Positions 1-64,000 of a stretch of DNA of 64,000 bases are shown here, one piece after another. Under the pieces are notes generated by a model. The model was not told the DNA's origin. It was given only the letters and a program-made list of their open reading frames with translations, and searched no databases. Both the position numbers and the translations under genes were made by a program. The DNA comes from an uncultured Pseudomonadales bacterium (lineage in GTDB: Bacteria; Pseudomonadota; Gammaproteobacteria; Pseudomonadales; Azotimanducaceae), in the NCBI GenBank assembly GCA_958296025.1, contig OY282430.1, positions 2,046,001 through 2,110,000 of the forward strand, given 5' to 3'. Within the stretch, counting starts at the first letter, position 1; the number at the start of each line of letters is the position of its first letter.

Positions 1-485
1 CCGCCGATGATGAAGGCGATGCCGGAACCCATGATGGCGCCGGTCTGGAAAACCGAGAGCGCCAGCGGCACCCGCTGCCTGGGAAAGAAGTCCCCCACCA
101 AGGAGGTCGCGGCCGGGCTTAGGGTGGCCTCGCCCACGCCCACGCCGATGCGGGCCAGCAGCACATGCCAAAAGCTGCGCGACAGGCCGCAGGCCATGGT
201 CATCAGGGACCAGAAGAAGATGCCGGCGGCGATGATGAACTTGCGGCTTCTGTGGTCCGCCAGCCAAGCGATGGGTAAAGCGGCGATGGCGTAGAACACG
301 GCGAAGACGCCGTACAGCCAGCCGATCTGCGCGTCGTTGACGCCCAGATCCGCCTTCATCGGATCGACCACAATGGCAACTACCTGCCGGTCGATGTAGG
401 CCACCAGCGCCGCCAACACCAGCACGCCGACCACCGCCCAAGCGTAGGCTGGATTCGGATAGGCGTCGAGAGGCGGCTTGGCCAT
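1..485 (-). CDS. MFS transporter, N-terminal part (runs off the window)
   Basis: Major facilitator superfamily permease of the inner membrane. Only the first about 161 residues are present; the 3' end lies beyond position 1. The reading starts MAKPPLDAYPNPAYAW and gives a first membrane span, then the motif DRQVVAIVVDPMKADLGVND. Next comes the loop ADHRSRK, which is the usual MFS motif between helices 2 and 3, and GVGVGEATLSPA in helix 4. This resembles transporters of organic acids or aromatic compounds, but the substrate cannot be read. It lies directly downstream of a TonB receptor on the same strand, so the two may form an outer/inner membrane uptake pair; that is inference. Confidence 0.85.
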   Translation of the reverse strand, partial: MAKPPLDAYPNPAYAWAVVGVLVLAALVAYIDRQVVAIVVDPMKADLGVNDAQIGWLYGVFAVFYAIAALPIAWLADHRSRKFIIAAGIFFWSLMTMACGLSRSFWHVLLARIGVGVGEATLSPAATSLVGDFFPRQRVPLALSVFQTGAIMGSGIAFIIG

Positions 486-507
486 AGTCCTTGACGACCT
501 AAGCCGC

Positions 508-540
508 AGCAGGCATCCACCGCAAAGGTGGATGCCTGCT
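508..540. terminator. perfect 14-bp hairpin between receptor and transporter genes
   Basis: AGCAGGCATCCACC and its exact reverse complement flank a 5-base loop (GCAAA). It sits between the stop of the TonB receptor and the start of the MFS gene, both on the minus strand. No T-run follows on the minus strand, so it is not a textbook intrinsic terminator. It could end or protect the receptor mRNA, or attenuate the downstream gene. Confidence 0.55.
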
Positions 541-582
541 GTCGCCAGACGCGGCTCGCCGAAATCCGGCAAGCGACAGCGC

Positions 583-3018
583 CTACATCGTGTAGGAGAA
601 CTCCACCGCGTAGGTTTGCGGGGCGCCCCAGCCTTGGAAGCCGGTCCTAAAGCCGCCCAAGAACAGGGCTTGCTCCCGCCACTGCTCGTCCGTGAGGTTC
701 TTGCCGAAGGCGGCGATGCCCAAGGTGCCTCCGTTGTCCAGGGGCCATTCATAAGCCACACGGGCGTCCAGACCGAAGTAACCGCCCTCAAACAACCGTT
801 GGTCGGCGCCGCCGCCGGTGTTCACCAACAGGAAGTCGCCGACCTTCTTCCAGCCAACGTTGGCGAAGAAACGCCCCGGCCCCACTTGCCGGTCAAACGC
901 CAAGGTGACGGCGAGGTTCCAATCCGGCTGTCGGGAGTCGTCATTGCCCCCCAAGGTGCGCAACGTGCCGACCGGGTCCGTCACCCCTGGAACGCCGGTG
1001 ACGCAGGCGTCCAGAATGAAACAGTCGATGGTGTAGGCTTTGTTCTTGACGTCCAGGATGCCGCCGTTCACCACTAGGATGAAGTCATCATTCAACAGCC
1101 ATTGGGACTCCAGCTCAACCCCGGAGTACTCCGACGTGCCGCCGTTGTTGATGATGGTGGTCGTGCCCGGAATGGACCCCGGCGGCAAAGGGATGATGGA
1201 GCTGAACTGGGACCCGTCCCGCTCCAAGTAGAAGTAGGCCGCGTTCAGACGCAGGCGCCGGTCAAAGAACTCGTTCTTCAGCCCGACCTCGATTTGGAAG
1301 GCGTCCTCCGGCTGAAAGGCCGCTTCCGCGGGATCCCGCGCCGAGCGGATGCTGAAGCCGCCGCTGCGGAAACCCTCCGAGTAGCTGACGTAGGCGCGGT
1401 TTTGCTCAGTGATGGCCCAAGTGGCGGAGGCCAGCAAAATCACGTCGTCCCAGCTGTCTGACACTGCGTAGGCGTTGCCGGTCCGCTCCGGGCGACCGGC
1501 GAAGTCGAACTCCTGGGTAACCGGTGTGGTGTCGAAGGTACCGTCCGTATAGTCGAAGTAGGAGTTGTAGGCGTCCTTGTCCTCATTGATGTAGCGGGCG
1601 CCGAAGCTCAGTTCCAAGTTGTCCGTCGGCCGCCAGTTGATGGCCCCGAACAGGGCGATGGACTTGACGTCCTCACCGGCGCGCTGAATGCTGCGGGCGT
1701 TGGGGAATTGGCAGAGCGCGTCGCCGAGGCCCGGGTTGGCGCGCAGCGGCGCGGAGATGATGGATCCGATCACTGCGCAAGGTAATCCAACCAAGGCCGG
1801 ACTGAGGGCGGCAGGAGGTAGTTGCAGCACGTTGTTGGTGTTCTGCTGAAACTCCAGATCCGAACTGAAGTAGTAGAAGCCGACCAAGAAATCCACGTTG
1901 TCCGTAAAGTCCCCGGAGAGACGAATCTCCTGGGTGAATACCTCAAACTCCTGATCCCGCAAGGTGTGCAACTGCGCAAACGGAGTCGCGCCCCCGTCGA
2001 TGGCGCCGCCGTCAAAATCCTGGTTCACCAAGTCATCGCCGCTGTGCCAGCCGGTGATGGCGTTGACGGCGTAGCCGTTGGGCAGCAACCACTCCGCCCG
2101 CAGGCCCACTTGGTCCACGTCGTACCACATCGGCTCCTTCTTGTCCGCCAGGTTCTCGAAGGGATCGTCGCCGTTGAAGCGCGGGTCCTGGGGCGGGATC
2201 TGGCCGCGATCCTTGATGCGGTCATAGGTGAGGATGGCGTCGAACTTGTCCGTCGGCGCCCAGCGCAGGGCCAGGGTTTGGGAAGAGAAATCGATGTCGC
2301 CGGCGGAGTCCTCCAGGGTGATGTTGTCGTAGAAGCCGTCCCGCTCCCGCATGATGGCGCTGACCTTCAGCGCCAAGGTGTCATCCACCAGCGGAATGTT
2401 GACCCGGCCCTTGAGGATTCTGGAGTCGTAGTTGCCGATCTCTCCGGCCACCTTAGCGCCAAACTCATTGAACTGGGGCCGCACCCGGTTGACGACGATG
2501 TTGCCGCCAATGGTGTTCTTGCCGAACAGCACCCCTTGCGGGCCGCGGTTGACCTCAATGCTCTCCACGTCAAAGACATCGATCAACTGCCCGGTGCTGG
2601 AGCCAATCTGGATGCCATCGACGATCACCCCGACCTGCGGGCTTTGCGTCTTCTCGATGTCCGCGTAGCCGATGCCGCGAATGTACAGGGCGCTGGCGCC
2701 CGGGCCGGCGGTGTTCATGCCCAGATAGACGTTGGGCGCCAGCCCGTCGAAGTCCCGCAAGGTCTGCGGCTTGAGCTGCTCGATCTGCTCCGCGCCGAAG
2801 GCGGTCACCGAAAGCGGCACGTCTTGCTGCGCCTCCTGCCGCCGCCGCGAGGTGACGATGATTTCCTCAACCAGCTTTCCCGTTGTGTCGAAGGTGCGGA
2901 CCTGGACCTCTTCGGCCAGCAGCCAATTAGGCACCAAGAGACTGAAGACGCCAGTGAGCAGCCATCGGCCGCAAGACGCCCAGCGGAGCGGCATGGTTAA
3001 TCGATTGGGGGTTTCCAT
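583..3018 (-). CDS. TonB-dependent outer-membrane receptor
   Basis: Outer-membrane beta-barrel transporter energised by TonB, importing an unidentified large or scarce substrate. I start at METPNRLTMPLRW, which gives a signal peptide ending near WLLA; an upstream in-frame ATG at 3111 would put about 30 residues before it. Mature N terminus: TonB box-like EEIIVTSRRRQE, plug domain with DVPLSVTAF, YIRGIG and the conserved NRGPQGVLFGKNTIGG, then barrel strands to the terminal aromatic motif ending FSYTM. Length 811 residues is normal. The plug style matches the receptors abundant in sphingomonads and marine gammaproteobacteria. The adjacent MFS gene suggests import of a small organic compound rather than iron, but this is unproven. 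Confidence 0.93.
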   Translation of the reverse strand: METPNRLTMPLRWASCGRWLLTGVFSLLVPNWLLAEEVQVRTFDTTGKLVEEIIVTSRRRQEAQQDVPLSVTAFGAEQIEQLKPQTLRDFDGLAPNVYLGMNTAGPGASALYIRGIGYADIEKTQSPQVGVIVDGIQIGSSTGQLIDVFDVESIEVNRGPQGVLFGKNTIGGNIVVNRVRPQFNEFGAKVAGEIGNYDSRILKGRVNIPLVDDTLALKVSAIMRERDGFYDNITLEDSAGDIDFSSQTLALRWAPTDKFDAILTYDRIKDRGQIPPQDPRFNGDDPFENLADKKEPMWYDVDQVGLRAEWLLPNGYAVNAITGWHSGDDLVNQDFDGGAIDGGATPFAQLHTLRDQEFEVFTQEIRLSGDFTDNVDFLVGFYYFSSDLEFQQNTNNVLQLPPAALSPALVGLPCAVIGSIISAPLRANPGLGDALCQFPNARSIQRAGEDVKSIALFGAINWRPTDNLELSFGARYINEDKDAYNSYFDYTDGTFDTTPVTQEFDFAGRPERTGNAYAVSDSWDDVILLASATWAITEQNRAYVSYSEGFRSGGFSIRSARDPAEAAFQPEDAFQIEVGLKNEFFDRRLRLNAAYFYLERDGSQFSSIIPLPPGSIPGTTTIINNGGTSEYSGVELESQWLLNDDFILVVNGGILDVKNKAYTIDCFILDACVTGVPGVTDPVGTLRTLGGNDDSRQPDWNLAVTLAFDRQVGPGRFFANVGWKKVGDFLLVNTGGGADQRLFEGGYFGLDARVAYEWPLDNGGTLGIAAFGKNLTDEQWREQALFLGGFRTGFQGWGAPQTYAVEFSYTM

Positions 3019-3253
3019 GTGCGCATATCTCCATGCGGATGACAGAAGAACCAAGCATACAGGGTGGAGTAGCGATTGTCCGCACACACACGCAACATGC
3101 GTTGCGACCAACCGCGGGTTTGAATGCTAGATTTCCTACGCAAAATTCAGCCAAACGCCACTGGCGTCGCGTCGGCAACGGGGTAATTTCGGGGACATGA
3201 ACAGCCAACATTGCTCCACCCCAAAAGGCGCGCCTCCTCACAACGGCATCAGA

Positions 3254-3832
3254 ATGAGCGCCGGCCGCCGCAATCAGAGATGCGCTGGGGTTTCGTTGCT
3301 GGAGTTGCTGGTGACGTTGGCGGTAATGGCGGTTTTGGCCGGGGTGGCCATGCCCGGCTTGGTTGACTTGGCGGCCCAGCATCGGTCGTCGGCGCGGATC
3401 AATGCGATGCTGGGGGCGGTGCAGGCGGCACGCCATCTGGCCATTGTCGGCAACGTCTCGGTGACCCTCTGTCCGGGGCAGGGGCCGCGTTGCTTGGGTC
3501 GCAATCAGTGGCACCAAGGGGCGGTGGTGTTTGTGGATAGGGACCGGGACCGGCGCATCGACGCCGGGGAGTTCGTCGCCCTGCGCCTACCGAAAATGGA
3601 CCTCGGTGAGCGCATTCGCTGGCGGGCGTTCAGAAACCGGAGCTTCCTATTGATTCGCGGCTCCGGGCTGACAGACTGGCAGAACGGCAACTTCCAATAC
3701 TGCCCCGCCGATGGGGACGCCCGTTTCGCCCGACAGATCATCCTCAACGCCCAAGGCCGAGTGCGCCATGCGCAGGATTCCGACGGCGACGGCATCCGCG
3801 AGGATGCCCAGGGCCGTCCGCTGGCTTGCTAG
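3254..3832 (+). CDS. FimT/GspH-family minor pilin (pseudopilin)
   Basis: Prepilin-like protein that would be cleaved by the prepilin peptidase and join a type IV pilus or related machine. The class III signal is visible: a short basic leader, then G before VSLLELLVTLAVMAVLAG, with Glu at position +5. The rest reads as a GspH/FimT fold with VGNVSVTLCPG, a DRDRDRRIDAGE segment and a C-terminal CPADGDARFARQIILNAQGR block followed by an acidic DSDGDGIRED stretch. I chose ATG 3254 because it gives a 12-residue leader; ATG 3197 would give 31. It is convergent with the pilY1 cluster rather than within it, and divergent from the receptor gene. Confidence 0.85.
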   Translation: MSAGRRNQRCAGVSLLELLVTLAVMAVLAGVAMPGLVDLAAQHRSSARINAMLGAVQAARHLAIVGNVSVTLCPGQGPRCLGRNQWHQGAVVFVDRDRDRRIDAGEFVALRLPKMDLGERIRWRAFRNRSFLLIRGSGLTDWQNGNFQYCPADGDARFARQIILNAQGRVRHAQDSDGDGIREDAQGRPLAC

Positions 3833-3950
3833 TGCGCTGTCCGCTTGGCACCGGTCGCCAAAGGGCCAGCCATTGGGTTTGTGGCGCACCAGCCGTGGAG
3901 GCACCCAGACCCCTCCCGCACGGGACGCAGGCCCCCAGGGTCAAGGACGA

Positions 3951-6278
3951 TTAGTCGAACTCGGTCAGTTCACGCCACGACAGCCGGCCTTGGCGCCGGC
4001 GAAGCGGCGGGCCAACATCTAGGGTGCGCCGCTGCCCTCCAGCGGCTAAGACCAACAGCGGCGGGCCGTCTGGCGTGGGCAGCAGATGGGGGGCCGTTAA
4101 GGGGCCGGCTTGGTCTTGGGGCTCAAACAGGATGCCGGGCGCATAGTCCTGGCCGTCCACCCTGAGGAGGTCCGCTTCGTTCAGTTCCCCGTCCTCGTTC
4201 AAGTCCAGTATCGGCCGGCCTGGGCTGCCGCCCGTCAGGAGGCTCAGCGGCAGCACCGCGCCGGGCGCGCCGCCGTTGGCGGCGTCCGACAGGATGGTGG
4301 TGACGAACAACAGGTCATCCCAGATAGCCAAGCGCGGATGGGCGCGTTCGCCGGGATGCTGGGCGGGGCCAAAGGCGGCGCCGGCGCGGGGGGCGTTGAA
4401 GTCGAGCCGCCAGCCGCGAACGCCGGCGCCGCCGTTGCCGGCCAAGCGGTAGCGCACCGCTTGGTTGGAGACGATGCGTTGCCGTCGATGGGCACCGCCT
4501 GCCGGGGCGCGGATGTTGGTCATCCGCTGCCGCACGAGGGACCTAGCCTCCACATTGGGGACGGCGCTCCGCCCAGCGCCATCGTCCGCATCCCAAATGC
4601 CGAACAGGGATTGCACTTCGGTGTTGGCCTTCCCGTCGGCAGCAGCCTCCCCGCCAGTGCCGAAGACGACGATGAAACCTGGCTTGTCGGGATGCTTGAG
4701 AACCTGCGGCCGGGCAACAATGGGCAGCCCCACCTCCGGGTCCCGGGCACTGCGCGCTTGGAAAATTGCCGTCGCGCTCCAATCCGAAGGCGTCTCGCCC
4801 GACAGGTCAAACCGATGCAGATTGCCCAGCAGGTCTCCGGCGTAGGCGCGGTCAACCGTGCCGTTCAGGTCCAGATCCACCAGCGCCGGTTCGCCCAAGC
4901 CGTTCGCCAACCCGTTGGGGACCTGCGGCGGGGCGGTTGACAGCTTGACGAAATCGCCCTCCTGCCAACCATCAAGGCCAAGGTCCAGAAACAGGATGAA
5001 CAAGGTGGCGTTTGCGGCGGTGCTGTCCGGCCCATTGCCAAGGATGGCCACCCATTTCTTCTCCCTGTCCGCGTCTTCGGCATTGCTCATGCCGACCCGG
5101 GCTTGGCTGAGGGCATATCCCAAGTCCTTAACCGGCTGACCGTTCGCATCCAGAATCCGCTGACCGCCCGGGCCGCCCAAGGGCTGCCCGTCCGCCATGA
5201 CCGGGTAGGCGTCGTCCTGGTCGGTGAACTCCCACAGGACGGATTGGGCAGCCTGCTGCACATTGCGGAACGCTGAATCCGGGTCGCTGACGTCCAAGGC
5301 GAAGTAGCCCTTGCCGCCGCGCCCCAAACCGCCGACGAGAAGGGTGCGCCATGCCTTGCGCTTGGCGTCCGCCCGAGGGCGGATGAACACATCTTCCACC
5401 GTCGGCGTCAGGTCAACCAGGTAGTGGAGTTTCCCCGGTTCGGCAAAGCGCAGATCCAACTTGTTGGCGAACCCTTGGCCGCCATCGATGAGCTTATTCG
5501 GCACATAGGCAAACAACTCGTCTCCGCCGTTCGCAGCGAAGGCGTGCAGCATGCCGTCGTTGGCGCCCACATAGACCAAGGCCCGGCGGTTGCGGAAATC
5601 CCTTGCGAATTCGGCGTAGCGGTCTCCGGCAGCCATCGGATAGGGCGCATGGCCGCGCCCGAGGGCCCGGGGCGGGCCGACGAACAGGGGACGGGCGCCG
5701 ATGATCGGGCCAAGGCGCCTGTTGTTGCCGGCCCCGCGTAGCCAATCGACTTCGGACGCACTGAGGACGACGCGCTGCTCATCATCCAGCTGGTCGTGCT
5801 TGAAGGGAGCGCCGGCGCCGTTGGCGTAGGTGACGATGACCCGCTCGCTGGGCGCCATGCCGGCCAAAGGCGCCGCCGCCCGCCATAGCAGGCTGATGCC
5901 CTCGCCGCTGAAGCCCAAGGCCTGCAGGTCGCCGGTGCCTGTGGACGGGTTGTGGATGGCGCGGAACTCGACGCCGCCTTCGGTGGTGGCGCCTAGGCTA
6001 TAAGCCAAAGAGGTCATCCGGGCCGATCCCGCTGCCGCCGCGGCTGCCGCGCCGCCGCATGAGAGCAGACAGCCTATGCCCAAGCGTAGGTGCCTCGGCA
6101 AAGCCAAAGGGCACAGCATCCACCGCCCAATTGCCGAAGCCCGAATGTGCCTTGCCCGCAGGTTTCGACGGGATTCGTAAGTGGCGCCGGCAGGTCTCCC
6201 GGGGGATGTCGGATCGGCCCGTTTCCGCCTAAGGCGATGCAACCTACGGATGACGGCTGGAGCAAGTCGGCGAAGCAT
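3951..6278 (-). CDS. pilY1: PilY1-like type IV pilus tip/assembly protein (short form)
   Basis: Calcium-modulated tip adhesin and assembly factor of type IV pili. The C-terminal PilC/PilY1 propeller is clear: VYVGANDGMLHAFAANGGDE, YVPNKL, LVGGLGRGGKGYFALDVSDP, WVAILGNG. A loop DLDLNGTVD near residue 466 fits the PilY1 calcium site, and a second EF-like loop DLNEDGELNEADLL lies near residue 690. At 775 residues it lacks the N-terminal von Willebrand-like region of longer PilY1 proteins. ATG 6278 is supported by GGAGGAGG seven bases upstream and lies 2 bp from the pilX stop. That start puts about 50 basic residues before a likely signal peptide at MLCPLALPRHLRLGIGC. Confidence 0.9.
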   Translation of the reverse strand: MLRRLAPAVIRRLHRLRRKRADPTSPGRPAGATYESRRNLRARHIRASAIGRWMLCPLALPRHLRLGIGCLLSCGGAAAAAAAGSARMTSLAYSLGATTEGGVEFRAIHNPSTGTGDLQALGFSGEGISLLWRAAAPLAGMAPSERVIVTYANGAGAPFKHDQLDDEQRVVLSASEVDWLRGAGNNRRLGPIIGARPLFVGPPRALGRGHAPYPMAAGDRYAEFARDFRNRRALVYVGANDGMLHAFAANGGDELFAYVPNKLIDGGQGFANKLDLRFAEPGKLHYLVDLTPTVEDVFIRPRADAKRKAWRTLLVGGLGRGGKGYFALDVSDPDSAFRNVQQAAQSVLWEFTDQDDAYPVMADGQPLGGPGGQRILDANGQPVKDLGYALSQARVGMSNAEDADREKKWVAILGNGPDSTAANATLFILFLDLGLDGWQEGDFVKLSTAPPQVPNGLANGLGEPALVDLDLNGTVDRAYAGDLLGNLHRFDLSGETPSDWSATAIFQARSARDPEVGLPIVARPQVLKHPDKPGFIVVFGTGGEAAADGKANTEVQSLFGIWDADDGAGRSAVPNVEARSLVRQRMTNIRAPAGGAHRRQRIVSNQAVRYRLAGNGGAGVRGWRLDFNAPRAGAAFGPAQHPGERAHPRLAIWDDLLFVTTILSDAANGGAPGAVLPLSLLTGGSPGRPILDLNEDGELNEADLLRVDGQDYAPGILFEPQDQAGPLTAPHLLPTPDGPPLLVLAAGGQRRTLDVGPPLRRRQGRLSWRELTEFD

Positions 6279-6280
6279 GT

Positions 6281-6862
6281 CTAGTCCTCCTCCAATAAGG
6301 GAAGCGCGAAGGTGCTTTGCAAACGCGCTCGGGCGTTGACCGTGGCGCCGAATCCTATGGCCGTGACGCGGAAGATGGCGGTTTGCCGCCGCCGAACCAC
6401 AGGGGACTCATCGAGCGAGTGAGGATTGTTCGGGCCTTCCAGAGTGACCAGCCATTCGATGAGATACCTTGGCGGCGCGGCCACGCCCGCCGGCGGAACC
6501 GTCACGGCCCGGCTGCCGGCGCCGCCTGTCATCCACACGCCCGGCGTCGCCCAAGGATTCGGATCGCCAAAGGAGGCCGGTCGCCACAGCCCACCCGAAC
6601 CCTGTGCCGTAAACCGCGCCTCATCCGGCACTTCCCGAAGCAAAAACGCCTCTCCCTCCCGCAATGCCAGTTCCGCCGCCTGAAAGGCCAGCAGGTCGTC
6701 GTGGGCGTTGCGGGCCAAGCGGGTTTGCAGGCTGGCCGTCTGCACGGCGGCAACGCCAAGGACGCTCAACAGGAGAAGCAGCGCCAAGCTGATGAACAGG
6801 ATCATGCCGACCTGCCGGCGGACGCCGTGGCCCAGCCCCCAAGGGAGGAGCAACCGCTGCAT
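6281..6862 (-). CDS. pilX: PilX-like minor pilin
   Basis: Minor pilin of the type IV pilus priming complex. The N terminus has a basic leader and RRQVG before MILFISLALLLLLSVLGVAAVQ, the usual PilX N-terminal domain. It lacks Glu at +5, as I recall is common for PilX. ATG 6862 is preferred because GGTGAGGG lies about nine bases upstream and the leader is then 20 residues. An in-frame ATG at 6982 would overlap the pilW stop by 8 bp and add 40 residues. The C-terminal half (QTAIFRVTAIGFGATVNARARLQS) is typical of the family. It lies between pilW and pilY1 in an apparent operon. Confidence 0.85.
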   Translation of the reverse strand: MQRLLLPWGLGHGVRRQVGMILFISLALLLLLSVLGVAAVQTASLQTRLARNAHDDLLAFQAAELALREGEAFLLREVPDEARFTAQGSGGLWRPASFGDPNPWATPGVWMTGGAGSRAVTVPPAGVAAPPRYLIEWLVTLEGPNNPHSLDESPVVRRRQTAIFRVTAIGFGATVNARARLQSTFALPLLEED

Positions 6863-6974
6863 TGCGCTTGCCCTCACCCCTTCCAGCGGGAACGCGGAAA
6901 AAAGTGGACCAAGCTGGGCTGCGCCGAGGCCGGGAACAGGACCCTTCGGCACAAGGCAAGGTCTCGTTAAGCGA

Positions 6975-8024
6975 TCAAACATTGCGTAACGCCACCACCT
7001 GCTCAAACAGCCGCTCCTCGTCATCCCGGCGTGTGGTGACCGCCAAGGCCATCGAACGAATCCGATGTTCGGGTTGCAGTTCGCCAAAGCGGACGTAGCG
7101 ATTCAGTCCGTCCAAGCCGTCATCGGGGCTGCCGTCCACGCCGAGGAGCGCCCGCAGGTTCGTGACGCCCTCCACTAACTCCACCGGCGCCGCAACGCCT
7201 GAGCGTCGCCACAGGCTCAGGACCCCCGGCCCGGCGCCGGCGGCGACGAAGTAGATTTCCGTCAGCACCCGGCCAACCACCGTCCCTTGTGGGCCGGAAT
7301 CGCCGCCGAAGGGTTCGCCGGCGGCGGAAAGTGACCGGCCAACAGCGTTGCCGTAGAGGCCGGCGCCGGGTACCCGCAGCAGGGCAAGGCGCCCCCCGCT
7401 CGGGACGATGCCGGTGATGCGGAACAGGGTGGCCTGCCGGCAACTGCTGACGAGCGCCACGTCGCCGCTGCTGAGCACACCGCCTTCGACGTTCGCCACC
7501 CTGAGGGGGTCGTCCGGGCCGGCCCTTGCGACCAAGGGGTTGGCCGGCGTCTCCAAGCGACGGAAGACGACGAGGTCGGACCCGGGAGCGAGCCGGTCAA
7601 TGCGAATGCCTGTGTTATCAACCAAGGCGTTCAGGGTGCCGCCCGGCCCCTCCCTAGGCAATTCGGCCAAGGGCGGCGACCAGGCCGTCAAGTCCACTGA
7701 GGTTCCATCGCCTCGGTAGGAAAAGCCCTGCACCGGCCGGGTGAGGTCGAACTCAAAAAGATCCGGCCAAGCGCCATTCAGATTGTTTTGCAAACGCCCA
7801 CCCCGCCCATTGCAGCCGAAGTAACCGACGCCCATTGCCGAACGGCGCAGAAACCCCAGGGCGTAAGCGCCGGCGTCCTGCACGTCGGAGCGGGCCTGCA
7901 ACTGCGCCGCCGCTGCATGACCCCCGGAATACTGCCGTACTAAACCCCAGGCGACCACCAGCCCCAAGGCCATGGCCAGAAGCAGTTCAACCAACGACAG
8001 ACCCGCTGAACGCCGAGCCGACAT
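6975..8024 (-). CDS. pilW: PilW-like minor pilin
   Basis: Minor pilin needed to start type IV pilus assembly. The prepilin signal is MSARRSAG cleaved before LSLVELLLAMALGLVVAWG with Glu at +5. Then come the PilW-type features: DAGAYALGFLRRSAMGVGYFGCNG, a long beta-rich globular region and a C-terminal VTTRRDDEERLFEQVVALRNV. Length 349 residues is normal for PilW. It starts 6 bp after the pilV stop, indicating co-transcription and probably coupled translation. Confidence 0.9.
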   Translation of the reverse strand: MSARRSAGLSLVELLLAMALGLVVAWGLVRQYSGGHAAAAQLQARSDVQDAGAYALGFLRRSAMGVGYFGCNGRGGRLQNNLNGAWPDLFEFDLTRPVQGFSYRGDGTSVDLTAWSPPLAELPREGPGGTLNALVDNTGIRIDRLAPGSDLVVFRRLETPANPLVARAGPDDPLRVANVEGGVLSSGDVALVSSCRQATLFRITGIVPSGGRLALLRVPGAGLYGNAVGRSLSAAGEPFGGDSGPQGTVVGRVLTEIYFVAAGAGPGVLSLWRRSGVAAPVELVEGVTNLRALLGVDGSPDDGLDGLNRYVRFGELQPEHRIRSMALAVTTRRDDEERLFEQVVALRNV

Positions 8025-8030
8025 GCCCCT

Positions 8031-8480
8031 TCAGCCTCGGCTGGCCGCTGTCAGCGTCTGCACGGCACCGCCCACCCGCCAGCGGATGGCCACCTCCAAC
8101 GCGCCGCTGGCGGCATCAACGCTGAGACCGCCCTGGGCGTTCATCCGCGCCGCACAGTCCGCCTCCGCCACCTCGGCACCCAAGGCGCACCGCCACGCCG
8201 AGAGGTCAAACGCCGCCATCTGCTCCGCTGAGCAAGCGCCGGCGATGCAGTCCGCGGACGCCGGCGACCCGCCAGCGGCAGCGTAGGCGCCGGCAGCAAG
8301 CCCGGCCGGATTGGCGCGGACGCGCTCCAACAGGTCATGGACCAGCAGCACGGCGTCGGCGTGGGCTGCCGCGGCCCGGCTCTGCTGCACGGTCAGCGCC
8401 CCCAATCCGGTGACGCCAAGCACGCCGACGCCCGTAACCAGCATGGCAACCAGCAGTTCCAACATGGAGAAGCCTTTCAT
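8031..8480 (-). CDS. pilV: PilV-like minor pilin
   Basis: Minor pilin. The start MKGFSMLELLVAMLVTGVG gives a very short leader (MKG) cleaved before FSMLELL with Glu at +5, exactly the PilV pattern. VLLVHDLLERVRANPAGLAAG is the conserved helix after the transmembrane segment in PilV, followed by cysteine-containing loops (ADCIAGACSAEQM, WRCALG, ADCAAR). The frame is open upstream to 8786, but that extension overlaps the preceding pilin gene and is rejected. There is no strong ribosome site; coupling to the upstream pilin stop 16 bp away is likely. Confidence 0.88.
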   Translation of the reverse strand: MKGFSMLELLVAMLVTGVGVLGVTGLGALTVQQSRAAAAHADAVLLVHDLLERVRANPAGLAAGAYAAAGGSPASADCIAGACSAEQMAAFDLSAWRCALGAEVAEADCAARMNAQGGLSVDAASGALEVAIRWRVGGAVQTLTAASRG

Positions 8481-8496
8481 GAAAGGAGCGCCGCAG

Positions 8497-8967
8497 TTAG
8501 CTTCCCCATTCCTCCTCCCCAAGACCGATTTCGCCATCGTCATCGCGGTCCCACGCCCGGTTGCCGGCTTCGTCCAAGCGCAAAAAGCCATCCGTTGCCA
8601 TCGACCCATCCGCCGAGGGGCGCGCCAGCAGCACGAAGCCGTTGCCGTCCCCGGTGACCAAGACGGCGTAGCGCCCTTCGGCGACGGACCCTGGGGTGCA
8701 GACCTCCGCCGCCACGGGGCCGTTATCGCTGTCGCCGATGCCGTCACCGTCCCCGTCGGCGGCGCCTGCATAGGAGAAACGCACACTCGCCCAGCGCTCC
8801 AGAGCCAAGGCGCAGGCCATCAGGTCGCTTTGCGCTTCGCTGCGGTAGGCGCGCAGGGAATAGTCGTTGAAGGCCGGCAAGGCCACGCCCACCAGCACCG
8901 CCAGGATGACCACGGCGACCATCAGTTCAATGAGGGAGAGGCCGTCATGCAGGGCAAGCCGCAGCAT
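8497..8967 (-). CDS. pilE: PilE/FimU-like type IV minor pilin
   Basis: Type IVa pilin-like protein. The class III signal is MLRLALHDG cleaved before LSLIELMVAVVILAVLVGVALPAFNDY, with Glu at +5, followed by the helix LRAYRSEAQSDLMACALALERWA as in PilE. The globular domain holds an acidic loop (GAADGDGDGIGDSDNG) and ends DRDDDGEIGLGEEEWGS, which may bind calcium; that is a guess. ATG 8967 gives a 9-residue leader; in-frame ATGs at 9009 and 9063 are alternatives. It is first in the pilE-pilV-pilW-pilX-pilY1 run, where Pseudomonas has fimU, so it may play the FimU role. Confidence 0.82.
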   Translation of the reverse strand: MLRLALHDGLSLIELMVAVVILAVLVGVALPAFNDYSLRAYRSEAQSDLMACALALERWASVRFSYAGAADGDGDGIGDSDNGPVAAEVCTPGSVAEGRYAVLVTGDGNGFVLLARPSADGSMATDGFLRLDEAGNRAWDRDDDGEIGLGEEEWGS

Positions 8968-9175
8968 ACCCAGCGGAAACCCCAGGCACGGACAGCCGCC
9001 GATGCGCATCCCAGGACGATGGCCGGCATCGGAGCGGCACGTTCCTCGGTGTGCATGAATCATCGGCGCTCCAGCGTACGAACGCCGCGAGGCTACGCGG
9101 AATGGCTTTGGCTTCTAAGAGGTCTTGCGACGAACGGCGTCAACGATGCGACGAACGGGCACGGCGCATGTGCAT

Positions 9176-9670
9176 TCAGCGCGACATCTTCTCCTTGCGG
9201 CTGTCACGAACCATGCAGAAGATCCACAGCGCCGCCCCGCAGGTGAGCGCCGCATCCGCCAAGTTGAAGGCTGGAAAGTACCAAGCGCCGTAGTGGATCA
9301 GCACGAAATCCACCACATGGCCGGTGGCCAGCCGGTCCGCCATGTTGCCGAGGGCGCCGCCGAGGATGAGTGCGCAACCCCAACCTTGCAGCAGGCCGCC
9401 GACCTCCAAGCGGCGCAGTTCATAGACGATGAACGCACAGAAGCCGGCCCCCAAGGCCAAGAAGAACCAACGCTGCCAGCCGCCCAAGCCCGACATCAGG
9501 GAAAAGGCCGCGCCGTCGTTATGCCACAGCACCCAACTGAGGAAGGGCAGCACCTCGATGCGCTCGCCGAAGCCGATTGCGGCGCCGGCCAGCCACTTGC
9601 TGGCTTGGTCGCAAGCCACCACGACGGCGGCCACGCCCAACCAACCCCAATAGCTCAAGTTAGCCCGCAT
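9176..9670 (-). CDS. lspA: lipoprotein signal peptidase (signal peptidase II)
   Basis: Inner-membrane aspartyl protease that removes signal peptides from lipidated prolipoproteins. All family blocks are visible in order: CDQASKWLA, HNDGAAFS, GGALGNMADRL, then the two catalytic aspartates in HVVDFV and AFNLADAALT. Four hydrophobic spans and 164 residues are normal. It lies 74 bp downstream of ribF on the same strand. In Pseudomonas and Escherichia ileS lies between these two; here there is no room for it. Confidence 0.97.
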   Translation of the reverse strand: MRANLSYWGWLGVAAVVVACDQASKWLAGAAIGFGERIEVLPFLSWVLWHNDGAAFSLMSGLGGWQRWFFLALGAGFCAFIVYELRRLEVGGLLQGWGCALILGGALGNMADRLATGHVVDFVLIHYGAWYFPAFNLADAALTCGAALWIFCMVRDSRKEKMSR

Positions 9671-9744
9671 GGTTCAGCAAACCTTCCGCTCCCTGTGTTG
9701 CCCATTCCGCCGAGGCCAGTGCCGGCCACCCCAACCCCAGGCCG

Positions 9745-10686
9745 TCAGCGACCATGGGCGGCGTTCATCTTGAACCAAGCCCGGACCGCCTCCAAGTCGT
9801 AACCGATCTGCGCCCTGAGGGCGTCCAAGGACGCAAAGGCGTACTCGTCGCGGATCTTATGCCTGAAGGTCACCGTCAGCAGCCGGCCGTAGATGTCCTG
9901 GTCGAAGTCAAAGACATGCACCTCCAGCAAGGGCTCCTTACCGTCCACCGTGGGGCGTATGCCGACGTTGGCGACGCCCTGCCGCGGCTCGCCGAGGCCC
10001 TCATCCACGGTGACGGCGAACACACCCTCCAAGGCGGCGCGATAGCGCTGCAGGCGGATGTTGGCGGTGGGCGTGCCCAGCTGCCGGCCCAATTGCCGGC
10101 CATAGACCACTCGGCCCATGATGAAGTAAGGACGGCCGAGCAGTTGTTCCGCCAGCCGGAAGTTGCCCTCGGCCAAGGCTTGGCGCACTAGGCTGCTGGA
10201 CACCCGACCATGGTCGAAGGTGAGCGGGCCAAGGCGGCTGACCTTGTAGCCGAAGTGATCCCCGGCCTCCTTGAGCATGGCGTAGTCCCCCACCCTGCCC
10301 TTGCCGAAGCGGAAGTCGTCGCCAACCACCACGTAAACGGCGCCGAGCAGTCCGTGCAGGAAGTCATCCACCACCCACTGTGCCGGGATGTCGCTGGTGC
10401 GGGCATTGAACGGCAGGCAGATCACCCGGTCCAAGCCGTTGCGCCGCAGCAGGGTGATCTTTTCCCGAAACCGGGTCAGGCGGGCCGGCGCGGCCGCGTT
10501 GAAGAATTCCCGGGGGGTTGGCTCGAAGGTGATTGCGGTGCTCGGAGCGCCCAGTTCCTTGGCCTTGGCGCAAACATGGGCAAGCAGAACCTGATGGGCA
10601 TGGTGGACGCCGTCGAAGCTGCCGATGGTGATCACCCCGCCTCGGTGGCGGGGCCTTAAATTGTGCAGCCCGACAACGACTTCCAT
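9745..10686 (-). CDS. ribF: bifunctional riboflavin kinase / FAD synthetase
   Basis: Makes FMN from riboflavin and FAD from FMN. The N-terminal adenylyltransferase half has VITIGSFDGVHHAHQVLL and VVGDDFRFGKGRVGDY; the C-terminal kinase half has GRPYFIMGRVVYGRQLGRQLGTPTANI and the usual LEVHVFDFDQDIYG end. The 313-residue length is normal. A TATAAT box six bases before the ATG suggests a promoter for a nearly leaderless transcript. It lies 134 bp downstream of murJ on the same strand. Confidence 0.97.
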   Translation of the reverse strand: MEVVVGLHNLRPRHRGGVITIGSFDGVHHAHQVLLAHVCAKAKELGAPSTAITFEPTPREFFNAAAPARLTRFREKITLLRRNGLDRVICLPFNARTSDIPAQWVVDDFLHGLLGAVYVVVGDDFRFGKGRVGDYAMLKEAGDHFGYKVSRLGPLTFDHGRVSSSLVRQALAEGNFRLAEQLLGRPYFIMGRVVYGRQLGRQLGTPTANIRLQRYRAALEGVFAVTVDEGLGEPRQGVANVGIRPTVDGKEPLLEVHVFDFDQDIYGRLLTVTFRHKIRDEYAFASLDALRAQIGYDLEAVRAWFKMNAAHGR

Positions 10687-10692
10687 GCCCCG

Positions 10693-10698
10693 ATTATA
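10693..10698 (-). promoter_or_regulatory. TATAAT -10 box directly upstream of ribF
   Basis: On the minus strand TATAAT lies six bases before the ribF ATG, preceded by a weak -35 region. Transcription would start about at the initiation codon, so the ribF mRNA would have almost no leader. This leaves no room for an FMN riboswitch. Confidence 0.4.
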
Positions 10699-10820
10699 CG
10701 GTCAGGGCTTGTCAGCGCCATCCCGCCTCGCCTCCGTTCGCTGCGCTGCAGCGAAATAACGCCGGCTCGCCGAGTGCATAGCCACGCCCCGGTCATTGGC
10801 CGGAGTCCCATGACGCCCAT

Positions 10821-12368
10821 TTACGCTCGATGCTGAAGTTCCGCCGGGCGCAAGCCGCCAACCCACAGGCCGGCGAGGTAGATCAGCCCGCCAGTGAGCA
10901 CCAAACCGGCCAGCCAAGCGACCCGCGTCGACATCGATGCCGACAGCCAATAGGCGGCGTCGGGCGTCGCCGCCGCCAGCACGGCACCCATCAATCCGGC
11001 CGCGGCCAGCGCCCGCCAAAAGGTACGGGCCAACAAGGGCGTTGCCTGGTAATAGCCGGCACCGCCCACCCCCCGCCACAGCAGCCAGAAATGCACCCAG
11101 CCGGCCAAGGCCGTGGCCAAGGCCAGCCCGACATGGCCGAACCACCAGAACATCGACAGGTTGAGGACCAAGTTGGTGGCGATGGCGATCAGCGCAAACC
11201 GCAACGGCGTACGGGTGTTCTTGTGGGCGAAGAAGGCCGGCGCCAGCACCTTGACCAGAACAAGGGGCAAGGCGCCACAGGCGAAGGCGCGCAGGGCCAA
11301 GGCCACCATGGACGCATCCAACGCAGTCATTTCGCCGTGTAGGAAGATGGTCGCCACCAGGGGCAGCGCCAGCACGCCCAGCGCCACGGCCGCCGGCAGC
11401 CCCGCCAACAACCCCGAGCGCAAGCCCCAGTCCAACGCCTTGGCAAAGGCCGCGGCATCGCCCTGCCCGGCCAGCTTGGAGAGGTTGGGCAGCAGCACCG
11501 TGCCCAGCGCCACGGCAACCAAACCGATGGGCAACTCCAGCAGACGGTCCGCGTAGTAGAGCCAAGCGATGCTACCGGTGATGAGGGTGGAGGCCAGGAT
11601 GACGTCCACCAAGGCGTTCAGCTGCCCGGCGGAGGACGCCAGCACCGCCGGGATCAGCAATCGGCCCAACTCCCGGGCGCCTTCATGTCGAGTGCTTAGG
11701 CGCGGCCAAGTCAACAGCCCAAGCCGGCCAACGATCGGTGCCTGAAAGAGCAACTGCACGGCGCCGGCGGCCAATACCCCCCAAGCCAGGGCAAAGGTCA
11801 TGTGGCCGCCAGTGGCGGCGGCGAAAGCCATGGCCAGCATCAGGCTGACGTTCAGCAGCACCGGCGTGAAGGCCGGCGCGGCGTAGCGCCCGTGGGTGTT
11901 GAGGATGGCGCCGGCGAAGGCGGTCAGGGAGATGAAGCCGAGATAGGGGAAGGTGACCCGCAGCAATTCCGCAGTGAGCTCCAGTTTCGCCGGATAGCGC
12001 CAAAAACCCGGCGCAAAGGCTGTCGCCAGTGCCCCGGAGAACAGGACTCCGAGGGTGATGAACAGAATCAGCACACAGGAAAGGTTGCCGCCGACCACCG
12101 CGATAAAGCCCTTGAGTTCCACCGGCCCAAGCGCCTTGTAGCGGGCCAGCATGGGCACGAAGGCTTGGTTGAAGGCGCCTTCCGCAAACAGGCGGCGAAA
12201 AAAATTGGGGATGCGGAAGGCCACCAGAAAGGCATCGGCTGTGCCGGTGGCGCCCAAAAAGTGGGAGAGCATCAGGTCCCGGGCGAAGCCGGAGAGGCGA
12301 GAAAGCAGCGTCATGCTGCTGACCACGGCACCTTGGGCCGCCACGGAGGCGCTTTTATCGCTTGACAT
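10821..12368 (-). CDS. murJ: lipid II flippase MurJ (MviN)
   Basis: Flips the peptidoglycan precursor lipid II across the inner membrane. The start MSSDKSASVAAQGAVVSSMTLLSRLSGFARDLMLSHFLGAT is the hallmark MurJ N terminus, followed by IPNFFRRLFAEGAFNQAFVP. About 14 hydrophobic segments follow and the 515-residue length is normal. It is divergent from rpsT with 59 bp between the start codons, the usual gammaproteobacterial arrangement. Confidence 0.97.
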   Translation of the reverse strand: MSSDKSASVAAQGAVVSSMTLLSRLSGFARDLMLSHFLGATGTADAFLVAFRIPNFFRRLFAEGAFNQAFVPMLARYKALGPVELKGFIAVVGGNLSCVLILFITLGVLFSGALATAFAPGFWRYPAKLELTAELLRVTFPYLGFISLTAFAGAILNTHGRYAAPAFTPVLLNVSLMLAMAFAAATGGHMTFALAWGVLAAGAVQLLFQAPIVGRLGLLTWPRLSTRHEGARELGRLLIPAVLASSAGQLNALVDVILASTLITGSIAWLYYADRLLELPIGLVAVALGTVLLPNLSKLAGQGDAAAFAKALDWGLRSGLLAGLPAAVALGVLALPLVATIFLHGEMTALDASMVALALRAFACGALPLVLVKVLAPAFFAHKNTRTPLRFALIAIATNLVLNLSMFWWFGHVGLALATALAGWVHFWLLWRGVGGAGYYQATPLLARTFWRALAAAGLMGAVLAAATPDAAYWLSASMSTRVAWLAGLVLTGGLIYLAGLWVGGLRPAELQHRA

Positions 12369-12427
12369 GGACCATCCTCGGCAGCATATTACCGCGCCTT
12401 CGCAGTGCGGGGCTTAGAGGAACGCCA

Positions 12428-12700
12428 TTGGCCAACAACCCACAATCACGCAAACGCGCCCGCCAGGCAGAGACCCGGCGGCGGCATAACGCCAGCCTGA
12501 AGTCCAAGGTGCGCACCTACATCAAGAAGGTTCAGGCCGCCACCCGCAGCCGTGACGCGCAGGCCGCCGAGGAAGCCTTGCAGCAGGCCATTCCCGTCAT
12601 CGATCGCAGCGCGACCAAGGGCATCCTGCACAAGAACAAGGCGGCGCGGCACAAATCCCGCTTAAGCGCCGGCATCCGGGCCATGCAAGCCGAACCCTGA
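12428..12700 (+). CDS. rpsT: 30S ribosomal protein S20 (TTG start)
   Basis: Small-subunit ribosomal protein that binds 16S rRNA. The sequence (M)ANNPQSRKRARQAETRRRHN, then SLKSKVRTYIKKV and KGILHKNKAARHKSRLS, is diagnostic. The start is TTG at 12428 with AGAGGA just upstream; the frame is open further back to an ATG at 12362, but S20 homologues begin at this point. A UUG start is also used by E. coli rpsT, where it is part of autogenous control. The product is 90 residues, and the gene is convergent with proB. Confidence 0.95.
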   Translation: MANNPQSRKRARQAETRRRHNASLKSKVRTYIKKVQAATRSRDAQAAEEALQQAIPVIDRSATKGILHKNKAARHKSRLSAGIRAMQAEP

Positions 12701-12848
12701 GCCCTGGCGCGGTGCGCTAGTGTCCTACCTTGCGTCGGCGGTCAGCGCCAAACTCGACTTCCGGCAGCGGCAAAGGTCTCGTTGCAGCCGGCAACGAAAC
12801 AGGGCCTTTGGCGCGTCGCCAGCCGTGCCCGCAGCCAGACGTCCCCGG

Positions 12849-15157
<2,309 letters not shown>

Positions 15158-15418
15158 TCAGCCCTCGGTGACGACGGCGACGTACTTGCGCCTTTGCTTG
15201 CCCTTCTGCTGAAACTGCACACGCCCGTCGGCGGTGGCGAACAGGGTGTAGTCCCGCCCGCAGCCGACGTTCTGCCCGGCATGAAAGCGGCTGCCCCGCT
15301 GCCGCACGATGATGTTGCCGGCGCGCACCACTTGGCCGCCGAACTTCTTCACGCCCAAACGCTTGGATTGCGAGTCCCGCCCGTTGCGGGTGCTGCCCCC
15401 CGCCTTCTTGTGCGCCAT
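15158..15418 (-). CDS. rpmA: 50S ribosomal protein L27
   Basis: Large-subunit protein near the peptidyl-transferase centre. The N terminus [20 protein letters not shown] and the blocks [11 protein letters not shown] and GNIIVRQRG are diagnostic. Its 86 residues are normal. There is no N-terminal extension of the type cleaved in Firmicutes, in line with a proteobacterium. It follows rplU by 48 bp. Confidence 0.98.
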
Positions 15419-15466
15419 GAAACCGTCTCCGCTGTCTGATTCGCCAAAGCTGGCGCCGAGTGGCGC

Positions 15467-15781
15467 TCAAGCCGCCCCAATGCCCGTGACGCGGACTTCC
15501 GTGCGCCACTGACGATGCCCCTGACGACGTAGGTAGCCCTTGCGCCGCTTGAACTTGATGACCCGTATCTTCCTGTCCCGAACGTGGTTCACCACTTCCG
15601 CCTTGACCCGACCGCCCTCCACCAAGGGTTGGCCGATGCGAACACCGCCATCGTCGCCGATCAGCAGCACCTGCTCGAACACCACCTCATCGCCCGGCGC
15701 GGCCTTAAGCCGCTCCAGCTTAAGTGTTTCGCCCTCCGTGACGCGGTGCTGCTTGCCGCCGCTAACAAAAACCGCAAACAT
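15467..15781 (-). CDS. rplU: 50S ribosomal protein L21
   Basis: Large-subunit protein binding 23S rRNA. MFAVFVSGGKQHRVTEGE and the C-terminal KFKRRKGYLRRQGHRQ match the family, 104 residues. It is first in the rplU-rpmA-obgE-proB unit and divergent from ispB, with AGCAGGAA as ribosome site. Confidence 0.98.
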   Translation of the reverse strand: MFAVFVSGGKQHRVTEGETLKLERLKAAPGDEVVFEQVLLIGDDGGVRIGQPLVEGGRVKAEVVNHVRDRKIRVIKFKRRKGYLRRQGHRQWRTEVRVTGIGAA

Positions 15782-15879
15782 TTTCCTGCTCCGCTCATGC
15801 CGAGTGCATGGTTAGAATAGGCCGACTGGAACCGGCCGCGAAAGGCCGCGTATTCTAGAGGCCAAAACCAGGAAATACA
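15782..15879. promoter_or_regulatory. divergent rplU / ispB promoter region
   Basis: The 98 bp between the two start codons hold two TATTCT boxes facing opposite ways: one on the plus strand at 15851-15856 toward ispB and one on the minus strand at 15814-15819 toward rplU. For the latter TTCGCG lies 17 bp upstream. The assignments are by eye and only moderately secure. Confidence 0.4.
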
Positions 15880-16959
15880 ATGAGGCATGCCGCAGGGCAG
15901 CAGATGCCGCTGCCCACCTCGCCACCCTCCTCCTTGGAGGCCCCCGCCGCCGAAGAGGAACGGGCGGCGCCCTCGGTCAGGACGAAGACCGATCCGCTGA
16001 AGTCCATCCTAGCGCTCATTGAAGACGACTTCGCCGCGGTCAACAACCTAATCGCCGGGCAATTGAAGTCCCGCGTGGAGCTGGTCGAGGAGATCGGCCG
16101 CTACATCATCGGGGCCGGCGGCAAGCGGCTGCGCCCGGCGCTGGTGCTGTTCGCCGCCCGTTGCTGCAACTACCGCGGCGACCGCCACGTTGTCCTAGCC
16201 GCCATCATCGAGTACCTGCACACCGCCACCCTGCTGCATGACGACGTGGTGGACGGCTCCAAACTGCGCCGCAGCCGGGTCACCGCCAACCATCTTTGGG
16301 GCAACGCTCCCTCGGTGCTGGTGGGGGACTTTCTTTATTCCCGCTCCTTCCAACTGATGATCGAACTCGGCAACCCAGAGGTTCTGGCCATCCTGGCGGA
16401 CGCCACCAACCTGATCGCCCAAGGCGAAGTCATGCAGTTTTCGGACATTGGCAACCTGAACATCAACGAAAGCCGCTACCTGGAGGTGATCCGCTGCAAG
16501 ACGGCGTTGCTCTTCCAAGCCGCCGCCCACACCGGCGCCGTGCTGGCCGGAGGCGGCGCCGACCAAGTGCAGGCGTTGCAGACCTTTGGCTTGGAGTTCG
16601 GTCTGGCCTATCAGCTGGTCGATGACTGGCTGGACTATGCCGGCAACTCCGCCGCCATGGGCAAGAACGTCGGCGACGACCTAGCGGAGGGCAAGCTGAC
16701 CCTGCCGTTGATCTTCACCCTGGCCAACGGCGCCCCCGCCCAAGCCGACCTGGTGCGCGAAAGCCTCATCACCCGCTCCACCGCCAAGCTGGACAAGGTG
16801 CGCAAGGCGGTCCATGCCAGCGGCGCCATGGACTACACCCGCAACGCCGCCCTGCGCCACAGCCGCCAAGCCTTGGCCTGCTTGCAGACCCTGCCGGCCA
16901 ACGCCTACCGGGATGCCCTGCACCGCCTGACCGAGTTCGCCCAGGCGCGCATGGCCTGA
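15880..16959 (+). CDS. ispB: polyprenyl (octaprenyl) diphosphate synthase
   Basis: Builds the isoprenoid side chain of ubiquinone from IPP and an allylic diphosphate. Core motifs: GAGGKRLRPALVL, first aspartate-rich LLHDDVVDGSKLRR, then GDFLYSRSFQLM, and second aspartate-rich LVDDWLDY. At 359 residues it is about 35 longer than E. coli IspB; the extra part is a low-complexity N terminus (PTSPPSSLEAPAAEEERAAP), so a start at ATG 15904 or later is possible. Its place opposite rplU is conserved. A Coq4 homologue lies about 6 kb away. Confidence 0.95.
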   Translation: MRHAAGQQMPLPTSPPSSLEAPAAEEERAAPSVRTKTDPLKSILALIEDDFAAVNNLIAGQLKSRVELVEEIGRYIIGAGGKRLRPALVLFAARCCNYRGDRHVVLAAIIEYLHTATLLHDDVVDGSKLRRSRVTANHLWGNAPSVLVGDFLYSRSFQLMIELGNPEVLAILADATNLIAQGEVMQFSDIGNLNINESRYLEVIRCKTALLFQAAAHTGAVLAGGGADQVQALQTFGLEFGLAYQLVDDWLDYAGNSAAMGKNVGDDLAEGKLTLPLIFTLANGAPAQADLVRESLITRSTAKLDKVRKAVHASGAMDYTRNAALRHSRQALACLQTLPANAYRDALHRLTEFAQARMA

Positions 16960-17067
16960 GGCGCATCGCCAAGCCTGTTGGCGGCGTTCTGGTGGAACCA
17001 ATGGGGCCTGTTTTTCAGCCAAAGACGTTGAGCCCGCTAGGACCTCGGCATGGCGGCAAGAGGGAAT

Positions 17068-17144
17068 TGGTCGGAGTGAGAGGATTTGAACCTCCGGCCC
17101 CTACGTCCCGAACGTAGTGCTCTACCAAGCTGAGCTACACTCCG
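17068..17144 (-). tRNA. tRNA-Pro (anticodon CGG)
   Basis: The minus-strand cloverleaf is complete: acceptor CGGAGTG pairs with CACTCCG, D arm TAGCTCAGCTTGGTAGAGC, anticodon stem CTACG/CGTAG around loop TTCGGGA (anticodon CGG), T loop GGTTCAAATCC. The discriminator A and an encoded CCA end make it 77 nt. It reads proline CCG codons, which should be frequent at this GC content. It lies after ispB on the opposite strand. Confidence 0.97.
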
Positions 17145-17261
17145 AACCGGCTGGCGGACGGCATTGTAAGGGGGCGCAACCGCCGCCACAACCCGAATAA
17201 GATGGGCGCCGCGCGATGTGCTAGGGTAGGCGCTTGCGCGGACAAGGGTTGGAATCGATCG

Positions 17262-18617
17262 ATGCGCGATCAGGAATTCGCCATTCGCGGCGACATCGTT
17301 ACCCCGACGGGGGTGCTGAAGGACGGCTTGGTGATCGTTTCCGGGGAGCGCATCGCCGCCATCCAAGATGGGTCTGCCGGCTATGGCGGCAAGCTGTTTG
17401 ACGCCGGCAACCAATGGGTGCTGCCCGGCATCCTGGACGGCCAGGTGCATACCGGCAGCCAAGCCGATCGGGAGGGCATCGGGCTAGCCAGCCGGGCGGC
17501 GGCGGCCGGCGGCGTGACCACCATGGTCGATATGCCCTACGACGACCCGCAGCCCGTGATCAGCCGGGCTTTGTTTGAAGAGAAGGTGGCGGTTGTTGAA
17601 CGGGACGCCTGCGTCGATGTCGCCCTGTACGCCACGATCGCCAAGACCGGCGGCATGGATGAAATCCTGCCCATGATCGAGGCCGGCGCCTGCGCCTTCA
17701 AGGTGTCCACCTACGAGACCAGCCCCACCCGCTTCGCCCGCATCGCCCCCTACGACATGCTGCAGGCCTTCCGCATCATCGCGCCCACCGGCCTCGCCTG
17801 CGGCGTCCACAACGAAAACCAAGAGGTGATCGACCACGAGATCGACTTGGCCAACGCCGCCGGACGCAACTCCTACAAGACCTACGGTGAAACCCGTCCG
17901 CCCATTTCGGAGACGCTGGCCATCAACGAGGTCTATGAACTCGGCGTGTCCAGCGGCTGCCGCGCCCATGTGGTGCATTGCTCCCTGGACCGCGGCTTCG
18001 AGATCTGCGAATCCTTCAAAGCCTTGGGCTACCAAGCCAGCATCGAGACCTGCGTGCAGTATTTGTTCTTCTCCGAGGAGGACATGGCGGAACTCGGCGC
18101 CAAGATCAAGCAGGGGCCGCCCATACGCCCCCTGCCGGAGCGGGAGCGGCTTTGGCGACGGGTGGCGAAGGGCCATGTGGACTTCGTCTCCTCCGACCAT
18201 GTGGCCTGGAGCATCGATCGCAAGTCGAAGAACGAGTTTTTGACCAACGCCTCCGGGATGCCGGGCCTGCAGACCTTGCTGCCGGCCTTCCACAAGGGCT
18301 GCGTCGAACGGCGCTTGGGCATTGAGGTGGTGGCCAAGCTGCTGGCCGAAAACGTCGCCCGGCATTTTTGCCTCCATCCTAGGAAGGGCGTCATCGCCGT
18401 GGGCAGCGACGCGGACTTCGCCATCCTGAAGCCCGAACCCGCCATTTACGACGAAGGGCGCTCCGAAGGAGCAACGGAGTGGAGCCCCTACCATGGCCGG
18501 CAGATGGCCGGTCAGGTCACCGCCACCTTCGTGCGCGGGCGTCAGGTATGGGACGGTGAAAGCGTCCTGGTGGAGGATGGCTTCGGCCAATTCGTCCGCC
18601 CGGTGGCGCCTCCCTAA
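17262..18617 (+). CDS. cyclic amidohydrolase (dihydroorotase/allantoinase/hydantoinase-like)
   Basis: Metal-dependent hydrolase that would open a cyclic amide such as a hydantoin, dihydropyrimidine or allantoin. Start MRDQEFAIRGDIVTPTG at 17262; the frame is open to 17202 but the beta-sandwich begins here. Active-site landmarks: LPGILDGQVHTG (metal site, Gln in place of the first His), EGIGLASRAAAAGGVTTMVDMP, ACAFKVSTYET (candidate carboxylated Lys), GVHNENQEV, HVVHCS and FVSSDHVAW (catalytic Asp). The length of 451 residues fits. An SDR follows after 82 bp and may be co-transcribed. The exact substrate cannot be told. Confidence 0.85.
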   Translation: MRDQEFAIRGDIVTPTGVLKDGLVIVSGERIAAIQDGSAGYGGKLFDAGNQWVLPGILDGQVHTGSQADREGIGLASRAAAAGGVTTMVDMPYDDPQPVISRALFEEKVAVVERDACVDVALYATIAKTGGMDEILPMIEAGACAFKVSTYETSPTRFARIAPYDMLQAFRIIAPTGLACGVHNENQEVIDHEIDLANAAGRNSYKTYGETRPPISETLAINEVYELGVSSGCRAHVVHCSLDRGFEICESFKALGYQASIETCVQYLFFSEEDMAELGAKIKQGPPIRPLPERERLWRRVAKGHVDFVSSDHVAWSIDRKSKNEFLTNASGMPGLQTLLPAFHKGCVERRLGIEVVAKLLAENVARHFCLHPRKGVIAVGSDADFAILKPEPAIYDEGRSEGATEWSPYHGRQMAGQVTATFVRGRQVWDGESVLVEDGFGQFVRPVAPP

Positions 18618-18699
18618 TGTCCTGTCCGGCAAGCTGCCATGAACGCCCTGCCGGTGGACCCCAGGGGCGCCGCAAGCGCGGCGGGAAATTGCTTCGGAC

Positions 18700-19470
18700 A
18701 TGAACCTATTTGACGTCGCTGGCAAGCACATCGTCGTCACCGGCTCCTCCTCGGGCCTCGGTCATCACTTCGCCGGGATGTTGGCCAACGCCGGGGCGCA
18801 GCTGTCCTTGGGCGCCCGGCGGCTGCAGCGGATTGAGCAGCGGGTGGCGGAAATCCAGGCCGCCGGCGGCAGCGCCTTCGGATCACCCTTGGACGTCACC
18901 GAGGCGGCCAGCATCCAAGACTTTCTGCAGGCGGCGGAGGCGGCCTTCGGGCCCATCGACGTGCTCATCAACAACGCCGGGGTCGAAGCCGGGGCCAAGA
19001 CCTACGCGATGATCGACGAAGCGGATTGGGACTATGTGCTGAACACCAACTTGAAGGGTGCCTGGCTGGCCGCCAAGCTCTACACCGACCGGGTGCTGCG
19101 CAACGGTCAGGCCGCCGGCAACATCATCAACATCTCCTCCATCACCGACCGACGCACCATCAAAGGCCAATTCCCCTACGCCGTCTCCAAGGCGGCGCTT
19201 AGCCGCATGACTGAGGTGATGGCCTTAGAGGCCGCCAAGCACAACATCCGCGTCAATGCCTTAGCGCCCGGCTACGTCCTCACCGACGTCAGCCGCCTGC
19301 TGCTGGAAGGCGAACATTCGGCCCAGTTCGTCAAGGGCATTCCCATGCGCCGCTACGGGGCGTTTGCGGATCTGGACGGCCCGCTGCTGCTCTTGGCCTC
19401 CAACGCCTCTTCCTACATGACCGGCGCCATCCTGGTGGTGGACGGCGGCCATGCCTGCGCCTCCCTGTGA
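18700..19470 (+). CDS. short-chain dehydrogenase/reductase
   Basis: Classical NAD(P)-dependent SDR of 256 residues. The cofactor motif TGSSSGLG is at residues 14-21, then NNAG, the catalytic Ser in INISSIT and YAVSK with the Tyr/Lys pair. The C-terminal VNALAPGYVLTDVSR and SYMTGAILVVDGGHA blocks are typical. It lies between the amidohydrolase and acetoacetyl-CoA synthetase, all on one strand. A 3-hydroxybutyrate dehydrogenase role would fit the synthetase neighbour, but nothing in the sequence proves it. Confidence 0.88.
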   Translation: MNLFDVAGKHIVVTGSSSGLGHHFAGMLANAGAQLSLGARRLQRIEQRVAEIQAAGGSAFGSPLDVTEAASIQDFLQAAEAAFGPIDVLINNAGVEAGAKTYAMIDEADWDYVLNTNLKGAWLAAKLYTDRVLRNGQAAGNIINISSITDRRTIKGQFPYAVSKAALSRMTEVMALEAAKHNIRVNALAPGYVLTDVSRLLLEGEHSAQFVKGIPMRRYGAFADLDGPLLLLASNASSYMTGAILVVDGGHACASL

Positions 19471-19507
19471 GGGCGGTGCCAGGAAGCTGAGGGCGGGGGC
19501 GCTGTCC

Positions 19508-21433
<1,926 letters not shown>

Positions 21434-21896
21434 ACCGCAAGACCATAGCCAACCTTAGCCCACCCGCTCTTCTATCGAGGATACGGGGACAGGATCGTGT
21501 AGAGGGGGGCTTGAATGCACAAACAAGACTTGGATTTCCGGCTCTTTGCGCCGCCATCGCGCTGATATCCTTGATTTCAGCACACCCCAGAGCCGAGAGA
21601 CATTGAATGGACCAGATGACCGGCTGATGGCAGGCAATGGTCAAATGTCGCGACCTATGGAGTGTTAAGCTCTTCCTAGGTACACTCTTGATCATGGAAG
21701 AATGGCATGGGAAAAATGGCGTAAATGAACCGACTGCGCGGTCCCGTCACCCTCTCGCTGACCTAGCCCGGACATTGCAACCAGCCGATTTATCCCTATG
21801 AAATTTCTTTTATTTCAACAAGTTGACCTAGAGTTTCGGGAAACCCTCCAGGTGCAAACTGGGGGCTAGGACCATTGCCTCATTAGGAGAAGTTCG
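21434..21896. other. non-coding stretch after aacS
   Basis: About 460 bp with lower GC than the surroundings (for example AAATTTCTTTTATTTCAACA near 21799). Open frames on both strands show no motif I recognise, no transposase fragments and no clear inverted repeats. It may be a decayed gene or regulatory spacer. Confidence 0.5.
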
Positions 21897-22142
21897 GTGT
21901 ATTACGCCATTATTTCGGTCGGGGATGAGCGGGGCGAGGGCCTTGGCGCCGAGGCTGGCCAAGGTGTCGGGCCTTGGGGCATTCCCGAACCCCAAGTGCC
22001 GGCGGATGAGCTCGGGCAAGTGCTGAAGCGGTACAAGAACAGGCTGATTATGGTGGTTGATGCCGAAGAGGCCGCGGACATCGTCGGGCGGCTCAATCAA
22101 GGAGGCGGCCGGGCGGCAGGCCCAGGCCCCGACACCGCGTAG
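21897..22142 (+). CDS. small hypothetical protein (uncertain)
   Basis: Possible 81-residue protein. The start GTG at 21897 is preceded by AGGAG seven bases upstream, a good ribosome site, which is the main support. The product begins MYYAIISVGDERGEG and contains a plausible helix LGQVLKRYKNRLIMVVDAEEAADIVGRL, ending in a low-complexity Gly/Pro tail. I recognise no family. A longer minus-strand frame (21828-22355) covers the same bases and has no supporting start signal, so neither can be excluded as chance. Confidence 0.35.
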   Translation: MYYAIISVGDERGEGLGAEAGQGVGPWGIPEPQVPADELGQVLKRYKNRLIMVVDAEEAADIVGRLNQGGGRAAGPGPDTA

Positions 22143-22244
22143 GCGGCGGCTGCGGCGCGGCCCGAAAGTCAAAAGCCAAGGGATCCATACTGACCCACTA
22201 GGGTCGCAGCCGGAGACGGTGACTAACCCATTCCCATTGCGCGT

Positions 22245-22250
22245 TATACT
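22245..22250 (+). promoter_or_regulatory. -10 box (TATACT) for coq4
   Basis: TATACT lies 32 bp before the coq4 ATG, with a poor -35 region. The leader holds a strong ribosome site, GGAGGAACAGG, right before the start. Confidence 0.35.
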
Positions 22251-22282
22251 CATCGGCACAGCGGAACAGGTGGAGGAACAGG

Positions 22283-23026
22283 ATGTCACAGGATGCCCGC
22301 GCAGACGCCCCAGCCGACGATGGCCGGATGCGGCCGCTCGTGGCGCTCGCCGCATTGCGCAAGCTGATTGCGGACCCGGAGGACACGCCCCGGGTTTTCG
22401 AGGTCATCCGCGCTATGGCGGGGCCATCCCTGCGCAAGGGCTTGCGCCGCTTCCAAGGCACGGCCTTCGGCCGCCGGGCGCTGGCGGAGAAACCCAGCCT
22501 GCTGCACACCCTGCGCGACCGTGACGCCTTGGCGGCGCTGCCGGCCGGCAGCCTTGGCCACACCTACTTTGAATTCGTCTATGGCGAATCCCTTTCCGCT
22601 GAGGGCTTGGTGGACGCCAGCATGGACGCTGACATGCAAGCCTACGCCTACAGCGACCCCAACTTGCGCTGGTACGGCGAACGCATGCGCGACCAGCACG
22701 ATCTCTGGCACACCCTCACCCAATACGGGCGCGACCCCTTCGGTGAAGCCTGCCTGCTGGCCTTTACCTATGTGCAGACGCGCAACCGCGGCATCGGCAT
22801 CATCACCCTCGCCGCGGCTTGGCGGCTCAGCCGCACCCTCGGTCTTGGCGTGTTTCGCGCCCTATGGCAGGCGTATCAAGGGGGCCGCCACGCCAGCTGG
22901 CTGCCGGCCCAGGACTGGGATGCGTTGTTGCGGCTACCTATTGCGGAGGTGCGGCGGCTGTTGGCGATCAGGCCCCCATCCGCCTACTGGGAAGTGCGCA
23001 CGGCAAGTCAGTTGGCCACGGCCTGA
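22283..23026 (+). CDS. coq4: Coq4-family protein (ubiquinone biosynthesis)
   Basis: Homologue of Coq4, which in eukaryotes is needed for ubiquinone synthesis and binds metal. The family signature HDxxH-x11-E is complete: HDLWH, eleven residues, then E in GRDPFGEA. The preceding MRDQ and the following LLAFTYVQTRNRGIGII region also fit. The 247-residue length is normal, with no membrane span. Its 3' end overlaps the convergent carnitine dehydrogenase gene by 19 bp. With ispB in the same window, a role in quinone synthesis is likely. Confidence 0.88.
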   Translation: MSQDARADAPADDGRMRPLVALAALRKLIADPEDTPRVFEVIRAMAGPSLRKGLRRFQGTAFGRRALAEKPSLLHTLRDRDALAALPAGSLGHTYFEFVYGESLSAEGLVDASMDADMQAYAYSDPNLRWYGERMRDQHDLWHTLTQYGRDPFGEACLLAFTYVQTRNRGIGIITLAAAWRLSRTLGLGVFRALWQAYQGGRHASWLPAQDWDALLRLPIAEVRRLLAIRPPSAYWEVRTASQLATA

Positions 23027-23991
23027 CCGCCCAGCCGTGCGTCCATGCGGTTCAGCAGCTCGCCGACGCCTTGGTTGCGGCTCTTCAACGCCCGGAAAAT
23101 CGCCACCAAGTTGGCGTCCCGACGTTCTTCCAAGGCGGACACCGAGGCGCCGGCGGCCTGTTCGTCGGATTGGCGGGCGATTTCCTCAATGAGGTCGTCA
23201 GTCAGGTCCGGCACATCGGTAAGATGGCTCCAAGGCCATTTGAGTGCGGGACCGAACTGGGCTAGGAAGTGCCTCATGCCGGCATCGCCGCCGGCGATGC
23301 GGTAGTTCTCGAACAGGCCCATCTGCGCCCAGCGGGGGCCGAATCCATAGCGGATGGCCGCATCGATCTCGCTAGTGGTGGCGACGCCGTCGCGCACCAG
23401 CCACAGCGCCTCCCGCCAGACCGCCTCCAGCAGGCGGTCAGCAATGTGGGCGTCGATCTCCCGCCTGACCCTGAGCGGATGCATGCCCAGAGACTCCAGC
23501 ACCTCCACGGCCCTTTCCGCGATGTGGCGCAAGGTGTGCTCGGACGGCACGACCTCCACCAAGGGCAGCAGATAGACCGGATTGAATGGATGGCAAACCA
23601 GCAGGCGCCGGGCATGGGCCGAACCTTGCGCAAGAACGGAGGGTTTGAAGCCGGAGGTGGAGGAAGCGATGGGCGTGTGGTCGGGCAGGTCGGGCGGGAT
23701 GCCGGCGTAGAGGCGGCGCTTTTGGCTCAAGTCCTCCGGGACGCTTTCCTGAACCCAGTCGGCGGCGACGACAGCTTCCGCCAAGCTCTCAGCTTGGCTC
23801 AAGCGACCCTCCTCGGGCAGGGGTTCCGCATAGAGCTGCGGCAGGCGGCGGCGGGCGGCGTCAACGACCCGCAGCGACCGGGCGCGAGCACCCGCAGAGG
23901 GGTCAAACAGGGCCACGTCCCAGCCGTGCATCAGGAAGCGCGCCGCCCAGCCGCCGCCGATGACGCCGGCGCCGATGATCGCCGCCTTCAT
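23008..23991 (-). CDS. L-carnitine dehydrogenase-like 3-hydroxyacyl dehydrogenase
   Basis: NAD-dependent oxidation of a 3-hydroxy acid, probably L-carnitine to 3-dehydrocarnitine. The Rossmann motif GAGVIGGGWAARFLMHGWDV is at residues 7-26, then VQESVPEDLSQKR, ASSTSGFKPS and the catalytic HPFNPVYLLPLVEVVP block typical of carnitine dehydrogenases. At 327 residues it lacks the thioesterase domain fused to some longer homologues. The start overlaps the stop of the upstream beta-keto acid cleavage gene by 4 bp (ATGA), so the two are translationally coupled, which strengthens the carnitine reading. Confidence 0.85.
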   Translation of the reverse strand: MKAAIIGAGVIGGGWAARFLMHGWDVALFDPSAGARARSLRVVDAARRRLPQLYAEPLPEEGRLSQAESLAEAVVAADWVQESVPEDLSQKRRLYAGIPPDLPDHTPIASSTSGFKPSVLAQGSAHARRLLVCHPFNPVYLLPLVEVVPSEHTLRHIAERAVEVLESLGMHPLRVRREIDAHIADRLLEAVWREALWLVRDGVATTSEIDAAIRYGFGPRWAQMGLFENYRIAGGDAGMRHFLAQFGPALKWPWSHLTDVPDLTDDLIEEIARQSDEQAAGASVSALEERRDANLVAIFRALKSRNQGVGELLNRMDARLGGQAVAN

Positions 23992-24896
23992 GCCGGGTCG
24001 CGCTTGACCAGCCCCAAACGTGTACGCACCTCTTCCGGCCCCAGCACCTTGGCGCCCAGGCTTTCGACGATCCGCACCGCCCGCTCCACCAGCTGCGCAT
24101 TGGTGGCCAACTGGCCCTTGGCCAAGTAGAGGTTGTCCTCCAAGCCCACCCGTACGTTACCGCCAGCCAGCACGGTGGCGGCCACATAGGGCATCTGGTT
24201 GGCGCCCAGGCTGAAGGCGGACCAAACCCAGCCTTGCGGCACGTTGTTGACCATCGCCAGCAAGGTGTTGAGGTCATCCGGCGCCCCCCAAGGCACACCC
24301 ATGCACAGCTGTGCCAAGACCGGCGGTTTGAGCACCCCTTCCGCCACCAACTGCTGGGCGAACCACAGATGGCCGGTGTCGAAGGCCTCGATCTCCGCCT
24401 GCACCCCCAATTCCGTCATCATGCCACCCATGGCCCGCAACATGCCGGGAGCGTTGGTCATGACGTAGTCCGCCTCGTTGAAGTTCATGGTGCCGCAGTC
24501 CAGGGTGCAGATCTCCGGACGGCACTCCGCCACCGGCTGCATCCGCTCGCTGGCGCCGGCCATGTCGGTCTGGTTGCCCAGCGGCAGGGGCTGCTCCACC
24601 GGACCAAGAATGAGGTCCCCGCCCATGCCGGTGGTGAGGTTCAGCACGACGTCCGTGGCGGAGGCGCGGATGCGCTCGGTCAGCTCCCGGTACAAGGCCG
24701 GAGCACGGGCCGGAGCGCCGCTGACCGGATCCCGCACATGGCAGTGGACGACGGCGGCGCCGGCCTTGGCGGCGTCGATGGCGCTAGCGGCGATGGCCTC
24801 CGGGGAGCGGGGCACATGGTGGCTGCGGTTCTGGGTGGCGCCGGACCCGGTCACGGCGCAGGTGATGAAGACTTCCCGGTTCATTTGCAACGGCAT
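23988..24896 (-). CDS. beta-keto acid cleavage enzyme (BKACE, DUF849), likely dehydrocarnitine-cleaving
   Basis: Zinc-dependent enzyme that condenses a beta-keto acid with acetyl-CoA and yields acetoacetate plus a new CoA ester. For dehydrocarnitine this gives betainyl-CoA. Family blocks: FITCAVTGSGATQNRSHHVP, the metal-binding VVHCHVRDP, LNLTTGMGGD, LCMGVPWGAPDDLNTLLAMV, and GGNVRVGLEDNLYL near the end. The ribosome site is a perfect AAGGAGG before ATG 24896. It is coupled to the carnitine dehydrogenase gene. The specificity is inferred from that neighbour, since the family handles several beta-keto acids. Confidence 0.88.
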   Translation of the reverse strand: MPLQMNREVFITCAVTGSGATQNRSHHVPRSPEAIAASAIDAAKAGAAVVHCHVRDPVSGAPARAPALYRELTERIRASATDVVLNLTTGMGGDLILGPVEQPLPLGNQTDMAGASERMQPVAECRPEICTLDCGTMNFNEADYVMTNAPGMLRAMGGMMTELGVQAEIEAFDTGHLWFAQQLVAEGVLKPPVLAQLCMGVPWGAPDDLNTLLAMVNNVPQGWVWSAFSLGANQMPYVAATVLAGGNVRVGLEDNLYLAKGQLATNAQLVERAVRIVESLGAKVLGPEEVRTRLGLVKRDPA

Positions 24897-24994
24897 GGTG
24901 GCCTCCTTCGAATGCGATTGCCGTTCAATCCAGTCGGCGCGTTGGCGAGACCCTGGGCAGGATCAATCCATCCAATGCAGGGCCGTTCAAATGA

Positions 24995-25891
24995 TTAATT
25001 GGCAAAGAACTTCAGGCCCACCGACAGCGTCCAAAAGCCCAAATCCTCGGCGTTGATGCCGTAGCGGACGGGAGCGCCGCCGGGGGCGACGGTGGATTCG
25101 TGGTCACGCAAAGGCTTCCACTCGTTGTCGTGGTCGCCGAAGTCATCAAAGACATTGGCGTAGCGGAACTTGACCGTCAGCGCTCGACGCTCGCTCAAGG
25201 CGTAATCCAGCCCGGCGATGAACTGAAAGCCGAACAGGTTGTCCTTCATCTTCTCATCCGCCCTCGAGGTTAAGCCCGCCGCGTTAGGGTTGCGGCCTAG
25301 GCTGAGCAGCGCCTGCGGGTCGCTGTTTCGGATGGAGACGCCCCTATAGTCCATCTCGGTGCGCATCAGCCCCAAGCCAACGCCGACGAAGGGTGTCAGC
25401 TTGGCCGAATCGAGGCCGCCGACATCATAGTGCAGGTTGGCGAAGAGGTTGTTGCCGCGCATCTCGTCGATTTCCTCGCTGCGTTCGGTGAACTCGACCT
25501 GCTTGGAGTCACCGGGGACCACCAACGGCAGGTGCTCGCCGCTATGCCGACGGTGGAACCACTCCGCCTCCAGGCGCCAATTGCCGAAGGCGTAGCCGGC
25601 GTTGACGCCAAACAGCCACCCGGCGTCCAAGTCGAAGCTATTGGGGCTGGCCGGCAGTTCCCGGGGCTGACACTGCTCCAGCGGCAGGGGCACGCTGGTG
25701 CCGTCGTTCAGGGTGGCTCTGCCCAGCCATTGATCACAATTGGTGGGAATGCCCATATTGATGCGGGTGGATTCGACGTTCTCGGCCATGGCAACGCCGA
25801 GGTCCACGCCAAAATACAGGCCGCTGGCTGCGGTAGCCGGCACCGCCAGCACTAAGCAGATCGGCAGGAAAAGGGATAGGACTTTGCGCAT
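24995..25891 (-). CDS. outer-membrane beta-barrel protein (opacity/OmpW-like)
   Basis: Small outer-membrane barrel of 298 residues. The signal peptide MRKVLSLFLPICLVLAVPATAA precedes ASGLYFGVDLGVAMAENVE. Alternating strands follow, with LFGVNAGYAFGNWRLEAEWFHRR, LTPFVGVGLGLMRTEMDYRG, GFQFIAGLDYALSERRALTVKFRY and a terminal strand FWTLSVGLKFFAN. This is the general pattern of opacity-type porins. Function is unknown; it lies 98 bp from the carnitine gene pair on the same strand and may be independent. Confidence 0.8.
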   Translation of the reverse strand: MRKVLSLFLPICLVLAVPATAASGLYFGVDLGVAMAENVESTRINMGIPTNCDQWLGRATLNDGTSVPLPLEQCQPRELPASPNSFDLDAGWLFGVNAGYAFGNWRLEAEWFHRRHSGEHLPLVVPGDSKQVEFTERSEEIDEMRGNNLFANLHYDVGGLDSAKLTPFVGVGLGLMRTEMDYRGVSIRNSDPQALLSLGRNPNAAGLTSRADEKMKDNLFGFQFIAGLDYALSERRALTVKFRYANVFDDFGDHDNEWKPLRDHESTVAPGGAPVRYGINAEDLGFWTLSVGLKFFAN

Positions 25892-26164
25892 CTGAACGGG
25901 CCTCGCTCACCATCGTGGGGTTGCCGGCCAGTATAGCCAATACTTCGGTTTCGCCAAGCCGCCCTCACTGTGATGAAATACTTGCGAACCAGCCTGTTGC
26001 TCACCGCAAATAACCCAAGCCAATGAACCGCATTCCAGACGGCCTCCCATACGCTCGTCGGCCTGAGGCGTCGCCTCGCGGCAGAAACCACAGGGCGAGT
26101 GCGCCAAGCCCGAGAAGGCGGGGCGCACAGGGCGTGACGCCAGATTCCGCAAAGGGTCTGCGGC

Positions 26165-27505
26165 ATGGATGAAGCCCGCCTTGTCAAGGGCGCCACTGGC
26201 CGGCACTTGGTCAACCTGACCATTCCCATGTTCTTGGGCATCTCATCGATGTTCGTGGCGTCGATGATGGACACCATCTACATCGGCTGGGTGGGCAGCT
26301 TGGAACTGGCGGCGGTGAGTTTCACCTTTCCAGTGATCATGGGTTTGGCCACCCTGTCCATGGGCATCGGCGTCGGCAGCGCCTCCATCATAGCCCGCAT
26401 GGTCGGGCGCGGTGAGCGGCGCCTGGTGCGCCGCCTTGCCACCCATGCCCTGCTGCTGGCCTTGCTGCTGGTGGCGGTCCTGGTCGCCGCCATGCTGGGC
26501 TTTCAGGAGCGGGTGTTCCGCGCCTTGGGCGCCGATGACACCGTGCAGCCGTTGATTACGGCGTATATGCGCGTCTGGATCGGCGGGTTGCCGCTGTTCA
26601 CCGTGCCCATGGTGGCAACCATGATGATGCGCGCCCTCGGCGCCGCCAAGCTGCCCGGCTTCATCATGGCCGGCAGCGCCGGCCTGCAGGTGGTCTTGGC
26701 GCCGCCCCTCATTTTTGGGGTGCCGGGCCTCATGGATGGCTTGGGGTTGCCCGGCGCGGCCTGGGCCTTCGTCGGCTCAAGGGCGGCCATCCTCCTAGTG
26801 GCGCTGGCGGCGCTGCACCGAATGCATCTGCTGGAGTTCCGGCTGCCTCGGCCCAGAGAACTGTGGCAGTCATGGCGCGAAGTGCTGGCCATCGGCGTGC
26901 CCAGCGCCATGACCAACCTGATCGGACCGGCTTCCCTAGCCATCACGGTGGCCATATTGGCCAACCACAGCCACGCCGTGGTGGCCGGCTTTGGCATCGC
27001 CTCACGCATCGAATCCCTAGCCACCATGCTGCTGATGGCGCTGGCCTCCAGCACCGGGCCGTTCGTCGGCCAGAACTGGGGCGCCGGCCAATACCGGCGA
27101 GTGCTGGAGGCGCATCGGCTGGCTTATCGCTTCTCCGTGGCGTACAGCTTGGTCGTCTGCCTCATTCTGGCCTTCTGCGGCCGTTTCCTCGTCGGCGCCA
27201 TCATGGAGGACACCGCGGTCAGCGACGCCGCCTATGCCTATCTGCTGCTGGTGCCCTTCAGCTACGGTCTGCTCGGCGTCGGCATGATCGCCAGCACCAC
27301 CTTCACCGCCTTGGGCAAACCCATGCCCGCTCTCGTCCTTTCCTTAAGCCGCATGGCCGTCATCTATGCGCCCCTAGCCCTGCTCGGCGACCGGCTGTTC
27401 GGGCACCAAGGCGTGTTCGTCGCCGCCGCCCTGGCCAACGTGTTGATCGGCGTCCTGTCCGCCTATTGGATCAAAATGTATCTGCGCCGACGGATTCCAA
27501 CGTGA
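26165..27505 (+). CDS. MATE family efflux transporter
   Basis: Sodium- or proton-coupled multidrug and toxic compound extrusion protein in the inner membrane, 446 residues. Twelve hydrophobic segments in two similar halves: the first begins LVNLTIPMFLGISSMFVASMMDTIYIGWVG, the second EVLAIGVPSAMTNLIGPASLAI. SSTGPFVGQNWGAGQ and LAFCGRFLVGAIMEDTAVSDAAYAYL are typical of the NorM/DinF type. The substrate is unknown. The 273 bp upstream separate it from the divergent barrel gene and show no feature I can name. Confidence 0.93.
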   Translation: MDEARLVKGATGRHLVNLTIPMFLGISSMFVASMMDTIYIGWVGSLELAAVSFTFPVIMGLATLSMGIGVGSASIIARMVGRGERRLVRRLATHALLLALLLVAVLVAAMLGFQERVFRALGADDTVQPLITAYMRVWIGGLPLFTVPMVATMMMRALGAAKLPGFIMAGSAGLQVVLAPPLIFGVPGLMDGLGLPGAAWAFVGSRAAILLVALAALHRMHLLEFRLPRPRELWQSWREVLAIGVPSAMTNLIGPASLAITVAILANHSHAVVAGFGIASRIESLATMLLMALASSTGPFVGQNWGAGQYRRVLEAHRLAYRFSVAYSLVVCLILAFCGRFLVGAIMEDTAVSDAAYAYLLLVPFSYGLLGVGMIASTTFTALGKPMPALVLSLSRMAVIYAPLALLGDRLFGHQGVFVAAALANVLIGVLSAYWIKMYLRRRIPT

Positions 27506-27646
27506 TAGCCGAACCGCCGCCAGTCTTAAGCATCAGCGCACCGATTCGGCCTAGCAATGCAAAACGCTTGACACCATAGCGCCACCTTGCATCATCCAAC
27601 CGCCTCGGCGCGACCACAAACCTGATGCGCTGAATGGGCGGCGCCC

Positions 27647-28996
27647 CTATCCGAATATCCCAACCGCCAGGATCAGCAAGACCGCCGCTGGCGCCAAGTA
27701 GCGCAGCAGCCCATGCCAAGCGCGAAACCAAGCTGGCGAGGTCAACGCCAATTCCTGCTCAGCCGTGGCCGGCTTGACGAACCAGCCGACGAAGACGGCG
27801 ATCAGCAGGCCGCCGAGAGGCAGCATGATCTCGTTGGGCAGGTCATCGAGCGCCTGAACCAGACCCACGCCGAACAGCCGCGCATCGGCCCAATGGTTGT
27901 GCGCCAAATTGGCGATCAGGCTGAGGGCGCCCACCGCCACACCCGACAGCAAGGCGGCGGTGCGCCTGGAGTGACCGCGGCTTTGCGTCAGCCAAGCGGT
28001 CACCGGCTCCTGCAGGCCGACCATTGAAGTGATCGCCGCCACCGCCAACAACAGGAAAAAGAGGATGCCGACGAGGCGCCCACCGGCCATCTGCGCGAAG
28101 GCGACGGGTAAGGTCTCGAAGATCAGGCCCTCCCCGGCAGCGGGGTCCAGGCCGAAGTTGAACACCACGGGAAAGATGACGAGGCCGGCCAGCAGCGCCA
28201 CCAAGGTGTCCATGCAGACGATGGCCAAGGCGCTGCGGCCGATGGACGTCTCCTTGGGCAAGTAGGCGGCGAACGCCATCATTCCGGCCATGGCGATGCC
28301 GATGGAGAAGAACGCCTGCCCCACCGCAGCCAGCAGCATGGGGCCACTGACCTTGCTGAGGTCCGGCGCGAACAGATAGTGCAAGGTTTCCACGAAGCCG
28401 CCAACAAGCAGGTTGTGCGCCGCCAGCAGCAGCAGCAAGCCGAACAGCAGCGGCATCAACACATTGACCGCCCGCTCAATGCCCTTGCGCACTCCGGCGT
28501 GGATGATCCAAGTGGTCAGGCCGAGGCTCAGGAAGGTCCAGAACGCCAAGCTGGGCGCGTCAGCCAGCAACGCCTCGAAGTGGACGACGGCAACCGCCCC
28601 ATCGACCCCTGCAAAGCCCACCGAAACGGCTTGGTAAAGATAGTGCAGCACCCAGCCGGCCACCACGCAGTACAGCCCCTCAATCAAAAAGGCGGCCAGC
28701 AGGTTGAGACCGCCCACCCAGCCCCAGCGCCGGCTTGCCCCTTCCGCCGTCGCCACCGCCGCCATGGCGCCGAAGGGGTTCAGCCGCCCGCGCCGGCCAA
28801 GCAAAAGCTCCGCCATCAGGATGGGCAGGGCGATGCCGACCACGCAGGCCACATAGACGGCCACAAAGGCGCCGCCGCCGTTCTCCCCGGTGACGTAGGG
28901 AAAGCGCCAGATGTTGCCGAGGCCCACGGCGAAGCCAATGGAGGCCATCAGGAAGCCGAATCTAGTGGACCACTGAACCGACCCGCCCACGGACAT
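27647..28996 (-). CDS. sodium-dependent neurotransmitter-symporter family (NSS) transporter
   Basis: LeuT-fold Na+ symporter, probably for an amino acid. The N-terminal signature RFGFLMASIGFAVGLGNIWRFPYVTGENGGGAF contains the unwound TM1 substrate and sodium site. Next come LFGLLLLLAAHNLL, SKVSGPMLLAAVGQAFFSIGIAMAGMMAFAAYLP (TM6 region) and about 12 spans in all; the length is 449 residues. Start MSVGGSVQWS at 28996 has GGGGGA about seven bases upstream; the frame extends to 29056 without need. It is convergent with the MATE gene and divergent from the gamma-glutamyltransferase-like gene, whose product could supply amino acids or peptides. Confidence 0.92.
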   Translation of the reverse strand: MSVGGSVQWSTRFGFLMASIGFAVGLGNIWRFPYVTGENGGGAFVAVYVACVVGIALPILMAELLLGRRGRLNPFGAMAAVATAEGASRRWGWVGGLNLLAAFLIEGLYCVVAGWVLHYLYQAVSVGFAGVDGAVAVVHFEALLADAPSLAFWTFLSLGLTTWIIHAGVRKGIERAVNVLMPLLFGLLLLLAAHNLLVGGFVETLHYLFAPDLSKVSGPMLLAAVGQAFFSIGIAMAGMMAFAAYLPKETSIGRSALAIVCMDTLVALLAGLVIFPVVFNFGLDPAAGEGLIFETLPVAFAQMAGGRLVGILFFLLLAVAAITSMVGLQEPVTAWLTQSRGHSRRTAALLSGVAVGALSLIANLAHNHWADARLFGVGLVQALDDLPNEIMLPLGGLLIAVFVGWFVKPATAEQELALTSPAWFRAWHGLLRYLAPAAVLLILAVGIFG

Positions 28997-29248
28997 GGCG
29001 ATTCCCCCAACTGCGCATTGCCGGGTCAGTATGGCCAATCGCCCCAGGCCACTCAACCCTTAAGCCAAGGTCAGCAAGGCCGGTGCGCACTGGCAGGCTT
29101 GACATGCGAGGAAATTCGTTCGCACCATACAGGTCGCGGACGGCGGCAACCGCGGCTTATGCGTACGCCAAGGCGGCTTGTTGATTTTATGGAAACGGTC
29201 GAAACGCCTTGCCTGCCAACCCCGCAACCTCCGGCAAGCGAGTCGCCC

Positions 29249-30814
29249 ATGATCAACTTCGACCAGCCCTATCCGTCCAACCGCTCGCCGGTATGCGCAG
29301 CCAACCTGGTGGCGACGTCGCAGCCGTTGGCGGTGCAGGCGGGGTTGGACGCCATGCGCAGCGGCGGCAATGCGGTGGACGCCGCCTTGGCGGCGGCCAT
29401 CACCCTGACGGTGGTGGAGCCGGTCAACAACGGCGTCGGCGGGGATGCCTTCGCCCTGCTTTGGGATGGTGCCCGGCTGGTGGGCTTGAACGCATCGGGC
29501 CGCGCCCCGGCCGGCTGGACGCCGGAACGCTTCGCCGGACGCAAGGCCATGCCGCTGACCGGTTGGGACGCAGTCACCGTGCCCGGCGCGGTCAGCGGCT
29601 GGGTGGCCCTGTCGCAGCGGTTTGGCCACCTGCCCTTCGCCCGGTTGTTCGAGGCGGCCATCGACTATGCGGAGAACGGCTTTCAGGTGGGACCGATCAG
29701 CGCCCGCCTGTGGCGGCTCGCCGAACGGCACTACGCCAAATTTCCGGATTTCGCCGCCCACTTCCTGCCCGCCCCCAGCCCAGGCCAGCGTTTTCGGCGG
29801 CCTGAACTGGCCGAGGCCCTGTGCGACATCGCCGCAACCCAAGGCGAGTCCTTCTACCGAGGCGCCTTGGCGGAGAAGATCGCCGCCGCCGCCGGGCGAG
29901 CGGGCGCCGCTCTAACCGGGGCGGACCTGGAAAACCATCAAGCCGATTGGGTGGAGCCCCTCGGCCAAAACTACCGGGACCTCACCCTGCACGAGTTGCC
30001 GCCGAACGGACAGGGCCTCGCCGCCCTGATCGCCCTAGGCATTCTTCGCCACAGGGAGGTGCCGCCCGTGGATTCCGCCGCCGCCGTGCATCTGGAAATC
30101 GAGGCGATGAAAATCGCCGTCAAGGCCGCCTTCGACCACATCGCCGACCCCGCCGCCATGCGCCTCGCCCCGGCGCAACTGTTGGACGAGGCGTCCTTGG
30201 CGCAGGCGGCGGCCGGCATCGGCGCGCATGCCGCCGCCCTGCCCCCCGCCGCCCTGCCGACCAGCCGGGACACCGTTTATCTCACCACCGCCGACGCCTC
30301 GGGCCTGATGGTGTCCATGATTCAGTCCAACTACACCGGTTTCGGTTCCGGCATCGTCATTCCCGGCACTGGCATCGCCATGCAGAACCGCGGGAACGGC
30401 TTCGTGCTGACGCCGGGCCATCCCAACCAAGTCGGCCCCGGCAAGCGGCCCTTCCACACCATCATCCCCGGCTTCGTCACCAACAGCGGAGCGCCGCGCC
30501 TGAGTTTCGGCGTCATGGGAGGGCACATGCAGCATCAAGGCCATGTGCAGATGGTGCGACGCATCTTCGACCATGGGCAGAACCCGCAAACCGCCAGCGA
30601 CGCCCCCCGCTGGCACGTTTACCCGGACTTCAGCGTCGGCTTGGAGGCGGGCTTCAGAGCGGATGTGGCGGAAGATCTGGCGGCCCGCGGCCACCGCGTC
30701 CGCTGTGAGCCGCATACCCCAGTTTTCGGCGGCGCCCAGCTCATTTTGAAGACCGAGGACGGCTACATTGGCGGCTCTGACCACCGCAAGGAAGGGCTCG
30801 CCGCCGGATTTTGA
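29249..30814 (+). CDS. gamma-glutamyltransferase family protein
   Basis: N-terminal nucleophile hydrolase that would process itself into two subunits and cleave gamma-glutamyl bonds or related amides. Visible: NLVATSQPLAVQAGLDAMRSGGNAVDAALAAAITLTVVEPVNNGVGGD, TVPGAVSGWVALSQRFG, and the processing site SRDTVYLTTAD, where Thr342 would be the nucleophile. SNYTGFGSGIVIPGTGI and the FGVMGGHMQHQGHVQ block follow. Length 521 residues. The start MINFDQPYPSNRSPV fits homologues; ATG 29189 is an alternative. No signal peptide is seen, so it probably acts in the cytoplasm, unlike periplasmic Ggt. Confidence 0.92.
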   Translation: MINFDQPYPSNRSPVCAANLVATSQPLAVQAGLDAMRSGGNAVDAALAAAITLTVVEPVNNGVGGDAFALLWDGARLVGLNASGRAPAGWTPERFAGRKAMPLTGWDAVTVPGAVSGWVALSQRFGHLPFARLFEAAIDYAENGFQVGPISARLWRLAERHYAKFPDFAAHFLPAPSPGQRFRRPELAEALCDIAATQGESFYRGALAEKIAAAAGRAGAALTGADLENHQADWVEPLGQNYRDLTLHELPPNGQGLAALIALGILRHREVPPVDSAAAVHLEIEAMKIAVKAAFDHIADPAAMRLAPAQLLDEASLAQAAAGIGAHAAALPPAALPTSRDTVYLTTADASGLMVSMIQSNYTGFGSGIVIPGTGIAMQNRGNGFVLTPGHPNQVGPGKRPFHTIIPGFVTNSGAPRLSFGVMGGHMQHQGHVQMVRRIFDHGQNPQTASDAPRWHVYPDFSVGLEAGFRADVAEDLAARGHRVRCEPHTPVFGGAQLILKTEDGYIGGSDHRKEGLAAGF

Positions 30815-30886
30815 CTTCTCATTCCGGCAATCAGCCGCTATGCTTGATGGCCTCAACAATAAACAATAGTGGAAGGGGGAAAGCAT

Positions 30887-32143
30887 ATGGCGGAAGCGAC
30901 TCAGCGGGCCGCGTTTTCGGGAACGACGGCGCCGGCCTTTACGGAAACGCTGCTGCAACGGGTGCATCGGTTGAAGGACGCCATCCGTGAAGGCGGCGAC
31001 GAAGCGCAGCAGGTTCGCCACCTGCCGACGGAAACCGCCAAAACACTGATCGACGAAGGACTGTACCGCTTCACCCTGCCCCACGAACTCGGCGGCGAGA
31101 ACGCCAACGTGCGGGAAACCATCGAGGTGCTCGAAGCTGTCGCCGCCATCGACGGCTCGGTGGGTTGGAACCTCATGATCGGCTCCGAGATCAACGCCAT
31201 CGCCGCCGGCGGCATGGACCCGGACATCGCCCGCACGGTCTATGTCGAAAACCCCCGCATCATCATGTGCGGCGGCGGCGGTCCAGGCACCAAGCCTTCC
31301 TTCGCCGTCAAGCAGAAGGACGGCAGCTACCTAGTCTCCGGCCAAGTCACCTTCCAAAGCGGCTGCCACAACGCCGAATGGTGCTTCATGGCGGCACCCA
31401 TCATTGAAGAAGGCGAACCCATAACGGGCGAAGACGGCAACCCCGTCATCCGCATGTGGTTCCTGCACCGCAGCGAATGGGAAATCGTGGACACTTGGCA
31501 CATGGCCGGTTTGCGCGGCTCCGGTAGCCACGACGTGTTGGCGAATGGCGCGAGGGTGCCGGAGCATCTGGCGCGGGTGGAGCTCTTCAGCCTGCCGGCC
31601 CACTACGACAATCCGGTCTTCCGCATCCCCGTGGCCTTGCGGCTTTCCTTCAACAAGGCGGCCGTGGCCCTCGGCGTGGCCCGGGGTGCCTTGGACGCCT
31701 TCGCCGACATCGCCCAAGACAAGATCCCCCTGCTCTCCGCCTCCGCGTTGAAGGACAAGCCCATCGCCCACTATCGTGTGGGCGAAGGGGAAGCCAATCT
31801 ACGCGCGGCCCGGGCCTTCCTGATGGAAACCATGGAGGACGTGGCGGCGGAGCTTGCCGCCGGCGCCCCCACCCCGGGGCCGGAGACCACCAAGCTGGCC
31901 CGCTTGGCCTGCACCCATGCGGCCAATGTGGCCATGCATGTGGTCGATAGTGTCCACAACGCGGCCGGCACGACCAGCCTGCGCATGGACTGCCCCCTGG
32001 AGCGCAAGCTGCGCGACGCGCACGGCTGCGCCACGCACCGCTGGGTGGCCCATCCGCTGTATGCCGAGATTGGCAAGATGTACTTGGGGCACGCCGGCCT
32101 GCCGGAACTCTCCGGCGAGGGCGAACCCCAAGTCAGCAAATAG
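30887..32143 (+). CDS. acyl-CoA dehydrogenase-fold flavoprotein (HsaA-like monooxygenase type)
   Basis: Flavin-dependent enzyme of the acyl-CoA dehydrogenase superfamily. The pattern LPTETAKTLIDEGLYRFTLPHELGGENA, AAIDGSVGWNLMIGSEI, VSGQVTFQSGCHNAEWCFMAAP and DTWHMAGLRGSGSHDVLANGARVPE is that of group D flavin monooxygenases such as HsaA, which need a separate flavin reductase. The C-terminal SVHNAAGTTSLRMDCPLERKLRDAHGCATHRWVAHPLYAEIGKMYLG also fits. The 418-residue reading starts at 30887 after AGGGGGAA. It opens an operon with DUF1330, aldehyde dehydrogenase and SnoaL-like genes, so a catabolic hydroxylation is likely; the substrate is unknown and no reductase is encoded here. Confidence 0.82.
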   Translation: MAEATQRAAFSGTTAPAFTETLLQRVHRLKDAIREGGDEAQQVRHLPTETAKTLIDEGLYRFTLPHELGGENANVRETIEVLEAVAAIDGSVGWNLMIGSEINAIAAGGMDPDIARTVYVENPRIIMCGGGGPGTKPSFAVKQKDGSYLVSGQVTFQSGCHNAEWCFMAAPIIEEGEPITGEDGNPVIRMWFLHRSEWEIVDTWHMAGLRGSGSHDVLANGARVPEHLARVELFSLPAHYDNPVFRIPVALRLSFNKAAVALGVARGALDAFADIAQDKIPLLSASALKDKPIAHYRVGEGEANLRAARAFLMETMEDVAAELAAGAPTPGPETTKLARLACTHAANVAMHVVDSVHNAAGTTSLRMDCPLERKLRDAHGCATHRWVAHPLYAEIGKMYLGHAGLPELSGEGEPQVSK

Positions 32144-32153
32144 GCCAAGGACA

Positions 32154-32183
32154 TTGGCGGCAGCGCCTCGGTGCTGCCGCCAA
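32154..32183 (+). terminator. intercistronic 13-pair hairpin
   Basis: TTGGCGGCAGCGC and GTGCTGCCGCCAA pair fully (one G-U) around the loop CTCG, 10 bp after the flavoprotein stop and 39 bp before the DUF1330 start. No U-run follows, so partial termination, processing or 3' protection of the upstream message is more likely than full termination. Confidence 0.55.
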
Positions 32184-32222
32184 ACACCCCAAGAACCCCA
32201 AAACCGCAACGAGGATAAACCC

Positions 32223-32519
32223 ATGGCAGGCTATTTCATCGCCCAGTACAAGGTGAACGATCCCGCTCTGTACAAGGAATATCAGGGCGGCGCCGGTCCC
32301 ACCATCCAAGCCCACGGAGGCGAGTTGGTGATTTTTGACGTCGCCGCCGAAACCATCGAAGGCGCACCCCCAGGCCCGCAAACCGTGGTCCTGAAGTTCG
32401 AATCCGCACAAGCCGCCAAGGCTTGGTATGCGTCCGAGGAGTACCAAGCCGTGGTCGGCAAGCGGCTGGCGGCCACCGAAGGGTTCGCCGTCATCTCGCA
32501 AAGCATGAATTTGGGATAA
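32223..32519 (+). CDS. DUF1330 domain protein
   Basis: Small dimeric alpha/beta barrel protein of 98 residues. MAGYFIAQYKVNDPALYKEYQGGAGPTIQAHGGELV and LKFESAQAAKAWYASEEYQAV are the DUF1330 core. The biochemical role of the family is unknown to me; members often sit in catabolic operons. Here it lies between the flavoprotein and aldehyde dehydrogenase genes, with hairpins on both sides. The ATG at 32223 is preceded by AACGAGGAT. Confidence 0.88.
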   Translation: MAGYFIAQYKVNDPALYKEYQGGAGPTIQAHGGELVIFDVAAETIEGAPPGPQTVVLKFESAQAAKAWYASEEYQAVVGKRLAATEGFAVISQSMNLG

Positions 32520-32544
32520 GCAGACCCAAACGACCAAGAACTTC

Positions 32545-32562
32545 GGCGCGGCATCCCGCGCC
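32545..32562 (+). other. intercistronic 7-pair GC hairpin
   Basis: GGCGCGG and CCGCGCC flank CATC, followed 10 bases later by the GGAGG ribosome site of the aldehyde dehydrogenase gene. It could mark a processing point or affect initiation; the short stem may also be chance in GC-rich DNA. Confidence 0.35.
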
Positions 32563-32582
32563 TAACGAACGGAGGAAACGCC

Positions 32583-34016
32583 ATGGGCAATCGACAGAAG
32601 TTCTACATCGACGGTGAGTGGGTGCAGCCCTCCACCGGCACGACCCTCGAGGTCATCAATCCGGCCACCGAGGAGGTCATCGACGTCATCGCGCTGGGCG
32701 GGCCGGCCGATGTGGACAAGGCGGTGACCGCCGCCAAGGCCGCTTTCGAGACCTACGCACAAAGTAGCCGGGATGAGCGGGTGGCCCTGCTGGAGCGCAT
32801 CATCGCCACCTACAGCGCCCGCATGGGCGAGGTGGCGGCGGTCATCAGCGAGGAGATGGGCGCCCCCATGCCGTTGGCCAGGGCGGCCCAAGCGCCGGCC
32901 GGCCTCGGCCATTTCATAACCATCTTGGAAGTGCTCAAGAACTACCCATTCGAGGAGGACATCGGCACCTCCCACATCATCAAGGAGCCGGCCGGCGTGT
33001 GCGGCTTCATCACCCCTTGGAACTGGCCGATCAACCAGATCACCTGCAAGGTGGCCCCGGCCTTGGCGGCCGGCTGCACCATGGTGCTGAAGCCATCCGA
33101 GGTGGCGCCCTTCAACGCCATCCTGTTCGCCGAGGTGATGGATGAGGCCGGCGTGCCGCCGGGCGTGTTCAACCTGGTGAACGGGGACGGCCCCACGGTC
33201 GGCGTGGCGCTATCCTCCCATCCGGACATCGACATGATGTCCTTCACCGGCTCCACCCGGGCCGGTGTCGAAGTGGCCAGGAACGCCGCACCCACGGTCA
33301 AGCGAGTGGCCCAGGAGCTGGGTGGCAAGTCCGCCAACATCATCCTGGACGACGCCGACTTCCAACAGGCCATCGCCCGGGACCTGTTCGGCCTGTGCAT
33401 GAACTCCGGCCAGTCCTGCAACGCGCCCACAAGGATGTTGGTGCCCAGGGAACGCATGGACGAAGCCGCCGCCATCGCCAAGGCCGCCGCCGACAACCTG
33501 AAGGTGGGAGACCCCAAGGCCAAAGGCACCACCATCGGCCCGGTGGTTTCCGAAGCTCAGTTCAACAAGATTCAGGGCTTGATCGAAAAGGGCATCGCCG
33601 AAGGCGCCAAGTTGGAGACCGGCGGCCCAGGCCGTCCTGACGGACTGAACCAAGGCTACTACGTCAAGCCCACGGTGTTCTCCCATGTGACCAACGACAT
33701 GACCATTGCCCGGGAGGAGATCTTCGGCCCGGTGCTTTCCCTGATCGGCTACCGGGACGATGAGGACGCTGTGCGCATCGCCAACGACACCGTCTATGGC
33801 CTTTCCGGCTACATCTCCTCCGGGGACCGGGAGCGGGCAAAGGCTCTGGCCCGGCGCATGCGCACGGGCAACGTCCATTTGAATGGCGCCTCGGTCGATA
33901 ACAAGGCGCCCTTTGGCGGCTACAAGCAGTCCGGGAACGGCCGCGAGTGGGGCGTTCACGGCTTTGAGGAGTTCCTGGAGGTTAAGGCCATCATGGGCTA
34001 TTCGGCGGCCAGCTGA
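32583..34016 (+). CDS. aldehyde dehydrogenase (NAD(P)+)
   Basis: Oxidises an aldehyde to the acid; 477 residues. MGNRQKFYIDGEWVQPSTG, then FITPWNWPINQITCKVAPALAAG, catalytic Glu245 in QELGGKSANIIL, nucleophile Cys279 in NSGQSCNAPTRM, and REEIFGPVLSLIGY. The C-terminal PFGGYKQSGNGREWGVHGFEEFLEVKA is typical of broad-specificity ALDHs. A strong ribosome site (GGAGGAAACGCC) precedes ATG 32583. Third in the catabolic operon; it likely oxidises an aldehyde released by the upstream pathway. Confidence 0.95.
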   Translation: MGNRQKFYIDGEWVQPSTGTTLEVINPATEEVIDVIALGGPADVDKAVTAAKAAFETYAQSSRDERVALLERIIATYSARMGEVAAVISEEMGAPMPLARAAQAPAGLGHFITILEVLKNYPFEEDIGTSHIIKEPAGVCGFITPWNWPINQITCKVAPALAAGCTMVLKPSEVAPFNAILFAEVMDEAGVPPGVFNLVNGDGPTVGVALSSHPDIDMMSFTGSTRAGVEVARNAAPTVKRVAQELGGKSANIILDDADFQQAIARDLFGLCMNSGQSCNAPTRMLVPRERMDEAAAIAKAAADNLKVGDPKAKGTTIGPVVSEAQFNKIQGLIEKGIAEGAKLETGGPGRPDGLNQGYYVKPTVFSHVTNDMTIAREEIFGPVLSLIGYRDDEDAVRIANDTVYGLSGYISSGDRERAKALARRMRTGNVHLNGASVDNKAPFGGYKQSGNGREWGVHGFEEFLEVKAIMGYSAAS

Positions 34017-34025
34017 CCGCCCGCC

Positions 34026-34442
34026 GTGTCGGACCAACGCACAGCGGACCGCATCGCCCTGCAGGACGTGATGTTGAAGTACGCCGCCGGCGTCGATGAT
34101 CGGGACTTCGATCTGTACCGCTCCTGCTTCGCCGACGACGTCAAGGTGGTGGGTTTCGGCGAGCAAACGGTGCATGGGGCGGACGCTTGGCTCGACTTCG
34201 TCAAAGCCGCCATGGAGCAGTACGGCCCCACCCAGCACATGCTGGGGCCGCAGCTGGCCACGGTGGATGGGGACCGGGCCAGGGCGCGCACCGACGTGCA
34301 GGCCCTGCACTATCTCAAGGAACGCGAAGGCGCCACCCTGACCCTCTGGGCCACCTATAAGTCCGACCTGAGGCGCATCGACGGCGAGTGGCGAATCGTG
34401 CGCCACGAACTGATCCGCCGCGGCGTCAAGATCGACGGCTGA
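34026..34442 (+). CDS. SnoaL-like / nuclear transport factor 2-fold protein
   Basis: NTF2-like cone-fold protein of 138 residues: IALQDVMLKYAAGVDDRDFDLYRSCFADDVKVVGFG and a C-terminal LTLWATYKSDLRRIDGEWRIVRHELIRRG. Members bind small hydrophobic ligands; some act as isomerases or dehydratases, others only bind. Start is GTG at 34026, nine bases after the aldehyde dehydrogenase stop, so it belongs to the same operon. Its substrate is unknown. Confidence 0.85.
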   Translation: MSDQRTADRIALQDVMLKYAAGVDDRDFDLYRSCFADDVKVVGFGEQTVHGADAWLDFVKAAMEQYGPTQHMLGPQLATVDGDRARARTDVQALHYLKEREGATLTLWATYKSDLRRIDGEWRIVRHELIRRGVKIDG

Positions 34443-34559
34443 GCGGAGCCCGGTCTCTGCGCCACAAGGGACGCCTTGAGAAGCGGCCTTTTTGCAAGGA
34501 TGCCGGCCAAATCCGTTCCAACGCCGACAGTGGGCGCGGATGAGGCCGTTCTGGACGTG

Positions 34560-35171
34560 ATGGAAGCACCGGGCATCGATTCCCAGCCGAAGACGGGCGT
34601 CACCGGAATCGTCCTCTGCGGCGGACGCGGAAGGCGCCTGCAGGGCGCCGACAAGCCTTTGCTGCGCTGGCGGGGGGAAACCTTGATTGCCCAAGTGGTG
34701 CGCCGGCTGCGGCCGCAGGTCGATGGGATCCTCATCAGCGCCAACCGTAATCTGGACGCCTACCGGCGCTTGGCGCCGGTGGTGGAGGATCAGTTGCCGG
34801 ACCATCAAGGCCCGCTGGCTGGAGTCGCCGCGGCGCTCAGCAAATGCACCACGCCCTGGGCGGTGGTGTGCCCCGGAGATGCGCCCCTGATCCCAGCGGA
34901 TCTGGTTGAGCGCCTAGCTGTCGCCGTCGGCGCTGCATCTTCCGACCCTATCCCCGCCGCCTTCTCACGGGTGGGCCAACGACGCCACTACCTGCACTGC
35001 TTGCTGCGCCGCGATGTTGACGCACATTTGCAGCGCCACTTGGCCGCCGGCCACCGCGACGCCAAAGGCTGGCTGGAAACCCTCAACGCCGCCGAAGCGG
35101 ATTTTCCCGGCCAAGAGGACGCCTTCCGCAACTTCAACGAAGCCCGGGATTTCGCCGAAAGTTCCAATTGA
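34560..35171 (+). CDS. mobA: molybdenum cofactor guanylyltransferase
   Basis: Transfers GMP to molybdopterin to form the MGD cofactor. The nucleotidyltransferase signature GVTGIVLCGGRGRRLQGADKPLLRW is near the N terminus, followed by ILISANRNLDAYRRL, VEDQLPDHQGPLAGVAAAL and VVCPGDAPLIPADLVERL. I start at MEAPGIDSQ (203 residues), near the usual length; ATG 34500 and TTG 34476 are in-frame alternatives. No molybdoenzyme is visible in the window. It ends in a 280-bp gap before the convergent bfr gene. Confidence 0.88.
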   Translation: MEAPGIDSQPKTGVTGIVLCGGRGRRLQGADKPLLRWRGETLIAQVVRRLRPQVDGILISANRNLDAYRRLAPVVEDQLPDHQGPLAGVAAALSKCTTPWAVVCPGDAPLIPADLVERLAVAVGAASSDPIPAAFSRVGQRRHYLHCLLRRDVDAHLQRHLAAGHRDAKGWLETLNAAEADFPGQEDAFRNFNEARDFAESSN

Positions 35172-35312
35172 TGGCCGGATTTCCGGGAAACAGCCCGCAT
35201 CGTTGCGCCGAAGGGCGCCGCACACATCGAGACCCTGCGCTCTCTAGGCGCATCAAGCGCCCGGACGGCACGGACCGGTGACTCCTTGGGTCCAGGCACC
35301 TCGTTTCCGACC

Positions 35313-35338
35313 CGGCCCGAAGGGCCGAGCCCGTTTTT
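35313..35338 (+). terminator. intrinsic terminator after mobA
   Basis: CGGCCC-GAA-GGGCCG forms a 6-bp GC stem, followed by AGCCCG and TTTTT. About 70 bp further an AAAAAACGGCTC stretch is close to the reverse complement of the segment GAGCCCGTTTTT, so the gap between the convergent mobA and bfr genes may hold a bidirectional terminator. Confidence 0.5.
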
Positions 35339-35451
35339 CCGCCGGCCGCGTTGGCGCTCGCTTACGTGACTCGGCCACACCACGCTCGCGCCGCCTTGCT
35401 GGACGAAAAAACGGCTCTCGGCAGAGACCGCTCAGATAGTGTTAACAGGCC

Positions 35452-35922
35452 CTAGTGCATGTGGGACTGAATATAGTTCTCGATGCCCACCTTGTCGATC
35501 AGGCCCAGCTGGGTCTCCAGCCAATCCACATGCTCCTCCTCGGAATCCAAAATGCTGCGGAACAACTGGCGAGAGACGTAGTCTCCGCAGCCCTCGCAGT
35601 AGGCGATGGCGTCGCGCAGCGTGGGCATGGCCTCCATCTCCAAGGCCAGATCGCACTGCAACATCTCTTCGGTGTGCTGGCCGATGCGCAGGCGGCCGAG
35701 ATCCTGCAGGTTGGGCAAGCCCTCCAGGAACAGGATGCGCTCCATCAGGGCGTCGGCATGCTTCATCTCGTCAACGGACCCCTCACGCTCCTTCTCCGCC
35801 AAGCGGTGGATGCCCCAATCCGCAAACATCTTGGCGTGCAGGAAGTATTGATTGATGGCGGTGAGTTCGTTCTTGAGCACCCGGTTGAGGTGGACGATGA
35901 CTTCGGTTTGCATGGGCTGCAT
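35452..35922 (-). CDS. bfr: bacterioferritin
   Basis: Haem-containing iron storage protein forming 24-mers. MQPMQTEVIVHLNRVLKNELTAINQYFLHAKMF and DEMKHADALMERILFLEGLPNLQDLGRL are diagnostic: Met53 would bind haem, while Glu19, Glu52 and His55 fit the ferroxidase centre. The ATG at 35922 has AAGGAG six bases upstream; the open frame to 35970 is not needed. Length 156 residues. It is divergent from bfd across an AT-rich region with a Fur-like sequence. Confidence 0.97.
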   Translation of the reverse strand: MQPMQTEVIVHLNRVLKNELTAINQYFLHAKMFADWGIHRLAEKEREGSVDEMKHADALMERILFLEGLPNLQDLGRLRIGQHTEEMLQCDLALEMEAMPTLRDAIAYCEGCGDYVSRQLFRSILDSEEEHVDWLETQLGLIDKVGIENYIQSHMH

Positions 35923-36063
35923 GGCTGGCTCCTTAGCGATGGCTGGTGATGAGTTTTGATGATGCGCCAAATGACGCCATGTGTCAAGCGTAACTTATTG
36001 TTTTATAAATGAAAATTCCTATCGGAAGAAAATTGAAGCGGCAACGAAATTTTTGTTGCAATT

Positions 36064-36080
36064 AAAAATGCCTATCATTT
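36064..36080. promoter_or_regulatory. Fur-box-like sequence between bfr and bfd
   Basis: AAAAATGCCTATCATTT lies 13 bp before the bfd ATG within an unusually AT-rich gap (35990-36085). The ATCATT half and imperfect palindromy resemble Fur sites; AATTCCTATC at 36015 is a weaker second candidate. bfd is normally iron-repressed, which fits a Fur site here. The assignment is by eye. Confidence 0.4.
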
Positions 36081-36092
36081 AGAATTCCCCGC

Positions 36093-36278
36093 ATGTACAT
36101 TTGCCTGTGCCAAGCCGTCACCGACACGGACATCCGCCAAGCCGCCGACAACGGAGCGACGGACATCCATCAACTCATTGAAGCCCTAGGTGTCGGCAAC
36201 AACTGCGGTGCCTGCCTGGAGGCGGCGCAATCCATCGTGGATGCGCAGTTGGCCGGTCAATTGGCCTACGCCGCCTGA
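36093..36278 (+). CDS. bfd: bacterioferritin-associated ferredoxin
   Basis: Small [2Fe-2S] protein that reduces bacterioferritin iron so it can be released. In 61 residues it has the full BFD ligand set: Cys4 and Cys6 in MYICLCQAVTD, Cys38 and Cys41 in VGNNCGACLEAA. The helix-turn-helix pattern DTDIRQAADNGATDIHQL is typical. Divergent from bfr. Confidence 0.95.
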   Translation: MYICLCQAVTDTDIRQAADNGATDIHQLIEALGVGNNCGACLEAAQSIVDAQLAGQLAYAA

Positions 36279-36369
36279 CAACGGCGCCATCCTAGCCGTT
36301 CAACCCACCAATTCTTGCGGAACTCTAGCGTTCGGCGGTGCTTCACCCTCGCGTTCTGCGCAAGGGCAA

Positions 36370-37491
36370 TCAATCGTCGGCCACGAATATCTGCCATTTT
36401 CCCGGCCCTGCGCTTCTGCGGACCTTGGCCGTGCGCACCCGCTCCGGGATAAAGCCCGCCTCGGCGAGTTCCTTCCCGAAATCGCACTCCGCGTAATCCA
36501 ACCAGAACAGTTCGTGGTTGTGGTACCGATCCCAAGCCCGCTCCGCCTGCTGCCACGGCGTCTTGTGGGCGAACAGCAGGTCGATGTCCTGATGCACCAC
36601 AATGCCCCCCGGAGCGAGCAGGCGCCGGCTCTCCCGGGCCACCGCCCGGCGGCCATCGCTGGAGATTTCGTGCAGCAGGTTGTGGGAAACCACCAAGTCG
36701 AAGCGCCCGTCGGGAAACGAGGTGCGGGTAGCGTCCATCTGATGGAAATGGACCGGATGGCCTAGGCATTCGGCCCGGGCGAAGGCGTAGCGCAGCATGG
36801 AGGACCCCAAGTCGATGGCGTGGACCTCCGCCTCAGGAAACTCCTCGGCATAAACCACCGAGGCGCCTCCAGCGGAACAGCCCATGTCCAGCACCCGCTT
36901 GGGCATCCAACCGGGCCGATCCTCGGCCAGGAAGTCCAGCACGCTGCCGGCCTTGGATTCCCGAGCCCCAATGCCCTGCCCCATGGAATACAGGCGCCCG
37001 CCCATCTCGTAGTAGGCACCGGCCAGCACATCCCGGCCCTGGGGGTCCTCAGGGACATAGCTGTGCGGCTGCAAGTGGATGCCAACGCCAGTGTAGGCCG
37101 GGTCCGGCTCGAAGTCCGGGTCCAGATGCAGGCCGCCCTTGCGCGTCGGCGCCACCATGCGCCGTTGCGCCTCGGCCTCCAAGCGCACCTGATCCCGATA
37201 GATGGGTTCGGCCACAGCGGTCCACATCAGTTCCTGGGAACTGCGGTTAATGGCCGACCAATAGCGCCAGAAGCGGGACATGGAAAAGGCTTCCAGCGCT
37301 TCGGCGCGATTGGCCGGCGCCGCGCCCTGGGCGGCCGCAAAGGCCGGCACGCCTTCGGTCCGGTAGGCCAGCCCGTTGCCGGAGCGCAGGGGACCGGCGA
37401 CCTGCCGCTTCAGCGCCAGAACGAAGCGCGCCCGGGCGCTGTCCTCCCCGTTCTGCCGGGCCAGCATGTCATGGGTCAGATGATAGACCAT
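36370..37491 (-). CDS. class I SAM-dependent methyltransferase
   Basis: Rossmann-fold methyltransferase of 373 residues. Motif I is VLDMGCSAGGASVVYAEEFP, then EVHAIDLGSSMLRYAFARAE, MDATRTSFPDGRFDLVVSHNLLHEIS and LAPGGIVVHQDIDLLF. About 190 residues precede the methyltransferase fold; they include a helical part and HLQPHSYVPEDPQGRDVLAGAYYEMGG, which I do not recognise as a named domain. The product acceptor is unknown. It is divergent from the selenoprotein gene with about 390 bp between, so a shared control region is possible. Confidence 0.85.
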   Translation of the reverse strand: MVYHLTHDMLARQNGEDSARARFVLALKRQVAGPLRSGNGLAYRTEGVPAFAAAQGAAPANRAEALEAFSMSRFWRYWSAINRSSQELMWTAVAEPIYRDQVRLEAEAQRRMVAPTRKGGLHLDPDFEPDPAYTGVGIHLQPHSYVPEDPQGRDVLAGAYYEMGGRLYSMGQGIGARESKAGSVLDFLAEDRPGWMPKRVLDMGCSAGGASVVYAEEFPEAEVHAIDLGSSMLRYAFARAECLGHPVHFHQMDATRTSFPDGRFDLVVSHNLLHEISSDGRRAVARESRRLLAPGGIVVHQDIDLLFAHKTPWQQAERAWDRYHNHELFWLDYAECDFGKELAEAGFIPERVRTAKVRRSAGPGKWQIFVADD

Positions 37492-37883
37492 CGCTGTTCT
37501 CCTTCAATGACGCGGAACGACTCAAGCCAATCCGCACAATCTCCCCAACGCCGCCCCGCCGCCGCCGCCTTGGGCCGCCACGGACGCTTGCATAGCGGCG
37601 ATGTCCTAGTACAGGACGCGCAACACCCAGGCAAGCAACGCCTCGTGCTGGGCGACCCGGCGCCTAGCGGCCTCGGAATGATGCTCGTCATTCATGTCGG
37701 ATGGCCTTGCCCGGATTCGCCAAGAGGGTCTTGCAATGTATTCCGATCACAACAGCATGGCAAGCGGACCCCGGCCGCGCCGAGTTTCAGGCTGCGCATC
37801 ACTCAGAACCATTCCAAAGCGCTTGACCTTCCCTCCAAGATGATGCACAACGCTAGCAACGAGTCGCCATCCCGCATGACGCC
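37492..37883. other. divergent intergenic region (methyltransferase / selenoprotein)
   Basis: About 390 bp with no convincing gene. Short frames here are shadows. I see no strong -10/-35 pair or known operator; it probably holds the promoters of both flanking genes. Confidence 0.5.
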
Positions 37884-38825
37884 ATGTCCGAACCCAACGA
37901 TCCGGTCGATTACATCGCCCGCACCCAGAAGCAGTACGCCAACCTGGGCTATCCCCCCTACCGTTGGATCCGCAACGAAGGCCGGCCGCCATTCACCCCG
38001 CTAAAAAAGCCCCTAAGCGAATCCCGTTTAGGGCTGGTGGGGTCCGGCGGCATCTACCGGTCCGGCCAAGTGGCCTTTCATTACCGCGACGACTTCAGCT
38101 TTCGCGTCATCGCCTCGGATACGCCGGTTAGTGAACTGCGGGCCACTCACTTCGCCTATGACCTAGGAGACGCCAGGCGCGACCCCAATAGCGTTTTTCC
38201 CCTGGAAATCCTGCGCAGCCTAGCGGCGCAAGGGCGCATCGGGGAACTTGGGCCGAACGCTTACGCCTTCATGGGGGGCATCTACTCCGCCCGCCTCGTG
38301 CGCGACAAGCTGGCGCCGGCCATCGCCGAGCGCTTGGTCAAGGACGAGGTGGATGCGGCGCTCCTAGTGCCCGTCTGACCGGTCTGCCATCAGTCCGTCG
38401 GATTGATCGCAAGGGAGGTGGAGCGCAGGGGCGTCGCCACCGTCTCCCTTTCCTGCGCCTGGTCGATCACCCAGTCGGTCAGTCCGCCCAGGGCGGTTTT
38501 TCTCGACTTCCCACTGGGCCGCACGGCCGGGCCGCCGGGCGACAAAGCCTTGCAAGGACGCATCTTGCTGGATGCGCTGAACACCTTGGAGACCATGGAG
38601 GAACCTGGCGAAATCCGTGCCCTGCCCCACCGCTGGCCGAACGGCGACGGTTGGAAGGAGCGGGCCAGGCACCCACCGGCCAAGGCGAACGAGGCGTCAA
38701 TCGATGACCGCGTAGGGCGTTCGCCAACGCCTCAGTACCAGATCGAGGAAGACCGAACGGCGGCGCAAAGCCGCTTGGCCGCCGGCGGCTGCCCCGACTG
38801 CGTGTTTTTGGCCGAAGGGGCTTAG
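37884..38825 (+). CDS. GrdB/PrdB-like selenoprotein with in-frame UGA (Sec165)
   Basis: Member of the glycine/sarcosine/betaine/D-proline reductase selenoprotein B-like family. The first part, [22 protein letters not shown] to [11 protein letters not shown], ends at TGA 38376-38378. The same frame continues [55 protein letters not shown] and a CPDC tail at residues 303-306, to TAG 38823-38825. Read through, it is 313 residues with Sec165-Pro-Val-Cys168, a redox motif where homologues have Sec or Cys. The second part has no suitable start codon of its own. A SECIS-like hairpin follows the UGA. Its role in an apparently aerobic bacterium is unknown; a thiol/selenol reductase is plausible. Sec machinery is not in the window. 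Confidence 0.87.
38385..38411 (+). promoter_or_regulatory. candidate bacterial SECIS element
   Basis: Starting seven bases after the UGA, TGCCATCAGTCC pairs with GGATTGATCGCA: eleven of twelve positions pair, counting one G-U, with one C-C mismatch, closing on the loop GUC. The G and U of the loop lie 19-20 bases after the UGA, within the range for SelB-bound bacterial SECIS hairpins. Confidence 0.7.
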
Positions 38826-39006
38826 AACCCCCCTCACCCACCTTCAGCCGTCCCGCTGGCGACAGCCGCCCATTTCGATGGCGCCGGCGCACGACGCCGC
38901 AACCGGCCAGCGACGCGGCGGGGTTCTGCAACCAGCGTCCGAATTTCCATTGGCGTCCGGGTTTCCACCAACAGGGTCCGGGGAATGGATTGGCGGGCGA
39001 CATCGC

Positions 39007-39036
39007 TTGGGCATTGCTTCCGGTCAAAGTTACAAT
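39007..39036 (+). promoter_or_regulatory. candidate suf operon promoter
   Basis: TTGGGC and TACAAT with 18-bp spacing lie 41 bp before the sufB ATG. No IscR-type palindrome is obvious around it. Confidence 0.4.
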
Positions 39037-39076
39037 GGGTCCTATCGTTGCGCCCAAGTCTGGGCTTGAGGTTGCC

Positions 39077-40530
<1,454 letters not shown>

Positions 40531-40534
<4 letters not shown>

Positions 40535-41277
40535 GCCTGCTGCAGGTTGATGATCTCCATGCCGGCGTTGACGGCCAAGCCATCCTCAAAGGCCTGACGC
40601 TGCGCATGGACGCGGGAGAGGTGCATGCCCTCATGGGGCCGAACGGCTCCGGCAAGAGCACCTTGGCCAACGTGCTGGCGGGGCGGCCAGGCTACGAGGT
40701 GACCAGCGGGCGCCTCTCCTTCAAGGGGCGTCCGCTGGATCAGGAGGCACCGGAAGTTCGGGCTCAGGCCGGCCTGTTCATGGCCTTCCAGTACCCGGTG
40801 GAAATCCCCGGCGTCAGCAACATGGAGTTCCTGAAGGCCGCCCAGGACAGCCACCGCAAGGCCAACGGCCTAGGGCCGGAATCCCCTGTGGCGTTCATGC
40901 AGAGGGTGCGCACCTTGACGGAGGGCTTGGCCCTGAACCCGGAGTTCCTCAAGCGCGGCGTCAACGAAGGCTTCAGCGGCGGGGAGAAGAAACGCAACGA
41001 GATTCTGCAAATGCTCCTGCTGGAGCCCACCCTGGCGGTGCTGGACGAGACGGACTCCGGCCTGGACATTGACGCCATGCAGACCGTCGCCTCGGGGGTC
41101 AACCGCTTCCGCAGCGCCAACAACGGGGTGCTGTTGATCACCCACTACCAACGCCTGCTGAACCATGTTGTGCCGGACTTCGTGCATGTGCTGGCCGACG
41201 GGCGGATCGTTGAAAGCGGCGGCAAGGAGCTGGCCCACGCCCTCGAGGAGCGAGGCTACGCATGGCTGACGGCCTAG
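40531..41277 (+). CDS. sufC: Fe-S cluster assembly ATPase SufC
   Basis: ABC-type ATPase that drives the SufBCD scaffold. Walker [18 protein letters not shown] loop [14 protein letters not shown], signature [13 protein letters not shown], Walker [17 protein letters not shown] and [10 protein letters not shown] are all visible. The start is TTG at 40531, overlapping the sufB stop by 4 bp, with AAGGAG about eight bases upstream; this start gives the normal SufC N terminus [11 protein letters not shown]. 248 residues. Confidence 0.96.
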
Positions 41278-42368
41278 CGGCGCTGCCGGCGCCCAATTGG
41301 CTTGGGGAGGCCGGTTTGGCCCGCTGCCGCCGTGCGCTCGACAGCCGGCTGACGCGGGAGACTTGGAAGTACTCGCCACTACGCAAGGTCACCCAAGCGC
41401 TGCTGGATGCGCCGCAGACCCACGCGCCACCCTTTGCGGATGCCCCGGAGCAGGTGCGTATGCGGCGCTTCAGCGCCTTGGCCACGCCGCCGGCATTCAA
41501 GGTCAGCCTGGACCGCTACCCCTTGGCCGGCATCGCCGGCGCGGTGGCCGGCGACGGCTGGCTGGTGAAGGTGGTCGAGACCCCGGATGCGCCTCTGCGC
41601 CTGCAACCGGCCGCACCTGGCGTCGCCGCGCCCGTGTTGCTGGAGGTGGCGGCCGGTTGCCGGGTGGAGATCGAGGAAGCCGGTGCTGGGCTAAGTTCCT
41701 TTGCAGCGCGGGTGGTGTTGCTTTCCTTGGCGGCGGAGGCTGAGGTGTGCTGGTCCCGCGCTGACCTAGGGGCGGCTGCGCATGGCTGGTCCCTGCTCAG
41801 TGCGCAGCTGGAGAGGAACGCCGTCCTCACCTTCAACCATCAGAGCCTAGCCGAGGCATTTCAGCGTCTTGACCTCTGTGTCGCGCTGGACGGCATCGGG
41901 GCGCAATTCAACGGCACAGGCGCCGCCCTGGCCGGCACCGGGGCGCACCTGGATCTGCAAGTCGTCGTCGAGCACAGGGGGCCCCACACGGTAAGCCGCA
42001 TCAAGCAGCACAACCTCGCGGCCGGCAAGGCCCGCTGCACCTTCAACGGCCGCATCCATATCCATCCCCATGCTTGCGGGGCGGACGCCGACCTCTCCAA
42101 CCGCAATCTGGCGTTGACCGCCAACGCTGAGATCAACACCAAGCCGGAGTTGGAGATCTACAACGACGACGTGCGTTGCGCCCATGGCGCCACCGTCGGT
42201 CGGCTGGACGACGATGGCCTGTTCTATCTGCAAAGCCGGGGCTTGACGGCATCGGCGGCGCAACGGCTGCTGGCCATCGGCTTTTTGCGCAGCGGTCTGC
42301 AAGGCCCCTTCGCCAAGCAGGCCGCACGGGCCTTCGTCACCCAGCTGTCCGCCGCCAACACGGGCTGA
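41262..42368 (+). CDS. sufD: Fe-S cluster assembly protein SufD
   Basis: SufB paralogue in the SufBC2D complex. The N-terminal LTRETWKYSPLRKVTQALLDA and the C-terminal beta-helix with CTFNGRIHIHPHACGADADLSNRNLALTANAEINTKPELEIYNDDVRCAHGATVG and YLQSRGLTASAAQRLLAIGFL are diagnostic. The ATG at 41262 lies 16 bp inside sufC, with GAGG upstream, so translation is coupled. 368 residues, slightly short. The middle part is divergent, as usual for SufD. Confidence 0.93.
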   Translation: MADGLAALPAPNWLGEAGLARCRRALDSRLTRETWKYSPLRKVTQALLDAPQTHAPPFADAPEQVRMRRFSALATPPAFKVSLDRYPLAGIAGAVAGDGWLVKVVETPDAPLRLQPAAPGVAAPVLLEVAAGCRVEIEEAGAGLSSFAARVVLLSLAAEAEVCWSRADLGAAAHGWSLLSAQLERNAVLTFNHQSLAEAFQRLDLCVALDGIGAQFNGTGAALAGTGAHLDLQVVVEHRGPHTVSRIKQHNLAAGKARCTFNGRIHIHPHACGADADLSNRNLALTANAEINTKPELEIYNDDVRCAHGATVGRLDDDGLFYLQSRGLTASAAQRLLAIGFLRSGLQGPFAKQAARAFVTQLSAANTG

Positions 42369-42369
42369 C

Positions 42370-43581
42370 ATGGCCAACCACCTCGACATCAGCGGCGATT
42401 TCCCCCTCCTCGCCCGCACGGTCAACGACGCCCCCCTGACCTATCTGGACAACGCCGCCACCACGCAGAAGCCGCACGCCGTCATCGACGCCATTCGCCA
42501 CTACTACGAGCACTACAACGCCAACGTGCATCGCGCCGCCCACCGTCTGGCGGACGAGGCCACAGCCGCCATGGAGGCCGCCCGCACCAAGGTCAAGGAT
42601 CTCCTCGGCGCCGCCGACAGCCGGGAGATCATCTTCACCCGGGGCACCACCGAGAGCATCAACTTGGTGGCCGCCAGCCTCACTGAGCGCCTCAAACCCG
42701 GCGACGAGGTCCTCATCACGGAGATGGAGCACCACTCCAACATCGTCCCTTGGCAGATGCTCTGCCAACGCAGCGGGGCGCGTCTGGTTGCCGCCCGGGT
42801 AACGGTGCATGGGGAGATCGACCTAGACGATTTCCACGCCAAGCTCAGCCAGCGCACCAAACTGGTGGCCTTGGCGCATGTCAGCAACGCCTTGGGCACC
42901 CTGAACCCGGTCGAGGCGCTCATTCAAGCGGCCCACGACCGCGGCGCCTTGGCGCTGATCGACGGCGCCCAAGCGGTGCAGCACCTCGATGTGGACGTGC
43001 GGCGCTTGGATTGCGACTTCTACGCCTTCTCCGCGCACAAGACCTTTGGCCCCACGGGCATCGGGGCGCTGTACGGCAAGGCCGCCCTGCTGGAGGAGAT
43101 GCCCCCCTACCAAGGCGGCGGCGAGATGATCGAGCACGTCACCATCGACACCACCACATACAACCAACTGCCCTACAAGTTCGAAGCCGGCACACCGAAC
43201 ATCGCCGGCGCCGTCGGCTTCGGCACCGCCATGGACTACCTGCGCCAGTTGCCCCGCCCGGAACTGCGGCGGCGGGAGCAGGCATTGCTGCATTTGGCCC
43301 TAAGCCGCCTCAAACAAATTCCGGGAGTGCGCATCATCGGCGACCCTCAAGAGCGCTCGTCCATTATCTCCTTCCTGATCGACGGCGGCCACGCCCATGA
43401 CTTCGGCACCCTGCTGGACCAGCAGGGCGTCGCGGTGCGCACCGGTCACCACTGCGCCATGCCGCTGATGGAGCGGCTGGGCGTATCCGGCACCATCCGC
43501 GCCTCCTTCGCCCTGTACAACTCCGAAGCCGACGTGGGGCGGCTGATCGCCGGCGTCGAGAAGGCCATGGAGTTTGTTTGA
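42370..43581 (+). CDS. sufS: cysteine desulfurase SufS
   Basis: PLP enzyme that removes sulfur from cysteine and passes it to SufE. LTYLDNAATTQKP at the N terminus, GTTESINLVAASL, MEHHSNIVPWQ, the PLP lysine Lys224 in FSAHKTFGPTGIGALYGK, and the active cysteine Cys362 in RTGHHCAMPLMERLG, the class II pattern. It starts 1 bp after the sufD stop. 403 residues. Confidence 0.97.
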   Translation: MANHLDISGDFPLLARTVNDAPLTYLDNAATTQKPHAVIDAIRHYYEHYNANVHRAAHRLADEATAAMEAARTKVKDLLGAADSREIIFTRGTTESINLVAASLTERLKPGDEVLITEMEHHSNIVPWQMLCQRSGARLVAARVTVHGEIDLDDFHAKLSQRTKLVALAHVSNALGTLNPVEALIQAAHDRGALALIDGAQAVQHLDVDVRRLDCDFYAFSAHKTFGPTGIGALYGKAALLEEMPPYQGGGEMIEHVTIDTTTYNQLPYKFEAGTPNIAGAVGFGTAMDYLRQLPRPELRRREQALLHLALSRLKQIPGVRIIGDPQERSSIISFLIDGGHAHDFGTLLDQQGVAVRTGHHCAMPLMERLGVSGTIRASFALYNSEADVGRLIAGVEKAMEFV

Positions 43582-43763
43582 GGGGCGCGGCTGCACCCGA
43601 CGCAGCGCAGATCTCCCAAACGCTGGCGCGAGACTTTCCCTCCCAGGGGAAATGGTTGTAAAGTAAGGCAATCAAAGCGCCCTGCCAGCCGCTGGCGGCC
43701 CCGGCATGGTCTATTGGCGAAAAGCAGCAGGGTAGGCGCAGGCGCAAGAGAGGTCTCGGCACA

Positions 43764-44147
43764 ATGAGCGTTGCCACCTTCAACCCAGCCGGCATCACCG
43801 CCACCACCGCGGCGGTGCGGCATATCGGCCGGCAGATGGCCCTGTCCGGGCGGCCTTACTTGCGCCTCGGCGTCAAGCAGGCCGGCTGCAACGGCTACAT
43901 GTACACTCTGGACCATCTAGACGAACCAGGCGCCGACGACCAAGCCTTCCCCGTTGACGATGGATTGGCCCTGTACGTCCGCCGCGACGACCTGGCCTTG
44001 GTGCGGGGCACGGAGGTGGACTTGGTCACCGAGGGCCTGAACAGCATCCTGAAGTTCAAAAACCCCAACGCCGCCGCCCACTGCGGTTGCGGCGAGAGCT
44101 TCTCCCTTAACGCCGGAGCGCCAGATTCGCCGCCGGCGAACCATTGA
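43764..44147 (+). CDS. sufA: A-type Fe-S carrier (SufA/IscA/ErpA family)
   Basis: Carries assembled clusters to target proteins. The three conserved cysteines are Cys42 (KQAGCNGYMY) and Cys107/Cys109 (AAHCGCGESF). AAVRHIGRQMALSGRPYLRLGVKQAGC and GLNSILKFKNPNA fit the family. It has 127 residues, including a short N-terminal extension. The gap of 182 bp from sufS is larger than the others in the cluster and could hold a second promoter. Confidence 0.93.
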   Translation: MSVATFNPAGITATTAAVRHIGRQMALSGRPYLRLGVKQAGCNGYMYTLDHLDEPGADDQAFPVDDGLALYVRRDDLALVRGTEVDLVTEGLNSILKFKNPNAAAHCGCGESFSLNAGAPDSPPANH

Positions 44148-44303
44148 AGAACGGCAGCTCGTTTTGCCACGACCTCGCATCAGGCCTAGTGCATCATCTC
44201 GCCGAACAGGAATCCGCAAGGAAGGCTCGACCATGTCCATCATTCCCCGCTGCACCCCGTGGCATTTCAGCGGTCTTGACCGCTAGTCGAGAGGGCAACG
44301 CCC

Positions 44304-44828
44304 ATGCAGCGACGAATCATTCCCTTAAGCCGCAAAGTGCGGGGCCGATTGGTGCCCACCGGAGACCCGGTGACGGTGCCCGAGGGCACCTTCGTGACCC
44401 TTACGCAGAACTTGGGCAACAACTACACCATCGTTTTCAACGGCAACATGGCTCGCCTGGACGGGGCCGACGCGGACGCCTTGGGCCTCACTCCGGAAAC
44501 CTTGACGTTCACGCCGCCGGAAGACGGCCAAGTCTCCCAGGATCAGGTGGATGCCGCCCTCAAAAGCGTCTATGACCCGGAGATTCCCGTCAACATCGTC
44601 GATCTTGGGCTGATCTACGGGCGGCGCATCGACCGCGGCAACGTGCAGGTGGAAATGACCCTCACCGCGGCGGGCTGCGGCATGGGACCGGTGCTCATCG
44701 ACGAAGTGAAGGCCCGCGTGGCGCAAGTGCCCTTCGTGCAGGCCGTGGAAGTGGAACTGGTGTTCGACCCGCCTTGGTCCCGGGAGCGCATGAGCGAGGA
44801 AGCTCAGTTGGCGCTCGGCCTGTACTGA
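44304..44828 (+). CDS. sufT: SufT (MIP18/DUF59 family) Fe-S maturation protein
   Basis: Accessory Fe-S factor. The C-terminal MIP18 domain shows VDAALKSVYDPEIPVNIVDLGLIYGRRID and EMTLTAAGCGMGPVLIDEVKARVAQVP with the conserved cysteine; VELVFDPPWSRERMSEEAQLALGLY is the usual end. The N-terminal 70 residues with DPVTVPEGTFVTLTQNLGNNYTI are specific to SufT. 174 residues. It lies 156 bp after sufA. Confidence 0.93.
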   Translation: MQRRIIPLSRKVRGRLVPTGDPVTVPEGTFVTLTQNLGNNYTIVFNGNMARLDGADADALGLTPETLTFTPPEDGQVSQDQVDAALKSVYDPEIPVNIVDLGLIYGRRIDRGNVQVEMTLTAAGCGMGPVLIDEVKARVAQVPFVQAVEVELVFDPPWSRERMSEEAQLALGLY

Positions 44829-44902
44829 GCGAGCCCGGTTGAGCGCTATGGTCCGTCCGTGCAGATGAAACGGCCCCACCTTTCTTCGCATCACCGCCGC
44901 AC

Positions 44903-45403
44903 ATGACCACCCGCATCGCCCTGCTTGACGCCCCCGCGCCGCCGCAACCCAGCGCAATGGACCTGGACGCCATCCGCGAGGCCTTCGCCTTCTTCGACGC
45001 TTGGGAGGACAAGTACCGCTTCATCATCGACCTCGGCAAGGAACTGCCGGACATGGACGAGGCGCAGAAGGCTCCAGCCAACTTGGTGCGCGGCTGCCAA
45101 AGCCAAGTCTGGCTGGTGGTGGAGATGCACAACGGCGCCATGCGCTTCGCCATCGACAGCGACGCCCACATCGTGCGCGGCCTCATCGCCATCATCCTAG
45201 CCGCCTTTCAGGACCGGCCCGCAGCCGCCATCCGCGCCTTCAACATTGAGGGCCTATTCGCCGAACTGGACCTGCTAAAGCACCTAAGCCCGGTGCGCGG
45301 CAACGGCCTGCGCGCCATGGTCGGGCGCATCCACCAAGAGGCGCAGCGCAGCGCAGCAGCCGAGCTTGCGGAGTTGCGCGCACAGGCCGGCAAGGGCGGC
45401 TAG
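44903..45403 (+). CDS. sufE: sulfur acceptor protein SufE
   Basis: Takes persulfide sulfur from SufS and delivers it to SufB. The active cysteine is Cys65 in ANLVRGCQSQVWLVVE; EDKYRFIIDLGKELPDM and LLKHLSPVRGNGLRAMVGRIHQEA are conserved. 166 residues, with a short extra N terminus; ATG 44957 (MDLDAIREAF) is an alternative start. Last gene of the suf cluster; it ends 17 bp before a convergent glycosyltransferase gene. Confidence 0.95.
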   Translation: MTTRIALLDAPAPPQPSAMDLDAIREAFAFFDAWEDKYRFIIDLGKELPDMDEAQKAPANLVRGCQSQVWLVVEMHNGAMRFAIDSDAHIVRGLIAIILAAFQDRPAAAIRAFNIEGLFAELDLLKHLSPVRGNGLRAMVGRIHQEAQRSAAAELAELRAQAGKGG

Positions 45404-45419
45404 CGTACGGGGCGGTGCC

Positions 45420-46025
45420 CTAGGAAAGCGCTTGGAAGCGCCGCCAGCCGTGGATGTCATCCACATCCCAAAGCGGCGGCAATTCGGCCAATTTGAGGTT
45501 CAAGCGGGCGATTCTAGTGCGGGTGTCCGCCGCCACCCTTGACGTGCCCCAAGGGATGTTTGCAAAAAGTTCCGGCACGGGCGCCCGCAGGCCGATCAGG
45601 CCATAGCCGCCATCCTCCGCCGGCCCCAGCACCACTTCATGCCGTTCCAAGGCGGCAACAGCCTGTTCCACATAGGCGGCGTCCAATGGCGGCAGGTCGC
45701 TGCCGACCACCAAGGCGGGCTGCCCAACCCGGCAGCAAGCGTCCACCGCAGCCAACATTCGCCCTCCCAAGTCCCCTTCCGGTTGCGCCAGAACGCCGAA
45801 GCCATAGCGTTCCGCCCAAGCGGCAATCTTGGGGTGGGTGATGCTCCCCGCCACCCAAAGGTCCTTCGGCAAGGAAGCGGCGGACAGGCCGGACAGGACA
45901 TGCTCCGCCAGCGCCTCATAGGCGGCGCAAGCCCCATCGGCACCCAAGGTGCGGGCAAGCCGGGCCTTCACTTGGCCCGGCACCGGCGCTTTAACCATTA
46001 CGCACAAGCGCGGTTGAGGCAGCAC
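45420..46025 (-). CDS. TIGR04282/DUF2064-type glycosyltransferase-like protein
   Basis: GT-A fold nucleotidyl/glycosyl transferase-like protein of 201 residues. Landmarks: CVMVKAPVPGQVKARLA, VVGSDLPPLDAAYVEQAVAAL, EVVLGPAEDGGYGLIGLR and NIPWGTSRVAADT. This family is named for arsenosugar biosynthesis because of its neighbours elsewhere, but its own reaction is uncertain and no radical-SAM ArsS-like gene is in the window. The start is GTG at 46025, three bases after the upstream glycosyltransferase stop. Confidence 0.87.
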   Translation of the reverse strand: MLPQPRLCVMVKAPVPGQVKARLARTLGADGACAAYEALAEHVLSGLSAASLPKDLWVAGSITHPKIAAWAERYGFGVLAQPEGDLGGRMLAAVDACCRVGQPALVVGSDLPPLDAAYVEQAVAALERHEVVLGPAEDGGYGLIGLRAPVPELFANIPWGTSRVAADTRTRIARLNLKLAELPPLWDVDDIHGWRRFQALS

Positions 46026-46028
46026 GGT

Positions 46029-46763
46029 TCAGTCTTGTCCACGATGGGGGTTTGACACGCTTGTTGGACTGCCCCCTTGTTCAAAACGCTGGCCGTAATA
46101 GATCTGATACAGGGTCTCCGGCACCCCGCCCAAGGCGTAGCGCAGGCGCAGTTGCCACATAGCCAAGATGGTCTTTACGACGCCCCGTTCCCGCCAGCGA
46201 CGGGGAGATGCTTTCAGGGCTGTTTCCAGTCGTTGCGGGCGGGTCAGGCGGCGCAGACGCTTGCTCAATTCCACGTCCTCAAGCAAAGGCTGGCGGGGAA
46301 CGCCGCCAATGGCCCACAGCAGATGCCGATGCACGAAAATACCTTGATCGCCCGTGCAGATGCCGGTAAGGGCGGAGCGCAGGTTCATCAGCGCCGCCAC
46401 CAGCCGCAGCAGCGGCGCATCGTTCAGCTGTATGTCGAAACGACCCCAGCCCGGCTCGGCCTTGGGCAGATTCAAGATTTCCTTGATGTTTTCCGGCACC
46501 GGCTGGGCATCGGCGTGCAGCATCCAAACCAGATCGCCGTGCGCCGCCCGCGCCCCCGCAGCCAATTGCCCGCCCCGGCTGGGGGCGCCACGCAACAGGA
46601 TGGCGCCGAGCTGCTCCGCGACCTCGGCGCTGCCGTCCCGGCTGCCGCCGTCCACCACGATCACCTCTAACGGAGCGGCGCACAGAACCGACAGCAAACG
46701 GCGCAACGGCCCGGCGTCATCAAGCACCGGAACGACAACGCTAACTGATAAATTTTCAGCCAC
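46029..46763 (-). CDS. TIGR04283-type family 2 glycosyltransferase
   Basis: GT2 glycosyltransferase of 244 residues. [41 protein letters not shown], the [28 protein letters not shown] block with a DxD-like [24 protein letters not shown] and [14 protein letters not shown] match the family that always pairs with the DUF2064-type protein. Start is GTG at 46763. It lies in front of and is co-transcribed with that gene. The substrate is unknown. Confidence 0.87.
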
Positions 46764-46966
46764 TTACAAGATGCTCTTACCCCAAATTATCGAAACTCCA
46801 AGGACGCTGCCGACACACACCGCAACGCCGCCAAAGGCGTGATCCTCTCGCCCTCCACCAGCCCTTCAGCGGCAACGAAGCAGCGGTTGTCCGACCAGAT
46901 CGCGGTCGAGCCTCCATCGTGATTCCAAGGCTAAACAGTCCAGGCTTCGGGCGCAATTGCGAGGGG

Positions 46967-46993
46967 TTGCGGCGCAACGCGCCCGCCTATAAT
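46967..46993 (+). promoter_or_regulatory. promoter for recQ with TATAAT next to the start codon
   Basis: TTGCGG and consensus TATAAT with 15-bp spacing; the -10 box ends six bases before the recQ ATG at 47000, so transcription would begin about at the start codon and the mRNA would be leaderless or nearly so. Confidence 0.5.
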
Positions 46994-46999
46994 TCCGGC

Positions 47000-48802
<1,803 letters not shown>

Positions 48803-48843
48803 CTGCCATGCGTAAAACGCCGCCTACCCCAGGAGGCCCCTAC

Positions 48844-48958
48844 GAACCTGTACGATGAATCTAGGAGATTTCCCAAATTCGTTCTTGAAGGCTTCAACAA
48901 GAACCCCTAGATTCAACCCACGAACGCAACACTTCCTGTTCAAGCATCGTATAGGTTC
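48844..48958. repeat. nested inverted-repeat element downstream of recQ
   Basis: Three nested arm pairs in 115 bp: GAACCTGTACGATG (48844-48857) with CATCGTATAGGTTC (48945-48958), one mismatch; AATCTAGG (48858-48865) with CCTAGATT (48906-48913), perfect; and GTTCTTG (48881-48887) with CAAGAAC (48898-48904), perfect. The AT content is higher than the flanks. It could be a long RNA structure, a terminator region between recQ and the convergent gene, or a small palindromic (MITE- or REP-like) element. Outside it, 48803-49031 shows nothing else. Confidence 0.6.
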
Positions 48959-49031
48959 ATAAATGGCATCCTAGAACGCTTCTGGGTGTACAGCCGACAC
49001 AACGGCACGAACCGCGTCCGCCGGAATGTGC

Positions 49032-52000
49032 TCAAGGGCCTGTCCGTTGCCACCATTGCGGCGGCAGGGGCTGGCGCTCCGGCCATAGTTTGTTCAGGGT
49101 GTCCGCCTCGAACACTTCGCCGCCCTTGACCACCAGGGCCAGATCCGCCGTGCTGCGCAGGTCGTCCATGGGGTCGCCGTTCAACACCACCAGGTCCGCC
49201 AGCTTGCCGACCTCCAGGGTGCCGATGTCCGCCGCCACGCCGATGATCTCCGCGCCCATGCGGGTGGCGGCGGTGAGCGCCTCCTGATTGCTCCAGCCGC
49301 CGCTGGCCAAGGCCCAGATCTCCCAGTGGTAGCCCAGCCCTTGCAGTTGACCGTGGGCGCCGACGCCCACCTTGCCGCCGGCGCGGATGATTTTCGCCGC
49401 CCCGGCCGCCACTCGAGGGAAGCTGTACTCCCGCTCATGGAACCAAAAGCGGCGCAGGGTGCGGGCCGCCAAGAAGGACAGCGGCGTGAAGCGGCGCAGC
49501 TTGGGGTCGTCATGGGGAGACTCCTTGGCATAGAAGTAGTTCTCCGCCCAAGGGCCGCCGTAGGTCACCAACAAGGTGGGGGTGTAGCTCATGCCGGAGC
49601 GGGCCACTAGCTGCACGGCGTCGGCATACAAATCCACCACGGGGAAGTTGTGCTCGTTGCCGCTGAAGCCGTCGATGGCGTGAGTCATGTTCAGGCGCAT
49701 GTCCAATGCTCCTTCGGTGGTGGGCATCAGCTTCAGCTTTTTGGCCGCCGCCGCCAGCCATTGTCGCTGCTTGCGGTTCCCGGAAATGTACGCCTTCAGG
49801 TTACGCACCCGGTAGTGGTCCCGGTAGCGGGTCAGCACCGCTTGCGCATGGCGCTCGGAGCGGAACTCGTTGTGGTTGAAGATGCCGGGGCCGGTGGAGA
49901 GGGCGCGCGGGCCTAGCATCAGCCCAGCGTCGATCCAATCCTCGTAGGCCAGGATGTCCGTGGTGCTCGGCTGCACGTCCAAGCCAGTGGTGACACCGTA
50001 GGCCAGGTTGGCCAGGAAGGAGGCGTTGTCACCCCCATGCACCCGCTGCAGCACACTGTAGTGGGCGTGGGTATCGACGTAGCCGGGCAGGATGACTTTC
50101 CCCTCGACGTCGATGTGCGCTGCGGCCGCCGGGATGTTGACTTCGGCGGCGGGTCCGACGGCGGCGATGCGGTCGCCCTCAATGAGCACCACCCCAGGCT
50201 CGATCGCTTCTCCTCCCGTCGTCATGGGATGGATGCGGGCACCGACCAACGCGACGCTGCCCGAAGGCCGATAGCGGGGCCGATAGATCTCTATGGTGCG
50301 CGAGTACACGGAAGGATGCGCATCACGCAAGGGTTCCGCGTCAGCCTTTTTCGCCTCCGTCCCCACTTTAGCAGCGGCTTCACCCCTAGGCGCATCAGGG
50401 GATTGATCGAGCGCAACGGCAGATGGTTCATCCGCATGGTCTTCGTCATCCCTTGCGTCCTTGCCTTCTCCTTCGTCCCCGTCTTGAGGCCGCTCCTCCC
50501 GCCCATCCTCATCTTCATCAAATTCAACCGCATCCACAGACCTGCGCTTGAGTTGGTTGCCAACGCTCCAGAACAGCTCGTCGCCATTGCGCCAGCCGAA
50601 GAAATCCGCGCCCACGTCGGTGAGGCGGGCGACGGGCAGGGAGGGGTCGGTGAGACTGAGGGTCAGGTCGCGGAGGTTGCGGTTCAGCAGGCGCGTCAAA
50701 TAGAGCTGGTTGGCGTGGTGAATGAGGGCATGGCGGCCATCCGGGGACAGGCGGATGTCGGCGGCGCCCACCTCATCCACCGCCCGGTAGATGCCGGGGC
50801 CGGTGGCGGTCAGCAGCATGCGCCGGTCGCTGCCGTCGTAGCGCACGGACATCAGCCCGCTGGTTCCGTTGGCCGCGAACAGGCCGGCTGAAACGTATAG
50901 ATAAACCCGGTCCGGCTCCGGGCCGAAATGAGGGGTGCCATAGCTTCGGGAGGGGATGATGACCCGCGCCCGACCGCCCCGGGCCGGCAGCCAGACCACA
51001 TCGGCGCCCGGCGCCGGGCCGTAGTCAAACTCCCGCTGCAAGCGCTCATGTCCGGGGGTGCGCAGCGCCACGATGCGCTCCCCGTCCGCAGAGAAGGCCG
51101 GGTCCGAGTAGAAGCCGGCTGGCTCCGTCAATTGCCGTGGACGGCGGCCGTCCGCCCGCACACGCCAAATGTGGCCCCCAGACGCCTGCCAACTGACGAA
51201 GGCGAGGTCCCGGCCATCCGGCGACCAAGCCGGATGGGAGGCCATCATGTCCGGCGGTGAGACGACTTGTGTGGCGCCGCTGGCGAAGTCATGCACATGC
51301 ACCTGGGCGAAGGCCGAGAACGCCGCCTTGCCGCCATCCGGGGACAGGGCCGGCGCCCGCAGCAGCCGCGCTCTGACGGGGCCCAACCCCAAGCGATACG
51401 GAAAATACAGACGTGGGCCGATATCCAGCTGCACATCCGCCGAGAACGAAATTTCCGCATTCCGAAAGGCGCCCTCTCCTTCCGCGGCGTTTCTGGGTGC
51501 AGCGCCTTCTTTTTTCGCGGTATCTTCCGCTTGCGCAGCGTCCTTCGTCGCCCCAACGCCTTCCCGCTGCACGGCGTCTTGCCTTGCCAGAACGCCGTTC
51601 CTCCGTGCAACAACTTTCTCCGGCACAGCGCCCGTCCCCGCGCTTACCGGCACCCGCCGGATGCCGCCGCCGCTCGTGAAGATCAGCGTTTCGCCATCCG
51701 GGGTGAACGCGTAGCCGGGAAACAGATCCCTGGTGTAGCCGGACTCCTGTTCGTCGCGCTGCACCGGATAGGCCAGCCAACGGTCCTCGCCGGTCTCCAG
51801 ATCACGCAGGCGCAGGCCGGTTTTCTGCTCGAAGCGGGTGGCGTACACCAGCTTGGCGCCATCTGGCGACAGCCAGGGCCGGAAGGCGCTGCCTTGGGCT
51901 TGGACGATGATGTCTTCGACGTTCTCCCGCAGGTCCCGCCGGGCGACCGACCACTGCGGAAAGTGTAGGTTGTAGCCGAAGCCGCCGTATTTGGTGGCGT

Positions 52001-52736
52001 AGTAGAGATAGCGCCCGTCCGCGGAATAGACGGCGCCGAGGGCGTTGTGCCTTTGCTCGCGTGGCGTGTCCTTGCCATTGGGCGCCGCCTCGGTGATCTG
52101 GACACCCTTGCCGCCGTCCAGATGATAGGCCCAGAGTTCATAGGCGCCGATGCCCCAGCTGAACTTCGACACCACCAAATGCCCACCGTCCGGGGACCAA
52201 CTCGGCGAAGTGAACTCCTCCCGATCGCCGGTGGCGGCCACCTTGGCGGCCTCCCCCCCTTGCGCATCCACCGTCCACAGGCCGAGGGCGCCGTCCCGGT
52301 CGGAGACGAAGGCGATGCGCTTGCCGTCCGGAGAGAACCGGGGCTGGCTGTCGTAGCCCATGCCTTGGGTGATGGCCCGCGCCTTGCCGCCGGCAATCGG
52401 CAGCCTGTACAGGTCCCCCAAAATCTCCAGCACCAGCTGGTCGCCTTGGGGGGAGACGTCCAAGGACAGCCAAGTGGCCTCATCAACGGTGAAACTGACT
52501 TGGCGCTCCGGCTGCAACGGTAGCTGGTCCTTGGCGGCCAGCGCCGGCGCGGCAGCCCAGGCCAGTGCGCAAACTCCGAAATGAACGCCAAGCCGCCGCA
52601 GCCACTTGCGACAAGGCCGGCGCAGCCAAGCGGGAATTCGAGCGCACCGCCAAGGCAGCAGTCCGATCGTTGTCCGGGCAACGACGAGCGCCAATCGGTC
52701 CGAGTCTGTGGTGGGACGACTGCGAACTTGACGCAT
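49032..52736 (-). CDS. large secreted protein: TolB-like beta-propeller fused to amidohydrolase
   Basis: 1234-residue protein. After a basic N-terminal stretch and a likely signal sequence (LGVHFGVCALAWAAAPALA), PD40/WD40-like propeller blades repeat (QPRFSPDGKRIAFVSDRDG, SPSWSPDGGHLVVSKFS, HPAWSPDGRDLAFVSW). The C-terminal third is an amidohydrolase with metal motif LPGYVDTHAHYSV, KVGVGAHGQLQG and ADIGTLEVGKLADLVVLNGDPMDDLRSTADLALVVKGG. Two low-complexity inserts separate parts: an Ala/Glu-rich one near residues 380-425 and a very acidic one near 735-790. Such fusions are known as periplasmic amidohydrolase-family proteins of unknown or peptidase-like function. The only ATG near the signal peptide is 52736. 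Confidence 0.88.
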   Translation of the reverse strand: MRQVRSRPTTDSDRLALVVARTTIGLLPWRCARIPAWLRRPCRKWLRRLGVHFGVCALAWAAAPALAAKDQLPLQPERQVSFTVDEATWLSLDVSPQGDQLVLEILGDLYRLPIAGGKARAITQGMGYDSQPRFSPDGKRIAFVSDRDGALGLWTVDAQGGEAAKVAATGDREEFTSPSWSPDGGHLVVSKFSWGIGAYELWAYHLDGGKGVQITEAAPNGKDTPREQRHNALGAVYSADGRYLYYATKYGGFGYNLHFPQWSVARRDLRENVEDIIVQAQGSAFRPWLSPDGAKLVYATRFEQKTGLRLRDLETGEDRWLAYPVQRDEQESGYTRDLFPGYAFTPDGETLIFTSGGGIRRVPVSAGTGAVPEKVVARRNGVLARQDAVQREGVGATKDAAQAEDTAKKEGAAPRNAAEGEGAFRNAEISFSADVQLDIGPRLYFPYRLGLGPVRARLLRAPALSPDGGKAAFSAFAQVHVHDFASGATQVVSPPDMMASHPAWSPDGRDLAFVSWQASGGHIWRVRADGRRPRQLTEPAGFYSDPAFSADGERIVALRTPGHERLQREFDYGPAPGADVVWLPARGGRARVIIPSRSYGTPHFGPEPDRVYLYVSAGLFAANGTSGLMSVRYDGSDRRMLLTATGPGIYRAVDEVGAADIRLSPDGRHALIHHANQLYLTRLLNRNLRDLTLSLTDPSLPVARLTDVGADFFGWRNGDELFWSVGNQLKRRSVDAVEFDEDEDGREERPQDGDEGEGKDARDDEDHADEPSAVALDQSPDAPRGEAAAKVGTEAKKADAEPLRDAHPSVYSRTIEIYRPRYRPSGSVALVGARIHPMTTGGEAIEPGVVLIEGDRIAAVGPAAEVNIPAAAAHIDVEGKVILPGYVDTHAHYSVLQRVHGGDNASFLANLAYGVTTGLDVQPSTTDILAYEDWIDAGLMLGPRALSTGPGIFNHNEFRSERHAQAVLTRYRDHYRVRNLKAYISGNRKQRQWLAAAAKKLKLMPTTEGALDMRLNMTHAIDGFSGNEHNFPVVDLYADAVQLVARSGMSYTPTLLVTYGGPWAENYFYAKESPHDDPKLRRFTPLSFLAARTLRRFWFHEREYSFPRVAAGAAKIIRAGGKVGVGAHGQLQGLGYHWEIWALASGGWSNQEALTAATRMGAEIIGVAADIGTLEVGKLADLVVLNGDPMDDLRSTADLALVVKGGEVFEADTLNKLWPERQPLPPQWWQRTGP

Positions 52737-52763
52737 GTGTTTCGCCGCCCTGCGGCAAAAAGG

Positions 52764-53246
52764 CTAAGCCGGGGTGTAGCGCAGCATCACCCTGGAGCCG
52801 TCGGCCAAGCCGTCGCGAAAGCGCGGCCCCCAGCTATCCCATTCATCCACGTACTTGCTGCCCATGGCCTCCAGCACCCGGTTCTGAACGGCGGCATCGG
52901 TCTCCGCGCCGGCGCTGGCCTCCACCATCGGCAGGGTCCTGTAGGCCCCGTCGGAATCCTTCCACGTCCCTACGTCCCCCACCCAGATGCGGGCCTTGGT
53001 CAGCCCCTTGCCGATCGCCTGGCTGCGCCAAGCGTCCGCATCGCTGACCACATAGAAGCTGCTCTCCACGGAGGCGAACCAGACCTCCGCTTGGCAGCTG
53101 CTCTCCGCGTCGTCGGATTTAAGCGGCGTCAAATAGATGAGCGGTGATTGGTCAGCGGCTTGGCGCCAATTTTGCTGCGCCCGCGCAACAATGGGCAAAA
53201 GCGTTGCCGCGGCTGTGGTCTTAAGCAATGTCCGGCGTGAAATCAC
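52764..53246 (-). CDS. Tat-exported hypothetical protein
   Basis: 160 residues starting MISRRTLLKTTAAATLLPIVARA, a twin-arginine (SRRTLLK) signal peptide ending near ARAQQ. The mature part reads SPLIYLTPLKSDDAESSCQAEVWFASVESSFYVVSDADAWRSQAIGKGLTKARIWVGDVG, which recalls FMN-binding split-barrel or nitroreductase-like proteins, but no cofactor motif is certain. Tat export would fit a prefolded cofactor protein. It lies 27 bp upstream of the propeller-amidohydrolase gene on the same strand, so the two are probably co-transcribed and both act outside the cytoplasm. Confidence 0.75.
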   Translation of the reverse strand: MISRRTLLKTTAAATLLPIVARAQQNWRQAADQSPLIYLTPLKSDDAESSCQAEVWFASVESSFYVVSDADAWRSQAIGKGLTKARIWVGDVGTWKDSDGAYRTLPMVEASAGAETDAAVQNRVLEAMGSKYVDEWDSWGPRFRDGLADGSRVMLRYTPA

Positions 53247-53450
53247 GAGCGTCTCCTGAATTACGGGTCGCGGATTGCGAGGCGGTGGATCACCCTACAG
53301 GCGGCTGCCGCCCAAAACAAGGGCCTTGCCGGCGGTCTGGTTAGGCACGGGGTATTGCACAACGCCAAGCACCCACCGAAGCGCCGTGACAGATCCATGA
53401 GAGCGCACGGTCGAGCCGAAAAATGGGCGCATTGGTTTAGTCGCCGCCGG

Positions 53451-54986
53451 TCAGGAAAAGATGTGGGTCGCCGGGATGGTTTCAGGGCGGCTTTTCGCCG
53501 CCTGCGCCCAACGCTTCGGCCCTTCGTTGTGGACCGATCTACCCGTGGCGTCCACCGCCACCGTCACCGGCATGTCCTGGACCTCGAATTCGTATATGGC
53601 CTCCATGCCCAGTTCCGGGAAGGCCAGCAGGGTGGACTTGGTGATGGCCTTGGACACCAGATAGGCGGCGCCGCCCACGGCGATGAGGTAGGTGGCGCCG
53701 TGGTCGCGAATGGCGGCGATGGCCTCCGGGCCGCGCTCGGCCTTGCCGATCATGCCCATCAGGCCGGTGCGCTCGAGCAGGGGGCGGGTAAATTTGTCCA
53801 TGCGGGTGGCGGTGGTGGGGCCGGCGGGGCCCACCGCCTCGTCGCGCACCGCATCCACCGGGCCGACGTAGTAGATGAAGCGGTCCTGCAGATCCACCGG
53901 CAAGGGTTGGCCGGCGTTGAGCAAGTCGATCAGCTTTTTGTGCGCGGCGTCCCGCCCGGTGAGCATCCGGCCTGAAAGCAGCAGCGTGTCCCCGGATCGC
54001 CAGTCAGCCATCTGCGCACGGGTCAGGGTCTGCAGGTCCACCCGTCGCGCATCGTCTCCCAATGTAAAGGCGATGTCCGGCCAGTCCCGCAAGTCCGGCG
54101 GCTCGAAGCGGGCCGGGCCGCTGCCGTCCAGGGTGAAGTGCAGATGCCGGGTGGCGACGCAGTTGGGAATCACCGCCACCGGCTTGTTGGCGGCGTGGGT
54201 AGGGCAGCTTTTCACCTTGACGTCCAAAACCGTGGTCAGGCCGCCGAGGCCCTGGGCGCCGATGCCTAGGGCGTTGACCCGCTCATACAGCTCCAAGCGC
54301 AGGGCCTCGTCGCGGCTGGCGGGTTTCCGGCCCTGCAGCTCATGCATGTCGATGGGCGCCATCATGGCCTCCTTGGCCAGCAGCATGGCCTTCTCAGGGG
54401 TGCCGCCGACGCCAACGCTCAAGATCCCCGGCGGGCACCAGCCGGCGCCCATGCCGGGCACCACGGAGAGAATCCAGTCCGCCACCGAATCGCTGGGGTT
54501 GAGCATGGCGAACCTCGCCTTGGCCTCGCTGCCGCCGCCCTTGGCGGCCACCTCGATGTCCAGCTTGTCGCCCTTGACGATGCGGGTGTGGATGACGGCC
54601 GGGGTGTTGTCCTTGGTGTTGCTGCGGGCGCCGTCAGGGTCCGCCAGCACGGAGCCGCGCAGGGGATTGTCCGCGTTCAAGTAGCCTTGGCGCACGCCTT
54701 CGTTGATCATCTCCTCGACGCTGAGCCCCGCATCCCAAGACAGATCCATACCCACATCCAAAAAGACGTTGACGATGCCGGTGTCTTGGCAGATGGGCCG
54801 CTTGCCTAGGGCGCAAAGCCGGGAGTTGGCTAAAATTTGTTGCAGCGCCGCCCGCGCCGCCGGGGACCGCTCCTTTGCATGGGCCGCGGCCATGGCGCGA
54901 ATGAAGTCCGGCGGATGATAGTAGGAGATGTACTGCAAGGCGTCCGCGACGCTGGCAATGAGATCGTCCTGCCTGATGACCGCCAT
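53451..54986 (-). CDS. fumA: class I fumarate hydratase (Fe-S type)
   Basis: Interconverts fumarate and malate using a [4Fe-4S] cluster. MAVIRQDDLIASVADALQYISYYHP, LGKRPICQDTGIVNVFLDVG (first cluster cysteine), GMGAGWCPPGILSVGVGG, KSCPTHAANKPVAVIPNCVATRHLHF and the C-terminal beta domain with MTGRDAAHKKLIDLLN-type sequence and YYVGPVDAVRDEAVGPAGPTTATRMDKF are diagnostic. ATG 54986 is preferred to 55022. Length 511 residues. The suf cluster nearby would supply its cluster. The 204 bp to the next gene show no clear feature. Confidence 0.95.
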   Translation of the reverse strand: MAVIRQDDLIASVADALQYISYYHPPDFIRAMAAAHAKERSPAARAALQQILANSRLCALGKRPICQDTGIVNVFLDVGMDLSWDAGLSVEEMINEGVRQGYLNADNPLRGSVLADPDGARSNTKDNTPAVIHTRIVKGDKLDIEVAAKGGGSEAKARFAMLNPSDSVADWILSVVPGMGAGWCPPGILSVGVGGTPEKAMLLAKEAMMAPIDMHELQGRKPASRDEALRLELYERVNALGIGAQGLGGLTTVLDVKVKSCPTHAANKPVAVIPNCVATRHLHFTLDGSGPARFEPPDLRDWPDIAFTLGDDARRVDLQTLTRAQMADWRSGDTLLLSGRMLTGRDAAHKKLIDLLNAGQPLPVDLQDRFIYYVGPVDAVRDEAVGPAGPTTATRMDKFTRPLLERTGLMGMIGKAERGPEAIAAIRDHGATYLIAVGGAAYLVSKAITKSTLLAFPELGMEAIYEFEVQDMPVTVAVDATGRSVHNEGPKRWAQAAKSRPETIPATHIFS

Positions 54987-55036
54987 GATTGCTGTCCCGC
55001 CTGAAGCCTTGGCCGGCATCATAACCCAAGCTAGGC

Positions 55037-55110
55037 GCCTGTCGGGGTTGGGCTACTCGCTCGCCTCACGCAGGGTTCGCATCCACTCCAGGCGCCAGCT
55101 GGGGGCGGCG
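55037..55110. repeat. 74-bp direct repeat, copy A
   Basis: Matches 55843-55916 at 71 of 74 positions by eye. It corresponds to the last 14 codons of the giant protein gene plus its stop and about 16 bp of flank, but here it is joined to a deacylase fragment. Confidence 0.85.
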
Positions 55111-55202
55111 ATGCCCCCCCGAACGGCGATGTCCGCCCGGCGAACCGGGCCGCCGCTGCCGTCCGCCAAGTCGGCGTTGCGAATCAGTAGGTCCATGTCC
55201 AT
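55053..55202 (-). pseudogene. 5' fragment of an N-acyl-D-amino-acid deacylase-like gene, fused to the giant gene's 3' end
   Basis: The minus-strand frame from ATG 55202 reads MDMDLLIRNADLADGSGGPV, RRADIAVRGG, then changes to IAAPSWRLEWMRTLREASE and stop. The first 30 residues are the standard N terminus of D-aminoacylase/N-acyl-D-amino-acid deacylases, whose homologues continue GGRIAAIG. The last part is the C-terminal tail of the giant protein at 55859. About 450 residues of the enzyme are missing, so this is a chimeric remnant of 49 codons rather than a functional gene. Confidence 0.7.
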
Positions 55203-55247
55203 AGGGCGTTCCCAGCAAAACCTCGTCAGATAATTGAGGAATCCGAA

Positions 55248-55601
55248 TTACGCAGCGCGAGGCGCCACTTCGCGCTCGACCCGCTGCCACAGGCTGTGCC
55301 TGGCCATGTCCAAGTCGTAGCGCGCCTGCAGGTTGATCCAGAATTCCGGCGTGGTTCCGAAGTAGCGGGCCAGACGCAGCGCCGTGTCGGTCGAGACCGT
55401 GCGTCGTCGCCGCACAACGTCGCTGATGCGCGACCGGGACACTTTCAGTTCCTTGGCGAGCCCTAGAACGCTCATCCCGAACGGCTGCAGAAAGTCGTCA
55501 CGGAGAATGTCGCCCGGATGCACCGCTGGCAAGCGGCCTCCAGCAATTACTTCCGACAGATCCACACGCCCGCTGTCCAAGTCTTCGCGTTTGATGGTCA
55601 T
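55248..55601 (-). CDS. higA: HigA-family antitoxin (HTH-XRE)
   Basis: Antitoxin and autorepressor of a HigBA toxin-antitoxin pair, 117 residues. LPAVHPGDILRDDFLQPFGMSVLGLAKELKVSRSRISDVVRRRRTVSTDTALRLARYFGTTPEFWINLQARYDLDMA is the complete HigA core with its helix-turn-helix. ATG 55601 gives MTIKREDLDSG; the frame runs on to 55655 only because it overlaps the end of higB in another frame. The partner toxin gene upstream is truncated (see 55612-55740), so this antitoxin seems to be an orphan. Confidence 0.9.
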   Translation of the reverse strand: MTIKREDLDSGRVDLSEVIAGGRLPAVHPGDILRDDFLQPFGMSVLGLAKELKVSRSRISDVVRRRRTVSTDTALRLARYFGTTPEFWINLQARYDLDMARHSLWQRVEREVAPRAA

Positions 55602-55611
55602 GTTTTCTCTC

Positions 55612-55740
55612 TCAATGGTAATCAACAATTCCAACTTCCAAGGCGTCGCCGCCATCCCAAACGAAACAGATTCGCCACTGTTTATTGATGCGTTTGAGCA
55701 GCCTCAGCAGAACGGGCTTGCCCCCCTGTTTCCAGAGTGA
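55612..55740 (-). pseudogene. higB: 5'-truncated higB toxin remnant
   Basis: The minus strand ending at TGA 55612-55614 reads LLKRINKQWRICFVWDGGDA then LEVGIVDYH, the conserved C terminus of HigB RelE-type toxins, directly before higA with 10 bp between, the standard higB-higA order. Upstream the family similarity stops after LWKQGGKPVLLR, and in-frame TAG and TAA occur near 55757, with no start codon before them. About 50 N-terminal residues are missing. Confidence 0.72.
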
Positions 55741-55842
55741 ATGCAGCTTAGATTACTAAGGAGTGCATGGAAAGCGGTTTGGACGGGGCGCAAACGGGTC
55801 GGAGATGGTGGCGCGGCCCTTGGTGCAATACGCAGGCCAGAA

Positions 55843-55916
55843 GCCTGTCGGGGTTGGGCTACTCGCTGGCCTCGCCCAGGGTTCGCATCCACTCCAGGCG
55901 CCAGCTGGGGGCGGCG
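55843..55916. repeat. 74-bp direct repeat, copy B (3' end of the giant gene)
   Basis: Second copy of the repeat at 55037-55110. It holds the codons for PSWRLEWMRTLGEASE, the TAG stop and 16 bp downstream. Three substitutions separate the copies, all in the last codons or near them. Confidence 0.85.
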
Positions 55917-58900
55917 CCGGTCCGGGCGAACTCGACGGTGACGGTGAGGGTTAGGGAGGCGGAGGGGCCGTCGGGGTCGGTGGCGGTGACGGTGACGACG
56001 GCGGTTCCCTCCAGGCCGTCCTCGTTGGCCTCCAGAACCAGCCGGCCGTCGGCGACGCGCACGGCGAGCAGGTCCGGGCGGTCGGTTCGGGCTGCGTAGG
56101 CCAGCCGGTCGCCGGCTCCGGCGGGGCCGATGAGGCCGTCCAGGGGGAGCGACGCCCGGTCGCCGTCCGCCGACAGGGCCGGGGCGGGGGGCCGCTCCGT
56201 CGGCCGTGGCGCCGGCTTGAACAGGACCAGGGGCGGGCCGGCCCGGGGGGCCAGGCCGCGGAAGCAGGGGTAAAGGCCGTCCTGCACGTCGCCGCAGACG
56301 CCCTCGGGAACGGCGGGGTCGGCGGCCAGGGACAGGCGGGCGACCCACGGGCCGGCTTGCGCGGCTTGGAGCGGCGGGCCGGCGGTCGCGCCGGCCGGCA
56401 CGGACGCCTGCGTTGCCGACAGTTCGGCGCCCTGCGCCAGCAGCGCCGCGGACAGCGGGAAGGGGGCGCCCTCGGCGACCCGCGCCTCCACCCGCGCCGG
56501 GCCGGGCGCCCAGGGCTCGGCGTCCGTTCGGGCCAGGCGCACGACCAGCGGGAACGGGGCGCCGGGGTTGCCCGAAAGGTTCAGTTCCGCAAGGCCCGCC
56601 ACGCCGGCGAACAGGCCCGCCGGCAGCGATTCGATGCGGTTGCCGCCCAGGTCCAGGCGCACCAGCCCCGGCGTCCCCGCCAGCAGGGCGGGCGCCAGCT
56701 CCGCCAGCCGGTTGCCGCCCAGGTTCAGCGACGACAGCCGGCCCAGGCCGGCGAAGGCCCCCGCCGGCAGCCGCGCCAGCCGGTTGCCGTCCAGGCGCAG
56801 GCGCTCCAGCGCACCCAGGCCGGCGAACAGGCCCTCCGGCAGGGCGGCCAGCCGGTGGTTGCGGTGCAGGTGCAGGACGCGCAGCCCGGAAAGCCCCAAA
56901 AGGTCCTTCGGGCGCAGCGCCGCGATCCCCTTGCGGTGCAGGCTCAGGTAGCCCCGCCCCGCCAACTCCGCAGGCGTCGGCGCCCAGCAGGCCCGCGGCC
57001 CGCGCAGCGCGTCGCGAACCGCCGGCGAGCGGTCGCACACCCCCTCCCGAACCTCCAGCAGCGCCTCGGAGAGGCCCAGCGCCCAGCCCGCGCCCTCCGG
57101 CGGCGGCGCCAGCTCCACCGTCAGGAACTCCCGGGCCGGCTCGATGTCGGCGTCGTCCGGCACCGGGATTTCGACGAGCGCCTCCGTCCCCCCGGCGGCG
57201 AACGCGGCGGTCCCGCTCATGGCCCCCAGGTCGGCGGCGTCCGCGTCGGCGGTGGCCGGGTCCCCGTCGGGCCGGGCGGCCCAGGCGACGGACAGCGCCG
57301 CCGCCGCCGGGCGGCTCAGGGTCAGCGGCAGGCGCAGCACCCCGCCCTCCGGCGCCGAGGCCGAGGGCGCCGCGAACGACAGCACCCGCCCCACCGACGC
57401 CCGGAGGCTCAGCCGGGCGCTCAGGCCGCCGCGGTCCGTCGCCGTCACCGTCACCGTCGCCAGCCCCAGCGCCAGCCCCTCCACCCGCAGCGCGGCGTTG
57501 CCCTCAACCCGCGCCGAGGCCACCGACGGGTCCGACGACTCCGCCCGGTGGGTCAGCGGCCCGTCGTCCGTGAACAGGCCGCCCAGACGCAGCGAAGCCG
57601 ACTCCCCCACGTCCAGGCGCAGGTCCGGGAGCGAACCCACCGCCCGCGGCGGCTGGTTGACCGGCGGCGGCGGCGGCGGCTCCGGATCCGGCGGCGGCGC
57701 GGTGGCGTCCAAAACCCGAACCGGCAGGGACGCCGACACCCCGCCGTAGCCCCCGCCGGACGCCGCGTGGCGCAGCGACGCCGTCTCGCTGACCGCGTCC
57801 GCGTCCGCAACCGCCCGCACCGTCACCGTCTGCGGCGCGTCCCAGCTCGACCCGTCGAACGTCAGCGTCCGCGGCGCCCCGTCCACCTCCACCCCGGCGT
57901 CGTCGCTCGTGACCGCAACCGTCGTCGTCGCCGTCGGCTGCGTCGCCAGGCGCACCGAGTAGCTCCTCGAGGACGCCGCCGGATCGACCCCCGGCGCCGG
58001 CTCCGACAGCGACAGGCCCCCCGCCGGGTCGAACGCGAAGCCCGGCGCGTCGTCGTCCTCCACCGCCACCGCCAAGGCCGGCGCCGACGAAACCCCGGCG
58101 TAGCCCGACACCGCGTGCGTCACCGTGAACGCCCCGTCCTCCGAACCGTCGTCCTCCCCCGCCGAAACCGTCACCGCTTGCCCGACGCCCCAGTCCTCCG
58201 TCGTGAACGTCAGCGTCCGCGACTGCGGCGTCCCGTCGTCGTCGATCGCCAGCGCCGTGCTCGTCGCCGTCGCCGTCACCGTCGTCGTCGCCGTCGGCTG
58301 CGTGTTCAGCCGCACCCGGTAGCTCCCCGAACCGCCCTCGCGCACCGTCAACTGCGGCGGCTCCACCCGCACCCCCGCCGCGCCCGAGTCGCGCACCGCA
58401 ACCGACACCGACGCCGCAACCGAGTCGTAGTCCGCCCCGGACGCCGCGTGCGCGACCGTCGCCGAGCCGTCCGCCACCCCCAGAACCGTCACCGTCCGCG
58501 GCCGGTCCCAGTTCCCCGCCGTGAACGTCAGCGAGGACGGCGAGACCGTCGCCGCCGCCGCGTCCGAACTCGACAGGGACACCGTCACCGGACCCCCGAC
58601 CGGGCGCGTCGCCAAGGCCACCGAGTACGCCGCCGAGGAGCCCTCGTTCACCGCCAGCGACGAGGCGCTGACCGCCAGCGCCGGCGCGTCCCCGTCACGC
58701 ACCTCGAACGAGAACGCCGGCGCGGACACGCCCCCGTAGTCCGACCCCGACGCCGAATGCCCCAGCACCGCCGTCCCGGCCATCGCGTCGTCGTCCCGCA
58801 GCGCCCGAACCCTCACCGCCTTCGGGACGCTCCAGTCCGCCCCGTCGAAGCGCAGGGAGCCCTGGTTCCCGGCCTGGTCCCCGTCCGCGTCCACCGACAC

Positions 58901-61900
58901 GCCCCCCGAGACCGACACCGCCACCCGAACCGGCCCCGTCGGCTCCGTCGCCAGCCGCACCGTGTAGGTCCCCGAAGCGCCCTCCGCCAGCCCCGCAGCC
59001 GTCAGCGCCGAGGCGTCCACCGCCAGCTTCGGCTCGTCGTCGTCAACCGTCGTGGCGACCAGCGACGCCTCCACCCCCTGGTAGTCGCCGCCGGCCGCCG
59101 AATGCTCAATCGTCACCCTCTCGTCCGAGGCGTCGTTGTCCTCGGCCGCCGTCGCCGTCACCGTCTGCGGCGACGACCAGTTCGTCGTCGTGAACGCCAG
59201 CGTCCGCGTGCGCGGCGTCATGTCCGTGTCCACCGACACCGCCCGGTCGCCGCTCTCGACCTCCACCGTCACCGCCGTGGTCGGCTCCGTCGCCAGCCGC
59301 ACCGTGTAGCTCTTCGAGTTCGCCGGGTCCGTGGACAGCTCGTTCAGCGCCAGCGGGCCGGTTTCGTCCACGTTGGTCGTGGACGGATCGGCGTCGATCA
59401 GGATGGCCGGCGCGTCGTCGTCGTCCACCGTCACCGTCACGCCCGGCCGCGCTCCAATGGCCAGCCCGGTGTACTCCGTCGCGCCCATCGCCGTGTGGCC
59501 CAGCGTCAGCATCTCGTTCGTCGCGTCGTCGTCCGCGGCGGCGCTCACCTTCACCTCCCGGTCCGTGCCCCAGTCCGTCGTGGTGAACGTCAGCGTGCTC
59601 TGGTCGCCGGTCGCGTCGCCGTCCGTGTCCACCGTCACCGCGCCCGTCGCGCCGCCCACCGTCACCGTCACGCCGGCGCTCGGCTGCGTGTTCAGGCGCA
59701 CCTTGTAGGCGGCGCTGCCTCCCTCGGCCACCGTCAGCACGGTCGGGCTCACCCGCAGGCTCGGCGTGTCGTCGTCCGTCGCCGTCGCCGCCAGCGCCGC
59801 CGGCGTCACGCCGCCGTAGTCCGCCCCGGTCGGCGTGTGCGTCAGCGTCACGACCTCGTTGGCCGTGTTCTGGTCGTTCGCCGCCCGCACCGTCACCGTC
59901 TGCGCCGCGCTCCAGTTCGTCGCCGTGAACGTCAGCGTCGTCGGGCTGGCCGTGATGCCGTCGCCGGCGCCGGTGATCGTCACCGTCGCGTTGCCGCCCA
60001 CCGGCTGCGTGTCCAGCTTGACCGTGTAGGTCGCGCTGGCGGCCTCCGGCACCGACAGCGTCGCGGCGCTCAGCGTCAGGCCGCGGGGGTCGTCGTCGTT
60101 CAGCGTGAACTCCAGGTCCGCGCTCTCCACGCCGTCGTAGTCCGCGCCGCTCGGGTCGTGGGTCAGATCGACCGTCTCGTCGGCGCCGTCGTCGTCCTCC
60201 CCGGCGCGGATCGTCACCGTCTGCGCCGTGCTCCACGTCGTCGCGTCGAAGGTCAGCGAACTCTGGACGCCCGGCGTCACGCCGTCGGTGTCGTCCACCG
60301 TCACGTCCGCGTCGTCGCTGGAGATCGCCACGGCCACGGCGCCCGTCGGCTGCGTCGCCAGCTTCACCGCGTAGGTCGCGCTGCCGCCTTCGTCCAGGCC
60401 GTTGGTCGTCAGGTCCGTCGCCGCGAAGACCAGCCTGAGCGGGTCGTCGTCCGCCACCTTCGCGCCGAGCGTCGCCGACAGGTCGTCGTAGTCGCCGCCG
60501 CTCGCCGCGTGGGTCAGGTCCAGCGTCTCGTTGCCGCCGTCGTCGTCCTCGACGGCGCGGACGGTCACCGACTGCGCCGCATCCCAGGTCGTCGTCGTGA
60601 ACGTCAGCGCGTTCTGCACGCCGTTCGTGCTGTCGCCGTCGGTGTCGTCGATGGACACCGCGCCCGCGTCGCCGCTGGTGATCGTCACCGTCACGGTCGT
60701 GGTCGGCTCCGTCGCCAGCCGCACCGAGTAGGTCTTCGCGTTCGCCGGATCCGTCTGTTTCTCGTTCAGCGCCAGCGGGCCGGGATCGACCACGTTGGCG
60801 GTCGTCGGGTCCGTGTCGATCACGATGGCCCGCGTGTCGTTGTCGTCCACCGTCACCGCCACGCCCGGCCGCGCCGCCCCGACGGCCAGCCCCGCGTACT
60901 CCGTCGCGCCCGTCGCCGTGTGGCTCAGCGTCAGCGTCTCGTCCGTCCCGTCGTCGTCCTCCGCCGCGCTCACCTTCACCTCCTGGTTCACGCCCCAGTC
61001 CGTCGTGCTGAACGTCAGGGTGGTCTGGTTGCCGGTCGCGTCGTCGTCCGTGTCCACCGTCACCTCGGCGGTCGCGCCGCCCACCGTCACCGTCACGCCG
61101 GCGCTCGGCTGGGTGTTCAGGCGCACCTGGTAGGCGGCGCTGCTCCCCTCGGCCACCGTCAGCATGGTCGGGTCCACGCGCAGGCTCGGCGTGTCGTTGT
61201 CCGCCGCCGTCGCCTCCAGATCGGCCGCCACCCCCACGCCGCCGCCGTAGTCCGCCCCGGTCGGCGTGTGCGTCAGCGTCACGACCTCGTTGGCCGTGTT
61301 CGTGTCCGACGCCGCGCTCACCGTCACGGTCTGCGCCGCGCTCCAGTTCGTCGTCGTGAACCTCAGCGTCGTCGGATTGGCCGTGATGCCGTCGCCGGCG
61401 CCGGTGATCGTGACGGTCACGTTGCCGCCCACCGGCTGCGCGGCCAGCTTGACCGTGTACGTCGCGCTGCCGTTCTCCGGCACCGACAGCGTCGCGGCGC
61501 TCAGCGTCACGGCGCGGGTCTCGTCGTCGTCCACCGCGGCGGCGAGGCTGGCCGTCACGCCGGTGTACTCGCTCGTCGTGGCGGTGCTCGCGGCGTGGGC
61601 GAGGGCCACGGACTCCTCGTTGGTGGCGTTGTCGTCGTCCGCCGCCCGCGCGGTGACGCTCTGCGCCGTCTCCCAGGTGGTGGAGGTGAAGGTCAGGGTG
61701 TTCTGCACGCCGTTGGAGTTGTCGCCGTCGGTGTCGTCGATGGACACGGCGCCCGCGTCGGCGCTCGTCAGCGTCACCGTCACGGTTTGGGTCGGCTCCG
61801 TGGCCAGCCGCACCGAGTAGGTCTTGGCCGCGTTCGAGGCGTGGCCCTCGGTCAGCGTCAGCGGGCCGGCTTCGTCCACGTTGGCCGTGGAGGGGTCGGC

Positions 61901-64000
61901 GTCGATCACCACCGCCGGGGTCTCGTCGTCGTCCACCGCCACGGAGACGCTGCCGATGGCGAGGCCGGCGGGGTAGCCGGCGCCGACGCAGGCCGTGCTG
62001 ACGCTGTGGCTGAGGATGGCGGCGTCGTCCGCCCCGTCGTCGTCCTGGGCGGCGGTGGCCGTCACCGTCTGCGCCGCGTTCCAGTTGCCCGCGGTGAACG
62101 TCAGCGCGGACGGCGAAACGGCCACGTCCGCGTTGCTGCTGGCCACGGCGACGCCGACGCCGCCGGCGCAGCCCGTCGGCGGGCTGTCCGGCGCGACGGT
62201 GTACGTGCCCTGGTTGGCGTTGGCCGTGCCGGGGTGCTCGTCCAGCGACAGGCTGGCCTTGCTGACCGTCACCCCCGGGTTGGCGGTGACCGTGACCGCG
62301 TTCGAGGTCAGCGCGCCGCCGCCCTGGCGGCTGGCGGCGGGCACGCGCACCGCCAGGGTGGGCTGGCCGCGGAAGTCGCCGGTGAAGGCCAGGGTCAGGG
62401 TCGCCGTCGCGCCGCCGGCGGTGACGCCGGAGGCCTGCGCGATGGAGAGGTTGGGGATGGCGCTGACCAGCTCGAACGCGCCGGCGCCGGCGGCCGGCGC
62501 GCCGGCGGCGAAGGCGGCGTTGGTGAGCGACAGCGCCAGCGTGGCGCCGTGCAGGTTCGCCTCGGTGAGCGTCGCCGGGGTGGGCGTGATGGCCACCTCC
62601 ACTTCGTCGTCGGCCACCGTCACCGTGACGCTGCCGATGGCGAGGCTGGCGGGGTAGCCGCCGCCGGCGCAGGCGGTGGCGATGCTGTGGCTCAGGGTGG
62701 CGACGTCGTCGTTGCTGTCCATGTCGTCCTGGGCGGCGGTGACGGTGACCGTCTGCGGCGCGCTCCAGTTCGCGGTGGTGAACGTCAGGGTGGACGGCGA
62801 CACGGCCACGTCCGCGTTGTCGCTGGTCACGGCGACGCCGACGCCGCCCGTGCAGCCGGTGGGGACCGCGTCCAGCGCCGCGGTGTAGGCGCCGCGGTTG
62901 GCGTTGGTCGCGCCCGGGGCCTCGTTCAGCGCCAGGCTGTCGCGGCTGAGCGTCACGCCCGGGTTGGCGGTGACCGGCACGGCACCGGTGGTGAGGTCGC
63001 CGGCGTGCCGGTGGGCGGCGGCCAGCACCTTCACGGCGAGGTCCTGCGTGCCGCCGAAGTCGCCGGTGAAGGCCAGGGTCAGGGTGGCCCGGGTGTCCCC
63101 CTCCGCCACCGTGGAGACGGACGAGACCGAGACGCCGGGAATGGCGGTGACCAGTTCGAAGCTCGCCGCGCCGACGCCGCTCGCGAAGGCGGTGCGCGTC
63201 AGCGCCACGACCGCGGTGGCGCCGTGCAGGTTGGCTTCCGAGAGCGCCGCCGGCGCCGTCCCGTCGAGGGCCGCGACCGGCGCCGCCGCGAAGATGCGCA
63301 GCATGAGGCGGGCCACGTCGCCGTCCTCGTCCGTGCCGGTGACCACGACCACGCTCTCGGCGTCGCGCGTGGGCGTGCCGCAGATCGTGCGCGGCGCCGT
63401 GGCCCAGGAGCCGGCGGTGCCGGACGGGAAGTCGCCGGCCGCGCAGCCGCCGGCGTCCGTGCCGGTGGCGTCGAACTTCAGGCCCTCCGGCAGCCCGGTG
63501 GCGGCGTAGGAGACGGCGCCGTTGCCGCCCGTGGCGGCCGGAATCTGGAACGGCGCGATGGCGGCGTTGGTGGGGTAGCTCCTGGCGGCGACGGCGGGGA
63601 AGGCCGGCTCGGTGTCCGTGGGGGCGACCGCGACCGTGCCGGTGGTGAGGTCGCCGCTGCGGTTGTGGGCGGCGGCCTTGACCTTGACGGCCAAGGTCTG
63701 GATGGCGTTGAAGTCGCCGGTGAACGCCAGCTTCAGGTCGGCCGCGGCGCCGCCGCTGGACGCCCCCGAAACCTGCGAGACGGACACGCCGGGAATCGCG
63801 GTGACCAGCTCGAAGCTCGCCGCGGTGACGCCGCTGACGAACGCGGCGTTGACCAGCCGCACGCCGACCGCGGCGTCGTCCAGGTCGGCTTCGGTGAGCG
63901 GCGAGGGGTAGGTGGACGACAGGACGGCCGCCACGGCCCGGATCGAGAACGACAGCGTGGCGCGGTCCGAGTTCGCCCGGTTCGCGTCCGCGTCGTGGGC
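55859..64000 (-). CDS. giant repeat-built surface protein, 3' part (5' end beyond the window)
   Basis: At least 2713 residues, open to the window edge. N to C: type A modules (LTEANLHGATLALSL, FELVSAIPNLSIAQ, ATLTLAFTGDF) with a putative Ig domain (VSYAATGLPEGLKFDATG, CGTPTRDAE); then 14 modules of about 90-110 residues of the form VPENGSATYTVKLAAQPVGG, LTFTTTNWSAAQTVTV, ANEVVTLTHTPTGADYGG; a proline linker near 57660; an Ig/cadherin-like domain; a Calx-beta-like domain; about six leucine-rich repeats (LPEGLFAGLGALERLRLDGN) at roughly 56570-56970; and a last beta domain ending SWRLEWMRTLGEASE. Many Asp-rich turns suggest calcium binding. Probably a secreted or surface adhesin; no anchor, RTX or autotransporter motif is seen in this part. 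Confidence 0.88.
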   Translation of the reverse strand, partial: AHDADANRANSDRATLSFSIRAVAAVLSSTYPSPLTEADLDDAAVGVRLVNAAFVSGVTAASFELVTAIPGVSVSQVSGASSGGAAADLKLAFTGDFNAIQTLAVKVKAAAHNRSGDLTTGTVAVAPTDTEPAFPAVAARSYPTNAAIAPFQIPAATGGNGAVSYAATGLPEGLKFDATGTDAGGCAAGDFPSGTAGSWATAPRTICGTPTRDAESVVVVTGTDEDGDVARLMLRIFAAAPVAALDGTAPAALSEANLHGATAVVALTRTAFASGVGAASFELVTAIPGVSVSSVSTVAEGDTRATLTLAFTGDFGGTQDLAVKVLAAAHRHAGDLTTGAVPVTANPGVTLSRDSLALNEAPGATNANRGAYTAALDAVPTGCTGGVGVAVTSDNADVAVSPSTLTFTTANWSAPQTVTVTAAQDDMDSNDDVATLSHSIATACAGGGYPASLAIGSVTVTVADDEVEVAITPTPATLTEANLHGATLALSLTNAAFAAGAPAAGAGAFELVSAIPNLSIAQASGVTAGGATATLTLAFTGDFRGQPTLAVRVPAASRQGGGALTSNAVTVTANPGVTVSKASLSLDEHPGTANANQGTYTVAPDSPPTGCAGGVGVAVASSNADVAVSPSALTFTAGNWNAAQTVTATAAQDDDGADDAAILSHSVSTACVGAGYPAGLAIGSVSVAVDDDETPAVVIDADPSTANVDEAGPLTLTEGHASNAAKTYSVRLATEPTQTVTVTLTSADAGAVSIDDTDGDNSNGVQNTLTFTSTTWETAQSVTARAADDDNATNEESVALAHAASTATTSEYTGVTASLAAAVDDDETRAVTLSAATLSVPENGSATYTVKLAAQPVGGNVTVTITGAGDGITANPTTLRFTTTNWSAAQTVTVSAASDTNTANEVVTLTHTPTGADYGGGVGVAADLEATAADNDTPSLRVDPTMLTVAEGSSAAYQVRLNTQPSAGVTVTVGGATAEVTVDTDDDATGNQTTLTFSTTDWGVNQEVKVSAAEDDDGTDETLTLSHTATGATEYAGLAVGAARPGVAVTVDDNDTRAIVIDTDPTTANVVDPGPLALNEKQTDPANAKTYSVRLATEPTTTVTVTITSGDAGAVSIDDTDGDSTNGVQNALTFTTTTWDAAQSVTVRAVEDDDGGNETLDLTHAASGGDYDDLSATLGAKVADDDPLRLVFAATDLTTNGLDEGGSATYAVKLATQPTGAVAVAISSDDADVTVDDTDGVTPGVQSSLTFDATTWSTAQTVTIRAGEDDDGADETVDLTHDPSGADYDGVESADLEFTLNDDDPRGLTLSAATLSVPEAASATYTVKLDTQPVGGNATVTITGAGDGITASPTTLTFTATNWSAAQTVTVRAANDQNTANEVVTLTHTPTGADYGGVTPAALAATATDDDTPSLRVSPTVLTVAEGGSAAYKVRLNTQPSAGVTVTVGGATGAVTVDTDGDATGDQSTLTFTTTDWGTDREVKVSAAADDDATNEMLTLGHTAMGATEYTGLAIGARPGVTVTVDDDDAPAILIDADPSTTNVDETGPLALNELSTDPANSKSYTVRLATEPTTAVTVEVESGDRAVSVDTDMTPRTRTLAFTTTNWSSPQTVTATAAEDNDASDERVTIEHSAAGGDYQGVEASLVATTVDDDEPKLAVDASALTAAGLAEGASGTYTVRLATEPTGPVRVAVSVSGGVSVDADGDQAGNQGSLRFDGADWSVPKAVRVRALRDDDAMAGTAVLGHSASGSDYGGVSAPAFSFEVRDGDAPALAVSASSLAVNEGSSAAYSVALATRPVGGPVTVSLSSSDAAAATVSPSSLTFTAGNWDRPRTVTVLGVADGSATVAHAASGADYDSVAASVSVAVRDSGAAGVRVEPPQLTVREGGSGSYRVRLNTQPTATTTVTATATSTALAIDDDGTPQSRTLTFTTEDWGVGQAVTVSAGEDDGSEDGAFTVTHAVSGYAGVSSAPALAVAVEDDDAPGFAFDPAGGLSLSEPAPGVDPAASSRSYSVRLATQPTATTTVAVTSDDAGVEVDGAPRTLTFDGSSWDAPQTVTVRAVADADAVSETASLRHAASGGGYGGVSASLPVRVLDATAPPPDPEPPPPPPVNQPPRAVGSLPDLRLDVGESASLRLGGLFTDDGPLTHRAESSDPSVASARVEGNAALRVEGLALGLATVTVTATDRGGLSARLSLRASVGRVLSFAAPSASAPEGGVLRLPLTLSRPAAAALSVAWAARPDGDPATADADAADLGAMSGTAAFAAGGTEALVEIPVPDDADIEPAREFLTVELAPPPEGAGWALGLSEALLEVREGVCDRSPAVRDALRGPRACWAPTPAELAGRGYLSLHRKGIAALRPKDLLGLSGLRVLHLHRNHRLAALPEGLFAGLGALERLRLDGNRLARLPAGAFAGLGRLSSLNLGGNRLAELAPALLAGTPGLVRLDLGGNRIESLPAGLFAGVAGLAELNLSGNPGAPFPLVVRLARTDAEPWAPGPARVEARVAEGAPFPLSAALLAQGAELSATQASVPAGATAGPPLQAAQAGPWVARLSLAADPAVPEGVCGDVQDGLYPCFRGLAPRAGPPLVLFKPAPRPTERPPAPALSADGDRASLPLDGLIGPAGAGDRLAYAARTDRPDLLAVRVADGRLVLEANEDGLEGTAVVTVTATDPDGPSASLTLTVTVEFARTGAAPSWRLEWMRTLGEASE
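58700..61525 (-). repeat. about 1.4-kb higher-order duplication inside the giant gene
   Basis: Four successive modules (about 60096-61525) recur in the same order in the next 1.4 kb (about 58700-60095). Pairs are recognisable by LSAATLSVPE, then RVxPTxLTVAEG with LNTQPSAGVTVTVGGAT, then IDxDPxTxNV with ALNE, then a Leu-Asp/Ala-Glu-Gly module. Corresponding segments start about 1.42-1.43 kb apart. Borders are approximate. Confidence 0.7.

Follow-up and report, generated by a model that had tools for sequence, protein, structure and literature searches.

A PrdB-like gene split by ORF finders at an in-frame TGA very probably encodes one complete selenoprotein

The open reading frame at positions 37884–38825 (+) of the window, by which we mean the whole stretch of 64,000 nucleotides analyzed here, is, as judged from its sequence and that of its relatives, one gene whose in-frame TGA very probably encodes selenocysteine (Sec). 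ORF finders split this PrdB-like gene at the TGA, where very probably a single complete Sec-containing protein is made. The best explanation of the data overall is a self-contained selenol/thiol reductase of 313 residues from the PrdB branch, which we consider likely.

The frame runs from ATG 37884 through 164 codons to the TGA at 38376–38378, its sole interruption, and continues for 148 codons to a TAG stop (38823–38825). Translated through the TGA, it reads U-P-V-C at residues 165–168 (38376–38387, +), a redox motif, and ends near a C-terminal C-P-D-C pair at residues 303–306 (38790–38801, +). A first-pass annotation of this DNA had given these coordinates, codon counts, and motifs, all of which are correct in the window sequence, and had proposed a single gene split at an in-frame UGA, which is borne out by conservation of the TGA, by selection that continues past it, and by Sec machinery in the genome. 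It had also held that the downstream half has no usable start. A TTG does lie in frame 3' of the TGA, at 38403, but it is not conserved as a start, since that column reads CTG in 17 of 22 sequences aligned, with the window among the 22. No obvious Shine-Dalgarno sequence precedes ATG 37884.

The TGA is conserved among relatives. The window protein (P0001) matched 81 of 145 genomes searched, its own included, at E ≤ 0.001, and the best 30 matches each contained exactly one in-frame TGA. A sequencing error, allowed for in the first-pass annotation, is countered by these matches, which include a relative at 78% identity in an independent single-contig genome (G005). Scanning 84,980 genomes, each representing one species, contributed 42 loci. 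In the phylum sample, 16 of 398 genomes held a family member, which had a TGA in two (the window genome and G283) and no stop in the other 14. Alignment at column 165, the check proposed at the outset, returned Sec (TGA) or Cys in all 93 distinct relatives read. The clade of the window protein comprises 59 distinct members, with TGA in 58 and Cys in one (L076, Desulfobacteraceae), and those with Sec are spread over Gammaproteobacteria, Acidobacteriota, Actinomycetota, and Chloroflexota. Cys-form relatives from Burkholderiales and other groups carry VPVCPVCHQ or VPNCPVCHQ at the Sec site, and P166, C168, H169, and Q170 are invariant across the 34 rows of alignment A2. In a tree of 93 proteins, 75 with Sec and 18 with Cys, at least three changes between Sec and Cys are needed, given a midpoint root and with long branches flagged. 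The wider family has as many as six members per genome in related genomes and one in the window genome.

Selection was compared on the two sides of the TGA. Against 12 relatives, pN/pS was 0.22–0.45 before the TGA and 0.38–0.54 after it, with synonymous sites near saturation in several comparisons; by this measure, purifying selection is acting on both sides. Standard translation would stop at the TGA, and the in-frame TTG offers a restart; however, a true stop or a sequencing error that left the downstream half as a relic is extremely improbable, because independently assembled genomes and four phyla share the TGA, selection continues beyond it, and no start is conserved. On comparative sequence grounds, the TGA is neither an error nor a chance occurrence. 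Two observations concern more distant relatives: GrdB-sized proteins of about 430 residues with an in-frame TGA and UPIC or UPNC occur in the same Gammaproteobacteria family (L099–L103 and L112), and two paralogues (L095 and L106) read UPLDHQ, such that Sec is retained and the motif's second Cys is replaced by Asp.

The Sec machinery that the first-pass annotation had suggested looking for is present in the window genome. A tRNA-Sec with anticodon tca (76.6 bits), selB (402 bits), selA (511 bits), and selD (263 bits) all scored over their cut-offs; the tRNA-Sec, selB, and selA genes lie side by side at G000:C1:1658954-1662262 and selD at 1654872-1655771, all within about 7.4 kb. Across the 145 genomes, 70 had both selB over cut-off and a PrdB-like gene, 11 the gene only, 10 selB only, and 54 neither, counts that ignore relatedness; many of the 11 gene-only genomes are fragmented or not complete. 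Another 20 genomes were compared by the form that they carry, and selB exceeded the cut-off in 4 of 4 with a Sec form and in 2 of 16 with a Cys form, Cys having been assigned from the lack of a stop in five of the 16. A second match to the tRNA-Sec model was seen at G000:C1:3169704-3169787 (49.5 bits against a cut-off of 47). A Sec-type formate dehydrogenase was considered as the reason for the machinery and set aside; no protein passed the TIGR01553 cut-off, and no TGA fell inside the matches. From the anatomy of the gene and its genome, SelB and Sec-tRNA(UCA) would almost certainly read the UGA of codon 165 as Sec, aided by a hairpin downstream.

Bacterial SECIS elements are described as stem-loops just 3' of the UGA with a G in a small apical loop (PMC1088965). 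A SECIS-like hairpin at 38385–38411 (+) pairs 38389–38396 with 38400–38407 around a GUC loop at 38397–38399; its core, AUCAGUCC-GUC-GGAUUGAU, begins 10 nt after the UGA, and the G that opens the loop lies 18 nt after it. The hairpin fits the published description, with a single-sequence energy that is not unusual and a weaker form in some Actinomycetota. Among 21 distinct sequences, the pairing was retained in 91.8% of cells, versus 21–36% in slid controls, and none of 500 shuffles reached the covariation score, although two of five covariation measures did not beat the shuffles (changes on both sides, 80/500; further pair types, 285/500). RNAalifold recovered seven hairpin pairs with one double change. 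The full set of eight core pairs was present in 39 of 51 Sec rows, and 46 rows had seven or more, in a count that enters genes reached by two tools (e.g., L024 and L054) twice and omits ten reverse-strand loci together with L043, L044, L047, and L088, which the motif pattern missed. Five Actinomycetota Sec rows had five or six of the eight pairs, as few as the Cys rows (7 of 7), two of which (L086 and L087) form strong hairpins of a different shape. Folding energy in the window sequence was ordinary relative to shuffles (z of -1.2, -0.2, and -0.3), the minimum-energy fold of a 71-base piece differs from the proposed hairpin, and conservation of the hairpin overlaps protein-coding constraint. 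An Rfam scan of the window matched no SECIS family; its one hit was an ordinary tRNA.

The first-pass annotation had called the protein GrdB/PrdB-like. The family match holds, and the closer profile is PrdB, not GrdB. The best NCBIfam profile was TIGR04483 (PrdB; E of 2.4e-47, 161.4 bits, residues 34–250), whereas GrdB-type models scored about 50–56 bits, with TIGR01917 at 54.5 bits against a cut-off of 602.2. PF07355 (GRDB) was matched at 38.3 bits, over its gathering score of 22, with the match confined to positions 220–345 of 347, in the C-terminal part of the profile. Eight relatives, three from the clade and five from others, likewise had PrdB as their best profile; none of them passes an NCBIfam cut-off, which suggests that release 20.0 lacks a dedicated model for such proteins.

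An AlphaFold2 prediction from 34 sequences gave one compact alpha/beta protein (mean pLDDT of 91.6, pTM of 0.92). In DSSP of this model, Sec165 lies between a strand (158–162) and a helix (166–181), with U-P-V-C at the helix N terminus. Sec165 is thus predicted to sit inside a single alpha/beta domain, and termination at the TGA would therefore cut that domain. The blocks at 281–310, which include CPDC, have a pLDDT of 92–95. Among the best 50 of 1022 Foldseek matches to the PDB, none reached E ≤ 0.001 (best, 2.3e-3, with a TM of about 0.28), and phmmer found no PDB sequence below E 0.4. An Asp/Glu-racemase-like fold was considered and rejected, a single glutamate racemase chain being found among those 50 matches, at rank 34 with a TM of 0.18. 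The C-terminal CxxC tail is present in 57 of the 58 distinct Sec members of the clade, standing directly before the stop as CPTC in L069, L070, L071, and L073. Since the remaining member (L080) and all 17 distinct Sec paralogues outside the clade are without it, the tail is not needed for the core chemistry.

PrdB-type selenoproteins have been reported in abundance from surface-sea metagenomes since 2005. Among selenoprotein families of the Sargasso Sea, 'proline reductase' (prdB) ranked third in abundance, with 42 genes (PMC1088965); the GOS data yielded 235 PrdB sequences with pfam07355 and UxxC (PMC2398784); and a later survey of marine selenoprotein genes put the share of proline reductase at 6.4% (PMC9402790). 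The window protein is likewise PrdB-related (PF07355), carries UxxC, occurs in Sec and Cys forms, and has a marine source; likened through these published descriptions, it is very probably of the same broad kind. PrdB-type marine selenoproteins were therefore already known, and the window gene is not a new kind. The marine proteins were named after D-proline reductase, and the accessible portions of those papers give no subdivision, CxxC tail, or genome context. In the literature that we searched, with subscription papers mostly outside its reach, we found no function for the stand-alone PrdB-like form.

The known relatives nearest at hand are subunits of amino-acid reductases. In the mechanism proposed for D-proline reductase, a pyruvoyl group of PrdA holds the substrate, Sec of PrdB attacks, a PrdB Cys resolves, and PrdC passes on electrons (PMC3091704). 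The window protein is homologous to clostridial PrdB (TIGR04483) over about 217 residues, including UxxC, and could in principle be the PrdB subunit of a true D-proline reductase, or of another amino-acid reductase, with its partner encoded elsewhere in the genome. PrdB being its best profile speaks for this; however, the 161-bit score is far from the equivalog cut-off of 300, and the protein has 313 residues with a C-terminal CxxC tail, whereas PrdB of C. sticklandii has 242 residues (PMC3091704). Its match to GrdB of glycine reductase (PF07355, TIGR01917) covers the C-terminal part of those profiles, and the N-terminal part of GrdB is missing. No PrdA (TIGR04480) was matched in the window genome and no GrdE-type protein (PF09338) in the window genome and nine other family-bearing genomes, although the control genomes were silent in both cases, making this weak evidence. 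Neighbors, here and at the other loci, were taken as long ORFs selected by script without a gene caller. Ten ORFs within about 6 kb comprise an aldehyde dehydrogenase, bacterioferritin, methyltransferase, SufB, SufC, SufD, SufS, a SufA-type protein, and two without a match. In agreement with the first-pass annotation, no prd or grd gene was named among them in the matches listed, so the gene is not in a prd operon; nor did a recurrent operon partner appear in the contexts compared. A subunit of an amino-acid reductase is accordingly a very unlikely identity for this protein.

The window gene stands alone. Upstream are a methyltransferase gene (36370–37491, −) and a bacterioferritin gene (35452–35970, −; TIGR00754 over cut-off), and downstream is a suf cluster encoding SufB, SufC, SufD-type, SufS, and SufA-type proteins, of which SufB, SufC, and SufS were over a cut-off. 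The largest ORF listed in the window encodes 2691 residues at 55859–63934 (−). The adjoining bacterioferritin and suf genes would fit a protein that is mainly a selenol peroxidase or serves against oxidative stress, using thioredoxin to reduce H2O2 or organic peroxides. A peroxidase activity has been published for GrdB, by a title cited in PMC3091704. Of 38 contexts, which count one gene twice (L054 and L131, on the same contig of G006), 7 have a ferritin-type gene close to the PrdB-like gene. A SelR-domain gene of the methionine sulfoxide reductase type is the divergent neighbor in 8 of 43 contexts, all from Acidobacteriota (L062, L063, L067, L069–L071, L073, and L084; domain checked in L062), 36 bp from the PrdB-like gene by ORF ends. 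However, such neighbors recur only within lineages and not as operons, and suf genes were found near one other locus only, that of the closest relative in G005 (reached as L022, L051, and L109). A cluster that we take to be nqr-like also recurs, in 8 of the 38 contexts, and the PrdB-like gene follows a cytidylyltransferase gene at six loci (five distinct) of one genus (domain checked in L057). The ferritin-type, nqr-like, and cytidylyltransferase neighbors are lineage synteny, not a shared operon. Conservation of the alpha/beta domain, in which many residues outside the redox motif are invariant, further suggests a specific substrate, and many Cys forms adjoin homologues of CoA-transferase III. 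We thus consider a peroxidase role rather unlikely.

The surroundings of the Cys forms raise a different possibility, that the protein acts in organosulfur or acyl-CoA catabolism and cleaves a C-S or similar bond beside a carboxyl group. A CoA-transferase III homologue follows the Cys-form gene on the same strand in all six of L086–L091 (Pfam checked in L087) and does so in one other family of proteobacteria at 8 of 9 loci (L134 and L136–L142, not L135). A four-domain rhodanese is the divergent neighbor in L087 and L089 (Pfam), and rhodanese homologues lie near L086 and the Sec paralogue L095 and not near L088, L090, and L091. In L076, the clade's own Cys member, a CoA-transferase homologue (26% identical to that of L087, E of 1.5e-23) overlaps the gene by four bases if TTG 7974 is the start; a nitroreductase-family gene follows at 25 bases. 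Cleavage of the C-F bond in fluoroacetate has in addition been put forward as an activity of GrdB-type proteins (PMC10838667). Against this, the window gene has no CoA-transferase or rhodanese neighbor, five query proteins including CoA-transferases and the rhodanese having found no match within the window, and the Cys cousins fall mostly in another subfamily. CoA-transferase III genes are, moreover, common in such genomes. Thus, the neighbors of the Cys forms are a lead toward acyl-CoA or organosulfur chemistry, and as an account of the window protein itself this role has a minor chance of being correct.

A self-contained reductase with a built-in relay is favored because no PrdA or GrdE was matched (with controls silent) and because the CxxC tail is present. 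Given the apparent absence of a partner, the protein would work alone, without a pyruvoyl subunit of the PrdA/GrdE type. The selenolate of Sec165, at the helix N terminus, would attack a small substrate at an electrophilic carbon or heteroatom, and Cys168 would resolve the adduct as an Se-S bond. In the electron-transfer order that we propose, the Cys303/Cys306 pair would then take over the oxidation and be reduced in turn by thioredoxin, a donor that we infer by analogy. The CPDC tail would in this way take on, within the same polypeptide, the role proposed for PrdC toward PrdB. The odds that this relay is correct as a whole appear even. By analogy, substrates other than amino acids are plausible, because of the fluoroacetate proposal for GrdB-type proteins and the cited peroxidase activity of GrdB. 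The FarB/FarE fluoroacetate reductase of Synergistota offers a parallel as a set of GrdB relatives proposed to act on a substrate that is not an amino acid; it differs in being anaerobic and in sharing an operon with a GrdE relative, as described in PMC10838667, whereas no such partner was found for the window gene.

In sum, PrdB-type proteins rank among the commonest selenoproteins in reports on surface-sea metagenomes, yet their name comes from an anaerobic reductase of amino acids, the partner subunit of which was not found here. The surface-sea waters surveyed are oxic. We tentatively suggest that these proteins may form a distinct, aerobic, single-gene class of Se-dependent reductase, without a pyruvoyl partner and with a fused C-terminal CxxC as electron carrier. 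In marine and sponge-associated bacteria, such enzymes would cleave C-S, C-N, or C-halogen bonds of a metabolite that is ecologically common. The case also illustrates why annotation splits such genes. Collectively, a bounded clade with a CxxC tail, together with natural Cys versions that occur mostly in genomes without selB over cut-off, one of them in a named isolate (Lacisediminimonas profundi, L087), makes the function of this family directly testable.
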